A stretch of DNA of 64,000 nt from Rhodococcus oxybenzonivorans (GTDB lineage Bacteria > Actinomycetota > Actinomycetes > Mycobacteriales > Mycobacteriaceae). The stretch lies in contig NZ_CP021354.1 of NCBI RefSeq assembly GCF_003130705.1, positions 1,860,001 through 1,924,000 on the forward strand, in the 5' to 3' direction. This document shows positions 1 to 64,000 of the stretch, piece by piece (within the stretch, counting starts at the first letter, position 1; every line of letters starts with the position of its first letter). A model generated the notes under the pieces. That model saw nothing but the letters and a program-made list of their open reading frames with translations, had not been told where the DNA came from and made no database searches. The position numbers and the translations under genes were made by a program.

Positions 1-2
1 AC

Positions 3-515
3 GCCGGCCGTCTCGTCGCCCTGACGATCGGGCACTGCCACCAGCAGGCCGGCACCCCCATCTACAAGATCGGGGAGGCGGACCGCGGACCGATCGGGTG
101 GGAGACCGACATCTGGTCGACGAATCCCGCCGGAACGTTCCATGCGGTGGATTACGCGGTGCTCGAGTTGAATCCGGCGGTCGTCGCGCCGAGTAGGTAC
201 GGCGAGGGCAGTGACGTCGTCGTGAACAGTGTCGGCGACGCAGAACCCTGGAACATCGCCTGTAAATACGGCCCTACCACCGGCAAGACGTGCGGTGCCC
301 TAGCTGCCTTCGCGGGAATTCACCTGCAGAACTGGGCCCTCATGGGTCCGGGTGATTCGGGTGGGCCGCTCGTCGTGGGCGACAAGCTCGTCGGGATCAG
401 CGCCGGGCTCGACGCCGCCCCGGAGGCGCCGTTCATCTACGGGAAGATCGGTCCCATCCTGGCGGACATCGACGCACAGCAGAGCTTCGGAGCAGGCTTC
501 AGACCTGTTCGCTGA
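3..515 (+). CDS. Secreted trypsin-fold (S1-like) serine protease, C-terminal part
   Basis: The gene enters from the left edge of the window, so start codon and any signal peptide are not visible. The frame is open from base 3. All three parts of a chymotrypsin-type catalytic triad can be read in order: GHC with the His codon at 33-35, DYAVLEL with the Asp at 150-152, and GDSGGP with the Ser near 357-359. Two further Cys residues lie between Asp and Ser and may form a disulfide. The family cleaves peptide bonds outside the cytoplasm. The next gene begins 18 bp downstream but is a regulator with no obvious link. Substrate is unknown, and the arrangement also fits actinobacterial S1 proteins of unknown role. 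Confidence 0.8.
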   Translation, partial: AGRLVALTIGHCHQQAGTPIYKIGEADRGPIGWETDIWSTNPAGTFHAVDYAVLELNPAVVAPSRYGEGSDVVVNSVGDAEPWNIACKYGPTTGKTCGALAAFAGIHLQNWALMGPGDSGGPLVVGDKLVGISAGLDAAPEAPFIYGKIGPILADIDAQQSFGAGFRPVR

Positions 516-533
516 CCGGCGGCGCACGTTACC

Positions 534-1478
534 GTGTCGTTCATGCCCCGGACCGACAACGTTCCCGCGTACACGATGCGCCAGCTGGCGGCGTTCGTGG
601 CTGTCGCGGAAACGGGCACCATCAGCGGTGCTGCCGAGCGGTTGCATCTGTCGCAGTCCGCGCTGTCCGCGGCCGTCACCGACCTCGAAAAAGCACTGAA
701 GGCCCAATTGTGCGTCCGCCGCCGCGCCCGCGGGGTGCAGTTGACGCCGACGGGCGAAGCGGTGCTGTCCCGGGCACGCACCCTGTTGCAGCAGGCGGGC
801 GAATTGCAGGCCGACGCGTCGGGTGCGGGTGGTGTGGTGGCCGGCCCCATTGCGGTCGGGTGTTATCCGGCGCTCGGGCCGACAATTCTCCCGGCCATGC
901 TCTACTCGTTCACCGCCGAGTATCCGAGGGCTTCCGTCGAGTTCCGGGAAGACACGCAGAACCGGCTCCGCACCGAACTAGAGGGCGGCGAACTCGACGT
1001 CGCCATCGTGTACGACCTCGAGCTGTCGCCCGAGTGGCGCACCGTTCCCCTGATGACCCGTGAGCCGATGGTGGTGCTCGGGGCCGAACACCCGCTGGCA
1101 GGCGTCGACGGACCGGTGCGGCTGGCAGACTTGGCCGAGCACCCGATGGTCCTGCTGGACGCGCCGCCGAGCACCCATCACGCGATGGACGTCTGCCGGG
1201 GCGCCGGGTTCGCCCCGCGCGTGGCCTACCGCACGGCCAACTTCGAAACGGCCCGTGCCTTCGTGGGGCGTGGGCTGGGATGGACGCTGCTGCTCCAGCG
1301 ACCCCGGGTCGACGTGACCTATGAAGGCCTGCCCGTTGTGGTGAAACCGATCGCCGAACCGAAGCCGCCGTCGGTGACCGTGGTGGTTGCCTGGCATCAG
1401 GGGGCGACGCTGAGCCGGGCGGCGCGAGCATTCATCCGGTTCGTTTCCACCAATGCCGGCGACGGCGATCCGGCCTGA
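534..1478 (+). CDS. LysR-family transcriptional regulator
   Basis: A protein of about 314 residues, the usual LysR length. The N-terminus (MRQLAAFVAVAETGTISGAAERL) is the typical LysR winged helix-turn-helix, and the remainder is a periplasmic-binding-like effector domain. The GTG at 534 is taken as start; ATG at 543 is an equally good alternative costing three residues. It lies directly upstream of, and in the same direction as, an MHS transporter and an aromatic hydroxylase, so the simplest inference is that it controls them in response to an aromatic acid. LysR genes are more often divergent from their targets, so this is not certain. A 7-bp inverted repeat (1497-1503 and 1520-1526) follows the gene and may be a terminator or operator. 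Confidence 0.85.
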   Translation: MSFMPRTDNVPAYTMRQLAAFVAVAETGTISGAAERLHLSQSALSAAVTDLEKALKAQLCVRRRARGVQLTPTGEAVLSRARTLLQQAGELQADASGAGGVVAGPIAVGCYPALGPTILPAMLYSFTAEYPRASVEFREDTQNRLRTELEGGELDVAIVYDLELSPEWRTVPLMTREPMVVLGAEHPLAGVDGPVRLADLAEHPMVLLDAPPSTHHAMDVCRGAGFAPRVAYRTANFETARAFVGRGLGWTLLLQRPRVDVTYEGLPVVVKPIAEPKPPSVTVVVAWHQGATLSRAARAFIRFVSTNAGDGDPA

Positions 1479-1609
1479 TCTGGGCGTCTTCCACCTTCCC
1501 CGGATTTTCCGCACATGAACCGGGGATAGTCCCGCTTTTCAAGGCTTGTGAGGCGCGTCATTGTTTTCCTAGCGCGATGAGTGTGCGCGGCAGACGGGAA
1601 GGCAGATTC

Positions 1610-2923
1610 ATGACGGCAATCACCGAGGCGGCACCGACGGTGTCTCCCAAAGAAGCTCGCAGGGCGGTCCTGTCGAGCTTCGTCGGTACCGCGATCGAGT
1701 GGTACGACTTCTTCATCTACGGCACTGCCGCCGCCCTGGTGATCGGACCCCAGTTCTTTCCCGGCGCCTCGGCGTTCGCCGGCACACTGGCCGCGTTCGC
1801 CACGTTTGCCGTGGGTTTCATCGCCCGGCCGATAGGTGGCGTCGTCATGGGCCACTTCGGTGACCGGATCGGCCGCAAGTCCATGCTGGTGTTGTCGCTG
1901 ACGATGATGGGCGCGGCGACCGTCGGCATCGGGTTGCTGCCCAACTTCGAGGCGATCGGTGTGGCCGCCCCGATCCTGTTGGTGGTGTTGCGGTTCGTCC
2001 AGGGCATCGGCGTCGGCGGCGAGTGGGGCGGGGCCGTCCTCATGGCTACCGAGAACGCGCCTGCCGGCAAGCGCGGACTGTATGGCGCCGCTCCGCAGAT
2101 GGGCGTGCCTGCCGGGGTGATCATGGCCAACGTCGTGTTCCTCGCCGTCACTCAGCTCTTGCCGGACGACGCGTTCCAGACATGGGGGTGGCGGGTGCCG
2201 TTCCTGATGAGCGCGGTACTGGTCGGAGTCGCGATGTGGATTCGCCTGGGCGTGCTCGAAAGTCCCGCCTTCACCGAGGTGAAGAAGACCGACGCCGTCG
2301 TCAAGATGCCGATCGTCGAGGTTCTGACCAAGAACTGGCGGACCGTCCTGCTGGCGGCCGGCACCTTCATCGCGACCAACGGCATCGCCTACGTGTTCAT
2401 GGTCTACGTCCTCACCTACGGCACCACAGAACTCGGCTTCAGCCGCGGAACGATGCTCACCTTGTTGATCGTGGCATGCCCCGTGTGGATGGCGGGAATG
2501 GCGATCTCGGCCGCAAAATCCGACACCTTCGGTCGTAGGCGCGTCTACACCTGGAGTTCGGTGGCGCTCGTCGCCATGGCGGCGGTGTTCTTCCCGCTGA
2601 TCGACACGGCATCGATTCCGGTGATGCTGCTCGCCATGGTCGTGATGGCCGCGGTTCTGGGCACCACCGCGGGCCCGCAGTCGGCGTTGTTCGCCGAACT
2701 GTTCCCCGCGCACATCCGGTACAGCGGGGCATCGCTCGGCTACCAGATCGGCGCCATCCTGGGCGGGGGGCTGGCGCCGTTCATGGCGACGTGGCTGTTC
2801 CAGGTGTTCGAGAACTCGATGGCCGTCACCGCGTACTTCGTCGTGATCGCGGTCGTCAGTCTCGTCGCCATTCTGCTGTTGCCGGAGACGAACGACGTTC
2901 GCGACGAAGAGAAGGTTTCCTGA
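1610..2923 (+). CDS. MFS transporter, metabolite:H+ symporter (MHS) family
   Basis: A 437-residue, 12-helix permease. The opening SSFVGTAIEWYDFFIYG and the loop 2-3 motif GHFGDRIGRKS are hallmarks of the MHS branch of the major facilitator superfamily (shikimate, proline/betaine and aromatic-acid proton symporters). ATG at 1610 is preferred over ATG at 1577 because a GGGAAGG ribosome-binding site lies at the right distance and the shorter protein matches family length. The stop at 2921-2923 is one base from the start of the FAD monooxygenase, so the two are probably co-transcribed and coupled. The inferred role is uptake of the aromatic acid hydroxylated by the next enzyme. The specific substrate cannot be read from sequence. 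Confidence 0.88.
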   Translation: MTAITEAAPTVSPKEARRAVLSSFVGTAIEWYDFFIYGTAAALVIGPQFFPGASAFAGTLAAFATFAVGFIARPIGGVVMGHFGDRIGRKSMLVLSLTMMGAATVGIGLLPNFEAIGVAAPILLVVLRFVQGIGVGGEWGGAVLMATENAPAGKRGLYGAAPQMGVPAGVIMANVVFLAVTQLLPDDAFQTWGWRVPFLMSAVLVGVAMWIRLGVLESPAFTEVKKTDAVVKMPIVEVLTKNWRTVLLAAGTFIATNGIAYVFMVYVLTYGTTELGFSRGTMLTLLIVACPVWMAGMAISAAKSDTFGRRRVYTWSSVALVAMAAVFFPLIDTASIPVMLLAMVVMAAVLGTTAGPQSALFAELFPAHIRYSGASLGYQIGAILGGGLAPFMATWLFQVFENSMAVTAYFVVIAVVSLVAILLLPETNDVRDEEKVS

Positions 2924-2924
2924 C

Positions 2925-4871
2925 ATGTCCACTTATTTCCACCCCCCGAAGTACCCGGCGACCGACTTCACGTCGATGACCGCCGGTGACGAGCCACTGC
3001 CCGTCGTCGTGGTAGGCGCCGGGCCGGTGGGCATGGGCGTCGCGCTGGGACTCGCACAGCGCGGAATCGCGGTAACGGTCCTCGAGTCTGCCGACCAGGT
3101 GTCGTTCGGTAGCCGCGCCATTTGCATCTCCCGGCACAGCCTCGAGGTGGCGGCCCGACTCGGCGTCGGGCCCGAACTCGAGAAGATCGTTCTTCCCTGG
3201 GTCGGCGGTCGCAGCTACTACCGCGGCCAAGAGGTGCTGCACTTCCAGATGCCGCACAGCGAGCACGATGTCCGGGGACCGATGGTCAACGTCTCGCAGT
3301 CCGAGATCGAGCAGATCATGACAGAAGCTTTGCTCGCGCATCCGCTGATCACGCTGCACTGGTCGGCGCGGGTCGTGGGCGTCGTGCGGGCGGGCAAAGA
3401 AGTGATGCTCGACATCGATACCGCCTTCGGTGCGCGGACGCTTCGTGCCTGCTGGGTCGTCGCCGCGGACGGTGGCCGAAGCCGGATGCGCGAGTTGGCA
3501 GGACTTCGGTTGCAGGGCAACAGCTACGAGGGAAGCTACGTGATCGCCGACATTCACTGGGAGTCGAAGCTGCCTGCCGAGCGGATGGTGTGGTTCGATC
3601 CGCCGAGCAATCCCGGGTCCACGATCATCATGCACCAGCAGCCGCGGGACATCTGGCGCATCGACTACCAGCTCGATGCTTCGGACGACGCCGCAGTCGA
3701 GACCCAGGAGCACCGGATCCGCGACCGCATCACCCGGCACCTCGAGTGGCTCGAGAACGACGTGCCGTGGACCCTCGAATGGCATGGTTTCTACCGAGCG
3801 CACGCGCTCGCATTGGAAACTTTCACGCACGATCGGATCTTGTTCGCGGGTGACGCCGCCCATTTGGTGCCGATCTTCGGTGTGCGCGGGTTGAACTCCG
3901 GAATGGAAGACGCGGAGACCCTGGCCTGGCAGCTTGCCGCCGTCGTGCACGGAACCGCCGACGAGGTGCTGCTGCAAGCGTATTCGACGGAACGCCGGGG
4001 GGCGTGGCAGCAGAACGTCGACAACGCCGGCAAGTCGACGCTCATCATGTCGCCGGGGAGTCACGGCTACCGGACCACCCGCGACGCAGTGCTGGCGCTG
4101 GCAACCACGCGTCCGGAGTTCGCTCACCTGATCAACCCGCGACAGTCCAGCGCCACGCACGCACACCTGTCACCGTTGACCTGGCCGGTGGCCCAGGGCA
4201 CGACCGGAGTGCTGCCCGGCGACCCGATGGAGGATCGGCGGGTGCGCGTCGTCACGACGAGCGGCACGGTGGAGTCGTCACTGAACCAGGTACGCGGAAC
4301 GGGATTCGCCGTGCTCGGCATCGGCCTCGACGCCGCAGCAGCAGACGTGATCGCGGCCCACGCCGCCGCCCTCGCCATGGCGCTGTCGCCCGAATCGGTG
4401 CAGGCGATCGTGGTTCCTCGCGCCGGTGTCGAGGTGGACCCGGCCACCGACCTGACGGTGCTCGACGACGGTGACGGTGTGCTGTCGCGGGCCCTCGGTG
4501 CGTCCGACGGGGAGGTGTTTGTCATTCGCCCGGACGGGCTCGTCCTGTGCCGGGTACGCGATGTATCGCTGCTCGGGCAGATCCACGAGCACCTGCGGTC
4601 CGCGACCGCGCCGACCTCCGGTGTCGTCCCCGCTCATACCGAGGCCGGTGCGACACCGGAGGAACTGGTACGCGAGAACGCGTGGATGGGACTGTCGGAG
4701 GCACTCGACCAGGCGGACGAGACGGACCGGGAAGGTTTCCTCACCCGGCTCGCGATGCTGCTCGGATCGCAATCGGGTCGACGCGAGTTCGTGGAAGCGC
4801 TAGCTGCTGCATCGGCTGTGAGCAGCAAAGCACGTCACAGTGCGTCGAAACACTCCGTGGTGGACGCTTAG
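2925..4871 (+). CDS. FAD-dependent aromatic hydroxylase (MhpA/PheA-like) with a DUF2783-like tail
   Basis: A 648-residue class A flavoprotein monooxygenase. It has the dinucleotide motif GAGPVGMG near residue 30 and the second FAD motif RILFAGDAAHLVP near residue 300, followed by GLNSGMEDAETLAW. These enzymes use NAD(P)H and O2 to hydroxylate phenolic rings. Residues about 390-560 look like the thioredoxin-fold domain of phenol-hydroxylase relatives. The last 80 residues (motif FLTRLAMLLG) resemble DUF2783, which in other bacteria is often a separate small gene beside MhpA-like monooxygenases. That makes the protein longer than the roughly 550 residues usual for MhpA. The gene starts one base after the transporter stop. 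The exact aromatic substrate is unknown. Confidence 0.82.
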   Translation: MSTYFHPPKYPATDFTSMTAGDEPLPVVVVGAGPVGMGVALGLAQRGIAVTVLESADQVSFGSRAICISRHSLEVAARLGVGPELEKIVLPWVGGRSYYRGQEVLHFQMPHSEHDVRGPMVNVSQSEIEQIMTEALLAHPLITLHWSARVVGVVRAGKEVMLDIDTAFGARTLRACWVVAADGGRSRMRELAGLRLQGNSYEGSYVIADIHWESKLPAERMVWFDPPSNPGSTIIMHQQPRDIWRIDYQLDASDDAAVETQEHRIRDRITRHLEWLENDVPWTLEWHGFYRAHALALETFTHDRILFAGDAAHLVPIFGVRGLNSGMEDAETLAWQLAAVVHGTADEVLLQAYSTERRGAWQQNVDNAGKSTLIMSPGSHGYRTTRDAVLALATTRPEFAHLINPRQSSATHAHLSPLTWPVAQGTTGVLPGDPMEDRRVRVVTTSGTVESSLNQVRGTGFAVLGIGLDAAAADVIAAHAAALAMALSPESVQAIVVPRAGVEVDPATDLTVLDDGDGVLSRALGASDGEVFVIRPDGLVLCRVRDVSLLGQIHEHLRSATAPTSGVVPAHTEAGATPEELVRENAWMGLSEALDQADETDREGFLTRLAMLLGSQSGRREFVEALAAASAVSSKARHSASKHSVVDA

Positions 4872-5059
4872 CCCGGCGCGCCGGCGTCGGCGTGGCTCGC
4901 CGAGGCGCGGCATGCGGCTCGCGCGCACGGGTGATACCGCTGGGCGGGTAGTTGCACGTATGGTGAGGGAAGAACGCCGAGTCGTGCTGTGCAAACCCGT
5001 CGCCACACCTCTCTCCACCTGCGTACGGGACGCAGCATCACGGATGGACACGTACACAA

Positions 5060-5854
5060 GTGGAAGACACCGCCAGCCGGGGAATCCAGGCCTTCATCGC
5101 CGACGTCACGGAACGGGGCGGCAAAGCAGTCCGGCTCACCCATTCGCGGCGCAATCCTGTTCAGGTCTGGGGTGACGACGGCCAGAGCCGCATCGTGCGG
5201 GTGCGGTCCAAGCTCAGCGGCGACTGGCAGGCCCGTAAGCAAGACGAGTCGCTCGACGACGACGACACGGGCTCGCAGTTCTGGGTGTTCGTCGACCTGG
5301 CGAGCGAACCTCACGAGTTCTTCGTGGTTCCGTCCGCCGAGGTCGCCGACGACATCCGCGCCGAGGTGGACCTGTGGATGATGGACACCCCCGGCCGCAC
5401 GCGAACCGGACACCACGCCATTCCACTGAGTCGCGTCGCGCACGGACGGGGTCGCTGGGATCTGCTGGGACTGTCGGGGGCAAAAGACCCGAGCCTGTAC
5501 AGCGACGCCCAGCGGGCGAAGACCGCGGAGGTGCTGCACGCCGACGCGCTGGCCCGCACGAATGCCCGGAAGAAGCCCACCAAAGCGGCCGCTCTGTTGG
5601 ACGAGGTGATAGATACCCGACTCGAGGTGGTCGCCGACTTCGAGGGGTACCGGTTGGTGGGGCGCTTCGACTCCGATACACACAGCCTCGAAATCGTGCG
5701 CGGTCCGATGCAGGGCCGCCGCTTTCCCGACCCCACCACCGCGGCCAGTGCGGTTGCCAGTCATATCAGCGGTGACGTGGAGACGCACGACGGGTGGAGT
5801 TTCTGGCGCACCGAGCAGGGCGAGCGAATTGACTTGAGGCAGAGCAGCATTTGA
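5060..5854 (+). CDS. Hypothetical protein with a C-terminal RAMA-like domain
   Basis: A 264-residue soluble protein starting at GTG 5060. I do not recognise a characterised relative. The middle part (residues about 70-110, QFWVFVDL then FFVVPSAEVADDI) has the alternating strand/helix look of small nuclease-like or DUF domains found near restriction genes. The C-terminus, with FPDPTTAASAV followed by DGWSFWRTE and a final LRQ, resembles the RAMA/DUF4357 type of domain that accompanies restriction-modification and related DNA enzymes. No catalytic motif is obvious, and no methylase or helicase gene is adjacent. It stands alone between the hydroxylase and the P-ATPase cluster. The RAMA assignment is from pattern recognition only. 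Confidence 0.6.
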   Translation: MEDTASRGIQAFIADVTERGGKAVRLTHSRRNPVQVWGDDGQSRIVRVRSKLSGDWQARKQDESLDDDDTGSQFWVFVDLASEPHEFFVVPSAEVADDIRAEVDLWMMDTPGRTRTGHHAIPLSRVAHGRGRWDLLGLSGAKDPSLYSDAQRAKTAEVLHADALARTNARKKPTKAAALLDEVIDTRLEVVADFEGYRLVGRFDSDTHSLEIVRGPMQGRRFPDPTTAASAVASHISGDVETHDGWSFWRTEQGERIDLRQSSI

Positions 5855-5981
5855 GTATCGGCTAGGTGTTGAGAAACCTGGCTCGCCGGTCTGCGGGATT
5901 GAGAATACCCTGGGGTGGGTAACGCAGTGTGTGATGCCGCCGCGTCGCGGTGGTGTGTGGACACAGCCGAGGGGAGCCGAT

Positions 5982-6701
5982 ATGGACATCGTCGACGGCA
6001 CTGTACGTGCCGTGACCGGGGTCGCGACCGCCACGACGAGTGCTGTCGGTGCGGTCGGCGGTGCCGCGATCGGTAGCGTCGTCGGCGGTCTGCGGGGCAT
6101 TGCGACCGGGGCTGTGCGCGGCGCCGCGAGTGGGGCCCGAAGCGGGTTCGACAGCGGCAGCCATTCGACGTCGACGGCGGTAGCGACGTTGGCGGCGGTA
6201 GGTGCGATCGGTCTCGTCGAGTGGCCGGTGGTGGTCACTGTCGGGGGAACGGCGTTGGCGCTGCGGCAGATCAACGCCGCCCGTTCCCGCGGTCGGACAA
6301 ATTCAGAATCCGTCACCTCGTCACCGCCGCGGGATGTGCCGGCCGCGAACGATGCTCTTACCTCCGACACTGCTCCTGCTTCCCACACGGCTCCTGCTTC
6401 GAACCCTGCGGCGACGTCGGTGGTTGCGCCCTCTCCCGGGGCCGCCCCGGCGCCGGAGAGGTCGGCTCCTGCCGAGAAAGCTCCGGCAAAGAAGGCTCCG
6501 GCAAAGACTGCGAGTGCGGCAACAAAGATGCCGGCCGGCACACCGGCCGCCGCCAAGAAGGCTCCCGCCAAGAAAGCTCCCGCAAAGAAGTCGGTCCCGG
6601 CGAAGAAGGCGATTGCCCGCAAGACTGCGGGGAAGGCGCTTCCGCCCGCGAGGTCGCGTGCAGGATCGGCGTCGGCCTCCCGATCGACGCGCGCGAAGTA
6701 G
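5982..6701 (+). CDS. Small membrane protein with EWPV segment and histone-H1-like lysine/alanine/proline tail
   Basis: A 239-residue protein. ATG 5982 is chosen because GGGGAG sits five bases upstream; the frame is open further up but without a site. Residues 1-65 are Gly/Ala/Val-rich and low in charge. Residues about 68-100 hold a hydrophobic segment containing VEWPVVVTV. From about residue 140 the sequence becomes Ala/Pro/Lys-rich with repeated APAKKAPAKK units, like the tails of mycobacterial HupB/Hlp and eukaryotic H1, and ends in Arg/Ser-rich sequence. The stop lies five bases before the GTG of the giant P-type ATPase, so they probably form an operon. The EWPV segment recurs in the small gene on the other side of the ATPase. 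Function unknown. Confidence 0.75.
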   Translation: MDIVDGTVRAVTGVATATTSAVGAVGGAAIGSVVGGLRGIATGAVRGAASGARSGFDSGSHSTSTAVATLAAVGAIGLVEWPVVVTVGGTALALRQINAARSRGRTNSESVTSSPPRDVPAANDALTSDTAPASHTAPASNPAATSVVAPSPGAAPAPERSAPAEKAPAKKAPAKTASAATKMPAGTPAAAKKAPAKKAPAKKSVPAKKAIARKTAGKALPPARSRAGSASASRSTRAK

Positions 6702-6706
6702 GCGAC

Positions 6707-9700
6707 GTGGGTTTACGTCGATATCTCGCCGCCGCCGCGTCCGTACCGGTACGCAGCGTCGGTTTCGGGGTGGGTGTCGTGACGCACAGCGGCGCCGTCG
6801 CGGCCGATCTGATGACGACCACCGCTCGGGTCGCGACGTCGATCGCCGCCGAGGCTGTGGGCGGAACACCGGCACGCCGCACCAGTGCCGGGCGTGGCCG
6901 GGTTTGGATAGAGGTTCGTGGACTCGACAGTCCCCGCGGCGACGACGTGGCCGCCGAGGTACTCGACGCTGTCCGCACCACTACCGGGGTTCAAAGCGTG
7001 CAGCTCAACCGCCCGTTGTCACGGCTGATCGTGTCCCACGGCGAGGGTGGCCCGTCGGTCGAGGAGCTGAGCGCCATCGTGTCCACCGCCGAGAACCGGA
7101 CGCGAACCGGCGACGATCGCGACCATCCGTCGGAACTGCCGGGCGACGATGTGACGCTCGCCGAGAGCTGCCTCGCTCTGGCGGCTGTCACCACCGGCCT
7201 CGCGGTGGCCGTCGCGGGCCGCGCCCTGCGTCTTCCTCAGGTGCCCGGTTCGGCGCTGACCACGGTGGTCACGGCCGTGAATTATCAGCCGCGACTGCGA
7301 AAGATCGTCGAAGACCGGTTGGGGCCGGATGCGGCAGAACTCGTCTTGGCCACCGCTCAAGCACTCAGCGATGTCATTCGGCAGGCGCCGTCGTCCCTGG
7401 CGGTGGACGTGGGCTTGCGGTCGGCGCTGACCGCCGAAGCGTGGTCCGCCCGGCAGGCCTGGTACCGCCGTGAGCCCCAGCTGGCGCGGAGCGCTGCGGA
7501 CCACACCGCCCCTCATCAGCAACCACCCGACCGCACGTCCGGTCCCGTCGAACGGCATGCCGACCGAGCGGCTGTTGCGCAGCTGGTCGGCGCGGCAACC
7601 GTCGGTGCCGCGACACGCAGTGCCGCCGGGGCAGGGGACGCCGTGCTGGTCGCCGCCCCCAAGGCGACCCGCACCGCCCGCGAGACATTCGCGGCCACGT
7701 TGGGACGTGGCCTGGCGGACCGCCACGGCGCGCTGACGTTGCGCCCCGGCGCGCTCCGGTGCCTCGACCGGGTAGACACGGTCGTGATGGATCCGTCGAT
7801 TCTGCAGACGGCGGAGCTGCGTGTCAGTCGCATCCGCGGAGTGCGCGACGCCGATCGCACCAGAGTCTGGGAAGCCGCGCGATCGGCCGTCGACCGCGAA
7901 GAGTTCGGGCCCGGCTGGCACCTGCTGGCCGACCTGCCGGGTGAACTCGGCGCTGCAGGCGAGCACGAGGACGCTGCCGTGTTCGTCACACCGGCCCACC
8001 ACCCGCTCGCGGCCGCGGTGCTCGCGCAGGCACGCACCTCCGGAGTCGCGGTGGTCTCCGTGGACACGGAGTCGCTCGGGAGTCTCCGTTCAGCATTCGA
8101 CGATCTCCATCCCAGCAGTGGAGCGGGCGAGTTCCGCGGTTCACCCGACCGCGATCTTCGCGACGCGGTCGTTCATCTGCAGGCCGAGGGCGCGACTGTT
8201 GCGGTGGTGGCGGCGGGAGCGCCCAGCGCGCTGGCGTCCGCTGATGTCGGCATCGGAGTCTTGGTGGACGGTACGGCCCCGCCGTGGCCGGCGGACGTGC
8301 TCGTCGACGATCTCGCCGGGGTGTGGCGAATTCTCCGAGCACTGCCCGACGCACGGGCCGCGAGCCGGCGCGGCGTCGAGATCGCCACCGCGGCATCGGT
8401 ACTCGGCGCACTCCTGATGCTTCCCGGTGTGCGTGGCCGGGGCCCGGGGCCGATCACGGCCGGTGCGGCGGCCGGCCTGTGGACGGGACACTCGCTGGCG
8501 CGGCGCGTGATCAAGGCGTCCGTTCCGCCATCGGCCCCCGTGCATGCCTGGCACGAGATGCCTGTCGAGGAGGTGCGGCGACTCCTTCCTGCGCAGGAAG
8601 GCGACGGCGACATCGGTGCGCGCCCCCGTGCGCTCGACTGGGCGCTGGCACCGCTCGAATGGGGTAGCAGTCTCGCGGCCTGGCCGGTGGGGCTCGCCTG
8701 GGACTTCGGCCGCGCGATGCGCACCGAACTGTCGGATCCGCTGACACCCATTCTCGCGACCGGTTCGGCGGCGAGCGCTCTGCTGGGTTCGCCGATCGAC
8801 GCTGTGCTCGTGGGATCCGTGCTGACCGGGAACGCGGCACTGTCGGCCGTGCAGCGACTGCATGCGGAACGACTGCTGAGCCGGCTCCTCGCTGCGGGTG
8901 ATCCGCCCGCACATCGGGTGAGCGGATCCCCGGAGGAGCGCGTCAGTGAGCGCGTCGAGGCCTCGCGGTTGCGGATCGGTGACGTGATCGAGATCGGTCC
9001 GGGAGAGGTCGTTCCCGCGGACGGCCGGTTGATCGAGGTGTCCGGTGTCGAGGTCGACGAATCCTCGCTCACCGGGGAGTCGCTGCCGGTGGCGAAACAG
9101 ACGTCGCCGACACCCGGTGCACCGCTGAGCGAGCGCTCCTGCATGGTGTTCGGCGGTAGCACCGTTCTCACCGGAACGGCCACCGCGATCGTCACTGCCG
9201 TGGGGGAGGCGACGGAGGCGGGACGTGCCGGGGCGATCAGTCCCACCGGTGCATCGCACGTCGGCTTGCAGGCTCAGCTGCGCAGCCTCACCGACCGGGT
9301 GCTGCCGGTCAGCGTCGGGGGCGGGGCCCTCGTCACCGCGGTCGGCTTCCTCCGCGGAACGGGACTGCGTCAGGCGGTCACCAGCGGCGTCGCGGTCGCG
9401 GTCGCGGCGGTGCCCGAGGGGCTGCCGTTGGTCGCCACTCTCGCGCAGCAGGCGGCGGCGCGCCGGTTGACCAAGTCGAATGCGCTTGTGCGAGCGCCGC
9501 GCTCGGTGGAGGCGCTCGGCCGCGTCGACGTCGTGTGCTTCGACAAGACGGGGACGCTGAGCGAGAACCGGCTTCGTGTCATCAGAGTCGTGCCCGAGCC
9601 AGCCGTCGACCACGACGAGTTGCTGATGTGCGCTGCGCGTAGTGCCGTGACGCCCGACGGACGTCCCGCGGACCATGCCACCGACGTCGCCATCGCGGAG

Positions 9701-11251
9701 GCCGCTCAGCAGCTCGACTGCGGCGACGAGGCGCAGTGGTCCTACCTCCCGTTTCGATCGGGACGACCCTATTCGGCGGCACTGTCCGGCACACACCTGT
9801 GTCTGAAGGGTGCACCGGAGACGGTTCTGGCCGCATGCCCCGATATCGACGACGACGAAGTGGGTTCCCGGGTCCTCGCGATGGCCGGCGACGGGCTTCG
9901 GGTGATCGCCGTCGCGCGGCGCACCGTCACCGCGTTCCAGGCCCGGCGCGCTGCCGACGACGGTGCGGTGTTCGAGAAACTCTGCAGCAGTGGGCTCGAA
10001 CTCGTCGGATTTCTGGGGATCGCGGACACACCGCGTCCGGAGGCTGCGGGGCTGCTGCCGGAGCTGGAACGCCAGCAGGTCGGGGTGCGGCTGCTCACCG
10101 GTGACCATCCCGTCACTGCCACCGCCATCGCGCAGGAACTGGGATTGACCGTGTCGTCCGAGCAGGTGATCAGCGGCTCCGACTGGGACACCCTGTCGCA
10201 TCGTGGGCAGGAGGAGGCCGTCGAGAAGTGCCTCGTGTTCGCGCGGATGACTCCGGAGAACAAGGTGCAGGTGGTGCAGACTCTCGAGCGCGCCGGACGC
10301 GTGTGCGCCATGGTCGGGGACGGTGCCAATGATGCGGCGGCCATCCGCGCGGCCAGCGTGGGTATCGGTGTCAGTTCCCGCGGCAGCGATCCGGCCCGCA
10401 GTGCGGCCGATGTGGTCCTCCTCGACGGCCGGGTGGACGCACTGCTCGACGCCCTGGACGAAGGGCGGCAACTGTGGCGGCGCGTTCAGGCGGGGGTGTC
10501 CGTCCTCCTCGGGGGTAATGCCGGTGAGGTGGCGTTTGCACTGATCGGGAGCGCGACTGCGGGTAAGTCGCCGCTAACCGCGCGTCAGCTGCTCCTGGTG
10601 AATGTCCTCACGGATGCTTTGCCTGCGGCGGCGCTCGCGGTAAGTCCGCCCAACGAGGACGCGCGAGGAGAAGGCCGCGGACCCGACAGCGCAGCCTTGT
10701 GGCGCACAGTTGCGATCCGTGGTGCCGCGACTGCGATGGGTGCGACGACGGCGTGGACGATGGCGAGTCTGACGGGCAGGCAGCGCCGCGCCTCCACCGT
10801 AGGACTGGTGGCATTGGTCGGAACGCAGCTCGGGCAGACGCTCATCGACTCCCGCAGCCCATTAGTGGTGCTCACAGCAGGTGGTTCACTCGCCGCCCTG
10901 ACGGTGCTGGTGAGCACGCCAGGCGTCAGCCAGCTACTCGGATGCACACCCCTCGGTCCGGTGGGGTGGACGCAGGCGCTGGGGTCGGCGGCTGCCGCCA
11001 CCGCAGCCGCCGCATTCGCACCGGGAGTCCTGGCGAAGCTGGCGGGAGATCAGTCGACGATGTCGAGTACGCCCGCCCTCACCAACACGGCGTATACCTC
11101 ATGCAACGGGGGAGTGAGCGCGCGTGTCACCGCGCCGGTCCAGAAGTCGCCGGGGGCGGAGACGACGCCGACAGCGGTCCGGGCTGCAGAAATCAACACA
11201 GCGGTCACAGTCCTCGACCAACGTGACCGGCAGGTGAACAGCACGGACTAG
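6707..11251 (+). CDS. ctpI: Giant CtpI-type P-type cation ATPase with an extra degenerate ATPase module
   Basis: A 1514-residue protein from GTG 6707. The frame is open upstream to 6221, but that part overlaps the preceding gene and is non-protein-like. The C-terminal half is a complete P2-like pump: TGES at residue 789, PEGLP at 903, the phosphorylated Asp in DKTGT at 946, TGDHPVTAT, and GDGAND at 1204. PEGLP suggests a Ca2+/Mg2+/Mn2+-type rather than heavy-metal pump. Residues about 50-110 look like a ferredoxin-fold domain without CxxC. Residues about 300-560 align with the pump's own P-domain but carry DPSIL at 362 where DKTGT should be and GAPSAL at 504 where GDGAND should be. Length fits mycobacterial CtpI, whose substrate is not established. 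Confidence 0.9.
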   Translation: MGLRRYLAAAASVPVRSVGFGVGVVTHSGAVAADLMTTTARVATSIAAEAVGGTPARRTSAGRGRVWIEVRGLDSPRGDDVAAEVLDAVRTTTGVQSVQLNRPLSRLIVSHGEGGPSVEELSAIVSTAENRTRTGDDRDHPSELPGDDVTLAESCLALAAVTTGLAVAVAGRALRLPQVPGSALTTVVTAVNYQPRLRKIVEDRLGPDAAELVLATAQALSDVIRQAPSSLAVDVGLRSALTAEAWSARQAWYRREPQLARSAADHTAPHQQPPDRTSGPVERHADRAAVAQLVGAATVGAATRSAAGAGDAVLVAAPKATRTARETFAATLGRGLADRHGALTLRPGALRCLDRVDTVVMDPSILQTAELRVSRIRGVRDADRTRVWEAARSAVDREEFGPGWHLLADLPGELGAAGEHEDAAVFVTPAHHPLAAAVLAQARTSGVAVVSVDTESLGSLRSAFDDLHPSSGAGEFRGSPDRDLRDAVVHLQAEGATVAVVAAGAPSALASADVGIGVLVDGTAPPWPADVLVDDLAGVWRILRALPDARAASRRGVEIATAASVLGALLMLPGVRGRGPGPITAGAAAGLWTGHSLARRVIKASVPPSAPVHAWHEMPVEEVRRLLPAQEGDGDIGARPRALDWALAPLEWGSSLAAWPVGLAWDFGRAMRTELSDPLTPILATGSAASALLGSPIDAVLVGSVLTGNAALSAVQRLHAERLLSRLLAAGDPPAHRVSGSPEERVSERVEASRLRIGDVIEIGPGEVVPADGRLIEVSGVEVDESSLTGESLPVAKQTSPTPGAPLSERSCMVFGGSTVLTGTATAIVTAVGEATEAGRAGAISPTGASHVGLQAQLRSLTDRVLPVSVGGGALVTAVGFLRGTGLRQAVTSGVAVAVAAVPEGLPLVATLAQQAAARRLTKSNALVRAPRSVEALGRVDVVCFDKTGTLSENRLRVIRVVPEPAVDHDELLMCAARSAVTPDGRPADHATDVAIAEAAQQLDCGDEAQWSYLPFRSGRPYSAALSGTHLCLKGAPETVLAACPDIDDDEVGSRVLAMAGDGLRVIAVARRTVTAFQARRAADDGAVFEKLCSSGLELVGFLGIADTPRPEAAGLLPELERQQVGVRLLTGDHPVTATAIAQELGLTVSSEQVISGSDWDTLSHRGQEEAVEKCLVFARMTPENKVQVVQTLERAGRVCAMVGDGANDAAAIRAASVGIGVSSRGSDPARSAADVVLLDGRVDALLDALDEGRQLWRRVQAGVSVLLGGNAGEVAFALIGSATAGKSPLTARQLLLVNVLTDALPAAALAVSPPNEDARGEGRGPDSAALWRTVAIRGAATAMGATTAWTMASLTGRQRRASTVGLVALVGTQLGQTLIDSRSPLVVLTAGGSLAALTVLVSTPGVSQLLGCTPLGPVGWTQALGSAAAATAAAAFAPGVLAKLAGDQSTMSSTPALTNTAYTSCNGGVSARVTAPVQKSPGAETTPTAVRAAEINTAVTVLDQRDRQVNSTD

Positions 11252-11262
11252 GGAGGCGAACT

Positions 11263-11553
11263 ATGGCCGACAACACACCGAGGGCCGAAGAAACACCGAG
11301 CCGCGACGCACACCGGGACGCGGTCGCGCGGGTGCGGGAGGCGTCCGGCTTCACCGTCCAGTTACCGGTACTCGGACGTGTACCCGTCCCACGTCCCGAA
11401 CAGTTGGCGTTCTTCACCGCGATCGGGCTCCTCGCGGCCGTCGAAATCATCGAATGGCCGGTTGCGCTGACCATCGCGGCCGGGCACATCCTGATCGCCG
11501 ATCAGCACAACAGAGCTGTTCAGGAGATCGGGGAGGTCCTGGAAGCGGTGTGA
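11263..11553 (+). CDS. Small membrane protein with EWPV motif, CtpI-linked
   Basis: A 96-residue protein 11 bp after the P-ATPase stop with a strong GGGAGG ribosome-binding site, so it is probably the last gene of the same operon. The first 45 residues are charged and hydrophilic. Residues about 48-80 form one hydrophobic stretch (FFTAIGLLAAVEIIEWPVALTIAAGHIL), followed by a short charged tail. The core EWPVxxTxxG/A motif and its spacing match the membrane segment of the 239-residue protein on the other side of the ATPase. I infer that both belong to one family of accessory membrane proteins that interact with, or are regulated together with, the pump. No biochemical function is known to me. 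Confidence 0.75.
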   Translation: MADNTPRAEETPSRDAHRDAVARVREASGFTVQLPVLGRVPVPRPEQLAFFTAIGLLAAVEIIEWPVALTIAAGHILIADQHNRAVQEIGEVLEAV

Positions 11554-11563
11554 GCGCACACAA

Positions 11564-12067
11564 TCAGGCAGGGCACGCCGGTGAGGTGAGCTGTGCGATG
11601 GCCACGATCGAGCACGCCGTCGCCTTCGACAGGCGCCACGTCCCGTTCGGCCCCGGCACGAAAATCGCGGGAAGGTTGTTCTGCTGAACCTGTCCGTTGA
11701 TGGTGAGCTGCAGCTGAGCGCTCGCGCTCCCGTCACCGTTGTCGATCACGGGGTCCAGAACCTGTACCTGCGCTCCGGCCTGCTGCGCGGCCGCGGCTAC
11801 CTGAGCGAACAGATTCGGATCCTGCTCGGAGCCTTCCACCATCGCGACCTTCTCCTCGACGGGAGTTGCAGGATCGAGTCCCCGCTCCATCAACTCGTTG
11901 AGCTCCGCCGCTGTGGGCAGTTCGAGTGGGGGCGATGTTTCGGCGGTCGACGTTGCCGATGCCGTGGTGGTTCTGTTCGGCGGGGCGGGATCGTCCGATC
12001 CGCACGCGGACATGGTCAGCGCTGTGGCGATCGCCATTGCGGCCACCGTCATTCTTCGAAGCGACAC
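11564..12067 (-). CDS. Secreted lipoprotein of the MTB12-like antigen family
   Basis: A 167-residue protein. GTG at 12067 is preferred because AAGGGG lies seven bases upstream; the frame is open to 12112. The N-terminus is basic, then hydrophobic, and ends in the lipobox LTMSAC, so it should be lipidated and anchored outside the cytoplasmic membrane. A Thr/Ser-rich linker follows. The mature domain (TAAELNELMERGLDP, then VEEKVAMVEG, NLFAQVAAAAQQAG and a final GTWRLS) matches the low-molecular-weight antigen MTB12 C-terminal domain, a small NTF2-like fold of unknown biochemical role. The gene is convergent with the P-ATPase operon, its 3' end 10 bp from the upstream gene's stop. Confidence 0.85.
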   Translation of the reverse strand: MSLRRMTVAAMAIATALTMSACGSDDPAPPNRTTTASATSTAETSPPLELPTAAELNELMERGLDPATPVEEKVAMVEGSEQDPNLFAQVAAAAQQAGAQVQVLDPVIDNGDGSASAQLQLTINGQVQQNNLPAIFVPGPNGTWRLSKATACSIVAIAQLTSPACPA

Positions 12068-12285
12068 TCGCTTACCCCTTCGCTGTGGGCTCCCGATGCG
12101 GGACGGTCTCACTATCGAGTGTGGGGGTTCGGCGGCCCCTTCGCCGTCGAAGCAACCGATTTCTCAGAGTTTTGCCACTATTCCCGCGCGCCGAGCATCT
12201 CCTCGTCGCCGCAGGGCTTCGTAGACGCGCGGGCAGCAAAGCGCCGACGGCATTGTTCACCGCCCTTTTCCCTTACGGTGGGAAC

Positions 12286-13383
12286 ATGGCTACCGTCTGG
12301 ACGATCCCGATCGACATCACTTCTCGCTGGCTCGACTCCGCCGAGGTCCAGGCCTTTCTCGCGTCCAACGACCTGGACAACGCATCCCCCGACCCGCTCG
12401 TGCGGTTCGCTCAGTTCTCCGACGTCACGAAGTCGCTGCAACGGAACATCGGGCACACCTATTCTTCGGTGCAGGGTGCGGCCACCGCGCTCTTCGACGG
12501 AATCGACGGTGGGGTGCCGGTTGCCCTGAAGCTGGCGGCACTGCGTCTGATCCTTCGTGAGGTCTATCAGACCCGCCGTGCCCCGGAACCGTTCCCGAAA
12601 AGGGTGGGCGACGAGCTCGGATCCTACGTCTACGCACTCCTCGACCCACGGAACCGGTCGGTCTTCTACGTCGGGAAGGGCCGGGGTACCCGGGTCTACG
12701 GCTACGTGTGGGAGGCGTTGGCGGTGGACGAGCACAGGAAGACGCTCGAAGACTCCGAGAAGGACGCCCCCGAGGTGACAGCGGCCACGATCGCCCGCAT
12801 CCGGGAAATCTACGACTCCGGCCACGAGGTGGAGCACTACATCGTGGCACATCGACTGAACGCAACCGGTGACGTCGCCGAAGCCATCAGTGATGGACTG
12901 ATCGGGGCTCTGGGCCTGCTGGAGGGGTCCGTACTCACCAACCTCGCGGCTGGTGCCGGCGAGCACCGCGCCGTACCCGTCGACGACCTGGTGTTGCAGT
13001 ACGCGGCTGAGCCCGTGCCAAACCTGCCGACTCCCTGCGTGCTTCTCGAAGTGCCGCGCGCCGCCGAACGCGGAGTGACGCCGGACGACATCTACGAGCG
13101 CGCCCGTGGACCGTGGGCGGCCGGTGCCGCCGTCCGCAACAGCGAGAACATTCCGGTGATCGTGTTCGCCGACAACATCGTTCGCGCCGCCTACCGGGCG
13201 AAATCGTGGTCCGGAGTCGCTCGGCCGGGTGACGCGCAGTTGTGGAAGTTCACCGGTGACCTCGACCCCGACCTCGAGGCGCAGTTCGTGAACAAGCGGA
13301 TCGTGCCCGCACAGGTCAATCTGAAGAAGTGGCCGTCACACGGATGGGTGCCGCACCTCACCCAGGCTCGCCCCGGCCGTTGA
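12286..13383 (+). CDS. GIY-YIG domain protein, LEM3-like type
   Basis: A 365-residue protein. ATG 12286 is chosen for its close GGTGGG site; the frame is open upstream to 11926 but overlaps the lipoprotein gene. Around residues 108-130 the sequence SYVYALLDP followed by FYVGKGRGTRVY is a GIY-YIG nuclease core in which GIY is YVY and YIG is YVG, with the conserved Arg following. A later helix containing AEAISDGLIGALG can supply the catalytic Glu. This layout is that of the LEM3/Ankle1-like GIY-YIG group. The flanking N- and C-terminal regions are unrecognised. The gene converges on, and overlaps by 26 bp, a putative DNA glycosylase gene, next to recCBD. A role in DNA cleavage or repair is an inference. 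Confidence 0.75.
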   Translation: MATVWTIPIDITSRWLDSAEVQAFLASNDLDNASPDPLVRFAQFSDVTKSLQRNIGHTYSSVQGAATALFDGIDGGVPVALKLAALRLILREVYQTRRAPEPFPKRVGDELGSYVYALLDPRNRSVFYVGKGRGTRVYGYVWEALAVDEHRKTLEDSEKDAPEVTAATIARIREIYDSGHEVEHYIVAHRLNATGDVAEAISDGLIGALGLLEGSVLTNLAAGAGEHRAVPVDDLVLQYAAEPVPNLPTPCVLLEVPRAAERGVTPDDIYERARGPWAAGAAVRNSENIPVIVFADNIVRAAYRAKSWSGVARPGDAQLWKFTGDLDPDLEAQFVNKRIVPAQVNLKKWPSHGWVPHLTQARPGR

Positions 13384-14272
13384 CCGCCAGAGTGGGTACT
13401 CGTTGCAGCTCTGCCGGGGTTGTGTCCGACACCGTGATCACCAGTCCGTACCCATCGGGCTCGGGAATCGGCTGACCCCGGCGGAAGAACCGTAGTCGGT
13501 GCGGGTCGGCTGCCTCGGCTTCCATCGCCTCCCGGTCTTCGGGGGTCGGCTGACGGGCGATGGACGGGGTCGGCGCTTTCGCCACCTCCTGAATCGCGGC
13601 CGGAGTCGGTTCCTCGTCGTCCGGAACCGGGTCGGCGTCCAGAATCACCGCGGTCAGGCCGGGACGTACCAGGCTGGCCGCCACGATCGTCGAGGGCGTG
13701 GCGGTCTCGGTCGACACGGATTCGCCGCGGTGCAGCAGCCGCAGCACATCCCAGTTGTCCGCGCCCTCGACAAGGGTTTCGGCCTGTACCGGCGTCAGCG
13801 CCTCGGCCGGGTCGGCGGTGCGGAGCGGCCACCGTGGGTACACCGGGGTCGGCCACACGTACCCGCCGTCACCGCGCCACTGCGGGGGATACGCGTCCGG
13901 CGCCTTCTCGGCGAGGACCCGTCGATGGCTGGCGTGCACGTCGGCTCTGCCGAGCCAAGGGGGTAGCAATCCGTGGTCGCGTAGGTGGGCGAAGGTGTCG
14001 GTGCGACCACCGCTGTACTCGAGGAGCTGCGGCGCGAGCGCCTCGGTGTGACCTCGCGCGGCCCACTCGCCGCACATGGCGACGCCATAGGCGACCAGGG
14101 CGGGGGTGAAACCTCGCCACATCGCCGTCGCGGGATGATTTTTCCAGCCGTACGACGGCCAGACGAGGGCCCGCAGGATCTGGAAGGTCTCGACGCGCTG
14201 CTTTCCGAGGCGCCGGTCGTCGAGCAACTTCGCACTGCGCACGAAACCGGAGTCGGGCACGAACGTCTGCAT
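13358..14272 (-). CDS. MSMEG_6728-type / pyrimidine-dimer DNA glycosylase-like protein
   Basis: A 304-residue protein starting at ATG 14272 with GGAAAGG seven bases upstream. The N-terminus MQTFVP followed by SAKLLDDRRLGKQRVET, then GWKNHPATAMWRG and LVAYGVAMCGEW, matches the family related to T4 endonuclease V (pyrimidine-dimer excision), called MSMEG_6728 in mycobacteria. Residues 1-165 are the conserved domain. The C-terminal 130 residues are Pro/Glu/Thr-rich and less conserved. It lies back-to-back with recC, separated by about 170 bp that must hold both promoters, and converges with the GIY-YIG gene. Participation in DNA repair fits the context, but activity has not been shown for most members. 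Confidence 0.78.
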   Translation of the reverse strand: MQTFVPDSGFVRSAKLLDDRRLGKQRVETFQILRALVWPSYGWKNHPATAMWRGFTPALVAYGVAMCGEWAARGHTEALAPQLLEYSGGRTDTFAHLRDHGLLPPWLGRADVHASHRRVLAEKAPDAYPPQWRGDGGYVWPTPVYPRWPLRTADPAEALTPVQAETLVEGADNWDVLRLLHRGESVSTETATPSTIVAASLVRPGLTAVILDADPVPDDEEPTPAAIQEVAKAPTPSIARQPTPEDREAMEAEAADPHRLRFFRRGQPIPEPDGYGLVITVSDTTPAELQRVPTLAVNGRGEPG

Positions 14273-14444
14273 CCGCGAACCTTTCCGGGGCCGCGGCGCC
14301 GTCGGGGCCCCTCTCGAACCAGACTCCCACAGGCGAGGGTTGCGTGCGCCGGAACGTATATCGGCCTGAGCTTCGCAACGTAAGTCGGTGCTCTGTGGTA
14401 AGTCTGACCCGACACCGGAGTGGGGAGCGAAGGAGGGTGGTGAC

Positions 14445-17400
14445 GTGTTCGTACTGCATCGTGCCGAGCGTTCAACCACCCTCGCCGCCGCGCTGGGCGA
14501 TGTCCTCGCCACTCCACTTGCCGATCCGTTCGCCCGCGAGGTGATCGCGGTTCCCGCGAAGGGTGTGGAGCGCTGGCTGACGCAACGGCTCTCGGCGGTG
14601 CTGGGCGCGCGAGCGGACTACGGCGACGGTGTGGCCGCGAACATCGACTTCCCGTCCCCGACACGGCTGGTCGACGACGCACTCGCCGCGGCCACCGGCC
14701 TGTCCGCCGAGGATGATCCGTGGAATCCCGCCCGACTGCTGTGGGTGCTGCTCGACGTCGTCGACGGTTGCCTCGGCGAACCCTGGTGCGCTGTCCTCTC
14801 GAAACACCTCGGGTCCGGCCTGTCGGCGCAAGGTCGAGACGATCACCGGCCGGGTCGCCGGTACGCCACGGCGTCGCACCTGGTGGAACTGTTCCGGAGT
14901 TATGCCGCCCAGCGGCCGGCAATGCTCGTCGGCTGGGCGGGTGGCCACGACATCGACGGAACCGGTGGGGCGCTCGACGAGGATCTCGTGTGGCAGGCCG
15001 AACTGTGGCGTCGACTACGGACACGCGTCGGCACCCCGGGCCCCGCGGAACGGCTCGACTCGGCCTGTTCCCGGCTGCGGGACGAGCCCGGGCTCGTGGA
15101 TCTCCCGCAACGCCTCTCGCTGTTCGGGCCCACCCGCCTCGCCACCGACCAGATTGCAGTGCTTTCTGCACTGGCCGCGCACCGCGACGTACACCTGTGG
15201 CTGCCGCACCCGAGTCCGGCCATGTGGGCAACTCTGACGACAACGCAAGAGGTGACTGCCCGCGCCGACGACCAGAGTGCGCTCGCCGTCCGTCACCCGC
15301 TCCTCTCGAGCCTGGCCCGTGACGTCCGCGAACTCGAAGCGCGCCTTGTGCGCCTCGACCTCGACGACGTCCACCACGACGCGCCACCGGGTCCGCAGAC
15401 GCTACTGGGTCGCCTGCAAACCGACATCCGGGACGATCGGACACCGGTGCATGCCGGGATCGATCCCGACGACTCCGTGCAGGTGCACGCCTGTCACGGG
15501 CCGGCCCGCCAGGTCGAGGTCCTGCGTGAGTGCCTCCTCCACCTGTTCCAGGACGACCCCACGCTCGAACCGCGCGATGTCGTGGTCATGTGCCCCGACG
15601 TCGAGTCCTACGCACCGCTGATTCGTGCCGCATTCGGCCAGGACGTGCTCGGGCATCCCGGACACCGGCTGCGGGTACGACTCGCCGATCGTGCTCTGCA
15701 CCAGACCAATCCGGTGCTCGCGGTGGTCGCGACGCTGTTGGGGCTGGCCGATTCCCGCGTCACCGCCAGTCAGGTACTCGATCTCGCCGCCGCGGTTCCG
15801 GTGCGCAAGAAGTTTCGTTTCGACGACGACGATCTCGAACGTATCCGGGAATGGGCCACCACTACCGGTGCGCGGTGGGGTATCGGGCCACGTCAGCGCA
15901 CGGCCTACGGCCTCGGTGACTTCCCGCAGAATACCTTCACGACGGCACTCGATCGGATTCTGCTGGGCGCCGCTGCCGACGAGTCGGACAGCGAATGGCT
16001 CGCGCTGGCCCTGCCCCTCGATGACGTCGACAGCAACGACATCGACCTCACCGGCAGGCTGGCCGAGTTCGTCGATCGCCTCGACGTCGCCCTGCGAGGA
16101 CTCGGTGGGCGACAATCGGTGGCGGAGTGGTCGCGGGCGCTGACAAGGGCTCTGGACCTCCTCGTGGAAGTGGGTGCGGCAGACGCCTGGCAGTCGGCGC
16201 AGGCGCGGCGCGAGTTGGGCGCCGCGATGGAACACGGGGGAGAGATGGTGCTGCGGCTGTCGGACGTGCGCGCCATGCTCGCCGGCAGGCTGGCGGGACG
16301 TCCCACGCGGGCCAACTTCCGCACCGGCGAACTGACGGTGTGCACGATGGTGCCGATGCGGTCCGTCCCGCACCGTGTCGTCGTTCTCCTCGGGCTCGAC
16401 GACGAGGTTTTTCCCCGCGCGGCCGGCGTGGACGGCGACAACGCTCTCGCCCGCAATCCTCTGCTCGGCGAACGTGATCCGCGCAGCGAGGATCGTCAAC
16501 TCCTCCTCGACGCGGTGATGTCCGCCGGTGAGAAACTGTTGCTCTTCTACACGGGCGCCGACCCGGTCACCGGTATGGTGCGGCCGCCGGCGATCCCGTT
16601 GTCCGAGTTACTCGACACGGTGGCCGTCACGCTCGGCGGCGACGCGTTGAGCCAGGTGATCACCCGTCACCCCCTGCAGCCGTTCGATGCGCGCAACTTC
16701 GAGCCCGAGCATCCGTTCAGCTTCGATCGTGTGGCACTTGCCGGGGCTCGGGCGGCTCGATCTCCCTCCGTGCCGAATCCGGCTTTCCTTCCGGACCCGC
16801 TGCCTGCGCCGCCGCCCGAAGACGTCGACCTGGCAGACCTCATCGCCTTCCTCGTACATCCCACGCAGGCGTTCCTCCGGCAACGGCTGGGTCTGCGCAT
16901 TCCCGAGGTGGATGAGGACATCGCCGACGCACTCGATATCGCGCCCGACCCCCTCGCGCGGTGGGATCTCGGACAACGGATGCTCGTCGCGCGGCTCGCC
17001 GGAACCGAGCCGGCCGATTTCCGCGCCGCCGAGTGGCGCCGCGGCACACTGCCGCCGTTCAAGCTGGGGGAGTCGGTGCTCGGGGCCATCGAACACGGTG
17101 TCGAGGCGCTCGTCGCCGTCAGCGCACCCGTCCATGTGGGCCGCGCGCAGACCGTGGATGTGGACGTCGACCTCGGCTCCGGCCGGCGTCTCACCGGGAC
17201 TGTCGGCGGCGTCCACGGTTCGGTGATCGCGAACACCACCTATTCACGGCTCGGTCCGAAACATCGCCTCGCCGCGTGGGCGCAACTGCTGGCAGTCGCG
17301 GCGTCGGGCAAGGGCGACGCATGGTCCGCCGTCACCACGGGCCGCGGCGCGTACAGCAGACCCGCGTGGCGTTCCACGTTGACCGCTCCGCCCGACGCCC

Positions 17401-17705
17401 TCGAGCAGCTCACTCGCCTCGTCGAACTCCGCGACCTCGGGTTGCATGCGCCGCTGCCGATCGCGACCGGCGCCTCGGCGGCCTATGCGGAACGGCGGTA
17501 CGGCGGAAGCAGCGTCGAGGATGCGATCGAGGCGGCGCGGCGGGAATGGAGCAGCGACTTCGGGGATGCCAAAGACCGTCACATCGTTTATGTTCACGGG
17601 CCCTCGCCGAGTATCAACGTTCTCGGTGATTCGGTGGTGTTCGACGACTACGCCCGGAGACTGTGGGCGCCGCTGCTGGCGGCCGAGACGCTGGCGCAGC
17701 CATGA
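14445..17705 (+). CDS. recC: Exodeoxyribonuclease V gamma subunit RecC
   Basis: A 1086-residue protein. GTG 14445 follows a GGAGGG site, and an in-frame start at 14388 has none. The N-terminal region (FVLHRAERSTTLAAALGDVLATPL then VPAKGVERWLTQRL) and the later VFPRAAGVDGDNALAR block are typical of RecC. In the RecBCD complex RecC is the scaffold carrying inactive helicase-like and nuclease-like domains; it splits the strands and recognises the regulatory Chi site. The stop overlaps the recB start in an ATGA arrangement, giving translational coupling through recC-recB-recD. The complex resects and repairs double-strand breaks and degrades foreign DNA. Actinobacterial RecBCD Chi recognition differs from that of E. 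coli, so motif-level predictions are not made. Confidence 0.93.
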   Translation: MFVLHRAERSTTLAAALGDVLATPLADPFAREVIAVPAKGVERWLTQRLSAVLGARADYGDGVAANIDFPSPTRLVDDALAAATGLSAEDDPWNPARLLWVLLDVVDGCLGEPWCAVLSKHLGSGLSAQGRDDHRPGRRYATASHLVELFRSYAAQRPAMLVGWAGGHDIDGTGGALDEDLVWQAELWRRLRTRVGTPGPAERLDSACSRLRDEPGLVDLPQRLSLFGPTRLATDQIAVLSALAAHRDVHLWLPHPSPAMWATLTTTQEVTARADDQSALAVRHPLLSSLARDVRELEARLVRLDLDDVHHDAPPGPQTLLGRLQTDIRDDRTPVHAGIDPDDSVQVHACHGPARQVEVLRECLLHLFQDDPTLEPRDVVVMCPDVESYAPLIRAAFGQDVLGHPGHRLRVRLADRALHQTNPVLAVVATLLGLADSRVTASQVLDLAAAVPVRKKFRFDDDDLERIREWATTTGARWGIGPRQRTAYGLGDFPQNTFTTALDRILLGAAADESDSEWLALALPLDDVDSNDIDLTGRLAEFVDRLDVALRGLGGRQSVAEWSRALTRALDLLVEVGAADAWQSAQARRELGAAMEHGGEMVLRLSDVRAMLAGRLAGRPTRANFRTGELTVCTMVPMRSVPHRVVVLLGLDDEVFPRAAGVDGDNALARNPLLGERDPRSEDRQLLLDAVMSAGEKLLLFYTGADPVTGMVRPPAIPLSELLDTVAVTLGGDALSQVITRHPLQPFDARNFEPEHPFSFDRVALAGARAARSPSVPNPAFLPDPLPAPPPEDVDLADLIAFLVHPTQAFLRQRLGLRIPEVDEDIADALDIAPDPLARWDLGQRMLVARLAGTEPADFRAAEWRRGTLPPFKLGESVLGAIEHGVEALVAVSAPVHVGRAQTVDVDVDLGSGRRLTGTVGGVHGSVIANTTYSRLGPKHRLAAWAQLLAVAASGKGDAWSAVTTGRGAYSRPAWRSTLTAPPDALEQLTRLVELRDLGLHAPLPIATGASAAYAERRYGGSSVEDAIEAARREWSSDFGDAKDRHIVYVHGPSPSINVLGDSVVFDDYARRLWAPLLAAETLAQP

Positions 17706-20700
17706 CCGACACCCGGGGGTTCGATCTGCTCGGACCGTTGCCGTCGGGCACCACCGTGCTCGAGGCCAGCGCTGGGACGGGGAAGACCTACGCGATCGTG
17801 GGACTCGCCGCCCGCTTCGTCGCGGAAGGTGGAATCGACCTCTCGCGACTCCTGCTGGTCACCTTCAGCCGCGCGGCGACCCAGGAACTGCGCGAGCGCA
17901 CCCGGGAACGCTTTCGCAGTGTGGCAACAGAATTGGCCGATCCTCGGCAGGCCCTCCGCGGCGAGGATCAGGTCATCCGGCACCTGGCCGACGCCGACCC
18001 CGAGGAGGTGGCACTGCGACGTCGACGACTTCTCCAGGCTCTGTCCGACTTCGATGCGGCCACCATCGTCACCACCCACAGCTTCTGCCAGCGCATGCTC
18101 GACGGCCTCGGCATCGCCGGTGAACGGGACCCCGACGCGGTGCTCGTCGAGGCCGCCGACGACCTCGTCACCGAGGTGATCGACGACCTCTACCTCAGCG
18201 CCTACAGCCGTGCCGAGTCCGCACCGTTCACCCCGGCGGAAGCCACCGCCGCCGCACGGGCCGCCATCTTCGATCCCCAGGCCGTGCTCGCACCGGAAGA
18301 CGCGCGCGGCACCCCCGCAGGCGAACGGGTTGCGTTCGCCGAGGCGGTACGCGGCGAGGTGGAATGTCGCAAACGCGCTGTGGGACTGCGTGACTTCGAC
18401 GATCTGCCAGCTCTCCTCCATCGCGTACTCACCCATCCCGAACACGGTGAGGCCGCCTGCCGGCGAGTGCGGGACCGGTACGACGTCGTCCTCGTCGACG
18501 AGTTTCAGGACACCGATCCGCTGCAATGGGACATCCTCGGCAGAACCTTTCACGGGGGCGGTCAGGCTTCGCGGCACCGCGCGGGAACGTTGGTGCTCGT
18601 CGGTGATCCGAAGCAGGCGATCTACGCGTTCCGGGGGGCCGAGGTACTCAGCTACCTCGACGCAGTCCAGTCGGCCGACAGCCACGAGGAACTGGTCACC
18701 AACTGGCGCAGCGATCAGGAACTGCTCGACGCACTGGAGTACCTCCACGGAGGAGCCGCCCTCGGCCATCCCGACATCGTGGTGCACCGGGTGGACGGCG
18801 CTCGACCGAAGTCGCGGCTCACCGGGGCGGCACCGCTGCGTCTGCGTTACCTGCCTCGCACCGGCGCGGGTGCGATCAACAAATCGGGCTACCCCGCCGT
18901 CGGTCCGCTGCGCAACCGGGTGGCCGCCGACCTCGCAGCAGACATCGTCCGCACCCTCGACGGCGGCGTCACACTCGACATCGGCGGCGTGTCCCGGGCG
19001 GTTCAGCCGGGCGACATCGCCGTTCTGGTGCGGACCAACGCGCAGATCACCCTGGTGCACGATGCCCTCGACCGCGCCGGGGTCCCGTCGGTCCTCGCAG
19101 GCGGAGCCAGTGTGTTCACCACACCCGCTGCGCAGCACTGGCTGTGGGTTCTGCAGGCACTCGAGCAACCACACCGTTCCGATCGGGTCCGGCTCGCCGC
19201 CCTCACCCCCTTGCTCGGACACACCGCGGAGGAACTCGATGCCCGAGGTGACGACATCGTTGCCGAAGTCGGTGGGTTGCTGCGTGAACTCGCCTCGGTG
19301 TTCGCGCTGTCCGGTTTCGCGGCCCTCTTCGAACGTCTCGCGGCGATCAGACGGCTCGAGGCCCGGTTACTGGCAGTCTCCGCCGGAGAGCGCGCCCTCA
19401 CCGATCTCCGCCATGTGGCGCAGTTACTCAACGGTGCCGCCGTGGAGCAGTCCCTCGGCCTCACCGCAATCACCCGATGGCTCACCGAACGGATGAAGGA
19501 CCCGTCGTCCGGCGGCGTCGACCGCAGCCGACGCCTGGACAGCGATGCCGCGGCAGTGCAGATCGCGACCGTCCATGCCAGCAAGGGTCTCGAGTTTCCG
19601 CTCGTCTACCTGCCTTACGCGTGGGATGCTGCGAAGAATCCGAAACCGAATAAGCTGCTGCTGCACGACGACAACGGGCGGCGCATCCTCGACGTCGGAG
19701 GCCCGAACAGTCCGGGCTATGCGGAACGTAAAAGCAGGCACGACGCGGAAGAAGCGGGCGAGGAGCTTCGCCTGCTGTACGTTGCGCTCACCCGGGCGAT
19801 GTGCGGTCTTGTGCTGTGGTGGGCGCCCGCGTTCTCGACTGCGGGTGCGCCCCTGCACCGGATGATCCTCGGCCGCGCGCCGGGACAGCGCGACGTGCCA
19901 CAGAAAGCGAACGTTCCGGAAGACCCGGTCGTCGCCGATCGGTTGTCGGCCTGGGGTGCCGGCGGTCCCGACACGGTGCACGTCGAGCCCGTCGGTTCCG
20001 AAGCGGTGCCACCCGCGCAGTGGTCACCGCTCAAAGAGTCGGGTGGTGACCTCGAGGCCGCCCGGTTCCAGCGCCTTCTCGACACTCGGTGGCGGCGAAC
20101 CTCGTACTCGGCGTTGACTGCGTCCGCGCACGAAAGCCCGGCAGTGGGCAGCGAAGCGGAGGTCGACGTCAAGGCGGACGAACCAGACGAGCCGCCGCTG
20201 CACGCGCCGGAAGACGGGGGCACCGGTCTCGCCTCGACGATGAACGACCTCCCCGGCGGCGCGACATTCGGAACCCTCGTCCACGCCGTGTTCGAAGTCG
20301 TCGACACCACCGCCTCCGACCTCGAATCCGAACTCGTGCGCTGTTGCACCGAGGTGATCGCGTCGACCATGTCGGAGATCGATCCGGCGCGGCTCGCTGC
20401 CGCCCTGCTGCCCGTACTGCACACACCCCTCGGATCCGCGGCGGCACGGACGCTCGCGGAGCTTGCGCCCGCAGACCTGCTCGCGGAACTCGAATTCGAG
20501 CTTCCACTCGCCGGCGGAGACACACCCTCGCTCACGGTGATGCTCGACGGCGTCGGCAGACTGTTGCGCACCCACCTTGCCGCCGACGATCCGCTGTGGC
20601 CGTACGCGGATGCCGTGACCACTCTGGAACCCACGCCGTTGCGTGGATACCTCACCGGCAGTATCGATGCCGTGATACGGCTGCCCGGCCCTCGCTACAT

Positions 20701-21025
20701 CGTCGTCGACTACAAGACGAATCGACTGGCGCAGGGTGAGTTGACCACCGCCCATTACACGCGGGAGCGGATGGCCACGGAGATGATCCGGTCGCACTAT
20801 CCGCTTCAGGCGCTGCTGTATTCTGTTGCGCTGCATCGCTATTTGCGGTGGCGTCAGCCCGGCTACGACCCGGCCCTACATCTCGCCGGCGTGCAATATC
20901 TGTTCGTGCGCGGAATGGTCGGGCCCGACACGCCCCCGGGATGCGGGGTCTTCGACTGGACGCCCCCAGCCGCGCTGGTGACCGAACTGTCCGACCTGTT
21001 GTCCGGGATCGAGGCGACGCCATGA
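17702..21025 (+). CDS. recB: Exodeoxyribonuclease V beta subunit RecB
   Basis: A 1107-residue UvrD-type helicase-nuclease. ATG 17702 overlaps the recC stop (ATGA). The Walker A motif ASAGTGKT is at residues 22-29, the Walker B VLVDEFQDTDPLQW is near residue 265, and later SF1 motifs (VGDPKQAIYAFRGAE, TVHASKGLEFPLVYLP, LYVALTRA) are intact. The C-terminal RecB-family nuclease is visible, with the active-site IDAVIRL and VVDYKTNR and a later LQALLYSVAL. RecB provides 3'-5' unwinding and the single nuclease site of the RecBCD complex. It is coupled to recD by another 4-bp ATGA overlap. Confidence 0.95.
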   Translation: MTDTRGFDLLGPLPSGTTVLEASAGTGKTYAIVGLAARFVAEGGIDLSRLLLVTFSRAATQELRERTRERFRSVATELADPRQALRGEDQVIRHLADADPEEVALRRRRLLQALSDFDAATIVTTHSFCQRMLDGLGIAGERDPDAVLVEAADDLVTEVIDDLYLSAYSRAESAPFTPAEATAAARAAIFDPQAVLAPEDARGTPAGERVAFAEAVRGEVECRKRAVGLRDFDDLPALLHRVLTHPEHGEAACRRVRDRYDVVLVDEFQDTDPLQWDILGRTFHGGGQASRHRAGTLVLVGDPKQAIYAFRGAEVLSYLDAVQSADSHEELVTNWRSDQELLDALEYLHGGAALGHPDIVVHRVDGARPKSRLTGAAPLRLRYLPRTGAGAINKSGYPAVGPLRNRVAADLAADIVRTLDGGVTLDIGGVSRAVQPGDIAVLVRTNAQITLVHDALDRAGVPSVLAGGASVFTTPAAQHWLWVLQALEQPHRSDRVRLAALTPLLGHTAEELDARGDDIVAEVGGLLRELASVFALSGFAALFERLAAIRRLEARLLAVSAGERALTDLRHVAQLLNGAAVEQSLGLTAITRWLTERMKDPSSGGVDRSRRLDSDAAAVQIATVHASKGLEFPLVYLPYAWDAAKNPKPNKLLLHDDNGRRILDVGGPNSPGYAERKSRHDAEEAGEELRLLYVALTRAMCGLVLWWAPAFSTAGAPLHRMILGRAPGQRDVPQKANVPEDPVVADRLSAWGAGGPDTVHVEPVGSEAVPPAQWSPLKESGGDLEAARFQRLLDTRWRRTSYSALTASAHESPAVGSEAEVDVKADEPDEPPLHAPEDGGTGLASTMNDLPGGATFGTLVHAVFEVVDTTASDLESELVRCCTEVIASTMSEIDPARLAAALLPVLHTPLGSAAARTLAELAPADLLAELEFELPLAGGDTPSLTVMLDGVGRLLRTHLAADDPLWPYADAVTTLEPTPLRGYLTGSIDAVIRLPGPRYIVVDYKTNRLAQGELTTAHYTRERMATEMIRSHYPLQALLYSVALHRYLRWRQPGYDPALHLAGVQYLFVRGMVGPDTPPGCGVFDWTPPAALVTELSDLLSGIEATP

Positions 21026-22890
21026 CCGACGTCCGGGTAGCCCAGCGCGGCAAGGGTGTGCTGCGAATCTTCAACGAGGCAGGAGTGCTCGCGGCTGCGG
21101 ATGTCCATGTGGCGCTGCGGTTGTCCGCTCTCGCCGGGGAGACGTCGCCGGACGTCTACCTGGCCACCGCCCTCGCGGTCCGGGCAGTGCGGGCCGGCTC
21201 GGTGTGCCTCGATCTGACTCGGCTCCGGGAAGTGACGGTCGACGAGGAGTCCGAGGTCGACCTGGACGATCTGCCGTGGCCGGACGACTCCACGGTCATC
21301 GAGGCGCTGCGCCGCAGTCCGCTCGTCGTCGGTGGACCGGCCGGACCGCTGCGACCGCTGCGGCTGGTCGATACCGCTGAAGGCGAATTGCTCTACCTCG
21401 ACCGGTATTTCCGGCAGGAGGAGACGATCCGTCGCGTCCTCGACCAGCGCGCTTCCGGGCACCCCGTCGTCGACGAAGCATCACTACGCCGCGGGTTGGA
21501 CACTCTGTTCCGCGATCAGAACGATCCGGCCGGCTCCTCGGCCCCGCCGGATCGGCAACGGATCGCAGCCGCTGTCGCCGCGACCCACCGGACCTCGGTG
21601 ATCGTGGGAGGACCGGGTACCGGAAAAACGCACACCGTGGCCCGCGTGCTGGCCCTGCTGTCGATGCAGACCGACCGACCACGACGCATCGCCCTCGCCG
21701 CACCCACGGGCAAGGCGGCGGCTCGGTTGCAGGAATCGGTGCGGGATCAGGCGGGCGAGCTGGGCTTGCCACCCGATCTGACAGCGATGACGCTGCACCG
21801 CATGCTGGGCTGGCAACGCGGACGGGGCAGCCGATTCCGCTACAACGCCGACAATCATGTGCCCTACGACGTGATCGTGGTGGACGAGACCTCGATGGTG
21901 TCGTTGACCATGATGTGCCGGCTCCTCGAGGCGCTTCGTCCCGACACACAACTCGTGCTCGTCGGCGATCCCGACCAGTTGACGTCCGTCGACGCGGGCG
22001 CGGTGCTGGCCGACCTGGTGGCTCGACCCATGTCGGGGAAGGAGAATCCGCTACTCGCACGTCTGGTCGGGAGTGACCTGGATGCGGCGGACGACCCGGA
22101 CGAGGCCGCGCTGAGTGCGGCGGAACGGGATCGGCTGCGCGGGGGAGTCGTGCGGCTCAGCCGGGGCCGCCGCTTCGGCGGTGGCATCGCCCAACTCGCT
22201 GTCGCGGTGCGAGACGCGGACGAGGACCGCGTGATGGAGTTACTGCGCAGCGACGCACCCGAGGTGTCGTTCCACGACATCGATGATCTCGGGGCGCTGC
22301 GGAAGGACGTGGTCGACACTGCAGCGGGTGTCACCGAGGCCGCGTCGGGCAGCGACGCCTCGGCGGCACTGCAGCTTTCGGAGGCGCATCGCCTGCTCTG
22401 TGCGCACCGGGAGGGTCCGTACGGTGTCGCATGGTGGGCGCGGCAGGCCATGGAGTGGATCGGTGAGGCCTCAGGGCAGCGGCTGGACCCGGACCGCTGG
22501 TACCCCGGTCAGCCGCTTCTGGTCACGGCCAACGATCACGAGACGCGCATCTACAACGGTGACACCGGGGTGATCGTGCGACGCGCCGACGACGAACTCG
22601 TTGCCGCCTTCGCGCGCGGCAACGAACCCTTTCTGTTGCATCCCACGCACCTGTCGGCGGTGCAGACCGTCTACGCCATGACGATTCACCGCAGTCAGGG
22701 CAGTCAGTACGACACGGTGTCCGTGGTGCTACCGGGAGCGGAGTCCTCGTTGCTGACCCGGGAACTGCTGTATACGGCGATCACGCGGGCCCGTCGGCAC
22801 GTGCGGATCATCGGGACAGAGGAGGCGGTGCGGGCGGGTGTGCAACGCCGGGTGCTGCGGGCGAGTGGGCTGCGGCGGACCTTCCGGTAG
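21022..22890 (+). CDS. recD: Exodeoxyribonuclease V alpha subunit RecD
   Basis: A 622-residue SF1B helicase that moves 5'-3' within RecBCD. ATG 21022 overlaps the recB stop. The Walker A motif GGPGTGKTHT is near residue 196. IVVDETSMVSLTMMCRLLEAL is the Walker B region, LVGDPDQLTSV is motif III, and the C-terminal YAMTIHRSQGSQYDTV with LLYTAITRARRHV are motifs V-VI. All helicase motifs appear intact, so the operon should encode an active enzyme. It is the last gene of the operon and is convergent with the DUF4188 gene 42 bp downstream. Confidence 0.94.
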   Translation: MTDVRVAQRGKGVLRIFNEAGVLAAADVHVALRLSALAGETSPDVYLATALAVRAVRAGSVCLDLTRLREVTVDEESEVDLDDLPWPDDSTVIEALRRSPLVVGGPAGPLRPLRLVDTAEGELLYLDRYFRQEETIRRVLDQRASGHPVVDEASLRRGLDTLFRDQNDPAGSSAPPDRQRIAAAVAATHRTSVIVGGPGTGKTHTVARVLALLSMQTDRPRRIALAAPTGKAAARLQESVRDQAGELGLPPDLTAMTLHRMLGWQRGRGSRFRYNADNHVPYDVIVVDETSMVSLTMMCRLLEALRPDTQLVLVGDPDQLTSVDAGAVLADLVARPMSGKENPLLARLVGSDLDAADDPDEAALSAAERDRLRGGVVRLSRGRRFGGGIAQLAVAVRDADEDRVMELLRSDAPEVSFHDIDDLGALRKDVVDTAAGVTEAASGSDASAALQLSEAHRLLCAHREGPYGVAWWARQAMEWIGEASGQRLDPDRWYPGQPLLVTANDHETRIYNGDTGVIVRRADDELVAAFARGNEPFLLHPTHLSAVQTVYAMTIHRSQGSQYDTVSVVLPGAESSLLTRELLYTAITRARRHVRIIGTEEAVRAGVQRRVLRASGLRRTFR

Positions 22891-22931
22891 ACCGGCTTTG
22901 CCGAGAGGTGACCATGGCTGTGTCCTCACCG

Positions 22932-23420
22932 CTAGGTGCGGGCGGACGGTGTGCTGGCAAGTCGATTGCGGGCCCGATTGCCTGCCGGTGTGACGGGCAC
23001 GCGGGCGGTGAACCGCGCCAGCCCGAGCGCCGGAGCGCCGACATAGATCGACTCCGCGCGATCGATCGAATAGGTTTCGTGCCACACCCCCACTGCTCCC
23101 GGCGCCCGGCGGGCCCGTCGATTGAAGGCCGCCCAGGCGGGCCGGTGTCGGGCGGCGGGGTTGCTCGCGTAGGCGTACAGCTTGTCAGCCGAACTCCAGT
23201 ACTGGATCAAGGTGGGTCCGCGCCCCTCGATCACCAGCCGGTAACCCAGCAAACCCGAGTCGGGGTCCTGCGACAGTTCACGCAACATCCTCGGCATGGC
23301 GAGGAAGGCGGGCAGCCACAAATCCGGGCGCCACGGTCGGTTGATGGTCATCCCGATCAGGAAGAGCACCAGCTCACCGTCGTAATGGTGGGTGGAACGG
23401 CCTGATTCGATCGTCGACAT
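22932..23420 (-). CDS. DUF4188 protein (ferredoxin-fold monooxygenase-like)
   Basis: A 162-residue protein starting at ATG 23420 with GGGAGG six bases upstream. The succession LVLFLIGMTINRPWRPDLWLP, MPRMLRELSQDPDSGLLGYR, IQYWSSADKLYAYA and GVWHETYSI is the full DUF4188 signature, a family grouped with small heme- or antibiotic-biosynthesis-type monooxygenases whose reaction is unknown. The gene begins 16 bp from a perfect 20-bp inverted repeat at 23437-23480, so it is very likely under a dedicated repressor. No regulator gene lies next to it, so the regulator must be encoded elsewhere or be remote. DUF4188 genes elsewhere are often found beside PadR/MarR-type regulators. Confidence 0.85.
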   Translation of the reverse strand: MSTIESGRSTHHYDGELVLFLIGMTINRPWRPDLWLPAFLAMPRMLRELSQDPDSGLLGYRLVIEGRGPTLIQYWSSADKLYAYASNPAARHRPAWAAFNRRARRAPGAVGVWHETYSIDRAESIYVGAPALGLARFTARVPVTPAGNRARNRLASTPSART

Positions 23421-23436
23421 CGGATGCCTCCCGAGG

Positions 23437-23480
23437 TTGGATATCTGCACTATCCAATAATGGATAGTGCAGATATCCAA
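23437..23480. promoter_or_regulatory. Perfect 20-bp inverted repeat, probable operator of the DUF4188 gene
   Basis: Left arm 23437-23456 and right arm 23461-23480 are exact reverse complements separated by four bases (ATAA). Each half also contains an internal dyad of the form TTGGATA-N7-TATCCAA, or nearly so, so the element looks like two back-to-back regulator sites. It ends 16 bp upstream of the DUF4188 start codon, covering where promoter and leader should be. Its AT-rich composition stands out from the surroundings. A transcribed hairpin is possible but an operator is the simpler reading. Confidence 0.75.
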
Positions 23481-23551
23481 TGTCAAGGGGTGGGGGCATG
23501 CGAGTTGCCGGGATGCGCAGTGCGCAGCCCGGTCGTGGATCGGGTTGGGGA

Positions 23552-24031
23552 CTACGGGGACGGAGCGGGAGGCGTAACCGGGACGACGGAGGCGAGCGCG
23601 CGCTCGTGGGCGTCGGTGGACCAATTCGGGTCGGTCGTGATGTCGAGGTCACCGACGATTCGGCCGAAGATGTCGATGCCGGTGCGGTACAGGACCATGG
23701 CGTTGCGCTGCGAGTCCGTGAAATTCGTGTCAGTGAGGTTGGCGTCGCTCAGATTTGCGTAGGACAGGTTCGCTGCGGTGAAGTTTGTGCCGGCGAGATT
23801 GGCGAACGTCAGGTTTGCGCCCGACAGGTCGGCGAAACTCAGATTCATGCCCGCGAGATTCGCCCTGCTCAGATCGGCGCCGGGGCAGGTCGTGTGATGC
23901 TCGGGTGTCGGGTCGGCCACGATCGTGCAGCCGTTGATCTGGGTGTCTGCGGAGGCAGCGCCCACACCGCAGGTGAGCGCGACACCAGCGGCCACCGCCA
24001 CCGCCACAGTTCCGAAATACGTCCTGCTCAT
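23552..24031 (-). CDS. Secreted pentapeptide-repeat protein
   Basis: A 159-residue protein starting at ATG 24031, with GAGGGGG upstream. Residues 1-35 form a signal peptide ending at ASA-DT. After a short Cys-containing segment there are about 11 tandem A(D/N)LSxAN-type pentapeptides (residues about 57-115), which fold as a right-handed quadrilateral beta-helix. The C-terminal 40 residues are not repetitive. Two Cys residues (GCTIV and TTCPG) could form a disulfide outside the cell. Cytoplasmic members of the family mimic DNA and protect gyrase; this one is predicted to be exported, so that role does not apply. Function is unknown. Confidence 0.8.
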   Translation of the reverse strand: MSRTYFGTVAVAVAAGVALTCGVGAASADTQINGCTIVADPTPEHHTTCPGADLSRANLAGMNLSFADLSGANLTFANLAGTNFTAANLSYANLSDANLTDTNFTDSQRNAMVLYRTGIDIFGRIVGDLDITTDPNWSTDAHERALASVVPVTPPAPSP

Positions 24032-24185
24032 GCCGGACCGCCCCCTCACCGATGAACCTCAACCGTCACCGCCGAACATAGTGCGGAGCGCACTGCCCCG
24101 CACGAGGAATCGCGACACCGGTTCGTCGTGCGAGGTGTTGTGAGGCTGCGAGGCGTTGTGAGACACAGACGCACCCCTTCTCGGT

Positions 24186-24261
24186 AGACGCACCCGTTCC
24201 AGGGCCCGAAAAGGGGTGCGTGGGCGCAGAAGGGGTGCGTGTATGGGTGCGGTGCCGGGGA
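24186..24261. repeat. 76-bp perfect direct repeat, copy 1
   Basis: This segment is identical to 24836-24911. It lies seven bases beyond the stop codon of the leftward Excalibur gene. It contains an ACGCACCC ... GGGTGCGT inverted repeat and a second GGGGTGCGT unit, so the transcript of the leftward gene can form alternative hairpins. An additional 13-bp complementary arm just outside the copy (near 24171-24183) pairs with the AGAAGGGGTGCGT part. It is probably a terminator-associated repeat. Confidence 0.8.
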
Positions 24262-24267
24262 AAGCGA

Positions 24268-24657
24268 CTACTCGCAGGCGATTCCGTCGTTGTCCCGGTC
24301 GAGGTGCGGCGCGTAGCCGTCCTGGCCGCGGTAGATCGGCGTCACGCCGGCGTTGCGGGCCTCGGTGCAGTTCTTGTACCCAGTCCTCGGCGCGGGCGCA
24401 GGCGGTGCGGGAGCCAGCTGGGGCGCGGGGGCGGCCTGCGGGGCCGGCGCCACCTGTGGTGCGGGTGCCGGTGCTACCGGGGCGGCGGGTGCGGGCGGCA
24501 GAAGCGGGTTCACGGCGTCGGCCGAACCGCTCGGGATCAGTGCGGCGATCTCCGGCGGCAGGAAGTCGAAAACCGTGGACGCCTGCGCGGTCGGCGTAGC
24601 TGCCAGGGCAATGGCCGCAGATCCGAAGATGGTGAGAGCTGCACGTCGTGCATTCAT
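24268..24657 (-). CDS. Secreted Excalibur-domain protein
   Basis: A 129-residue protein starting at ATG 24657 with a GAGGAA site. The first 27 residues are a signal peptide (ending QAS). A long Pro/Ala-rich linker with repeated APAPQ units follows. The last 37 residues are an Excalibur domain: YKNCTEARNAG, then a C-terminal DRDNDGIACE, which is the EF-hand-like DxDxDGxxCE calcium loop. Such domains decorate extracellular actinobacterial proteins and are thought to bind Ca2+. Its gene is bracketed by the two 76-bp repeats. No enzyme domain is attached, so the role, perhaps wall-associated, is open. Confidence 0.85.
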   Translation of the reverse strand: MNARRAALTIFGSAAIALAATPTAQASTVFDFLPPEIAALIPSGSADAVNPLLPPAPAAPVAPAPAPQVAPAPQAAPAPQLAPAPPAPAPRTGYKNCTEARNAGVTPIYRGQDGYAPHLDRDNDGIACE

Positions 24658-24835
24658 GGCGTTTCCTCGTTCATAGGGGTGGGCTGCGACAGGACGCGGG
24701 GCCGAATAGGCGAACCGCACTGTCGGATGTTAGCCACGGCATAGCGGAGCGTGAAACCCGGTGTAGGTCAGGGAGGTTCGTTGTCGGTCGAGTGAATGAC
24801 ATCCGTGCCGAGTGACTCGCGCACTTCTTTTCGTC

Positions 24836-24911
24836 AGACGCACCCGTTCCAGGGCCCGAAAAGGGGTGCGTGGGCGCAGAAGGGGTGCGTGTATGGGTGC
24901 GGTGCCGGGGA
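24836..24911. repeat. 76-bp perfect direct repeat, copy 2
   Basis: Identical over 76 bases to 24186-24261, 650 bp away in the same orientation. It sits 22 bp beyond the stop codon of the leftward alpha/beta hydrolase gene, just as copy 1 sits beyond the Excalibur stop. Both copies therefore occupy the 3' end of a leftward gene and can form the ACGCACCC/GGGTGCGT hairpin in its transcript. Recombination between the copies would delete the Excalibur gene. Confidence 0.8.
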
Positions 24912-24933
24912 TCGACTGTGCGGACGCGGGCTT

Positions 24934-26022
24934 CTACGCGCCGGGGAGCATCCGTGCGTCGATCGCCTCGACGATGGTGTGCCAGATCCGGCTTGTCGGA
25001 TCGATGACGGCGAAGTGATCGCCCGGCCCCTCGATCATGGCGACGTCATCGGTGGTCGCCGCGGCGGCCGCGGAGTACTCCCTGCTCATTTCCAGTATGT
25101 CCGGTTCGTCCTGGAGGGCGCAGGCGACCACCTGCGGGATGCCGAGGGGGAGTCGGTCGATCGGCGACGACGCCTCGTACGTCTCGCGGTCCTCGGACCA
25201 GTGATTGCCGACGGCCATCGCCACGGCGCCTTCGCTGAGGTGGCGATCGTCGGCAAGTCGCAGGTTGAGCACACCGGCGAGGCTGACGGCGAGCGCGAGG
25301 GGAACTGCTGGCGCATCGGCGGCGGCACGAAGCGCGAGCTGAGCACCGGCCGAGTGGCCGAGTACGACGAGGCGGCCCGGGCCCACACCCGGAAGAGTCG
25401 ATACGGCCGCAACGGCGGCGGCGACATCGGACGACATGTCCGCCCAGCGATGTTCGGCGTTCCGTCGATACTCGACGTTCCACGTGACATACCCGCGGGC
25501 GGTCAGATCGACCGCGAGGGCATCCATCAGGTCGAACTCCCACCGTGTGCGCCAGAACCCGCCGTGGATGAGTGCGACGGCGGGGAAGGGGCCGTTTCCG
25601 TCCGGGATTCGGAGTTCGGCGCGTTGATCCGGGTGGCTTCCGTACCGGACCATCGTCCCGGGATGGAAGTGGTGGTGGTACCAGCTGTCGACGGCGTACC
25701 GCAGGCCGTCGAGTCCCCTGCCGCGAATGTGGGCGCGGACGCCCGCCGAGCGATCGGCGTCGCAGTCACCGAAGTCGACGCGGATCACGCCGCCTTTCGC
25801 GGGTGTGAAGGATTTCCCGATACCGGGCACGACGATGAACTCGTCTCGCCCCGCCGCCGAAAGCGTGGCCCGCTCCAGCTCGGCGCTGTCCGTGGTGAAC
25901 GTCAATTCGCCGGTCAGCCCGCGGGCGCTCAGTGCCCGGTGTAGGAGCTCTTCCACGGTTCCGCGGTGTGCCACGACCCCGGGGGCGAACACGACATCGA
26001 CTCGGCGGCTGGGTGCATTCAC
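24934..26022 (-). CDS. Alpha/beta hydrolase, probable N-formylkynurenine formamidase with an extra N-terminal domain
   Basis: A 362-residue protein starting at ATG 26022, divergent from kynA with 105 bp between them. Residues about 120-362 are an alpha/beta hydrolase: the oxyanion motif HGGFWR near residue 153, nucleophile elbow GHSAGAQL near residue 222, and a late GDHFAVI supplying the catalytic His. HGGxW is typical of kynurenine formamidases, and the position beside kynA and kynU supports hydrolysis of N-formylkynurenine to kynurenine. Residues 1-110 form an additional alpha/beta domain (VVFAPGVV, FIVVPGIG) loosely like type II dehydroquinases; I cannot assign its function. Other carboxylester substrates cannot be excluded. 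Confidence 0.75.
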   Translation of the reverse strand: MNAPSRRVDVVFAPGVVAHRGTVEELLHRALSARGLTGELTFTTDSAELERATLSAAGRDEFIVVPGIGKSFTPAKGGVIRVDFGDCDADRSAGVRAHIRGRGLDGLRYAVDSWYHHHFHPGTMVRYGSHPDQRAELRIPDGNGPFPAVALIHGGFWRTRWEFDLMDALAVDLTARGYVTWNVEYRRNAEHRWADMSSDVAAAVAAVSTLPGVGPGRLVVLGHSAGAQLALRAAADAPAVPLALAVSLAGVLNLRLADDRHLSEGAVAMAVGNHWSEDRETYEASSPIDRLPLGIPQVVACALQDEPDILEMSREYSAAAAATTDDVAMIEGPGDHFAVIDPTSRIWHTIVEAIDARMLPGA

Positions 26023-26076
26023 GGATCCACCGTACTTTCCGATAATGACAGCTGCCTAGCGGCCGCCACGAATATG

Positions 26077-26082
26077 TAATAT
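26077..26082 (+). promoter_or_regulatory. Candidate -10 element for kynA
   Basis: TAATAT lies in an AT-rich island (26070-26085) within the otherwise GC-rich gap between the divergent formamidase and kynA genes, 45 bp before the kynA start. The island itself has an ATAT-GTA-ATAT dyad, which may overlap a regulator site. No convincing -35 is visible, as is common in actinobacteria. Confidence 0.4.
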
Positions 26083-26127
26083 GAAGGGCGAGGGCCCGGT
26101 ACTCGAACACCAGCAGTGAGGACAGTC

Positions 26128-26982
26128 ATGGGCGTGCAGGCCAACACCAGAGCCATCGAGAAAGACATCATCACCGACTTCAGTGAGCGCATGAGCTATG
26201 GCTCGTATCTGGACCTCGACACCCTGTTGAGCGCGCAGAAGCCGGTGAGCCGCCCGGAGCACCACGACGAACTGCTGTTCATCATCCAGCACCAGACCAC
26301 CGAACTCTGGCTGAAGCTCGTCCTCCACGAAACCCTCGCGGCGCGCGCCTCTTTCGACGACGACGACATCGGTAAGGCGCTCAAGTGTGTGGCGCGCGTG
26401 AAGCACATCCAGAAGACGCTGACCGAACAGTGGTCGGTCCTCGCCACGCTGACGCCCACGGAGTACTCCGAGTTCCGCCAGTTCCTCGGCAATTCGTCCG
26501 GGTTCCAGTCGTACCAGTACCGCGCCGTCGAGTTCGTGCTCGGCAACAAGAACGCGGGAATGCTGAAGGTGTTCGAAGCGGATCCTGCCGCCCACGATCT
26601 GCTGGGGCGGCTCCTCGCCGAGCCCAGTCTCTACGACGCGTTCTGGCAGTGCCTGTCGCGGCTGGGGTACGACGTGCCGGCATCCGCGCTGAACCGTGAT
26701 GTGACCGCCGCCTACACACTCAACGAGGATTTGATGCCCCTGATCAAGTTCGTCTACGAGAACCACGACGACCACTGGGCCGTCTATGAGGCGTTCGAGG
26801 AGTTCGTCGATCTCGAAGAGAACTTCCAACTGTGGCGCTTTCGGCACATGCGCACGGTGCTGCGCACCATCGGCATGAAATCCGGGACCGGAGGATCGAG
26901 CGGGGTGGGATTTCTGCAGAAGGCACTGGAGTTGACATTCTTCCCGGAACTGCTGGCCGTGCGCACCGAGATCGGACGATGA
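26128..26982 (+). CDS. kynA: Tryptophan 2,3-dioxygenase
   Basis: A 284-residue heme protein that opens the indole ring of L-tryptophan with O2 to give N-formylkynurenine. ATG 26128 is used because GAGGACA precedes it; GTG 26116 is an alternative. Family blocks are intact: MSYGSYLDLDTLL, EHHDELLFIIQHQTTELW containing the distal His, and FRHMRTVLRTIGMKSGTGGSSG with the proximal heme His and the substrate-binding Gly/Thr loop. The stop overlaps the kynU start (ATGA), so the two enzymes are translationally coupled. The pathway ends at anthranilate here, since no kynurenine monooxygenase or 3-hydroxyanthranilate dioxygenase is nearby. Confidence 0.95.
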   Translation: MGVQANTRAIEKDIITDFSERMSYGSYLDLDTLLSAQKPVSRPEHHDELLFIIQHQTTELWLKLVLHETLAARASFDDDDIGKALKCVARVKHIQKTLTEQWSVLATLTPTEYSEFRQFLGNSSGFQSYQYRAVEFVLGNKNAGMLKVFEADPAAHDLLGRLLAEPSLYDAFWQCLSRLGYDVPASALNRDVTAAYTLNEDLMPLIKFVYENHDDHWAVYEAFEEFVDLEENFQLWRFRHMRTVLRTIGMKSGTGGSSGVGFLQKALELTFFPELLAVRTEIGR

Positions 26983-28214
26983 TGACCACGTCTACCGGTG
27001 TGCTGACCGTCCGCGCCGAGCACCTCGACGCTGCGGACCCGCTGCGTTCCTACCGTGACCTGTTCATCGGCGCCGATGATCCTGCGGTGGTGGCGTACCT
27101 CGACGGCAACTCGCTCGGACGGCCCACTCGGGCGAGTGCCGAGCGGATCAACTCCTTCGTCACCGGGGCGTGGGGTGGCCGGCTGATTCGCGGCTGGGAC
27201 GAGGAGTGGTTCGAACTCCCTATCACCATCGGCGACACCCTCGCGCGGGTTGCGCTCGGAGCGGCCCGTGGGCAGACGACCATCGGTGATTCGACGACCG
27301 TCCTGTTGTACAAGCTTGCCCGCGGCGCCCTCGCGTTGCGGCCGGGGCGCACCGAGATCGTCGTGGACCGCGACAACTTCCCGACGGACCGGTACGTGCT
27401 GGAGTCCATTGCCGGAGAACTCGGCCTCACGTTGCGGTGGATCGAGTCGGATCGGCGCGGTGGCGTCAGCCTCGACGACCTGAAATCCGTCGTATCGGAA
27501 CGCACGGCGCTCGTCGTTCTCAGTCATGTCGCATACCGCTCGGGTTACCTGGTGGACGCCGCCGGGGCCGCACGCGTGACTCGTGAGGCGGGCGCACTAC
27601 TGCTGCTCGACCTGTGTCACTCGGTGGGGTCGGTCCCACTCGAGCTCGACAGCTGGGGTGTGGATCTGGCGGTCGGGTGCACCTACAAGTACCTCAACGG
27701 CGGGCCCGGGTCACCCGCGTTCGCGTACGTCCGAGCCGAGCACCAGGGGAAATTCGTGCAGCCGATCTGGGGTTGGATGGGTCGCAACAACCCGTTCGCG
27801 ATGGCCCAGGGCTACGAACCGGCTCCCGGCATCCGTCGGGTGATCAGCGGAACGCCGTCGGTCCTCGGCATGCTCGCGATGCAGGACACTCTCGCACTGA
27901 TCGACGAGGTCGGTATGGCGGCCATCCGGGCCAAGTCGGTGGCACTGACGGAGTACGCGCTCGAGCTCGTGCGAACGTTGCTGTTTCCGCTGGGCGTGGA
28001 GATCGGATCACCGCAGGATTCTGCTGAGCGGGGTGGTCACGTGATCATCGATCACCCGCGATTCGAGGCCGTCATCGAGACGCTGTGGCGTAAGGGGGTC
28101 TTCCCCGACTTTCGTGCCCCCCACGGGTTGCGTCTGGGCCTCAGCCCTCTGAGCACGAGCTTCTCCGAGGTGTGCGCCGGAGTACTGGCGATCCGTGATG
28201 AACTCACCGCCTGA
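26979..28214 (+). CDS. kynU: Kynureninase
   Basis: A 411-residue PLP enzyme cleaving kynurenine to anthranilate and alanine. ATG 26979 overlaps the kynA stop; the next codon is also ATG. Signature parts are YLDGNSLGRPT near residue 42, GDSTTVLLYK for phosphate binding, LLLDLCHSVGSVPL with the cofactor Asp and His, and CTYKYLNGGPG near residue 230 carrying the Schiff-base Lys. RGGHVIIDHP and a C-terminal FRAPHGLRLGLSPL complete the family pattern. Together with TDO and the divergent formamidase, a full Trp-to-anthranilate route is encoded. The downstream regulator overlaps its 3' end. Confidence 0.95.
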   Translation: MMTTSTGVLTVRAEHLDAADPLRSYRDLFIGADDPAVVAYLDGNSLGRPTRASAERINSFVTGAWGGRLIRGWDEEWFELPITIGDTLARVALGAARGQTTIGDSTTVLLYKLARGALALRPGRTEIVVDRDNFPTDRYVLESIAGELGLTLRWIESDRRGGVSLDDLKSVVSERTALVVLSHVAYRSGYLVDAAGAARVTREAGALLLLDLCHSVGSVPLELDSWGVDLAVGCTYKYLNGGPGSPAFAYVRAEHQGKFVQPIWGWMGRNNPFAMAQGYEPAPGIRRVISGTPSVLGMLAMQDTLALIDEVGMAAIRAKSVALTEYALELVRTLLFPLGVEIGSPQDSAERGGHVIIDHPRFEAVIETLWRKGVFPDFRAPHGLRLGLSPLSTSFSEVCAGVLAIRDELTA

Positions 28215-29061
28215 ACCGGCAAGCGCGATCCTCGACGACTTCGATTCGCGACCCGGCAGCGCAACGTCGCTGATCCGAACCGTCCTCGGCGCGTACGTGC
28301 GCGACCTCGGCGGGTGGGTGGCGATCGCCGACTTCGTCGGATTGATGCAGGCCGTGGGCCTCCCGTCCGAATCGACGCGCATCGCAGTGACTCGCTTGAA
28401 GAAGAAGGGGGTGCTGCGGGCCCGCGTCTGCGACGGGCGGAACGGGTACGAGGTGACCGAGCAGGCGGAGGCGATGTTCAGCCGCGGCGATCCGCGGATC
28501 TTCGGCTTCCGTCAGATGGCGGAAGGCGACCCCTGGCGTCTGATCTCGTTCACCATTCCCGAAACGCAACGGGCAGCGCGACACCAGTTGCGCAGGCGGC
28601 TCGGGTGGATCGGGTGCGGAACGGTGTCACCGGGTCTGTGGATTGCCCCCGAATATCTCGCGGAGGAGGTGGGGGACATCGTCGACGCGCTGGGCCTGTC
28701 CGCGTATGTGACCACCTTTGTTTCGACGTCGATGTTTGTGCCCGACTCGAAAGCGGATGCGGCAGCGAGGTGGTGGGATCTCGACGGCATTGCTGCTCGC
28801 CACCGGGACTTCCTGACCCATCACCGCGCCGCTCTGTCGACGACAGAGCAGGTTTCACCGCGCGAGGCCTTCGTTCGGTTCGTTCCGCTGCTCGACGAAT
28901 GGCGGATCATCCCGTACATCGACCCGGGACTGCCTGCCGAAATGTTGCCTGACGACTGGCCCGGCTCCGACAGTGTTCGCCTGTTCGCGTCGGCGCGGGA
29001 CCGCTACCTCACCGGAAGCCGAGAGTGGGTGCGCAGCATCCAGTCCCGACTCCCGGCGTGA
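28198..29061 (+). CDS. PaaX-family transcriptional regulator
   Basis: A 287-residue regulator. ATG 28198 (GTG 28195 is also possible) lies inside the end of kynU, overlapping 17 bp, so it is co-expressed with the kynurenine genes. Residues about 25-80 form a winged helix (TSLIRTVLGAYVRDLGGWV, STRIAVTRLKKKGVL). The middle (WRLISFTIPE, RRRLGWIGCGTVSPGLWIAP) and the C-terminus (FVRFVPLLDEWRIIPYIDPGLPAEMLP) match PaaX/PaaX-like proteins, which repress phenylacetate catabolism in the presence of no phenylacetyl-CoA. Here the position points to control of kyn genes by a pathway intermediate, which is an inference. The gene converges on the flavodoxin gene with 5 bp between stops. Confidence 0.85.
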   Translation: MNSPPEPASAILDDFDSRPGSATSLIRTVLGAYVRDLGGWVAIADFVGLMQAVGLPSESTRIAVTRLKKKGVLRARVCDGRNGYEVTEQAEAMFSRGDPRIFGFRQMAEGDPWRLISFTIPETQRAARHQLRRRLGWIGCGTVSPGLWIAPEYLAEEVGDIVDALGLSAYVTTFVSTSMFVPDSKADAAARWWDLDGIAARHRDFLTHHRAALSTTEQVSPREAFVRFVPLLDEWRIIPYIDPGLPAEMLPDDWPGSDSVRLFASARDRYLTGSREWVRSIQSRLPA

Positions 29062-29066
29062 GGGGG

Positions 29067-29516
29067 CTATGCCAGAAATTCCTCACCGATGATCTTGGCC
29101 CATTCCTCGGCCTGGTCCTTGGGGCGGATGCTGCTCGAGCCGTCGTGCCGGCCGTGTTCGCCCACCTGGACGGCGCCGAGGGAGACGAGCTTTTCGGCGA
29201 GTATTTCGCCGCCCCGGTTGTAGGTGTCTTCGTAGACCTTGTCGCCGAGGCCGAAGAGCGCGAAGCGCAATCCGTTCAGGTCCGGTTCGTCCTCGTCGAG
29301 TCCCTCGAAGAAAGGTTCAGCGCCGGTGGGCAATTCACCCTCACCGTAGGTGGAGCACACGATGACGTGGAAGTTCTCCGGGTCGAGATCACCGGCGTCG
29401 TACTCCATCATGTCGTACAGGGACGTGTCGTCGTAGGCGCCGAGCACGTCGGCGAGATGATCGGCAACCAGTTCGGCGGTACCGCCCTCGCTACCGTACA
29501 GAATCACCACTGCCAT
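29067..29516 (-). CDS. Flavodoxin (MioC-like)
   Basis: A 149-residue FMN protein starting at ATG 29516. The phosphate-binding loop YGSEGGTAE near residue 8, the STYGEGELP loop near residue 56 and the ALFGLGDKVYEDTYN block near residue 86 are the classic flavodoxin signature. It is likely a one- or two-electron carrier in the cytoplasm. It is the third gene in line behind a GltB-like protein and a diflavin reductase, 37 bp after the reductase stop, which suggests that all three work in one electron-transfer chain. A stand-alone carrier for other enzymes is possible. Confidence 0.88.
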   Translation of the reverse strand: MAVVILYGSEGGTAELVADHLADVLGAYDDTSLYDMMEYDAGDLDPENFHVIVCSTYGEGELPTGAEPFFEGLDEDEPDLNGLRFALFGLGDKVYEDTYNRGGEILAEKLVSLGAVQVGEHGRHDGSSSIRPKDQAEEWAKIIGEEFLA

Positions 29517-29553
29517 GGTTCTTGCTTCTCCTCGTAAGTCGGTGCGGCCGTGC

Positions 29554-31323
29554 TCAGTACACGTCGCGTAGGTAGCGCTTGTCTTTCTTGAGCTTGTTGA
29601 CGTACTCCGACGCGTCCTCGGTCGAGAGACCGCCGTGGGTGGCGATCACATGGTGCAGCGCGCGGTCGACGTCCTTCGCCATGCGGGTGGCGTCGCCACA
29701 CACGTAGAAGTGGCCGCCGTCCTCGAGCCAGGCAAAGAGCTCCTTGCCGTTTTCGAGCATCCGGTTCTGGACATACACTTTCTCGGCCTGGTCGCGGGAG
29801 AAGGCCAGGTCCAGGCGGGTGAGCAGACCGCTGTCGCTCATGGCGCCGATCTCGTCCTCGTAGATGTAGTCGGACGCGCGGTGCTGGTCGCCGAAGAACA
29901 GCCAGTTGCGCCCTACCGCGCCCCGCGCCCGGCGTTCCTGCAGAAACGCGCGGAACGGTGCGATCCCGGTTCCGGGGCCCACCATGATCATCGGCGCGTG
30001 ATCGTCGGCGGGCACGCGGAACGACTTGTTCTTCGACACGAAGATTCCACCGGTACCGCCCTCGGCGACGCGGTCGGCCAGGTAGGTCGAGCACACACCG
30101 CCGCGGTCGCGCCCCGCGGAGGTGTGCCGGACGCTGGCCACGGTGAGGTGCACGCTGCCCGGGTCGGCGAGGGGACTCGACGAGATGGAGTACGCGCGGT
30201 GCTGCAACGGCTTGAGCACGCCCACGAACTCGTCGGCGGTCATCGACAACGCAGGAGCGAGGAGGAGCAGATCGAGGACGTCCTTACCCCACAGCCACGC
30301 GTCGAGCGCCTCCTTGTCGCCGTGCCGGAGAACGTGAGTCAGTTCGTCGTTTCCGGCCCGCTTCTCGATCTCGTCGAGGAACTCGTGGGACGGCGTGGAG
30401 ATTTCGTAGCTGTGCATCAGCAGATCGCTGAACGGGCGTTCCTTGCCGGTGACGGCGGCGTCGGCGGGAATGCCGAGCCGCGACACCAGAGCGTCCACGA
30501 GCTGCGGATCGTTGACCGGCATCACACCCAGGGCGTCGCCGGCCTCGTACTCGAGACCGCTGTCGGCGAGCGCGAACTCGTAGTGCCGGATCTCCTTCGC
30601 GGACCCGTCACCCGACAGTCTCCGATTGACGGCCAGCGTGGACACATAGGGGTTCTTGCGATTCCACTGCGAACGCTTACGCGCGGGCTTCGCGTCCGGC
30701 GCCGCGACATCGGCGACCGGCGACTCCCCGCGAATGCCCTCGACTGCCGCCAACAACGGCAACGTTTCTGCCACCCATGCGGCAGCGGCGTCCTCGTAGT
30801 CGACGTCGCAGTCGACGCGCGGAGTGACGCGGCGGGCGCCGAGCTGCTCGAGCCGGGTGTCGATCATCTTGCCGGCCTGGCAGTACCCGTCGTAGCCGGT
30901 GTCGCCGAGTGCGAGCACCGCGAAGTCCGTGGCCTCGAGACGGGGCGCGGTCTCGGCCGACAGTGCCTGCCAGAACAGTTCCGCGTTGTCGGGCATCTCG
31001 CCCTCACCGTAGGTGGAGGTGACGACGAGAACACGCTGCATCGACGCCAGGGCGTCGACCTCGACGTCGTCGAGTGCACTGACCACCGGGGCGAAGCCGT
31101 GCGAACGTGCCGCGGCGGCAGCATCTTCCGCGACGCCCTCGGCATTGCCGGTCTGGCTGCCGTACAGCACGTGGACAGCGGGGAGTTGCCCACCGGAGGC
31201 GGCGGGTGCGGCGGAGCTGCTGCCGACCGCGAGACGCGAGCTCATTCCGGCCAGGAAGCCGGTGAGCCACACGCGCTGATCGTCGCTGAACGGCGCGTCC
31301 TGGGGGATGTACGGCATTTTCAT
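29554..31323 (-). CDS. Diflavin reductase (CysJ-like NADPH flavoprotein)
   Basis: A 589-residue protein. ATG 31323 overlaps the GltB-like stop (ATGA). Domains in order are a flavodoxin-like FMN domain (about 48-190: LYGSQTGNAEG, STYGEGEMPDN, LGDTGYDGYCQAG), a connecting/FAD domain (RAYSISSSP near residue 370, GGVCSTYLAD) and an NADPH domain (MVGPGTGIAPFRAFLQER, FFGDQH, YVCGDATRMAKDVD), ending in RYLRDVY as in CysJ. It moves electrons from NADPH through FAD and FMN to a partner. No sulfite reductase hemoprotein is nearby; instead it is coupled to a glutamate-synthase-like gene. It is usually annotated as sulfite reductase alpha, but context suggests a different acceptor. Confidence 0.88.
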   Translation of the reverse strand: MKMPYIPQDAPFSDDQRVWLTGFLAGMSSRLAVGSSSAAPAASGGQLPAVHVLYGSQTGNAEGVAEDAAAAARSHGFAPVVSALDDVEVDALASMQRVLVVTSTYGEGEMPDNAELFWQALSAETAPRLEATDFAVLALGDTGYDGYCQAGKMIDTRLEQLGARRVTPRVDCDVDYEDAAAAWVAETLPLLAAVEGIRGESPVADVAAPDAKPARKRSQWNRKNPYVSTLAVNRRLSGDGSAKEIRHYEFALADSGLEYEAGDALGVMPVNDPQLVDALVSRLGIPADAAVTGKERPFSDLLMHSYEISTPSHEFLDEIEKRAGNDELTHVLRHGDKEALDAWLWGKDVLDLLLLAPALSMTADEFVGVLKPLQHRAYSISSSPLADPGSVHLTVASVRHTSAGRDRGGVCSTYLADRVAEGGTGGIFVSKNKSFRVPADDHAPMIMVGPGTGIAPFRAFLQERRARGAVGRNWLFFGDQHRASDYIYEDEIGAMSDSGLLTRLDLAFSRDQAEKVYVQNRMLENGKELFAWLEDGGHFYVCGDATRMAKDVDRALHHVIATHGGLSTEDASEYVNKLKKDKRYLRDVY

Positions 31324-34300
31324 GAGGGAACAGCGTCCTTCGTGGGGATCAGGTCGGGCAGAGCGTGCTGAGCGAACAGTTCCTCGAAGCCGGGCAGCCG
31401 GCCGATCTTGTCGACGTTCTTCGCATCCTGGTGCAGGATCCAGCCGTACGTGCCGGGCGCGTCGATGGACCGGACGTTGCGTTTGCGCAGGGCGTCCTTG
31501 TAGTCGGCGAGGCGCTTGGCCGCCACCATCACCGCCAGGTCCTCGTCGCTGTAATCCTTCAGGGCTTCGCGGGCGTACCGCTGCAGTCGCTGCATCAGGA
31601 AGAAGTCCTCGGTGAGCAGCAGATTGCGCACGGCCTTGTCGACTGCCGGATCGGACGGGTCGGTGGCGCCCGGCAGCTTCGACAGCGCCATTTCCTGCGC
31701 GGCATTGAGCACCGTGTAGTTGTTGAGCAGCGCGAACATGGCCTCGGTGTCGGCCTCGCCGTAGCCGGGAACGGCGCCGCCCAGAACTGCGCGTCCGTCG
31801 CGGTAGTCCAGCTTGAACTTGCGCACTTGGTGGGCCACCAGCGCGGCCGCGAGTTCGTCGGCCAAGTCCTTGCGCGACTTGGCTTTCAGAATCTCGTCGC
31901 TGTCCTGGTACTGCAGCAGCGCACGCGGCATGCCGTACACGAAGTGGTGCTGTTCGGTCTCCCAGTTCTCGAGAAGCCACGCTGCCTTCGCGGACCCGGT
32001 GGCCTCGAGGTGCCAGCCGAGCAGCAGGTGCACAGCCTGGTGGTGCAGTGCCGCGTGCTCGTCGTCACCGGTGATCGAACCGAGCAGGATGGAATCGGCA
32101 CTGGCCTTGCCGGCGAGCTTGCCCTCGGGGTCGTACTGGTAGACGAACCCACCGCTCATGCCGTTGCCGACACCCTTGCCGAACCCGCCGAGGTTGAGCA
32201 CCGCGCCGTTGGTCATGTACTCGCACGCGAAGTCGCCGACGCCCTCCACCACTGCGGTGGCGCCCGAGTTGCGGACGGCGAAGCGGTCACCGGCCTGACC
32301 CTCGACGAACAGGCGTCCGCCGGTGGCCCCGAACAACGCGAAGTTGCCGATCAGGACGTTGCCGCCGGCTGCGGTCGACCCGCCGCCGGGGGAGCGGACG
32401 ACGATGCTGCCGCCACACGCCCCCTTGCCGACACCGTCGTTGGCGGTGCCGGTGTGGACCAGAGACATGCCGTCGTTGCAGAACGCACCGTACGACAGAC
32501 CGGCGGACCCGGAGGTGGCGATCCGGACACTGCCCTCGCGCAGGTAGCCGCGACCGCGCTCGTCACGCAGTACCGCCGGCAGATCCTGTTCGGTCAGTTC
32601 GTGATTGAGCATGCGCTCGATGTCGACGGCCAACTGTGCGCCGACGCTCTTGTTACGGTTGCTCAGGCGCACACCGTCACCGAGTTCGACGGTGCGCTCG
32701 CTCTGCTCGACCAGGGCCGCCCGCAACTGGACGAGCCAGCCGTCGTCGAGCGTGTAGTCCTTCTCGAGGTACACCGGATCGCCGATCGTGACCTCGTCGA
32801 CTACAGCGAGCATCGCCCGCAGGTCGAGCTGGCCGACGCTCGACGGGTGATCGAGCAGGTGCAGCAGGTCGGACCGGCCGCGAGCCTCTCGCAGCGAGGT
32901 CATGCCCAGTTCGGCGAGCACCTCCCGCGTCTCGTGGGCGATGTTGAGCAGGTACTGCGCCATCGCCCGCGGGTCACCGTCGAACAGTTCCGGGTTGGTG
33001 GTGAGGCCGGCGGGGCATTTGACGTTGCAGTTCTTGGCCATGACGCACTTGAGCATCATCAGCGCGGTGGTCCCGAACTCGAAGCTGTCGGCCCCGAGAA
33101 GCGCAGACTTCACCACGTCGCTCGCCGTCTGGTGTGCGCCGGAACACCGGAGCATTACCTTCTGCCGTAAGCCGTTGGCGCACAGCGCCTGGTGAACCTC
33201 GGCCACGCCGATCTCGGCGGAACGCCCCGCGTACTTGAGGCTGGTGACCGCAGCAGCGCCGGTGCCGCCGGTGTTGCCGGCGACGTTGATGACATCTGCG
33301 CCCGCCTTCGCGACACCGACCGCAATGGTGCCGATGCCCTCCGACGACACCAGCTTGACGATCACCCGGACGCGTGCGGCCTTGCAGTCGTGGATCAGCT
33401 GAGCCAGATCCTCGATCGAGTAGGTGTCGTGGTGCGGGGGCGGGGAGACCAGCTCGACGCCGGGGGTGCCGCCGCGCGCGGCCGCGATCTCGACGGTCAC
33501 CTTGGGGGCGGGAAGCTGCCCGCCCTCACCGGGCTTGGCGCCCTGCGCGATCTTGATCTCCAGCTCTTCGAGCATGGGATCGGCCAGGTAGCCGGCCCAC
33601 ACACCGAACCGGCCCGAAGCGAACTGCTTGATCCGCGAACCGCGGATGGTGCCGTAGCGGGAGATGTGCTCGCCGCCCTCACCGCTGTTCGACATTCCGC
33701 CGACCATGTTGGTGCCGTGCGCGACAGCCTCGTGCGCATTGGAGTTCAAAGCGCCGTGGCTCATGGCCCCGGAGGTGAGGAACGGCGTGATCTCACTGGC
33801 CCGCTGGACCGTGGCGAGCGGGATGCTGGGCGGTGCGTGGCGCAGCAGGGCCAGGCATCGCAGTGCCTCACCGGACGCCCGTACCAGCAGGGCGTCACCA
33901 TCGATCCGGTGCTCGCACAGTTGGTCGCCGAACCGCAGGACCAGTGACTCGCCGAGTGCGGCAAGCACAGTGGGGTCACCGGCGTGCGGGCCGGTGAGCC
34001 GCAGGCGGAACTCGTCGTCCCCGACCTGCTCGGAGGCGAGCCCACGGACCGCGAAGCTGTTGTTGCCCTTACGGGAGAACCGGCCCATCTGGCGGCGGAA
34101 CTCCTGCGCGGTGGTGAGGAATGTGACGTCGGCGGGCAGGTCGAGGACGTCCCGCAGCGCGGCGGGGCGACGGGTGCGCTCCTCGGCCATGGTCCGGACG
34201 AATGCCCGGTAGCCGGGGGTGATTTCGAACCCGTCGATCGCCTCGGGGGTGAGCTTCTGGAAGCCGGCGTTGCGGTAGGCGTCGTCGTCGAGACCGAACG

Positions 34301-36812
34301 CGTCCTCGAGCCGGTTCAGGGGAAGCAGGCGCAGGGACTCGGTGTGGTCCTGGGTGCCGGCGGTGTCGAAGGCGATCGGCTCCTCGGTGAGGTCGACGAA
34401 ACCGCGCACGGCAGCCGTGCCGTACGAGTGCCCGGCACCTTCGGCGCGTTCCTTGAAGAGGCCGAGCAGGGGGACGTCCCTCTCCCCGGTGACGGTCGAC
34501 GCTTTTGCGTGCCAGTCGGCGACGGCCTGGGCGATCACGGCGAATCCCACGCCGCCCACGGGCGTCTTGACGTTCGCGAAGAAGCGGCGCAGAACCGGGT
34601 CGTCGGTGTCGAGGTAGTTGGGTTCGAAGAACTCGCCGCCGATATAGCTTTCGGCGGTGCACAGACCCACCCGGCCCATCGTCTTCATCAACGACTTCTC
34701 GGCCGCCTTGGCGAAGCGCGTGAACGCCTCGTCCGCGCTGTCCGCGAACTTCTCCTCGGCCCGCAACCGGACGGCGAGGGGATAGATCGCGGCGGCGCCG
34801 AACCCCAGGGCAGCGGCGACATGGTGCGAGGACGAAATCTGCCCGCTCTCGGCCACCACCGACACCCGCAGGCGCAGGCCCGCCTCGATCAGCCGCTGAT
34901 TGACGGCCGAAATCGCGATGATCATCGGCAGGGCCGCGCGGTCCGTGGCGACGTGCCGGTCCGTGAGGATGGCGATGCCGCCGCGCTCCCGGGCGAATGC
35001 CTCCACCTCGTCGCACAACCCGTCCACCGCCGCCTCGAGCGCGGCCGCGTTGGCAGCGGCGTCGCCGGGAACAGGGCTGTACAGCATCGGGAAACGCTGC
35101 ACGGGTGTGTCGGTCTGCTTGCGGATCCGCAGCATGTCCAGATGAGTGAGGATCGGCGACGGCACCACGATCTGCGGGGCAGACTCCGCACCACTGTGCA
35201 GCTTGGCGCCCAGCGCGACTCGCAGAGTCATGCCGTCCGACTCCCGGATGCTGTCCAGTGACGGGTTGGTGACCTGCGCGAAACGCTGCGAAAAGTACTT
35301 GGCCACACCGCCTTCCTGATCGGACAGTGCGTTGATGGCGTTGCCGTAGCCCATCGCGGAGATTTTCTCCTGACCCGAAGCCAGCATCGGGTCCATCATG
35401 AACTTGAAGCTTTCCTGGTTGTGCGAGTACGCGACGTACCGCTGATGGCGTTCCAGGTCGCCGTTGTAACGCAGTGGGCCGGGCTCGGCCTCCACCTCGG
35501 GCAGGGCGTCGATCGTGCGGCGCGCCTCGGCGACGAGGGCGCGGTAATCGTGCCGTGCTGCCAGCAGCTCGAGCGCCTCGTCGGAGGAGTATGCGCGGCC
35601 CTCGCGGTGGTCGAAGTACAGCATGCCGCCCGCCTCGATGCGGCCGCGGTGACGCACCGTCTCGGGGTCGAAGTCGATCTGGCCGGCCTCCGAAGTGACG
35701 CACAGGTAGTCGTCGGTCTCCACGCTGCGCAGCGGACGCAACCCCAACCGGTCGAGACGCGCTCCGACCACGGTGCCGTTCCCGAAGATGACCGCGGCCG
35801 GGCCGTCGTTCTTCTCCTCGTAGAGAGAGAAGTACTCGAGCATCGCCCGCACCTCGGGGGAGAGGTTCGTGTCGTTCTCCCATGCGGGGGGCATCATCGA
35901 CACCACTGCGGTGACGAGGTCGAGACCGTCCTCGACGACCCGGCTCTGCAGCGTCTGATCTAGACGGCAGCTGTCCGACTGGCCGTGGGGACGCACGATC
36001 TCCCGGTTCCGGGCACGGGCCACGGCCGTCTCGGAGAGGCGGTTCTTCTTGTCGGTGTTGAGTTCGCCGTTGTGCGCCATGAGCCGGAACGGCTGCGCCA
36101 TCGTCGGGTGCGGGTCGGTGTTCGTGGAGAACCGGGTGTGGAAGAAGAGGGTGTGAACGGCGTGCGCCGGATCGACCAGGTCGCAGAAGTACGGGATCAC
36201 CTCGTGCGAATTGAGGCGACCCTTGAGCACCTGGGTGCGGGCGCTGAGCGAGAGCGGGTACATCCCGGCGAGGTCGGGCTGGGTGTAGGCGACGGCCTCG
36301 ATGGCGAGCAGGGCGTCGTGGATGCGGCGGTCGAACTCGACCCCGTCCGTGCACGCCTCGGGAGCGGTGAACACCCACTGCCGAATGGGCAGCTGGTACT
36401 TGATCGCGGCCGGACGCAGGACGGTGGCGTCGACGGGGACGTCACGTTCGAGCAGCACCTCCAAGCCCTGCGCGGCGAGTGCCTGCTCGATGACGGCTTC
36501 CGCGTCGGTGTGGAACGCGACGTCGGTGGGGAGGAAGAAGTTGCCGACACCGAAGCGGCCGGCTTCCAGCTCTCCCCGCCCGGTGAGGGCGCGGAAGAAG
36601 GGCACCGAGAGGTCGATACAGATTCCGGCCCCGTCGCCGACGCCCTCGGCCGACATGCCACCACGGTGAGGAACAGCACACAGGGCCTCGTTGCCCAGGG
36701 TGAGAATTTCCGGGGTCTGCACGCCATCCTTGCGGGTGATGAAGCCCACGCCGCAGCTACTCTTGTCGAGCGTCCTGTCGTACAGGCCGAACTCACTGGC
36801 ACTCGTCTTCAA
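31320..36812 (-). CDS. Long glutamate synthase large-subunit-like protein with a C-terminal extension
   Basis: A 1830-residue protein, some 300 longer than typical GltB. The TTG start at 36812 has a good GAGGAG site. Visible parts are an N-terminal glutaminase with the nucleophile in SSCGVGF (Cys20, after a short propeptide), a central domain, the FMN domain with MSHGALN, SNSGEGGE and GTGAAAVTSLKYAG, a Fe-S motif CVMAKNCNVKCPAG, the GXGXG helix domain (GATGGRLFVEGQAG) and then about 330 residues not found in classical GltB. The Cys spacing is C-x5-C-x3-C, one shorter than usual. It should make glutamate from glutamine and 2-oxoglutarate. No GltD follows; a diflavin reductase does. It may be a specialised paralogue. 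Confidence 0.85.
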   Translation of the reverse strand: MKTSASEFGLYDRTLDKSSCGVGFITRKDGVQTPEILTLGNEALCAVPHRGGMSAEGVGDGAGICIDLSVPFFRALTGRGELEAGRFGVGNFFLPTDVAFHTDAEAVIEQALAAQGLEVLLERDVPVDATVLRPAAIKYQLPIRQWVFTAPEACTDGVEFDRRIHDALLAIEAVAYTQPDLAGMYPLSLSARTQVLKGRLNSHEVIPYFCDLVDPAHAVHTLFFHTRFSTNTDPHPTMAQPFRLMAHNGELNTDKKNRLSETAVARARNREIVRPHGQSDSCRLDQTLQSRVVEDGLDLVTAVVSMMPPAWENDTNLSPEVRAMLEYFSLYEEKNDGPAAVIFGNGTVVGARLDRLGLRPLRSVETDDYLCVTSEAGQIDFDPETVRHRGRIEAGGMLYFDHREGRAYSSDEALELLAARHDYRALVAEARRTIDALPEVEAEPGPLRYNGDLERHQRYVAYSHNQESFKFMMDPMLASGQEKISAMGYGNAINALSDQEGGVAKYFSQRFAQVTNPSLDSIRESDGMTLRVALGAKLHSGAESAPQIVVPSPILTHLDMLRIRKQTDTPVQRFPMLYSPVPGDAAANAAALEAAVDGLCDEVEAFARERGGIAILTDRHVATDRAALPMIIAISAVNQRLIEAGLRLRVSVVAESGQISSSHHVAAALGFGAAAIYPLAVRLRAEEKFADSADEAFTRFAKAAEKSLMKTMGRVGLCTAESYIGGEFFEPNYLDTDDPVLRRFFANVKTPVGGVGFAVIAQAVADWHAKASTVTGERDVPLLGLFKERAEGAGHSYGTAAVRGFVDLTEEPIAFDTAGTQDHTESLRLLPLNRLEDAFGLDDDAYRNAGFQKLTPEAIDGFEITPGYRAFVRTMAEERTRRPAALRDVLDLPADVTFLTTAQEFRRQMGRFSRKGNNSFAVRGLASEQVGDDEFRLRLTGPHAGDPTVLAALGESLVLRFGDQLCEHRIDGDALLVRASGEALRCLALLRHAPPSIPLATVQRASEITPFLTSGAMSHGALNSNAHEAVAHGTNMVGGMSNSGEGGEHISRYGTIRGSRIKQFASGRFGVWAGYLADPMLEELEIKIAQGAKPGEGGQLPAPKVTVEIAAARGGTPGVELVSPPPHHDTYSIEDLAQLIHDCKAARVRVIVKLVSSEGIGTIAVGVAKAGADVINVAGNTGGTGAAAVTSLKYAGRSAEIGVAEVHQALCANGLRQKVMLRCSGAHQTASDVVKSALLGADSFEFGTTALMMLKCVMAKNCNVKCPAGLTTNPELFDGDPRAMAQYLLNIAHETREVLAELGMTSLREARGRSDLLHLLDHPSSVGQLDLRAMLAVVDEVTIGDPVYLEKDYTLDDGWLVQLRAALVEQSERTVELGDGVRLSNRNKSVGAQLAVDIERMLNHELTEQDLPAVLRDERGRGYLREGSVRIATSGSAGLSYGAFCNDGMSLVHTGTANDGVGKGACGGSIVVRSPGGGSTAAGGNVLIGNFALFGATGGRLFVEGQAGDRFAVRNSGATAVVEGVGDFACEYMTNGAVLNLGGFGKGVGNGMSGGFVYQYDPEGKLAGKASADSILLGSITGDDEHAALHHQAVHLLLGWHLEATGSAKAAWLLENWETEQHHFVYGMPRALLQYQDSDEILKAKSRKDLADELAAALVAHQVRKFKLDYRDGRAVLGGAVPGYGEADTEAMFALLNNYTVLNAAQEMALSKLPGATDPSDPAVDKAVRNLLLTEDFFLMQRLQRYAREALKDYSDEDLAVMVAAKRLADYKDALRKRNVRSIDAPGTYGWILHQDAKNVDKIGRLPGFEELFAQHALPDLIPTKDAVPS

Positions 36813-37168
36813 CCGACTGTCTCCTCGCGATACTCGCCGAAATGGGGTCCGTGCAGCACACGGGTGGCGTCGGCGAGAGGATCACGGCGGAGAACCGGCC
36901 CCGAACCGATACGCCGGTGAGGCAGACGTCGTTGTCTGTGGTGCGGACCCTGACGAGTCCACGCGAAACCGCAGATTAGCGGAGGCTAAGTCCCTACTGC
37001 AAGCGGCTCGTTTCCCAGCCGCGGAGCACTGGCAAATCCGCTTCAGGCGTGCGGGCAGAACGCCTAGTTGCGAATGTCACACCTGGCCAGGACGCTGGGC
37101 CGACTCGTGAATACACGGACGCTTGTGCGGGTGCGGATGACTATTCCGTGGGCGGATGTGATCGCATC
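36813..37168. other. Gene-free leader region upstream of the glutamate-synthase-like operon
   Basis: These 356 bp separate the start of the leftward gltB-like gene from the stop of the leftward Ddn-like gene, so they should hold the promoter of the gltB-like operon and the end of the preceding transcript. Apart from the GAGGAG ribosome-binding site at the left edge I see no convincing ORF, riboswitch or strong hairpin. Confidence 0.5.
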
Positions 37169-37564
37169 TCAGTCGGTGAGATCGATCCGCACGGTCAGGA
37201 GGTCGGTGCCGACCGCCCGGACCGCCGCGCTGTTGAGCCGCGGGAGCTGCGCCAGCCGGGCGACGGCGTCGTCGTCGGGTAGCAGCGTCGCGGTGCCGGT
37301 GTGCCAGGTGCCGTGCAGTCGCAGCCGCACGGCGTTGTTCGCGCGGATGTTGCGGATGTAATGAGAACGCTCACCGAACTCGGACACCAGCCAGAATTCG
37401 GTGCCCTGTTGTCGGCCACCGATGGGCGTGACGCGGGGCTGTCCGCTGACGCGGCCGGTGGTCTCGAGGAGCGTCTGGCTCGACAGTCGCGTGGAGAGCG
37501 GGTTGGCGACGTGCCGCTGGAATTGCATGACGATCCGTCGTTTGATCGCGTCGAGGTCGGCCAT
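37169..37564 (-). CDS. Ddn-like deazaflavin (F420)-dependent oxidoreductase
   Basis: A 131-residue protein starting at ATG 37564. The core LLETTGRVSGQPRVTPIGG, FWLVSEFGERSHYIRNIRANNAVRLRL and GTATLLPDDD is the split-beta-barrel DUF385/Ddn family typical of actinobacteria. Members bind coenzyme F420 (or heme/FAD) and reduce quinones or nitro compounds. The gene follows the dicarboxylate symporter by 44 bp, but a 14-bp stem between them includes its Shine-Dalgarno sequence, so expression may be separate or conditional. Substrate is unknown. Confidence 0.82.
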   Translation of the reverse strand: MADLDAIKRRIVMQFQRHVANPLSTRLSSQTLLETTGRVSGQPRVTPIGGRQQGTEFWLVSEFGERSHYIRNIRANNAVRLRLHGTWHTGTATLLPDDDAVARLAQLPRLNSAAVRAVGTDLLTVRIDLTD

Positions 37565-37598
37565 GACGAGAGCCTTCCACGTGGGGAAGGCTCTCGTC
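37565..37598 (-). terminator. Hairpin between symporter and Ddn-like gene
   Basis: A perfect 14-bp stem (37565-37578 with 37585-37598) and a 6-base loop begin 11 bp after the symporter stop and end exactly at the ATG of the next leftward gene. It is strong enough to act as an intrinsic terminator without a U-tract, as is usual in actinobacteria. One arm contains the GGAAGG that would serve as ribosome-binding site of the Ddn-like gene, so the structure could also limit its translation. Confidence 0.65.
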
Positions 37599-37608
37599 GA
37601 GCGTTTGG

Positions 37609-38985
37609 CTACGACGCTGCGACCGCGTCGTCGTCCTGGAACGGGTCGCCGGTCCGTTCGGCGTTGTACCGGGCCTCGTCGAGGATGCCCTCGCGCTTGG
37701 CGACGATCGTCGGGACGAGTGCTTGACCGGTGACGTTCACCGCGGTGCGGCCCATGTCGACGATCGGTTCGACGGCGAGCAGGAGGCCCACTCCGGCGAG
37801 GGGCAGTCCCAGCGTCGACAGGGTCAGCGTCAGCATGACCGTGGCACCGGTGGTGCCTGCGGTGGCCGCCGACCCGATTACCGACACCACCACGATCAGC
37901 AGATAGTCGGTGACGGACAGCGGCACCCCATAGAACTCGGCAACGAAGATCGCGGCGATGGCGGGGTACACGGCGGCGCAGCCGTCCATCTTGGTAGTTG
38001 CTCCCAGGGGGACCGCGAACGACGCGTACTCGCGGGGAACGCCGAGGTTGCGTTCGGTGACGCGCTCGGTGAGGGGGAGTGTGCCGATCGACGACCGGGA
38101 GACGAACCCGAGCTGGGTGGCGGGCCACACACCGGAGTAGAAGGCGCGCACCGACAGCCCGTGCGCACGGATCAGCACCGGGTAGACGACGAAGAACACC
38201 AGCGCCAGCCCGATGTAGACGGCTGCGGTGAACCAGCCGAGCGAGCCGATGGCATCCCAGCCGTAGGTGGCCACCGCATTGGCGATCAGTGCGGCGGTAC
38301 CGATCGGAGCAAGGCGGATGATCCACCACAGCACCTTCTGCACGATCGCCAGCAGTGACGCATTGAACTGCAGGAACGGTTCCGCCTTGGCCCCGACCTT
38401 CAGCGCGGCGATACCGATGGCGGCGGCCACGACCAGCAGTTGCAGGACGTTGAAGCTCAGTGACGTGCTCGCGACGCCTTCGGTGACAGTCGTTTTCGCG
38501 CCCAGGCCCAGGAAGTTGCTGGGCACCAAGCCGGTGACGAACGCCCACCACGATCCGGTGGTCGCCGGCTCCTTGCCTTCGCCGGACACCGTCGTATGGG
38601 CACCCGGCTGCGTGAGAAGCCCGACGACAATTCCGATGACCACCGCGATGAATGCGGTGATCGCGAACCACAGAAGGGTCTGCACCGCCAGCCGGGCGGC
38701 GTTGGCCACTTCCCGTAAGTTGGCGATGGAACTGACGATGGCCGTGAACACCAGCGGGATGACCGCAACGGTGAGGAGTTTGACGTAGCTCATGCCGATG
38801 GTGTGGACGGTGCCGACGAGCCAGTTCTCATTGCCGTCGGCGGCCGCGGGGAGGCTTCGGGCGACGAGCCCGAGGATGACACCGACGACGAGGCCGGCGA
38901 CGATCTGCGGGCCGAACGAGCCGGCCCATTTCGGTAGGTGCCGAGAGGTGTTCTCGGCGCGCGTGGACAGCGCGGAACTGGGCAT
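37609..38985 (-). CDS. Dicarboxylate/amino-acid:cation symporter (DAACS family)
   Basis: A 458-residue membrane protein starting at ATG 38985. The first helix (FGPQIVAGLVVGVILGLVA), the reentrant-loop serine motif SRSSIGTLPLT near residue 300, TTKMDGCAAVYP in TM7 (the NMDGT-type motif) and the HP2-like SVIGSAATAGTTGATVML mark the glutamate/C4-dicarboxylate/serine symporters (GltP/DctA). It imports dicarboxylates or small neutral/acidic amino acids with H+ or Na+. It is flanked by hairpins and probably forms its own unit. The exact substrate cannot be chosen from sequence. Confidence 0.9.
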   Translation of the reverse strand: MPSSALSTRAENTSRHLPKWAGSFGPQIVAGLVVGVILGLVARSLPAAADGNENWLVGTVHTIGMSYVKLLTVAVIPLVFTAIVSSIANLREVANAARLAVQTLLWFAITAFIAVVIGIVVGLLTQPGAHTTVSGEGKEPATTGSWWAFVTGLVPSNFLGLGAKTTVTEGVASTSLSFNVLQLLVVAAAIGIAALKVGAKAEPFLQFNASLLAIVQKVLWWIIRLAPIGTAALIANAVATYGWDAIGSLGWFTAAVYIGLALVFFVVYPVLIRAHGLSVRAFYSGVWPATQLGFVSRSSIGTLPLTERVTERNLGVPREYASFAVPLGATTKMDGCAAVYPAIAAIFVAEFYGVPLSVTDYLLIVVVSVIGSAATAGTTGATVMLTLTLSTLGLPLAGVGLLLAVEPIVDMGRTAVNVTGQALVPTIVAKREGILDEARYNAERTGDPFQDDDAVAAS

Positions 38986-39174
38986 GGGTGTGCCTTTCGC
39001 ATGAAGCCGTCAGCCGATGCCTGGTAAGGCGGGATGCGGCGGGAAGGTTCCTGAGAGGTGTGAGAAGGGTCCGTCAGAGCGGGCGCGGACAGATGGCGCT
39101 CGCCTGCAGTCGGAGGTCGACGTAGCGTCGAGAAGTCAGGAACAACACCGAAGTGACTGTACTCGCCGACTCGA

Positions 39175-40635
39175 TCACTTCATGAGATGGGCGGCGTCCG
39201 CGCGGGCTTGCCGGGCATTCTCGAGTTCGAGTGCGTACAGCAGGCCGAAGGTAAACCCGTTCTCGCCCTCCGTAACTCCGGCGCGCGCTCCGAGAGCGCG
39301 AAGGTTGTCGGCGGCGAGCACGCTGTCCTGGTGCTCACCGAGCACCTTCTGGACATGCTTGAACTCGGACACCTTCTTCTCTGCTTTTCCGCCGAGCAGT
39401 GGTGTGGCCAGCTCGGCCGCGTACCTGGCGCGTTTGGCCGCTTTCCGGGCGCGGTGCAACTCCGTCGCGTCGGAATCGGCCACAGCGGCAGTGAGTCGTT
39501 TCCGCGCCTTGCGCCCGGCCCGCTTGACAGCCTTCGCGATCACTTTCGGGCCGGCGCCGCGTTCGATGGTCAAGGGTGGGGCCGTACGCCATTGCGCGAG
39601 CGTCACGAGAAGATTGCGGTAGCGCGCGTCGTCGAGAGCGGACATGACGACGGTCAGGCAACGCTGCTGTTCCCCCAGCAGGTCCTGTTCGATTCGTGCG
39701 GCGACGGGACCCATGACCAGCTCGGCGGGCAGGCCGGTGACCAATTCCCCGAGCCGGTGCCGTTGCACCTGACGATCGCGCACCTCGCCGAGTAGTCCTG
39801 CGTACCAAACGAGTTCGTCTTCGATCCTCGACCGAGCATCCGGGTCGACCAGATCCTTGAACACGCGGAGAGTACTGCGGAACCGGCGAATGGCCACGCG
39901 GGTGGCGTGTATCGGATCGAGTCCGCGGCGCAGCCACACATCACCCGCAACGATTTCGTCGATCTGGGTGCCGAGATAGTCGGTGAGTGCTCGCCGTGCC
40001 GGGTTCTCGGAATCGTCGTCCGCGCGGTGCGGCTCGAGTGCCAGCGCGCGGGCCAGTTTCGACGCGTACGACGACGTGTGCGCCCCGCTCCGAACGAGGC
40101 GGCCACCGATGTCGCGCAGCAGTCGTTCTTGCCCGTGATCCCCGAGTTCGACCTCGACTTCGCGCCACTGACTGGCAATGGCTCCACCGTTGTGGGCGGT
40201 TGCGGTGGCGCGCACCGAATCGTCCGCCAGTTCGGCCAGCGAGTTGCCATCGGAGTCGACCACACGGTGGCGCCGCCGGACGGTCGAGAGGGAGGCCACT
40301 CGCAGGAGAGGTTTGCCGAGCGCCACACCCGACACCGCGTTCGCCAGCTCGTCCGGGACGGACTCGTCACTTGTGGGCGGAAGCCGGACCTCGGTGCGGG
40401 CGTCGCCGGCAGGCACCTTGAGCTGCCATCCGAGGTCGTCGTCCCCCGAGCGGCGGCGAAGCGTCAGATGATGACGGAGAAGGTCACGGTCGGCGGTGTC
40501 GAAGTAGACACTGTCGAGCCGGATGGTGTCGATGTCTTCCCGGCCCTGGTCGGGAACCAGGTCTCCGAGAGCCGGTACGACGAAGTCGAGGCTCACGTCG
40601 TATTTGTCTTCGCGTTCTGTCTGCTCCGCCGCCAT
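39175..40635 (-). CDS. CYTH and CHAD domain protein
   Basis: A 486-residue protein. ATG 40635 overlaps the stop of the preceding dioxygenase gene by one base (TGATG). Residues about 5-190 are a CYTH (triphosphate tunnel) domain beginning with the ExExK-type motif EREDKY and containing many alternating charged residues (YFDTADRDLLRHHLTLRRR, WQLKVP). Residues about 210-480 are a CHAD domain, a conserved histidine- and Arg-rich helical bundle (HATRVAIRRFRSTLRVF, HRARKAAKRARYAAEL). CHAD proteins bind inorganic polyphosphate, and CYTH enzymes act on triphosphates. A role in polyphosphate or triphosphate metabolism is therefore likely but not specific. Confidence 0.9.
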   Translation of the reverse strand: MAAEQTEREDKYDVSLDFVVPALGDLVPDQGREDIDTIRLDSVYFDTADRDLLRHHLTLRRRSGDDDLGWQLKVPAGDARTEVRLPPTSDESVPDELANAVSGVALGKPLLRVASLSTVRRRHRVVDSDGNSLAELADDSVRATATAHNGGAIASQWREVEVELGDHGQERLLRDIGGRLVRSGAHTSSYASKLARALALEPHRADDDSENPARRALTDYLGTQIDEIVAGDVWLRRGLDPIHATRVAIRRFRSTLRVFKDLVDPDARSRIEDELVWYAGLLGEVRDRQVQRHRLGELVTGLPAELVMGPVAARIEQDLLGEQQRCLTVVMSALDDARYRNLLVTLAQWRTAPPLTIERGAGPKVIAKAVKRAGRKARKRLTAAVADSDATELHRARKAAKRARYAAELATPLLGGKAEKKVSEFKHVQKVLGEHQDSVLAADNLRALGARAGVTEGENGFTFGLLYALELENARQARADAAHLMK

Positions 40636-41627
40636 CAGTCCAGTTTGCACCCCGCCTCTTTCGGATACCAGCGGCGGAAAACGTCGGGGTGCGCGCGTGT
40701 CCGGCTCTTCCACGCGTTCTCGCCGTATGTGCGGTACAACGGGTTGGCGGGGTCCCGTTCGACTCCCCGGGCTCGCGACGCCAGGTGCGGGGGCAGGGTA
40801 ATCGTCGGAACTGTCGCGTCGAGTGCAGGATTGAGGAAGTACGGCACCGACAGCCGCTCCGGTGCCCCCGCCGGTGTGAGCACCCGGTGTCGGGTGGCCC
40901 GCAGATATCCACCCGTCGCCACCTCGAGTAGTTCGCCGATGTTGACCAGGAACGAGCCCGTGCGCGCCGGAGCGTCGATCCAGCTGCCGTCCTCACTCTC
41001 CACCTGCAGTCCCGTCGAGCCGGGCTCGAGGAGCAGGAGGGTGAGGACTCCCGAGTCCTTGTGGGCGCCCACGCCCTGCTCACCGGTGTGATCGTCGCTC
41101 GGCCGTGCCGGGTACCGCACCACTTTGATGAGTGTGGCCGGGGCGTGGGCGAAGGCGTCGTCGAAGATGCCCGGATCGGCGTCGAGGGAGGCCGCCCAGT
41201 GTCGGAGCAGACGCATCCCGACCTCGGCCAGTGCCGCGTCGAACTGCTCGATTGTGGATTTCAGTGCGGGTAGTGCTGCGGGCCACTGGTTCGGTCCCTG
41301 CAACCGCAGGTAGTCGGTCGCATCCGGAACAGGGTCCCGTTCCGGTCCGATGTCGATTTGTTCACGCCAGTCGATCTCGCCGTTGGTCAGTTCCCCGCCC
41401 AGCCGGTTGTAACCGCGAAAATGCGGGCTGTCGATCATGGCGATCGACATCTTCGACTCTTCGGGCAGCGCGAAGAACTGCCGGGCAACCGAGAACACCC
41501 CGTCGAGGAGGCGGCGGTCGACGCCGTGACCGTCGAGGTAGAAGAACCCGACGTGATGGGTGACCTCCCGCAGCCGCTCACGCCCGGCGGGGGTGTCCAG
41601 GTCGGCGAGGTCGATGACGGGAAGCAC
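40635..41627 (-). CDS. 2-oxoglutarate/Fe(II) dioxygenase of the isopenicillin N synthase family
   Basis: A 330-residue non-heme iron oxygenase starting at ATG 41627. The iron ligands HxD...H are seen in GAHKDSGVLTLLL and ATRHRV, and the co-substrate Arg-x-Ser in ERLSVPYFLNP. The N-terminal DIOX_N part contains GFFYLDGHGVD. The family hydroxylates or oxidatively cyclises small molecules. Its stop overlaps the start of the CYTH-CHAD gene by one base, so the two are co-translated, an association with no obvious explanation. A long inverted repeat separates it from the upstream MFS pump gene. Substrate is unknown. Confidence 0.87.
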   Translation of the reverse strand: MLPVIDLADLDTPAGRERLREVTHHVGFFYLDGHGVDRRLLDGVFSVARQFFALPEESKMSIAMIDSPHFRGYNRLGGELTNGEIDWREQIDIGPERDPVPDATDYLRLQGPNQWPAALPALKSTIEQFDAALAEVGMRLLRHWAASLDADPGIFDDAFAHAPATLIKVVRYPARPSDDHTGEQGVGAHKDSGVLTLLLLEPGSTGLQVESEDGSWIDAPARTGSFLVNIGELLEVATGGYLRATRHRVLTPAGAPERLSVPYFLNPALDATVPTITLPPHLASRARGVERDPANPLYRTYGENAWKSRTRAHPDVFRRWYPKEAGCKLD

Positions 41628-41654
41628 GTCTCCACGGTATCCCCGTGGCGAACT

Positions 41655-41709
41655 CCGGGCGAATGTACCGTTCGACGCGACCAGTGCGTCCGAAGGTACA
41701 TTCGCCCGG
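41655..41709 (-). terminator. Long inverted repeat between MFS pump and dioxygenase genes
   Basis: Arms 41655-41669 and 41695-41709 are perfect 15-base reverse complements, and the intervening bases continue to pair imperfectly (TTCG-ACGC with GCGTCCGAA). It follows the stop of the MFS gene (41727) and precedes the dioxygenase start (41627) on the same strand. It is probably the terminator of the MFS gene; it could instead be an operator for the dioxygenase. Confidence 0.65.
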
Positions 41710-41726
41710 CGAAGGAAGGGCCGTGA

Positions 41727-43232
41727 TCAGCGATTCAGCACTGGCTCGCCCTCGTGGACGATCACTGCCGGGGGAGCGTCGACCTGATCGATCCTGCGGG
41801 GAATCAGCGCGGCGAGGATCGCTCCCACGGCGGCCGCGACGGCGCCGATCAGGAACGCGACCTGGAATCCTCTGTCGGTGTACAGGATTGCGCCCTGCGT
41901 CACCTCCGGCGGGATCGGGGCGATGTACGAGTTGTTCATCACCGTGAACGCGGCCACCGGCAGTACCGCGGCGACGACGCTCTGTGTCACGCTCACGATG
42001 CTCGCCGTGGTGGCCTGCAGTTGCGGCGGAACGGCCTCGATCAGCAGGTTCGGCACCGCTGCGTAGGCCAGCCCCATGCCCGTGCCGGTCAGGCCGGCGA
42101 AGATCAGAAGCAGCGCTTTGGAGTCGTGCAGCTGGGCGGTGAGCAGGAATCCGGCCGATATGAACAACAGGCCCACAATCATCAACAGGCGAGGTCGGAC
42201 GTTCTTGCCGACCAAGATGCCGACGACGATGCCGCCGACCACCACCATGCCCCCCAACGGAACCTGAAAGATCGCGAATCCTTCGGCGCTGACCCCGAAC
42301 CCGTAACCCAACCCCAGGATCGCGGGAGTCATGGCCATCATCGGGAGCAGGATAGTGAACAGCGCGCTGCAGCCGTACGCGAGCCCGGAGCCCATCGACG
42401 TCAGCAGGATCGGCCGCCTGCGAAGGACGTCGAGGTCGACGAGGGGTTCCCGCACGATCCGGGCGGAGACGAGCCAGGCCGCTAACAGCGCGACGCCGCC
42501 GGCAAGGAAGGCGAGTGTCGACGCGTTCGCCCAACCCCAGATCGGTCCGAAGCTGACCGCGATCAGAATGCCCGCGATGCCGCCGCCGAGGAGGACCGCA
42601 CCGAGGACGTCCATTCTCGACTGCAGACGTACCGGTGATTCGTCCGTGCTGAGCAGGATGAGCACACCGACGACGCCGAGTCCGACGACGAAGAACCAGA
42701 AGATGCTGCGGAAGCCGTGATTGTCGAGGAACCAGCCGGTGAGAAACGGTGCGGGGATGGCGATGAGGCCCATGCCGCTGGTGGCGACACTGACCGACAG
42801 GGCGACGGTTTTCGGCGGGAAGATGTCCCTGATCAGGGAGTAGCTCAGGAAGATGCAGGGAATCAGCACGCCGGACAGCGACCGGCCCACGATCAAGACC
42901 GCGTAGCTGGGTGCGACCGCGGAGACGAACGATCCGAGTGCGGCAATGAACGTGCACGCCAGCAGAATCTTGCGCTTTCCGTACACGTCGGCCGATTTGC
43001 CGAGGAGGGGCCCGGTGACGGCTCCGACCAGCAGGAACGAGGTGAGCAACCACGCGCCCTGCGTAGTGTGGTAGTGCTGGGAAATCGCCGGAACCGCCAT
43101 CGAAATCATGATGTAGCTGACCGCGAGAATTTCCAGGAGCAGCATGATCGAGGCCAGGGAGAAAAGTAGCCGCGGCGACCAGTTCGGTGTCTGTCCGGGC
43201 AAGTCGATGGACGTGGTAGCAGGATCTATCAT
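41727..43232 (-). CDS. MFS drug-efflux-type transporter, 14-helix (DHA2/EmrB-like)
   Basis: A 501-residue protein. ATG 43232 is chosen because GAGAGGA precedes it, and an in-frame start at 43412 would add a hydrophilic non-conserved stretch. About 14 hydrophobic segments are visible. LLTSFLLVGAVTGPLLGKSADVYGKRK is MFS motif A, and GRSLSGVLIPCIFLSYSLIRD is the motif B region. The family exports drugs and other hydrophobic compounds using the proton gradient. The upstream 200 bp contain a CACCCA-N3-TGGGTG dyad (near 43353-43367) that could be an operator. No adjacent regulator gene is present. Confidence 0.88.
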   Translation of the reverse strand: MIDPATTSIDLPGQTPNWSPRLLFSLASIMLLLEILAVSYIMISMAVPAISQHYHTTQGAWLLTSFLLVGAVTGPLLGKSADVYGKRKILLACTFIAALGSFVSAVAPSYAVLIVGRSLSGVLIPCIFLSYSLIRDIFPPKTVALSVSVATSGMGLIAIPAPFLTGWFLDNHGFRSIFWFFVVGLGVVGVLILLSTDESPVRLQSRMDVLGAVLLGGGIAGILIAVSFGPIWGWANASTLAFLAGGVALLAAWLVSARIVREPLVDLDVLRRRPILLTSMGSGLAYGCSALFTILLPMMAMTPAILGLGYGFGVSAEGFAIFQVPLGGMVVVGGIVVGILVGKNVRPRLLMIVGLLFISAGFLLTAQLHDSKALLLIFAGLTGTGMGLAYAAVPNLLIEAVPPQLQATTASIVSVTQSVVAAVLPVAAFTVMNNSYIAPIPPEVTQGAILYTDRGFQVAFLIGAVAAAVGAILAALIPRRIDQVDAPPAVIVHEGEPVLNR

Positions 43233-43436
43233 CGGGGTCCTCTCGGGTGCCCACACGGTCCCTGTTCGGGATTGCGCCGTGCAGTGTGTCGGTGACCGCA
43301 CCCACCCTCCATTGGGCGAGAAGTGCGTGTTCGACATCACACTTGGCCACAGACGCACCCACCATGGGTGTGACCGCTCAGCGGAAGAACTGACCGCGTT
43401 GCGTCCGCTCACCGGAACAGGCGCAGGCGAACGGGT

Positions 43437-44645
43437 CTAGAACCCCCAGCCCATCTGCGCGGAGTATTCGGAACCGAAGGCGAGGTCCAGGGCGTCGAGG
43501 GTTGACGAGTCGACGGCCCACAACCTGTTCGCTGCGGCGAACGCGCGTGCGCGGTGCGCACCGAGGTACAGGCTGCCCAGCACGTCCAGGGCGAGCACGA
43601 CCTGTGGGTCCGTTTCGGTGCGGGTGCACACCGCGCGGCCGTCCCGCACGCGCAACGCGAATCGGCCGCCGGCATCGAGGAAGCCATCGTCGACCTGCAT
43701 CACGACGTCGAGATCGCACCGGTATACCCGAGCCTCGAGCGCGGCGGGAACATCCATGATCCGTACCCACAATTCGTCGTGACGGGAGGTCGTACGGACC
43801 AGCCTGCTGTCGGTCAACAGGTACGGCAGCGGATCGTCGGGAACAACGGAGGCCTCGATCCGCCGGATGAGGTCCAGTCCGAGCAGGGCCCGCCACAGGG
43901 CGATATGGCTGTCGTCGGTGACCGAGCGGAACTCCTGGACGCGCGCGGTCGTCCCGTGCTCTCCGGAGACGCAGCGGTAAAGCACGTACCCGTCGTCGTG
44001 GAGCAGTCCGAACAGACTCGTACCGCCGCCGCGCTCGCTCTCCGGGTCGGCGAAAATTCGGTCCCACACGTTGTCCGGTCGTACCTGGGCGCCGGGTGTA
44101 CGTCGCTGCCACCGGTCGTAAATTTCGGTGATCGACGGACGCGCCTCCACGGGGCGGACCACGCGCACACCACCGGGATCGGGTACATCCGGGTGTAGTG
44201 CTGCGAACCGGCGATCGATTCCGACCGTAGATTCGACAGTGGTCGGACCGTACCCGAACCGGCCGTAGATCCCGCCCTCGCTGGCGGTCAGAATCGACAG
44301 CGGCACGCCCGACCGCCGGATACGCGCGTGTTGTTCTGTGTAGAGCGCGCGAAGGATGCCCCGCCGGCGATGTGTGGGGGCAACGGTCACCGCGGTGATT
44401 CCGGCCGCCGCGACGCCGGCACCACCGGGCACCGTGACCGTCATCGGAATGTCCATGGTGGCGCCCACCACGGCAGCACCGTCCAGTGCGATGACAGGAC
44501 GGTCGGCGCCCACCAGTCCTTTCCAGAAGGCTGTGAGCTCCGGCGTCTGCGGCGTCGCGAAACAGATTTCGTTGAGCAGCACGATCTTCGGCCAATCCTG
44601 CTCCGTCGCCGTCCTGATCGTGATCCCGCCGGTGGTGGTCGTCAT
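43437..44645 (-). CDS. eis: Eis-like GNAT N-acetyltransferase
   Basis: A 402-residue protein starting at ATG 44645, the length of mycobacterial Eis (enhanced intracellular survival). The N-terminal GNAT domain holds the acetyl-CoA loop VTVAPTHRRRGILRAL near residue 85, then SEGGIYGRFGYGP. A second GNAT-like domain and a C-terminal sterol-carrier-like domain follow, ending with a conserved-type aromatic/Gly carboxyl terminus (MGWGF) close to the active site. Eis proteins acetylate several amines of aminoglycosides such as kanamycin, and host proteins in mycobacteria. Native role in rhodococci is unknown. It is a single gene in its own transcription unit. Confidence 0.87.
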   Translation of the reverse strand: MTTTTGGITIRTATEQDWPKIVLLNEICFATPQTPELTAFWKGLVGADRPVIALDGAAVVGATMDIPMTVTVPGGAGVAAAGITAVTVAPTHRRRGILRALYTEQHARIRRSGVPLSILTASEGGIYGRFGYGPTTVESTVGIDRRFAALHPDVPDPGGVRVVRPVEARPSITEIYDRWQRRTPGAQVRPDNVWDRIFADPESERGGGTSLFGLLHDDGYVLYRCVSGEHGTTARVQEFRSVTDDSHIALWRALLGLDLIRRIEASVVPDDPLPYLLTDSRLVRTTSRHDELWVRIMDVPAALEARVYRCDLDVVMQVDDGFLDAGGRFALRVRDGRAVCTRTETDPQVVLALDVLGSLYLGAHRARAFAAANRLWAVDSSTLDALDLAFGSEYSAQMGWGF

Positions 44646-44720
44646 TCCCCGACACTGGCACACCACACTCTGCCCTGCACGCGAATTTCAGCCGACTGTG
44701 AGCGACGACGGCACACCAGC

Positions 44721-46133
44721 TCAGGCCGGGTCGGCGGCGATCCGTCCCGAGTGCACCGCGTCGACCAGGACCGCGTGGTCGGCTTCTGTTCGATCGGCGT
44801 AGCGGACGGCGTACCGCCCGATCGCTTCGTCCAGTTCTTCGTCGCCGGCGAAGTAGCCGGCGAGTAGCCGCGGATCGAGCGAGCGGGTGTGTGCACGTGC
44901 GAGGAGGGCGCCGGCCAGGCGGCCGTAGTCGTCGAGATGGTCCTGCGCGAGACCGGTGGGATCGATGTCGCCTTTGAGGTTCCGGAACTGCCGCACGATG
45001 TAGGGAAGGCCGTCGATTGTGGTCCAGCCCAGGAGAATATCCGACTCCGCCTGCACCAGCCGGGCACCGTGCACGATCCGTTTGCCTTCGTGTTTCGGCG
45101 TGCTGACAGGCAGATACGGCGACAGTGCCGACGGCCGCGCCTGCTTGAGCTGCAGGACGAGTGCCTCGTCCCGGTTGCCCTGCAGCAGGGCGATGTAGCT
45201 GCGCAGTCCCACACTCCCGGTTCCGACGATCCGGAAGGCGACATCGGATACGGCGAACCGGGTGATCAAGTTGCGGCGCGACTCGCGCAGTGATTCGACA
45301 TAAAGTTCGAGTCCTTCGATCACGGCATCGGCAGTGGCCTGTTCGACACGTGTGAGAACCGGCGGGTTCTCCACGAATCGCCGTCGCCGTGTCCCGGTCT
45401 CGTGGTCTTCGAGGTGCTCGGTCCATTTGGCCGCCACCTTCTCGCTGGTGTTGCGGCGGGCCTTCTGCGCGGCCTTGTCGAAGTCGTCGAGCAAGTCGTC
45501 TGCTTTCGCCCGTTCGAGCGCCGACTTGTCGGGGAGAGCGTTCCACGACTGCAGGAATGGCTGTTCGGCGAGCTCGCGGATGGTGCGCCGATACGAGGTG
45601 ACGGCATCCTCGGCGGCCTCGATGCAGCCGCGCTCGGAAACACTGCCCTCGCGTCCGGCGAGGACCAGGCTCGCGGCGAGACGTTTGAGGTCCCACTCCC
45701 ACGGACCCGGGAGCGTCTCGTCGAAGTCGTTGATATCCATCACGATCTGCCCGTCCGGTGTCCCGTACAGGCCGAAATTGGCGGCGTGCGCGTCGCCGCA
45801 CAGTTGCGCCGTCAACCCGGTGACAGGTGAACCGGCGAGGTCGGCTGCCATGAGACCGGCAGCGCCTCGGAAGAACGAGAAAGGGGAGGCGATCATCCTG
45901 CCGATCCGTAGCGGCAGCAGAGAAGTCAGCCTGCCCTCGTTGGTGGCCTCGACGAACTCGAGCACTCCGGGCCGGTCTGTCCCGACGGCGACGTGGTCGT
46001 GCGCGCTGGACGGCACGGATGCCCGCAGTGCGTTGCCGCGCGCAGCGACGTCGTCCGCCTCGACCCTCGTTCGCAGGTCGACCCGCGCTCGGTCGGTCGT
46101 CACGATGGTGACCATATCCCAGGCACTCGGCAT
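44721..46133 (-). CDS. DUF2252 protein (kinase-like fold)
   Basis: A 470-residue protein. ATG 46133 is used; ATG 46115 is an alternative, and the frame stays open to 46364, overlapping the divergent gene. LLPLRIGRMIASPFSFFRGAA, LCGDAHAANFGLYG and VMDINDFDETLPGPWEWDLKRLAASLVLA are the DUF2252 signature. GDAHxxNFG and DxNDFD resemble the catalytic and metal-binding motifs of aminoglycoside-phosphotransferase-like kinases, which suggests phosphotransfer, but no activity is established for this family. It is divergent from the YrhK-like membrane gene with 85 bp or less between starts. Confidence 0.85.
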   Translation of the reverse strand: MPSAWDMVTIVTTDRARVDLRTRVEADDVAARGNALRASVPSSAHDHVAVGTDRPGVLEFVEATNEGRLTSLLPLRIGRMIASPFSFFRGAAGLMAADLAGSPVTGLTAQLCGDAHAANFGLYGTPDGQIVMDINDFDETLPGPWEWDLKRLAASLVLAGREGSVSERGCIEAAEDAVTSYRRTIRELAEQPFLQSWNALPDKSALERAKADDLLDDFDKAAQKARRNTSEKVAAKWTEHLEDHETGTRRRRFVENPPVLTRVEQATADAVIEGLELYVESLRESRRNLITRFAVSDVAFRIVGTGSVGLRSYIALLQGNRDEALVLQLKQARPSALSPYLPVSTPKHEGKRIVHGARLVQAESDILLGWTTIDGLPYIVRQFRNLKGDIDPTGLAQDHLDDYGRLAGALLARAHTRSLDPRLLAGYFAGDEELDEAIGRYAVRYADRTEADHAVLVDAVHSGRIAADPA

Positions 46134-46218
46134 TCGACTAAGGTCCGGTGCATGCGGAGCAAGTGCGGCAACCGTGCCGCAGGGTGAGGCCGGAACCTTC
46201 CGACGTCGGGAACCGGTC

Positions 46219-46851
46219 ATGCGCCGGGAATCGTGGGGTTTCGCGATCGGGTCGGTGTTGTTCGCGCTCGGGGCACTGCAGGTGTACGGGGACGCTGTCG
46301 GCCGGGAGATCGACAATGCGACGTATTTCGTCGGATCGCTGTTCTTCACTGCCGCCGCGTACATCCAGCTCCGACTCAGTGGGCGACCGGTGCCCGGTGC
46401 CGAATCCTTACGCGTCGAGCGCTACGACTGGTGGGCGGCGCTGATCCAGTTCGCCGGCACTCTTCTGTTCAACCTCAGCACTGGGGTGGCACTCGTCCAC
46501 GGCCTGACGGTCGAACAGGACGACGCGTGGCAGTGGCGGCCGGACCTGTTCGGGTCGACCGCCTTCCTCGTTGCCAGTGGCCTGGCGGTAGTGGCCACCA
46601 CTGAAACCGACAAATTGTGGGATCCCCATGCTCGCAACTGGCGGAGCACCTGGCTGAACATGATCGGGTCGGTGGCGTTCGGCGTGTCGGCCGTCGGCTC
46701 CTTCATATTGCCGGGAACGGACATGCCGGCCGATCCGGTGGCTGCAGATCTCGGAACGTTCGTGGGCGCGCTCTGCTTCTTGGTGGCCGCGCTGTTGATG
46801 CGCCCGCCTCACCGCACGTATTCGTCGAACCAGTCGAGTACCCGGTCGTAG
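46219..46851 (+). CDS. YrhK-like integral membrane protein
   Basis: A 210-residue protein starting at ATG 46219; GTG codons upstream (near 46171) are possible starts. Five to six hydrophobic segments appear in two similar halves. GFAIGSVLFALGALQ plus YFVGSLFFTAAAYIQL in the first, and MIGSVAFGVSAVGSF plus LGTFVGALCFLVAALLM in the second, each match the W-x-x-GSxLF ... xxGSxLF pattern of YrhK domains. Function of YrhK is unknown. The 3' end overlaps by 43 bp the 3' end of the convergent dienelactone-hydrolase-like gene. Confidence 0.75.
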   Translation: MRRESWGFAIGSVLFALGALQVYGDAVGREIDNATYFVGSLFFTAAAYIQLRLSGRPVPGAESLRVERYDWWAALIQFAGTLLFNLSTGVALVHGLTVEQDDAWQWRPDLFGSTAFLVASGLAVVATTETDKLWDPHARNWRSTWLNMIGSVAFGVSAVGSFILPGTDMPADPVAADLGTFVGALCFLVAALLMRPPHRTYSSNQSSTRS

Positions 46852-47705
46852 GCATCGCTCGCTGCCGCGGGGTCGTAGCGTTGCCCGGTGTCGTTGAAGA
46901 AGGCGTGGTCGGCACCCGGAACCGTGACGATCTCGTGTGGCAGTGCGGCACGAGCCAATGCGGCGGCTGCGGCGTCCCGGCTCGCGTTCACCCGGGCATC
47001 GTGCTCTGCATAGATGGCCAGCACTGCGGCCCGGGAACCAGAAAAATCTGCGTTCTCCGGCAGGGGTCCGTAGAACGGGACGGCGGCGGCGAGTCGAGGT
47101 TCACCGGAGGCCAGAAGTAGCCACACCATTCCGCCGCCGAAGCAGAACCCGACCGCGGCCGTTTTCTTGTTCGGCACCCGTCGTTCGAGTTCGTCGACGC
47201 CGGCCTTCATGTCGGCCACGAAGCGTTCCGGCGGCACCTTCGCCAGTGTCGCCGTGGCCTGAGCGGGATCCGTGAAGGACGCGGTGCCGCCCTCTTCCGA
47301 CAACAAGTCGACGGCGAGAGCGGAGTACCCTTCCCGTGCGAATCGACCTGCGACCGAACGAATATGGTCGGTGAGCCCTTTGTTCTCGTGGATGACGAGT
47401 ACTGCTCCGCGGGGCGAGTCCGCCGGCGCCCAGGCTCCTTGGAGGGTTCGTCCGTCGGGTCCGGGTAGCGTCACCGATTCAGTGGCGACGGCGCCTGCCG
47501 CACCGGGTGGTGGGGATGCCTCACTGGACGCGGTGCTCGCCGTGGTCGTGCCTGGGTCGTTGGTGCAGGCGGCGAGGAGCGAGGTGGCGGCAGCGACACC
47601 GAGGCCTATCAGGCCCAGTCTTCGCAGGGCTTCCCGTCGGGTGAGGAGGCCGTCGGCATGGTCGACCGCGATCTCCTCGGCTATATAGCGTTGCAGTGGC
47701 GTCAT
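46809..47705 (-). CDS. Dienelactone-hydrolase-family lipoprotein with Tat-like signal
   Basis: A 298-residue protein starting at ATG 47705. Residues about 20-50 contain TRREALRRLGLIG, a twin-arginine-like motif, and then LLAAC, a lipobox, so it is likely exported and lipid-anchored. The catalytic domain has the dienelactone-hydrolase nucleophile loop GFCFGGGMVW with Cys, a following Asp (YAEHDARVN) and the His in GADHAFF. The family opens lactone rings or hydrolyses esters. Export is unusual for classical dienelactone hydrolases but common in actinobacterial homologues. The VOC gene lies 44 bp upstream in the same direction. Confidence 0.87.
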   Translation of the reverse strand: MTPLQRYIAEEIAVDHADGLLTRREALRRLGLIGLGVAAATSLLAACTNDPGTTTASTASSEASPPPGAAGAVATESVTLPGPDGRTLQGAWAPADSPRGAVLVIHENKGLTDHIRSVAGRFAREGYSALAVDLLSEEGGTASFTDPAQATATLAKVPPERFVADMKAGVDELERRVPNKKTAAVGFCFGGGMVWLLLASGEPRLAAAVPFYGPLPENADFSGSRAAVLAIYAEHDARVNASRDAAAAALARAALPHEIVTVPGADHAFFNDTGQRYDPAAASDAYDRVLDWFDEYVR

Positions 47706-47749
47706 GATCGTCCTCGTCCGAACGGCCGTTGCAGAGCATTTTCGCGCGT

Positions 47750-48148
47750 CTACGCCGGTGCGAAGAACTCCAGCGCGATGTTGTCGGGATCGCGGAACGA
47801 GATACCCGATCCGTAGTGGGCGGTCTTGATGCCTCCGTGCTCGATGCCGAGGGCGTCGAGCCGATCCCGCCACACCACCAGATCGGAACACTGGAACGCC
47901 ACGTGGTCGAGCCCCACCTGCCGTTCGTCGAACCTGCTCCCGGAACTGCCGCCGGTGTGCGCGTGTAACCCGAACAGCATCCCGCCGTCCAGAGCGAACA
48001 CGGTGTGATGGAAGGTGCCCGACTCCTCGTCCTCGTCGAGGACCGGTGCCGAATCGAACAACGCGCTGTACCAAGCGGTGCTGGTCGGCAGGTCGGAGAC
48101 CGTGATCGCGATGTGGGCCAAGCCCGGGAAACTGGACATGTGTGGCAT
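47750..48148 (-). CDS. VOC-family (glyoxalase/dioxygenase fold) protein
   Basis: A 132-residue protein starting at ATG 48148 (ATG 48139 also possible), with GGAGAAGGG just upstream. Two beta-alpha-beta-beta-beta units are visible: GLAHIAITVSDLPTSTAWYSALF in the first and GLDHVAFQCSDLVVWRDRLDALG in the second, followed by ISFRDPDNIALEFFAP. His at the start of each unit and Glu near the end are the usual metal ligands of this fold. The substrate cannot be inferred. It is likely co-transcribed with the lipoprotein hydrolase downstream. Confidence 0.85.
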   Translation of the reverse strand: MPHMSSFPGLAHIAITVSDLPTSTAWYSALFDSAPVLDEDEESGTFHHTVFALDGGMLFGLHAHTGGSSGSRFDERQVGLDHVAFQCSDLVVWRDRLDALGIEHGGIKTAHYGSGISFRDPDNIALEFFAPA

Positions 48149-48262
48149 CCCTTCTCCGACGAAAGTTCATGCGCGGATCCATACGACAGTATCGACTTCC
48201 GGCACCCGGCACACCCAGAAACCACTCGAGCCCACGTCGTCTGGGACGGCTAGCCTGGGGCG

Positions 48263-49012
48263 ATGCGCACCGTGGGCGTCGATCTCGCCGCCGAACCGAA
48301 CAGGACGGCGATGGCCGTCGTCGAGTGGTCGGAAGGCGAGGCCCGCGTCGAATCGGTGATCCTGGGCGTACGCAACGACGCCATCACCGCCGCAATCCTC
48401 GACAGCGACCGGGCGGGAATCGATGCACCTTTCGGCTGGCCCGACGCCTTCGTGCAGATGGTGTCCGCACATCATGCCGGCAGGATGGCGGCCACCCAAG
48501 AGCTGTCACACCGCGCCGGCCGGCAACCCCTGACGAAACGTCGGACCGACCTCGTCGTCCAGGCTGCCACCGGCATCGCACCGCTCAGTGTCTCCGCTGA
48601 CCTCATCGCGCACGTGGCACTGCGCTGCGCCGGGATTCTCGCCGAACTCGGCGACCTCGGCGCCGACGTCGACCGCGTCGAAGGCCGGGCCGTGGAGGTG
48701 TATCCCGCCGCTGCCCTGCGGCGGTGGGGACTGCTCTCGCGCGGCTACAAGCGGTCCGCGAATCGGGTGACCCTGGGCGAGTTGGTCGACACCCTTCTCA
48801 CCTCGGCGCCGTGGATGGACCTCGGGGCGCACGAACCACTCTGCCGCACCTCGGACGACGCCCTCGACGCCGTCCTGTCCGCTGTGATCGCGCGTGCGGC
48901 GGCCGTGGGACTCACCGAGATGCCCGACGACGCGGACCGCAGGATCGCCCGCCGCGAGGGCTGGATCCACGTGCCCGTGGGCAGCCTGCAGTCGCTGCGG
49001 CCGACGCCGTGA
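48263..49012 (+). CDS. DUF429 protein (RNase H-like fold)
   Basis: A 249-residue protein starting at ATG 48263. The start TVGVDLAAEPNRTAMAVVEW, then GIDAPFGWPDAF, LTKRRTDL and AVEVYPAAALRRWG, and finally DDALDAVLSAVIARAAA, are the DUF429 blocks. The conserved acidic residues resemble the RNase H-like/predicted nuclease fold. No activity is established. It starts 114 bp from the divergent VOC gene and is followed 60 bp later by terB in the same direction. Confidence 0.82.
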   Translation: MRTVGVDLAAEPNRTAMAVVEWSEGEARVESVILGVRNDAITAAILDSDRAGIDAPFGWPDAFVQMVSAHHAGRMAATQELSHRAGRQPLTKRRTDLVVQAATGIAPLSVSADLIAHVALRCAGILAELGDLGADVDRVEGRAVEVYPAAALRRWGLLSRGYKRSANRVTLGELVDTLLTSAPWMDLGAHEPLCRTSDDALDAVLSAVIARAAAVGLTEMPDDADRRIARREGWIHVPVGSLQSLRPTP

Positions 49013-49072
49013 ACCGAAACCAGGCAAAGTGGACAGTACACGCACAGTGCGTGGCGAGGACAAAGGAGACTC

Positions 49073-49528
49073 ATGGCTTTCTGGGATCAGCTGAAGGCAA
49101 AGGCGTTCGAAATGAACGGCCAGCTCAAGACGAAAACGGCACAGTTCCAGAACAAGGAGTTCGCCAACGCCAGCATGGCCATGTGCGCACTCATCGCCGC
49201 GGCTGACGGCACGATCGACCCGTCGGAACGACAGAAGACCGCGACGCTGATCACCAGCAACGAAGCGCTCAGTGTCTTTCCCTCGGACGAGCTGCGTCAG
49301 AAGTTCGAGTGGTACTGCAGCAAGCTGCAGTCGGACTTCGAGTTCGGCAAGATCGAAGCCACCGCCACCATCGCGAAGCTGAAGTCCAAGCAGGATCAGG
49401 CGCGGGCCGTGATTCAGATCGGCATCGTCATCGGCGGCGCGGACGGCAACTTCGACCAGCACGAGCGAACTGTGGTGCGCGACGCCTGTTTCGCCGTCGG
49501 GATTGCTCCGGCGGAATTCGAACTGTGA
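49073..49528 (+). CDS. terB: TerB-family tellurite-resistance protein
   Basis: A 151-residue protein with AAGGAG before ATG 49073. AMCALIAAADGTIDPSERQK and VIQIGIVIGGADGNFDQHERTVVRDAC are two acidic metal-binding helices of TerB, each with an ADGxxDxxE pattern. TerB is a cytoplasmic or membrane-surface helical protein of the Ter stress system that may chelate divalent metals. No terC, terD or terZ gene is nearby, so it probably acts alone or with distant ter genes. A strong hairpin follows the stop. Confidence 0.88.
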   Translation: MAFWDQLKAKAFEMNGQLKTKTAQFQNKEFANASMAMCALIAAADGTIDPSERQKTATLITSNEALSVFPSDELRQKFEWYCSKLQSDFEFGKIEATATIAKLKSKQDQARAVIQIGIVIGGADGNFDQHERTVVRDACFAVGIAPAEFEL

Positions 49529-49979
49529 CGTAGACGGTGGCGCGCCCCTACGAAGTGGCGCGCCACCGACCGTGACGTCGATCCCATGATCGAACAGTGG
49601 CTGACACGAGAAGTTGGCGTCACCCGGCGCAGCGGAACCTCCACGCCGGGGGCGTGCTCATCCGGGTCGCGGGTGTCAGCGGCACCAATGCCGAAGGACC
49701 TTTGCCGTGAGCTCGGCCCGACTCAGGTGGTGATGGTGATGGCGCGGTCCCCGCTGGTGCTGCACCTCGGAATGGACTTCGCGAATGATTTCGAACATCC
49801 CTCCGCCCTCCATTCTCTGCATCCTGCCCCGGAGCAGGACGCACCGGGGCGTCTGATTCCGTTTTACCCCATCGGTGGGCTTTCAGACGGGTTTCGGGCA
49901 TACCTTTTCCGGCGTCGTTCGGCGGGGCCGCCGTAGGGTCGAGGCAGTGGCACAACCCGATATCGATGGAGGCTGACCG
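49529..49979. other. Gene-free stretch between terB and the aldehyde dehydrogenase gene
   Basis: About 450 bp. The left end holds the terB terminator hairpin. A weak inverted repeat (CGTCTGA ... TCAGACG) spans roughly 49848-49890, in the likely promoter or leader of the aldehyde dehydrogenase gene. A 116-codon open frame at 49586-49936 has no family resemblance, no clear ribosome-binding site and unusual composition, so I do not annotate it as a gene. Confidence 0.5.
49536..49567 (+). terminator. terB terminator hairpin
   Basis: A perfect 11-bp G+C-rich stem (49536-49546 with 49557-49567) and a 10-base loop start 8 bp after the terB stop. There is no U-tract, which is common for actinobacterial terminators. 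Confidence 0.65.
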
Positions 49980-51404
49980 ATGACCGAAGTTCAGGACCGC
50001 AGCAAGATCTACATCGACGGAGCGTGGGTCGATTCGCAGGGGACGGGGCGTATCGACGTCGTCAACCCCGCCACCGAAGAGGTCATCGCTGTGGTCGCGG
50101 ACGGCACCGCAGAGGACGTCGACCGTGCCGCCGAGGCCGCCCGCGCCGCATTCCCCGCGTGGTCGGCCCTCAGCGGCGAAGAGCGCGGCCAGTACCTGCG
50201 CAAAGCGGCCGGTCTCGTGAAGGAGCGAGTCGACGAACTCGCCGCCCTGGTGTCGAGCGACATGGGGATGCCTGTGCGGTTAGCGAAGCCCGTGCAGATC
50301 GGGATGCCATTGGCGAACCTCTCTGCCTTCGCCGAATTGGCGGCCAACTACAACTTCGACGCCCAGGAGGTCGGGAATTCGCTGATCGTGCGGGAGCCGA
50401 TCGGCGTGGTCGGTGCCATCACCCCGTGGAACTTCCCCCTCCATCAGGTGGTCCTGAAGGTCGGTGGCGCCCTCGCCGCGGGTTGCACCGTGGTGCTCAA
50501 GCCGACCGAGGTGGCGCCCCTCATCACCTACGCCCTCACCGACATCTTTCACGAGGTCGGTCTGCCGGCCGGCGTGTTCAACCTCGTCAGCGGGTACGGT
50601 CCCGTGGTCGGGGAGGCCATCGCCGGACACCCCGAGGTAGACATGGTCTCCTTCACCGGCTCCACCCGCGCCGGAAAGCGCGTCGCCGTCGTCGCAGCCG
50701 AGACGGTGAAGAAGGTGGCGCTCGAGCTGGGCGGCAAGTCGGCCAACGTCATCCTCGACGACGCGGACCTCACCAAGGCCGTCACCGACGGGGTGGGCAA
50801 GTGCTATTTGAACTCGGGTCAGACGTGTTCGGCACTCACCCGCATGCTCGTCCCGGCCGACAAGGTGGACGAGGCGGCCGCGATCGCTGCGCAGGTCGCC
50901 CAGAATTATGCCGTCGGTGACCCGACCGCGGCCACGTCGGTCCTCGGGCCGCTGGTCAATTCGAATCAGCTCAAACGGGTCCGAAGCTACATCGAGCAGG
51001 GAATCGCCGAGGGTGCCGAGCCTGTTCTCGACGGACGCGAAACCGGTCAGCAGAAGGGCTATTTCGTCGGCCCCACCATCTTCTCCGGGGTCACCGAAGA
51101 CATGACGATCGCCCGCGAAGAAATCTTCGGACCTGTGCTCTCGATCATCGGGTACCAGGACGAGGAGGACGCGGTCCGGATCGCCAACGCCACCGAGTAC
51201 GGGCTCGCCGGCGGCGTCTGGTCCGGGGACAAGGACCGTGCCGATCGCGTCGCCCGGCGGCTACGGGCCGGCCAGGTCGAGGTGAACGGCGGCGCCTTCA
51301 ACACCAACGCCCCGTTCGGTGGGTACAAGCAGTCGGGTATCGGGCGTGAAGCCGGTGTTCTCGGCTTCGAAGAGTTCCTCGAGGTCAAGTCGATCCAGCG
51401 GTAG
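49980..51404 (+). CDS. NAD(P)-dependent aldehyde dehydrogenase
   Basis: A 474-residue enzyme starting at ATG 49980. TPWNFPLHQ near residue 145 binds the cofactor, ELGGKSANV near residue 242 supplies the general-base Glu, GQTCSA near residue 277 the nucleophilic Cys, and EEIFGPVLS and [15 protein letters not shown] are further family motifs. It oxidises aldehydes to acids. With a flavin amine oxidase 1 kb away, it may oxidise the aldehyde that enzyme releases, e.g. in polyamine or arylalkylamine breakdown; this is an inference. The TAG stop is the first codon of a palindromic repeat. Confidence 0.92.
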
Positions 51405-51469
51405 GCGGCTCCGCCGCCCGTGAGTGGTTAACGAGTCTCTGGACTCGTTAACCACTCACGGGTGCGGAG
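51402..51469. terminator. Type A palindromic repeat after the aldehyde dehydrogenase gene
   Basis: A 21-bp perfect stem (51417-51437 with 51442-51462) and a 4-base loop, extended on both sides by GCTCCGC/GCGGAGC pairing. Its first 29 bases (51402-51430), which begin with the stop codon of the gene, are identical to 62906-62934. It probably acts as a bidirectional terminator and is one member of a dispersed family. Confidence 0.75.
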
Positions 51470-51565
51470 CGCAATTGGCCTCACGCTGAACCGAATCCGT
51501 GATTCCCGACCACCGAGGTTCTAACCTCGAATCGAGGGGTGGACAGCGGCGATGAGGAGAACGAC

Positions 51566-52363
51566 ATGGATCTCGGTCTAGGCGGCAAGCGGGCGATCGT
51601 CACCGGCGGCAGCCGCGGAATCGGTCTCGCGATCGCGCGCGGCCTCGCGTCGGAGGGAGTCGACGTGGTGCTCGCGGCCAGGGGTGTCGAGGCGCTGGAG
51701 TTGGCGGCGAAGACGCTGTCGCAGGGGACCGGACGGCGGGTGCTCGGGGTTCCCACCGACACCGGCGACGACAACTCGGTGCGCGCCCTCGTACAGCGAA
51801 CGGTGGACGAACTCGGTGGTGTCGACATCCTCGTGAACGCCGCTGCAACCCCGTGGAGTGCGGGCAAGCCGAGCGACTTCGCGTCTACCACCGACGACGT
51901 GGTGCGCGGCGAACTCGAGATCAAGGTGCTCGGATACCTGCGGACCGCCCGGGCCGTGGCACCGCACCTCGTGGAACAGGGATGGGGGCGAATCATCAAC
52001 ATCAGCGGACTCGGTGCACGCCAGGCCAACTCCATCGCGCAGACCGTGCGGAACGTCGGTGTGTCGGCGCTGACGAAGAACCTCGCCGACGAGCTCGGAC
52101 CGCACGGAATCAACGTGACGGTGGTGCATCCGGGACTGACGCGGACGGAACGGCTCGTCGACCGGCTGGCGGCGCAGTCCGAGGCGGAAGGTGTGCCGGT
52201 CGCCGAGTTGGAGTCGCGGCTGGCCACCAACTCGATCCACCGGCTGATCGACGCGAGCGAGGTCGCGGACGTCGTCACATTCCTGGCGTCACCGCGCAGT
52301 GTCGGGATCACCGGCGACGCGGTGGCCGTCGGCGGTGGTGCTCCGGGCGCCGTCTACTACTGA
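51566..52363 (+). CDS. Short-chain dehydrogenase/reductase-like protein lacking the YxxxK pair
   Basis: A 265-residue Rossmann protein. ATG 51566 is preferred (GAGGAGA upstream) over GTG 51539. The cofactor motif TGGSRGIGLAIARGL near residue 12 and NAAA near residue 92 are normal. At the catalytic site, where SDRs have Tyr-x-x-x-Lys, the aligned residues are Gln and Asn (QTVRN, followed by SALTKNLADELGPHGINV). The active-site Ser (NISGLG) is present. The protein probably binds NAD(P) but may not catalyse classical carbonyl reduction. Its 3' end overlaps by 7 bp the convergent amine oxidase gene. Confidence 0.82.
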   Translation: MDLGLGGKRAIVTGGSRGIGLAIARGLASEGVDVVLAARGVEALELAAKTLSQGTGRRVLGVPTDTGDDNSVRALVQRTVDELGGVDILVNAAATPWSAGKPSDFASTTDDVVRGELEIKVLGYLRTARAVAPHLVEQGWGRIINISGLGARQANSIAQTVRNVGVSALTKNLADELGPHGINVTVVHPGLTRTERLVDRLAAQSEAEGVPVAELESRLATNSIHRLIDASEVADVVTFLASPRSVGITGDAVAVGGGAPGAVYY

Positions 52364-53739
52364 GCGCGGGCGGGTGACAGCACGCCGTCCCGTTCGGTGA
52401 CTTCCCGGGCGGCGCGCTCCCCGGACCGGATGGCCCCGTCGACCCATCCGCACATCACGGCCGAACTCTCCGTGCCTGCCCAGTGAACGCGACCGCAGGG
52501 CTTGCGGAGGGCGCGGCCGAACTGGGTGAGCACGCCCGTCGGCGCATGACTGAGCATGCCGCCGCCGGAGTACCGCTCGATGCTCCAGTTCTGCTCGATG
52601 TAGTCGACGGGGGAGGCTGCCTTATTTCCGAACCTCGCGGTCAACTCCGCGAGCACGGCCTTCCTCCGTTCCCCTTCCTGCAGCGTCCCCAGCTTGCGGG
52701 CGATCGGTCCCTCGACGATGACGCACAGAACACCGGGACGTCCCGTGTCGGTACTGGCGTCGATGGTGATCGTCGCGGGGGAGTCGGGTGCCGCCGACTG
52801 CCCCGACAGTCCGGCGGCGCGCCAGAAGGGTTCGTCGTAGAGGACGGCGATCTTCATGACCGCACCGCTCGGCATTCGCTGGTGTAGGAAGGACCGATCC
52901 ATCGGCAGCAGCGGTTCGTAGACGATCTGGCTCGCGATCGCGAGGGGCACCGCGACGATCGCCCTCCGGGCGCGCACGGCCAGATCCGCGGAGCGGACGG
53001 TCACGCCGTCCCCGTCCTGCGCGATGTCCCGGACGGGTTGTGACAGGTGGAGCGCGTCGCCGATCTCGGCTGCCATTGGACGATAGACGGCACCCATTCC
53101 GCCGACCGGCCGCGCGTCCTCGGCGGCGTCCTTCACACCGAGGACGAAACTTGGACCGCCGCCGGATGCCATCTGGTACAGGACGAACAGCATCGACACT
53201 TCGGACGCCGCGGACGTGTAGCAGCCGGCGATGGCGGTCTCGAGTAGGTCGTGGGCGGGTGTGGACAGCGTGTTGTCGCCGAGCCATTTGGCGAGGCTGA
53301 TCGAGTCCCACTTCGCTGCCTTCTTCGCCTCCCACGGCGCGTCGAGCGGGATCGTCTTGCACATCTCGCCGAGTTCGACGAACACGGCCCCGAGATTCGC
53401 GGCCGCCCAGGGACTCATCGTCAGGGGAATCGTGCCCTTGTACCGGTACTGCTTGCCGTCGACGACCATCATCGCCTCGCCGTCGGTGTACTGCTTGTAA
53501 CTCTTGACGCCGAATTCGTCCATCAGGGCGTAGATCCGGTCCTGTCCCGGGCCGATCCACGCACCGCCCCGATCGATCCACGAACCGTCCTCGCGGACCT
53601 CGGTGGACGTTCGGCCGCCGATCCGGTCACGCGCCTCCACGAGCGCGACCGATTGTCCGGCCTGCTTCAGACGCAGTGCCGCCGTCAGTCCGGCGAATCC
53701 GGCACCTACGACGCAATAGTCGACCTCGATGTCTGCCAT
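52357..53739 (-). CDS. Flavin-containing amine oxidase
   Basis: A 460-residue FAD enzyme starting at ATG 53739. The N-terminal VVGAGFAGLTAALRLKQAG with VEARDRIGGRT is the FAD-binding signature, DRGGAWIGPGQDRIYALMDEFGV follows, and the C-terminal HWAGTESSAVMCGWVDGAIRSGERAA closes around the flavin. This is the monoamine/putrescine oxidase family, oxidatively deaminating amines to aldehydes with H2O2 release. Rhodococci are known for such putrescine oxidases, but identity of the substrate is not proven here. The upstream region to 53906 should contain its promoter. Confidence 0.88.
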   Translation of the reverse strand: MADIEVDYCVVGAGFAGLTAALRLKQAGQSVALVEARDRIGGRTSTEVREDGSWIDRGGAWIGPGQDRIYALMDEFGVKSYKQYTDGEAMMVVDGKQYRYKGTIPLTMSPWAAANLGAVFVELGEMCKTIPLDAPWEAKKAAKWDSISLAKWLGDNTLSTPAHDLLETAIAGCYTSAASEVSMLFVLYQMASGGGPSFVLGVKDAAEDARPVGGMGAVYRPMAAEIGDALHLSQPVRDIAQDGDGVTVRSADLAVRARRAIVAVPLAIASQIVYEPLLPMDRSFLHQRMPSGAVMKIAVLYDEPFWRAAGLSGQSAAPDSPATITIDASTDTGRPGVLCVIVEGPIARKLGTLQEGERRKAVLAELTARFGNKAASPVDYIEQNWSIERYSGGGMLSHAPTGVLTQFGRALRKPCGRVHWAGTESSAVMCGWVDGAIRSGERAAREVTERDGVLSPARAQ

Positions 53740-53902
53740 GACACATCCCCTCGCGCTGCGCGCGCGGCCCTCGTGCGGCCGTATGTAACGGGTGCGCCGC
53801 CATTGGTCCTGGGGGTGTGAATTCCTCTCTCCGGGAATGAAATCGCCGCGCACAGAACATATTCATCCTTACTCGCGGCGAGTAGTGCGGTCAAGGGCGT
53901 CC

Positions 53903-53950
53903 CCCTGTGAGTACTTATTAACCGCCCGTTGTTAACAAGTACTCACGGGT
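53903..53950. terminator. Type B palindromic repeat, left copy
   Basis: Arms 53907-53922 and 53931-53946 form a 16-bp stem with one mismatch and an 8-base loop. The element is 36 of 40 identical to the one at 56232-56277, in the same orientation. It overlaps the last codons of the decayed monooxygenase frame and marks the left edge of the degenerate island. Confidence 0.7.
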
Positions 53951-54717
53951 GGGGACCAGCGGAAACACCTGCTCGGCGATGCGTTCGAGCTCTTCGTTCC
54001 CGGGGGGCACTGGATGAGCAGGAGTGTCAGACCGGCGTCCTGGTAGGCGCGGATCTTTTCGGCGACTTGTTCGGGGGTGCCAACGAGGTCGGGTCGCAGT
54101 CCGCGCGTGCCGACGGAGTATTCGCGCTTGGACAGCTCGACGTCGAGTTCGGAGTTCTTCACGAACTCCTCGAACGACGCGTACCCGGGCGAGTGAGGGT
54201 CGACGGTGGTGATGCGTTCGAGTTCGGCGCGGGCCTCGGCTTCGGTGTCGCACGATGATGTATGTGGACATGCCGAATTCGGCCATGTCCCGCTGGTGGA
54301 TTCGCTGCGACCGCGCGTTCATGTCCGCGATCTTCGTGCGCACCTCGTCGACGGCGCCGCCGTGCAGTACGTACGAGTCGGCGAAGGTGGCGATCGATTC
54401 GCGACCGCTCTCGCTCTCACCGCCGGCGAAAACCGGGGGATGGATTCCGGGCTTCGGCGACAGGGATCGAGTCGCGCACGCTGAAGTGCTCGCCCTGGTA
54501 GGTGAACGGGGTGTGCTCCCAGAGCCCACGGAGAACGTCGACGAATTCGCCGGCCTGCCGTTATCGGTCGTCGTGCCGGGTGAAGGCGCCACCGTACTGC
54601 CGGGCTTCCTCCTCCCACCACGCGGCGGCGACGTTGAGCGCGAACCGTGCCGCACCGGCATCGGTTGTTCCGGCGATGTCGGTGATCGTCGCCGATTCCT
54701 TCGCGGTGACCGCCGGC
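53918..54717 (-). pseudogene. Luciferase-like (LLM) flavin-dependent monooxygenase, broken and truncated
   Basis: Read leftwards, family sequence can be followed through changing frames: PAVTAKESATITDIAG and ARFALNVAAAWWEEEARQYGGAFTRHDDR, then an in-frame TAA at 54561-54563 where the family has Tyr, RQAGEFVDVLRGLWEH in the same frame, a shift near 54460 to KPGIHPPVFAGGESE and SYVLHGGAVDEV, another near 54255 to VELSKREYSVGTRGLRPDLVGTPEQVAEKI, and another near 54005 to LERIAEQVFPLVPTREYLL. The N-terminal 70 or so residues are absent, lost at a junction with the ABC gene. In life it was probably a sulfone/sulfonate- or NtaA/SfnG-type FMNH2-dependent monooxygenase. Confidence 0.8.
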
Positions 54718-55419
54718 AGGTCGGGAAGTGGTAAGTCGTTGACCTGCCGGGCCAACCTCGGAATTCTGTCCGGCGGAATCGGTGTCACCGCAGGCTCGAT
54801 CGACTTCGACGGCATCGAACTCACGGACCTCGGTCGCAAACACTGGCGGCCACTGCGGGGTACCGGCATCTCCGCAGTCTTCCAGGACCCGGCGTCCTAT
54901 CTGAATCCGTCCATCCGGGTCGGTGAACATCTGGCCGAGGCACTCCGGTCGACCCTCGGCCTGTCCCGCGCGAACGCCCGGCGGCGCGGCGTCGAACTAT
55001 TCCGGAAAATGGGACTGAACGACGCCGACACCGTGTACCGCCAGTACCCGCACGAACTGTCCGGGGGAATGCTCCAGCGGGTGCTCATCGCGATCGCGGT
55101 GTCCGCGGAACCGGAACTTTTGATCGCCGACGAGGCGACCACCGTTCTGGACGTCACCGTTCAGGCCGAGGTGCTCGACCTCCTCGAGGACCTGCGCGAC
55201 GAACTGGGTCTCGCGCTCGTCCTCGTCTCGCATGACCTCGCCGTGGTGGCTCAGGTCTGCGACAGCGTGATCGTGATGCGGGACGGCGCCGTCGTCGGGT
55301 CCGGGCGAGCAGGGGACCTGCTCACCGCGCCCCGACACGAGTACACCCGCCAACTCGTCGAGAACCATCGGGATTACGGGCTCGAGTCGGTTATCGGAAA
55401 GGAGGCGGCTCGTGTCTGA
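54718..55419 (+). pseudogene. Peptide/nickel-type ABC transporter ATPase (DppD/OppD-like), N-terminally truncated
   Basis: Homology begins abruptly inside the Walker A motif at about 54718 (SGSGKS), so the first 40 or so residues and the start codon are missing. The rest is intact: VFQDPASYLNPSIRVGEHLAEAL, signature HELSGGMLQRVLIA, Walker B LLIADEATTVLDVTVQ and LVLVSHDLAVVAQVCD. The frame is open upstream to 54502 but that part is antisense to the LLM remnant. Such ATPases pair with a second one (the next gene), two permeases and a binding protein; the permeases and binding protein are absent. Probably non-functional, although the open frame could be translated. Confidence 0.75.
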
Positions 55420-56238
55420 GTCGTTGCTGCGCATGACCGGCGTCCGGGTGGAGCTCGGACCCGCGCGGCACGCAAGCAGATTCTGCACGGCGTCGACCTG
55501 ACCGTCGATGGCGGCGAGAAGGTGGGACTCATCGGTGAAAGCGGTTCCGGGAAAACGACACTGGCCCGCACAATTCTCGATCTGATCACCCCGACGTCCG
55601 GATCGGTCGAGATCCGCGGGCAGCGCGTCGACGACCTGTCCGCGGCGCACCGCAGGGCGCACCGCCGCACGGGGACCATGCAGTACGTGTTCCAGGATCC
55701 GCTGCTGAGCCTCGATCCGGACATTCCGGTGGGCGAGTCGATCGCCGAGGCACTGCTCGTGCGCGGCGGACTCGACCGCAGCGTGGTGCGGTCGCGGGTG
55801 GCAGCGGTACTGGGCAGTGTCGGACTCGACGCCGACATCGCGGCGCGGATTCCCGCAGACCTGTCGGGTGGGCAGCGCCAGCGGATCGCGATCGCGAGGG
55901 CCCTCGTCCTCGATCCGGCGCTGCTGCTGCTCGACGAACCGGTCAGCGCCCTCGACTCGGTCAACCGTATTCAAATCCTGAAACTGCTCACCGAACTCGG
56001 GCACTCGCGGCAGCTCGCTCAGCTGTTCATCTCGCACGATCTGAGGGCGGTCGCGGCGCTGGTCGACCGGATCGTCGTGCTGTACCGCGGCAACATCGTC
56101 GAGGACGGACCCACCCATCAGGTGATCTCCGATCCCCAGCACCCGTACACGGCGCTTCTCGTCGGATCGGCTCCCACGTTGAGCGGCGGCGCGGTGACCC
56201 GGGAACGGCGCCGCGAACTGAGGCTCCACCTCCTGTGA
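55412..56238 (+). pseudogene. Peptide/nickel-type ABC transporter ATPase (DppF/OppF-like), frameshifted near the N-terminus
   Basis: GTG 55412 overlaps the stop of the previous ATPase, as expected for an operon, and encodes SESLLRMTGVRVELGP. The family sequence then continues in another frame (ARKQILHGVDLTVDGGEKV), so one base has been lost or gained near 55460-55470; in the original frame a TGA follows at 55499-55501. The remaining frame (55522-56238) has GESGSGKTTLARTI, LSGGQRQRIAIARALVLDPALLLLDEPVSALDS and the switch His (FISHDLRAV). Translation from GTG 55522 would lack about 35 residues. The stop codon lies inside a type B palindrome. Confidence 0.72.
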
Positions 56239-56277
56239 GTACTTCTTAACTACCCGTTGTTAATAAGTACTCACAGG
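56232..56277. terminator. Type B palindromic repeat, right copy
   Basis: Arms 56232-56250 and 56259-56277 are reverse complements over 19 bases with one mismatch and an 8-base loop. The TGA of the second ABC ATPase (56236-56238) is inside the left arm. It is a near copy of the element at 53907-53946, and the two bracket the decayed locus. Confidence 0.72.
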
Positions 56278-56434
56278 TCGGCAGTGTAAGCCCGACCATC
56301 AGTGAACGGAAGGGTTTGATTCGACGTGATCCGAATGATCTGTGGGCGAAAGGGGCTCGCAGTCAATCATATTCGACGATGAACACTCAGCTGTTCTATC
56401 GTGGCACCGACAGCACATGAGAGGCGAGGGAACG

Positions 56435-57429
<995 letters not shown>

Positions 57430-57910
57430 GAATGTCTCCAGCGTGCGGTCACGAGAACGAAGAGTGCGATCGGCAACCGCGGAACTGATGGCGGGGCCGG
57501 GCTGGGCAACCCGCAACCGTCGCCCGACGTTGCAGCCATAAATCCCTGTCTCGTTCGGTGTCGTGGCCGGCGCGGATGCGAAGGCCGCCGCCTCGAGGAA
57601 TTGTGAGCGTCCGATACGAATTCGGGAGGGTGGGGACGGTGCCTGAGCCGGGTCGGCCCGGTCGGAGTGTATTCCGCTCCGGCCGGGCCTCGCCGGAACG
57701 TGCTATGGGACACCGCCGCGCGAACTCGATTACGCCCGTCACGATGACTCGCGTGGCGGTTGGCCTCGCCGATGTCTCCTCGGGCGTTGACGGCATGGCA
57801 AGTGCGCAATCGCGTCAGAAAATCTCGGTATCGACTGCATCGGGGCCCCGCATCCAGTGCGTTTCGTGAGAGGTAAATGGTAGATCCAGCAGCTGGTCGC
57901 ACCTCAGCAA

Positions 57911-57926
57911 TGTGATCCACACCACA
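57911..57926. promoter_or_regulatory. Candidate CRP/GlxR-type site (weaker)
   Basis: TGTGA-N6-CCACA differs by one base from the TGTGA-N6-TCACA consensus recognised by CRP/GlxR regulators of actinobacteria. It is about 245 bp before the ANTAR gene start, so its relevance is uncertain. Confidence 0.35.
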
Positions 57927-58078
57927 TCCATTTTGCGTGTTGGTCAAACCGGGAGGGCGGTGGACGAAGGCTGACCGATTTGACGCCGAGGGTGCCCGGC
58001 TCGACGTAGAGCAAAGTATTGGACGATTGTCTAGGTGGCAGCCGCCGTGACGTGTGCTAGAACTATTCGGGCATCGGT

Positions 58079-58094
58079 AGTGACATGACTCACA
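58079..58094. promoter_or_regulatory. Candidate CRP/GlxR-type site upstream of the ANTAR gene
   Basis: AGTGA-N6-TCACA differs in one base from TGTGA-N6-TCACA. It lies about 78 bp before the ATG of the ANTAR gene, in a suitable place for a CRP/GlxR-family activator or repressor. Confidence 0.45.
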
Positions 58095-58171
58095 CTTTAT
58101 GACCGCTTGGGATTGGTTGCCGGCACACCGGTGCATCCCGGCCGATGCACGAGAGCAAAGGACTACGCCAC

Positions 58172-58501
58172 ATGATCGAGGACACCGCGGACTTCTCCCT
58201 CACTCCCGTTGCCGGCCCCACTCGCCTGATTCCCCGACGGCGTCCCGACGGTCGCGAGCTTCTCGCCACCGCGAAGGGCATCCTGATCGCAGCGCGCCGC
58301 TGCAGCGATGCCCAGGCGTTCGATGAACTCCTCGACGTTTCCCGCCGCCATCACTTGACCGTTCTCGGTGCCGCCCGAAGCTTGGTCGACCTCGCCGCCG
58401 GATCCGCGCCTCATCGCCGCACAGCTGACGCCGTCCGGTTCGACGAGTGGGAGCAGCTGCTCGCCCAGCTCCCCTCACATCCGCACGCGCACGCGAGCTG
58501 A
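58172..58501 (+). CDS. Small ANTAR-domain protein
   Basis: A 109-residue protein starting at ATG 58172 (ATG 58145 is an alternative). Residues about 30-80 (ELLATAKGILIAARRCSDAQAFDELLDVSRRHHLTVLGAARSLVDLAAG) match the three-helix ANTAR RNA-binding domain, which binds paired hexaloop hairpins in leaders and prevents termination. The A-x-G-x-L core and spacing fit. No receiver, GAF or PAS sensory domain precedes it, so it may be constitutively active or work with a partner sensor. Stand-alone ANTAR proteins are common in rhodococci. Confidence 0.75.
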   Translation: MIEDTADFSLTPVAGPTRLIPRRRPDGRELLATAKGILIAARRCSDAQAFDELLDVSRRHHLTVLGAARSLVDLAAGSAPHRRTADAVRFDEWEQLLAQLPSHPHAHAS

Positions 58502-58576
58502 CGCAGCGGGCACGGTTCGCGTTTGAAGGCAAGGTCGGATTCGCAGATTCCGCGCTCACCACTGATTGACAGATTG

Positions 58577-59437
58577 CTATCCGGCAGGGTCCGAAGTAGG
58601 GCTCGTGCCCCTGCCGCTGCGCGAGTTGACCCACCGCGCCTCTCGATGATCCCAGTAGCAGCCCCCATCGTGGGGGTGTGCGCGCCTGGCGAGCGGTGGC
58701 GCGGGTGCAGCTGTGGCCGTCACGGTCCCCACCTGTGCTCCCGTGTGAGCGCCGAGCGAACCGCTCGCTGGCCCTCGTCCGACGAGAGGGCTGCGTTGGG
58801 GCAGTCTGTGCGCGCGCAGGACCACGTCGTGGGTGTGGTGCGCTCCCGCGCCGCCGCTGATCGAGCGCTCCCGCACCTCGTTCACATCGATGTGCCAGCT
58901 GGTATCCAATAGAGCCGCCACATCACCGGGTGCGACCCAGTCATCGGGATCGAAGCCGTGCTCGCGCGCCGCATCCCCGTCGCGCATGTCGTGATGAACA
59001 ACCAGCAGGATGCCGCCGGGTGCGACCGCGGAGACCAACGCTCGTTCCGCGGCATGGTCGGCTGTGCTGCGTAAGGCGGGGTACTGGGCTGAGACCAGGT
59101 CGAAACCATCGGCGGGCAGATCGGCATCCAGTAGGCCGCTGCACACCCAGGTGATGTCCGTGTTCTGGTCGGCGGCATGGGCCGCGGCCCGATCGAGCGC
59201 GACTCGTGAAACGTCCAGCGCGGTCACTGCCCATCCTTGGCGGGTGAGCCAGAGGGCATCAGCGCCTTCACCGCAGCCGACGTCGAGGGCGCGCCCGGGC
59301 GGTGCGCCGGTCATCTCGTCGACAAGTGCGCCGTTGGGTTCGCCGCTCCACACTTGATCCCGCTCGTTGTAGCGTGCATCCCATTCGGCTGCCTCACTCA
59401 ATGCTGACGTGACCTCGATGACCTCGCCGGAATCTTC
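58577..59437 (-). CDS. Class I SAM-dependent methyltransferase with an unusual C-terminal tail
   Basis: The start is uncertain between ATG 59437 (MEDSGEVIEV, best fit to family) and ATG 59497. EWDARYNERDQVWSGEPNGALV is the usual opening of a small-molecule (thiopurine/UbiE-like) methyltransferase, RALDVGCGEGADALWL is SAM motif I, and FDLVSAQYPALR motif IV. The conserved domain ends with HDVVLRAHR near residue 205. About 80 further residues are low-complexity, Arg/Pro/Gly-rich and probably result from loss of the original stop codon. Substrate unknown. The gene is convergent with the ANTAR gene. Confidence 0.75.
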   Translation of the reverse strand, partial: EDSGEVIEVTSALSEAAEWDARYNERDQVWSGEPNGALVDEMTGAPPGRALDVGCGEGADALWLTRQGWAVTALDVSRVALDRAAAHAADQNTDITWVCSGLLDADLPADGFDLVSAQYPALRSTADHAAERALVSAVAPGGILLVVHHDMRDGDAAREHGFDPDDWVAPGDVAALLDTSWHIDVNEVRERSISGGAGAHHTHDVVLRAHRLPQRSPLVGRGPASGSLGAHTGAQVGTVTATAAPAPPLARRAHPHDGGCYWDHREARWVNSRSGRGTSPTSDPAG

Positions 59438-59609
59438 CATACCGACACAGTGCAATAGCTGCGACCATTCTGGCGAAGGTTCTTGCTGTATCGGCAAGAA
59501 CGCCGTGTCTGTCGGGTGCCCTTGAACGGGCAGTCATTCCGCTCTCGGGCCGACTCAGAATATGGGCATCGGACGGGCCAACAGTCCCTCATCCCATCGC
59601 CCGGACGCG

Positions 59610-60563
59610 TCAGTGCGCCGAGACGCTCTTCTTCCGCTTCGGAATCAGGTGCATGATCAGGACGACGATCGCGCCGACGACGAGCCCCACGAGGGCAGAC
59701 ACCACGGTCCCCGAAGTCCAGGACAGAACCCCACCGAAACTGCCGTGCGCAAGGTCGCTGAACCAATGTTCGACATCGTGGAGGCGATCGGCAGGCCAGT
59801 GGAATCCTGCCTCGCCGACATTGACGAGCAGGATGTGGCCGCCGACCCACAGCATCGCGGCGATCCCGACCACGGTGAGCACCGCCATCACCTTCGGCAT
59901 CGCGGCGACGAGGCCTCGGCCGATTCGCTGACTGAACGTCGACTCGCGTTGGGCGAGCGCCAAGCCCACGTCGTCCATCTTCACGATCAGGGCGACCACA
60001 CCATAGACCAGGATGGTGATGAGGAACGCCACGACGATGAGCACCAGCAGTCGAGTGACGAACGGTTCGCTCTCGACCGAGGACAGGGAGATCACCATGA
60101 TCTCGGCGGACAGGATCAGGTCGGTGCGAATTGCGCCGCTGACCATGCTTTTTTCGAGTTCGGGGCCCTGCAGCACCACCGGCGTATCTTCGTCGCCGTG
60201 GTGCCCGCCGGTGATTGCCTCGTAGACCTTCTCCGCTCCCTCGAAGCACAGGAACAGGCCACCGGCGATCAGCAGATAGGGCAGCGCCTGCGGCAGGAAC
60301 TGGCTCAAGATCATCGCCACCGGCAGGATGATCAAAAGTTTGTTGCGGATCGATCCGATCGCGATCTTGCGGATTATCGGCAATTCGCGATTAGGGGAGA
60401 ATCCATGGACATAGCGGGGGGTGACGGCGGTGTCGTCGACGACCACACCCGCTGCCTTGACGCTGGCCTTGCCTGCCGCGGCTCCGATGTCGTCGACGGA
60501 TGCCGCAGCCACTTTCGCGAGTGCTGCGACGTCGTCCAACAAGGCGACGAGACCACCAGCCAC
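59610..60563 (-). CDS. DUF808 (YedI-like) membrane protein
   Basis: A 317-residue protein. GTG 60563 is chosen because GGGAGG lies 5 bp upstream and the product then begins VAGGLVALLDDVAAL, as YedI does. The N-terminal 70 residues (LDDVAALAKVAAAS, GKASVKAAGVVVDDTAV) and several membrane segments (LLIILPVAMILSQFLPQALPYLLIAGGLFLCFEGAEKV, then others to the C-terminus) are the DUF808 pattern. YedI-like proteins are inner-membrane proteins of unknown function. No operon partner is apparent. Confidence 0.87.
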   Translation of the reverse strand: MAGGLVALLDDVAALAKVAAASVDDIGAAAGKASVKAAGVVVDDTAVTPRYVHGFSPNRELPIIRKIAIGSIRNKLLIILPVAMILSQFLPQALPYLLIAGGLFLCFEGAEKVYEAITGGHHGDEDTPVVLQGPELEKSMVSGAIRTDLILSAEIMVISLSSVESEPFVTRLLVLIVVAFLITILVYGVVALIVKMDDVGLALAQRESTFSQRIGRGLVAAMPKVMAVLTVVGIAAMLWVGGHILLVNVGEAGFHWPADRLHDVEHWFSDLAHGSFGGVLSWTSGTVVSALVGLVVGAIVVLIMHLIPKRKKSVSAH

Positions 60564-60875
60564 GGGAACCTCCCACAGTTCAAATGTGCAGAGCCGATCG
60601 AATGACACGCGGTCGCGGGTCGATACCGAACGCTACCGAATCCATGGTCCCACGCAACAATCATGCGGGCGCTTCTCAACGTGCCGCGTGCGAGCGCGGA
60701 GCCATGATGCGCCGACGTCGGGCGACCTCGAACTGCTCCCTCGAACCCGAACCGTGAGGGTGGCCATCTCGTCACCCAAGGGCATCTGGTCGCGGGGTTC
60801 GCTGGCGCAGACGATGGAATCACCGCCGAACACGGTGACCCGGCGGCCCTCGAGACCTCGGAAAGGAACCCGCCC

Positions 60876-61136
60876 ATGTCGAAGAGTGGAACAACTCGCG
60901 GACGTATCGCTGTGCTGATTGCGGGGGCTGCGGCCGCGTTGTCGATCTCGGCCGTCGCCCCTGTGGCCGTGGCGTCCGCTGTCCCATGCAAGGGAGTCAG
61001 CTGTCACGACACCAATCCCAAGCCGCCTCCCAAGGATCTGGGCGACGGAGGTTGCCAGTTGTGCCCACCTCCCAGTCCCGGCCCTGGGAATTTTCCGACG
61101 CCTAAGCCTCCGACTCCCGCGCCCCCGCCGTCGTGA
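60876..61136 (+). CDS. Small secreted proline-rich protein with four cysteines
   Basis: An 86-residue protein starting at ATG 60876 with GGAAAGGA upstream. Residues 1-34 are a signal peptide (RGRIAVLIAGAAAALSISAVAP, cleavage after ASA). The mature part of about 50 residues has Cys-Lys-Gly-Val-Ser-Cys and Cys-Gln-Leu-Cys pairs and a long Pro-rich C-terminus (PKPPTPAPPPS). It could be a wall-associated peptide or a small metal- or redox-active protein. I do not recognise a family. The preceding 310 bp are gene-free and hold its promoter. Confidence 0.6.
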   Translation: MSKSGTTRGRIAVLIAGAAAALSISAVAPVAVASAVPCKGVSCHDTNPKPPPKDLGDGGCQLCPPPSPGPGNFPTPKPPTPAPPPS

Positions 61137-61234
61137 CGGTGACCTGAATATTCACTGCCCAGTGCGGCCCCTATCGATGACCGGTGGGGGCCGCACTGTG
61201 GTGTGACAACCGCGGTTGCGGGCGCGATGACCAC

Positions 61235-62056
61235 TCAGATGGCGTCGAGCGCCCTGCCTATCGCGTCGGCGAACGCGGTGGGATCGTGGATCAGCCAACC
61301 GTGACCGCCCGCCACGGTGAGAACCGGTGGATTGCGGAGCGCTGTCTTCAACGACTCCAAGCTGGCCACCGGGATCGTACGGTCACCGAGGCCCCACAAG
61401 AGCGTCACCGGCAGTCCCCGGTTCGCGATAGTTCTGAGTTCGGTCCGCAAGTCCGCGCGCCGGGCCAGATGTGCCGTCCGCCACACCGCACCTGGATCGC
61501 GCACTGTGTTGGGGATGAAACCGTTGACGAGCGATGCTGCCGTGTGGGCGATCGACCGGATCGACAGGGCCTCGCCCAGCGCCGATGCACCCCAATCCCA
61601 CAATGGTCTTTCACCGATGTGCCGTATTGCCTGACCGCCGGCAGACCATGCCCCGCCGCCGACGGAGTTGACGAGAACTACTCGTGCTACCCGCTCGGGA
61701 AGGTCGTGGGCGGTCTGAATCGCGACACCACCGCCGAAGGAGTGGCCGACCAGGGTCACCGGCTCGTCGATTCCCGCCGAGTCGAGAAACCGTCCGAGCC
61801 AGGCGGCGTAGCCCGCGAAGCTACGCGCGTGCGGCGGATGGTCGGGAGTCCCTCCGAAACCGGGAAGTGTCGGTGTAACGACGCGATGTCCCTGTCGGAC
61901 GAGAGTCGAGAGGCTGCGGCCATACACCCGCGGGGTCAGTCCCCAGCCGTGGAGGAAGACGATGGGCGGACCCTGCGCCACCACGGTCAGGGTCGGGGCC
62001 TTCGGACCTGCGAGCGGCTCGAGGATCTCGGGTTCTGAGTTCTGGGTCAGTGACAC
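61235..62056 (-). CDS. Alpha/beta hydrolase
   Basis: A 273-residue protein from GTG 62056; the frame continues upstream to 62281 without a clear site, so the N-terminus is uncertain. IVFLHGWGLTPRVYGRSLSTLVRQGHRVVTPTLPGFGGT is the oxyanion-hole region, VTLVGHSFGGGVAIQTAHDLPERV the nucleophile elbow, and LLWGLGDRTIPV and AGGHGWLIHDP hold the acid and His. It hydrolyses an ester, lactone or similar bond; the substrate cannot be inferred. It is divergent from the NlpC/P60 gene, and the shared 250 bp contain a 13-bp inverted repeat pair. Confidence 0.85.
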   Translation of the reverse strand: MSLTQNSEPEILEPLAGPKAPTLTVVAQGPPIVFLHGWGLTPRVYGRSLSTLVRQGHRVVTPTLPGFGGTPDHPPHARSFAGYAAWLGRFLDSAGIDEPVTLVGHSFGGGVAIQTAHDLPERVARVVLVNSVGGGAWSAGGQAIRHIGERPLWDWGASALGEALSIRSIAHTAASLVNGFIPNTVRDPGAVWRTAHLARRADLRTELRTIANRGLPVTLLWGLGDRTIPVASLESLKTALRNPPVLTVAGGHGWLIHDPTAFADAIGRALDAI

Positions 62057-62110
62057 GCTCCACAGCGTGTCCGACGGGTGTTCCGGCGGTAACGGCCGAA
62101 TTACCCGCGG

Positions 62111-62193
62111 ACATACCTGTTTTACGTTTTCGTCGCGACCGGTCTGTTCGTTATAGTCCTGTGATCTACGTGGTTTTCCGAAAACAGGTATGT
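62111..62193. promoter_or_regulatory. Separated 13-bp inverted repeat between divergent genes
   Basis: Arms 62111-62123 (ACATACCTGTTTT) and 62181-62193 (AAAACAGGTATGT) are exact reverse complements 57 bp apart. They sit between the alpha/beta hydrolase and NlpC/P60 genes, both transcribed away from them. They could be two sites of one regulator controlling both genes, or fold as a stem in a leader RNA. The regulator is unknown. Confidence 0.5.
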
Positions 62194-62305
62194 GTATGGG
62201 CCATTCGGCCGTTGCCCGCTGAGCCCGTGACCGCGATGTTATAAAACGTCTCGTCCGATCGGCACGAAAGTCGCCGGACATCGAAAAAATGAAGGACTCA
62301 GCTCA

Positions 62306-62908
62306 ATGGCCAAGCATAGATTGCGTCGGGGCAATCGTCTGCAGATTTCGACCGGTGGCGTTCTGGTTGCCACCGCGGTGGGGCTGGGAGCATTCATGCT
62401 CCCTGCTGCCCCTGCTGCAGCGGAGCCGATCACCATCCCAGGTATTGGGACGTTCGACATACCAGGTGTACCGCCGCTGCCGCCCGCGCCGCAGGCGCCG
62501 GCACCGAACCCCGCTCCACCATCGAACCTGTTACCAGCCTTGCCGCCGGCTCCGGCCCTGCCCTCCACCCGCGGTGCGCAGGCGCTGACAGCCGCCCAGT
62601 CGAAGATCGGCTCACCGTACGTGTGGGGCGCCACCGGACCGAACGCTTTCGATTGCTCCGGTCTGATGCAGTGGGCATACAAGCAGGCGGGTGTCTCGAT
62701 CCCCCGTACCACCTACGACCAGGTGAACGGCGGGGCGCCTGTCGCCAAGGGAAATCTTCAGCCCGGCGATCTGGTCATGTTCTACGGGGCGTCGCATGTC
62801 GGGATGTTCGCCGGAAACGGCATGGTGGTCCACGCCCCCAGCGCCGGCCAGCCGGTGAAGCAGGCACCGCTCGATTCGATGCCGTTCCACTCGGCCCGCC
62901 GGTACTAG
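62306..62908 (+). CDS. Secreted NlpC/P60 peptidoglycan endopeptidase (RipD/RipB-like)
   Basis: A 200-residue protein starting at ATG 62306. A signal peptide (LQISTGGVLVATAVGLGAF, cleavage near AAAEP) is followed by a Pro-rich linker (PGVPPLPPAPQAPAPNPAPP) and an NlpC/P60 domain. The catalytic Cys is in NAFDCSGLMQWAY, the first His in SHVGMFAGNG and a further polar residue in VVHAPSAG. Such enzymes cleave the peptide stem of peptidoglycan and are needed for cell separation. It is short, without extra wall-binding domains, like RipB/RipD. Its TAG stop begins a type A palindromic repeat. Confidence 0.9.
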   Translation: MAKHRLRRGNRLQISTGGVLVATAVGLGAFMLPAAPAAAEPITIPGIGTFDIPGVPPLPPAPQAPAPNPAPPSNLLPALPPAPALPSTRGAQALTAAQSKIGSPYVWGATGPNAFDCSGLMQWAYKQAGVSIPRTTYDQVNGGAPVAKGNLQPGDLVMFYGASHVGMFAGNGMVVHAPSAGQPVKQAPLDSMPFHSARRY

Positions 62909-62966
62909 GCGGCTCCGCCGCCCGTGAGTGGTTAGCGAGTGCAGAGACTCGCTAACCACTCACGGG
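62906..62966. terminator. Type A palindromic repeat after the NlpC/P60 gene
   Basis: A perfect 20-bp stem (62921-62940 with 62947-62966) and a 6-base loop. Bases 62906-62934, starting at the stop codon of the gene, are identical to 51402-51430. It lies between this gene and the convergent GMC oxidoreductase gene (stop at 62970), so it can terminate both transcripts. Confidence 0.75.
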
Positions 62967-62969
62967 GCG

Positions 62970-64000
62970 CTAGCGCCCTATGAGGTCGGCGGCACGTTCC
63001 CCGATGAGCACGGCGGGTGCGTGTGTGTGGCCCCGGATGATCGTGGGCATGATCGACGCATCGGCGATGCGCAGGCGCTCGACTCCCCGCACACGTAGGT
63101 CCGGGGTGACGACGCTGGCGGGGTCCTTGCCCATCCGGCAGGTACCCACCGGGTGGTACAGCGTGTGCGCATTCTCGGCGAGGGCACGTTCCAGTATTTC
63201 CTCGAGCGGAGTATCCGGCTCGACCGAGGGCCGAATCAGTGTGCCCAGCTTCGACTTCAGCGTCGGGGCCGAGGCGAGGGCATCGCACAGGCGAAGTCCT
63301 TCGAGCATGGCTCGCCGGTCCGCGCCCTCGGGGTCGCTGAGGTAGCGGGGATCAATGATCGGTTTCGCCGCAGGATCCGCAGACCGCAGAGTGATGGTGC
63401 CGCGACTCTCCGGTTTCACCAGAATGGTGCCGATGACGGCGGCGTGGCCGGTGGCGGGGATCAGCCCCTCGTCGAAGAACGGTGCGGGGCCGTAGATCAT
63501 CTCGAGGTCGGGTAGTGGCAAGTCGTCCCGGCTCCTCACGAACCCGTATGCCTCCGCGACATTGGAGGTGAGCATGCCGCGTCGGCGCGTGAGGTAGTTG
63601 ATCAACTCGGGGATCTTCTCCGCCGCGTACAACGAGTCGGAGTCCACGCTGTAACCGAGGAACGAGACGAGGTGATCTGCCAGGTTCTTCCCGACCTCGG
63701 GAAGGTGGTGCTGCACGGGGATGCCGTGCTCGCGTAGCTGCTGCTCGTCACCGACACCGGACAGCATCAGCAGCTGCGGCGTGTTGATCGCCCCACCGGC
63801 GAGTATCACCTCTTTCGCCGCCCGGACGGTGTGGCGTGCACCGCCCTTCTCGTATTCGACCCCGACCGCGGCGGTTCCGTCGAACAACACGCGGGTGGCC
63901 AGCGCCTCGGTCACCACGGTGAGATTCTTGCGTTTCATCGCGGGCCGGAGGTAGGCGTCGGCGGTGCTCCACCGCGCACCACGCTTCTGGGTGACCATCG
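62970..64000 (-). CDS. GMC-family FAD oxidoreductase (choline/alcohol dehydrogenase-like), C-terminal part
   Basis: The gene runs leftward and its N-terminus, including the FAD-binding motif, lies beyond the right edge. In the window, RGARWSTADAYLRPA, GGAINTPQLLMLSGVG (GMC signature 2), LPEVGKNLADHL and the C-terminal LYHPVGTCRMG, with the active-site His, and RIADASIMPTIIRGHTHAPA are all present. The enzymes oxidise primary alcohols or choline. The specific substrate is unknown from this part. It converges with the NlpC/P60 gene, with a palindrome in between. Confidence 0.88.
   Translation of the reverse strand, partial: MVTQKRGARWSTADAYLRPAMKRKNLTVVTEALATRVLFDGTAAVGVEYEKGGARHTVRAAKEVILAGGAINTPQLLMLSGVGDEQQLREHGIPVQHHLPEVGKNLADHLVSFLGYSVDSDSLYAAEKIPELINYLTRRRGMLTSNVAEAYGFVRSRDDLPLPDLEMIYGPAPFFDEGLIPATGHAAVIGTILVKPESRGTITLRSADPAAKPIIDPRYLSDPEGADRRAMLEGLRLCDALASAPTLKSKLGTLIRPSVEPDTPLEEILERALAENAHTLYHPVGTCRMGKDPASVVTPDLRVRGVERLRIADASIMPTIIRGHTHAPAVLIGERAADLIGR

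Follow-up and report, generated by a model that had tools for sequence, protein, structure and literature searches.

Why is a CtpI-type P-type ATPase double-length, and what fills the half of the protein that lies outside the recognizable pump? The question is raised by a gene at 6707..11251 (+) of the window, the 64,000-nucleotide stretch of Rhodococcus oxybenzonivorans DNA analysed here, which is carried by an 8.0-Mb genome in four contigs. The gene begins with GTG and encodes 1514 amino acids and a stop codon; its name, 'cation-transporting ATPase I', is taken from the source labels of relatives, and the closest named protein relatives are from Rhodococcus among the best 120 of 559 relatives. 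Taking the explanation as a whole, we consider it likely that CtpI-type proteins are a pseudo-P1B-ATPase fused to an active P2A pump, with the catalytically dead N-terminal half acting as a regulatory or scaffold partner. The parts of this reading differ in strength and are taken up one after another.

Residues 676-1440 (8732..11026 (+)) read as the active P2-type pump half, with TGES, PEGLP, DKTGT, GDGAND and NVLTDALP, and the codon of Asp946, its expected phosphorylation site, lies at 9542..9544 (+). TGE, DKTG, GDGxND and a Cation_ATPase_C domain place this region among P2-type cation pumps, and Pfam matches above cut-offs occur only in the C-terminal half (E1-E2_ATPase at 744-923, Hydrolase at 940-1216 and Cation_ATPase_C at 1288-1434). 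PMR1-type and SERCA-type calcium pumps rank top in NCBIfam for the 1514-residue protein, yet below cut-offs; at 316.7 bits against a curated cut-off of 798.3, the protein falls outside the PMR1-type equivalog TIGR01522. Among solved structures, the C half stands closest to LMCA1, SPCA1 and SERCA, and the ligand roles of the GNxGE and NxxTDxxP residues are known from SERCA. The active half carries the calcium-pump NxxTDxxP pattern in M6. Of 92 fused proteins, 87 match the M5 pattern, each of them with GNxGE, and PE[GA]L is found in just 44 of 85 complete C halves. By motif likeness the active half would be a calcium-type (P2A) pump, with calcium as its putative substrate.

A preliminary description of the gene had proposed that the N-terminal half holds a second, degenerate P-type ATPase module, a fused pseudo-ATPase that would account for the double length. 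Recomputation confirmed its starting observation: the ungapped stretch from an Ala-Leu pair to the key aspartate is identical at 9 of 21 positions, pairing Asp362 (codon at 7790..7792 (+)) with Asp946, the expected phosphorylation site, and DPSIL replaces DKTGT at D362. The landmark distances that it gave, 142 residues in the dead half against 258 in the active one, were reproduced. Its pairing of GAPSAL (residues 504-509; 8216..8233 (+)) with GDGAND held in part: GAPSAL adjoins the lost GDGxND loop, but the register is off by about four residues, VGIGV starting 10 residues after the start of GAPSAL and 14 after that of GDGAND, and an alignment with P1B pumps places the lost GDGVND loop over 'VVAA--GAP'. 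The figure of 142 residues is consequently off by a few residues.

Structure prediction of the N-terminal half agrees with the proposed HAD-like fold. The AlphaFold model, covering about residues 60-605, is confident (pLDDT 89.8, pTM 0.89) and predicts a P-type fold in which a HAD-like P domain bearing D362 is followed by two helices. From the N terminus, the half comprises an HMA-like domain without CxxC (residues 62-130; 6890..7096 (+)), supported by a profile match and by strands and helices of the model; a helix bundle (residues 148-340; 7148..7726 (+)), supported by model helices and hydropathy and interrupted around P318, the position of CPx in P1B pumps; a pseudo P domain (residues 345-535; 7739..8311 (+)), whose reduced insert bears out the claim of a shortened nucleotide-binding part; and two helices (residues 536-603; 8312..8515 (+)) equivalent to M5-M6 of P1B pumps, the most conserved of the dead-half parts measured. 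No strands of three or more residues lie between model helices 228-260 and 280-303, where an A domain was sought; its absence and the HMA-like domain are additions to the preliminary description. The best PDB matches of the model are the heavy-metal P1B pumps ATP7B, ZntA and CopA; VIA-align lists are crowded by P-type chains of many classes and so do not decide the subclass. Most helices of the dead half are weakly hydrophobic (best 19-residue mean 1.84 at 148-173, the others 0.46 to 1.33), in line with the difficulties over CtpH and CtpI topology that the available text of PMC3573892 reports.

The loss of catalytic motifs extends across the family. Neither DKTG nor GDGxND occurs in any of the 92 dead halves of fused proteins, the window protein and its paralogue included, whereas all 85 fused proteins with a complete C half have DKTG, TGE and GDGxND there. 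Irrespective of position and without a chance control, short patterns turn up in the dead part as follows: TGE[SPT] in 2/92, [CST]P[CH] in 9/92 (the window protein reads APKAT at P318), CxxC in 1/92 (not in the window's dead half), PE[GA]L in 20/92 and TGD in 19/92. The degenerate landmarks suggested for a homologue survey are themselves kept: position 362 is D in 91 of 94 dead halves, H in two and E in one, and DPxxL is retained in 85 of the 94, a set that includes one frame rejected below (L116). With DKTGT, GDGxND, CPx, CxxC, the A domain and most of the nucleotide-binding insert lost, the half should neither bind ATP, nor be autophosphorylated, nor carry metal as a pump, as judged from its sequence and model. 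Profiles, model and motif counts together support the proposed fusion of a pseudo-ATPase to an active one, and we hold it as almost certain that the dead half has a P-type ATPase fold and is catalytically dead.

Single-sequence likeness by itself is weak evidence for that fold. Scored without gaps under BLOSUM62, the dead half attains at best 32 against the stretch around DKTGT, a score that 10 of 2000 shuffled versions also attain, and Pfam and NCBIfam return no match in the window protein's own dead half, so that the likeness might be put down to chance and the half given another fold. Profiles are much stronger evidence, and they and the structure model contradict this explanation, to which we give practically no credence. 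A1, an alignment built from 13 diverse dead halves, gave E 7.8e-12 when hhalign compared it with the P1B pumps of the same genome (465 columns, starting at residue 48), and in that comparison 20 column-shuffled decoys (10 per kind) and 2 reversed ones gave E 0.16 or worse. An equal-diversity comparison gave E 7.2e-12 over 255 columns from residue 263 on. The P1B alignment comprised 7 usable sequences from 8 loci, one locus having no DKTGT frame, and an empty P1B row was filtered in the main comparison and left in the P1B decoys and the equal-diversity comparison.

Compared with 12 diverse C halves of the family, the same profile also aligns with the active pump (E 7.4e-9, 211 columns), and a dead-half HMM picks up active halves in several fused relatives at domain E values as low as 5e-5, as would be expected if the dead half were an internal duplicate of its own P2-type pump that had lost its catalytic parts. 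Against such a duplication stand the better P1B alignments (E 7e-12), top HMM and fold matches that are P1B pumps, the HMA-like domain in front and the P1B-like presence of just two helices after the P domain, the number found in P1B pumps. The P1B lead persists when residues 301-610 are compared alone (E 4.9e-12 against P1B, 1.2e-9 against C halves) and in a 111-row dead-half alignment (5.3e-6 against P1B, 1.5e-4 against the C half); A1 against the 111-row C-half alignment is likewise weaker (4.8e-5), these E values weakening because the inputs are less diverse.

Searches of wider collections point the same way. Among PDB chains, the A1 profile places a two-HMA CopA chain first, with a whole-chain E of 6.2e-7 and single stretches at 0.055 and 0.062, and the copper ATPase HMA4 third at 1.3e-5, a chain sum to which three HMA stretches and a single P-domain stretch contribute. 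Taken singly, the P-domain stretch has an i-E of 0.054, and since the HMA4 value is a whole-chain sum over a weak P-domain stretch, it slightly lowers our confidence in P1B descent and slightly raises that in the duplication described above. Isolated copper-pump P domains score 0.016 and worse and a proton pump 0.22, in a ranking where an unrelated sugar-binding protein stands at 0.066. In the 13 dead halves, the copper ATPase TIGR01511 is the sole P-type family touched in NCBIfam (1/13, E 0.018), and Pfam detects HMA in 3/13 (best E 0.003) and the P2-type Cation_ATPase_N in 1/13 (0.17). Profiles favour a P1B origin over duplication of the protein's own pump half, though not overwhelmingly. 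After the equal-diversity control we rank duplication below P1B descent and regard it as unlikely; the dead half very probably descends from a P1B rather than a P2 pump.

Of 396 Actinomycetota genomes, at least 33, this one included, carry the dead half by an A1 search at E 1e-10; at most three candidates were scored per genome, so counts may be low. The genomes that carry it fall both inside and outside the class of the window's genome. We sampled 80 of 199 confirmed loci, which by their titles are mostly from Mycobacteriaceae, Rhodococcus and Nocardia; the family alignment holds 111 proteins longer than 1400 residues, the window protein among them, and a further alignment (A3) combines 13 listed proteins with the window fragment and 35 of the 80 sampled loci. 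Among 92 fused proteins (4186 pairs), dead-half and active-half distances are correlated at r = 0.956, which is what an ancient fusion passed on as a unit should give.

The dead half changes faster than the active half, with a median pairwise distance of 0.55 against 0.37, and it can lack parts: two fused forms from other genomes of the genus (L143 and L149) seem by eye to have no HMA-like part, and a portion of the P-domain insert is missing from L047/L048. Faster divergence and missing parts are what a functionless relic, decaying while carried by an active pump, would display, but such a relic would hardly be kept in genomes in and outside the window's class, hold conserved positions across 13 diverse members, or survive as stand-alone copies whose frames stay open at 74-84% identity to the copy in this genome. 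We therefore judge a relic quite improbable.

Those stand-alone copies are eight proteins, one of them from this genome, and all are from Rhodococcus where named. The copy in this genome (L039:10457-12697) lies on the same contig, about 3.4 Mb from the window, and is fused at its C terminus to a copy of a 96-residue membrane protein; a second fused ctpI-type gene adjoins it. The stand-alone gene had no match among PLSDB plasmids. Two further candidates were rejected: a 724-residue frame (G220) is a fused gene cut by a contig end rather than a stand-alone gene, and a frame on a Mycobacterium interjectum contig (L116) crosses a masked stretch and has a tail that reads like another frame. Between the two dead-half genes of this locus, at about 9600-10315 of L039, the DNA read by eye contains a stretch resembling a winged-helix response regulator.

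In the window, the 96-residue membrane protein, which contains EIIEWPVA, is encoded at 11263..11553 (+), just behind ctpI. With an HMM built from three copies of this genome, relatives were found beside 55 of the 80 sampled fused loci, 53 just downstream and 2 upstream; none was found at 16 loci with at least 700 bp of flank and at 9 with less. This neighbourhood and the natural fusion to a dead half suggest that the 96-residue protein works with the dead half. Upstream of ctpI, at 5931..6701 (+), lies a 256-residue protein that matches a glycine zipper weakly (Gly-zipper_YMGG, 18.7 bits against a cut-off of 28.9, E 0.0014), and a similar protein start, recognized by eye, precedes the stand-alone dead half. 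Its LVEWPVVV resembles the EIIEWPVA of the downstream protein, and the two may be related. Further along, 14388-20002 holds two long plus-strand frames of 1105 and 779 amino acids; the latter, with the nucleotide-binding motif ASAGTGKT close to its beginning, resembles a RecB-type helicase.

What might a dead pump contribute to a living one? The dead half could be a non-catalytic partner built into the chain, packed alongside the active half within the membrane, regulating or stabilizing it and docking the small EWPVA membrane protein; the stand-alone gene, in which dead half and small protein form one chain, could then act in trans. Other pumps use separate subunits, to which this proposed role may be compared. 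We place a regulatory or scaffold role at about even chances. The retention of D362 in all but three dead halves and of a P1B-like helix bundle in the model would also suit a half with some residual activity, for instance as a passive path for ions or in sensing a ligand by way of D362 or the HMA-like domain. Yet the metal, Mg and nucleotide motifs are lost, D362 is itself replaced by H or E in those three, and the two fused forms noted above appear by eye to do without the HMA-like part; such residual activity seems to us improbable. Returning to a partner role, we put forward somewhat more tentatively its fuller form: that CtpI/CtpH-type proteins are intramolecular heterodimers, in which a calcium-type pump has a dead heavy-metal-type ATPase as its obligate non-catalytic subunit, and this subunit recruits a small membrane partner, with a stand-alone form acting in trans. 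The pseudoenzyme idea is familiar from kinases and others. If the dead half does regulate the pump, that idea would extend to P-type ATPases, and a true heterodimer would be a pseudoenzyme class undescribed for P-type ATPases in the literature searched. Reading the double length of CtpI/CtpH as a dead P1B-type ATPase supplies a testable reason for it, construct borders and a candidate partner protein.

By description, the window protein is assigned to the CtpI/CtpH family FUPA24 (TCDB 3.A.3.24), having about twofold length and motifs only in the C-terminal region. Chan et al. (2010) is reportedly the source paper of that family and may hold an earlier statement of the present kind; on pseudo-, inactive, degenerate or tandem P-type ATPases the literature searched offered a single paper, which concerns dynein, and on P-type pseudoenzymes it offered none. 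The long N-terminal segment of FUPA24 is already recorded in the consulted portion of PMC3573892. In the accessible text of a 2023 review, CtpI and CtpH stand isolated in the P-type tree and uncharacterized (PMC10654040), and that of PMC4119724 deals with expression and human-homologue comparisons. FUPA24 members are double-length actinobacterial P-type ATPases with motifs only in the C-terminal part, as here, but the family literature, in the portions available, does not call their N-terminal segment a P-type ATPase, as we do. Small partners are known for mycobacterial P1B pumps: PacL proteins (DUF1490; PMC13043812 and PMC9374683, in the sections consulted) are, like the 96-residue protein, small membrane proteins encoded beside a P-type pump, whereas the 96-residue protein has no Pfam match at E 1, hence none to DUF1490, and lies beside a P2-type pump. 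The P2A calcium pumps LMCA1, SPCA1 and SERCA have catalytic motifs and the M5/M6 patterns GNxGE and NxxTDxxP in common with the active half; the CtpI-type protein differs from them in carrying a dead half, in often missing PE[GA]L and in scoring below the PMR1-type cut-off. Set against the P1B heavy-metal ATPases CopA, ZntA, ATP7B and HMA4, the dead half has no A domain, CPx, DKTGT, GDGxND or CxxC and a strongly reduced nucleotide-binding insert, yet it shares with them the HMA-like domain, the helix set, the P-domain fold and the two helices that follow it.
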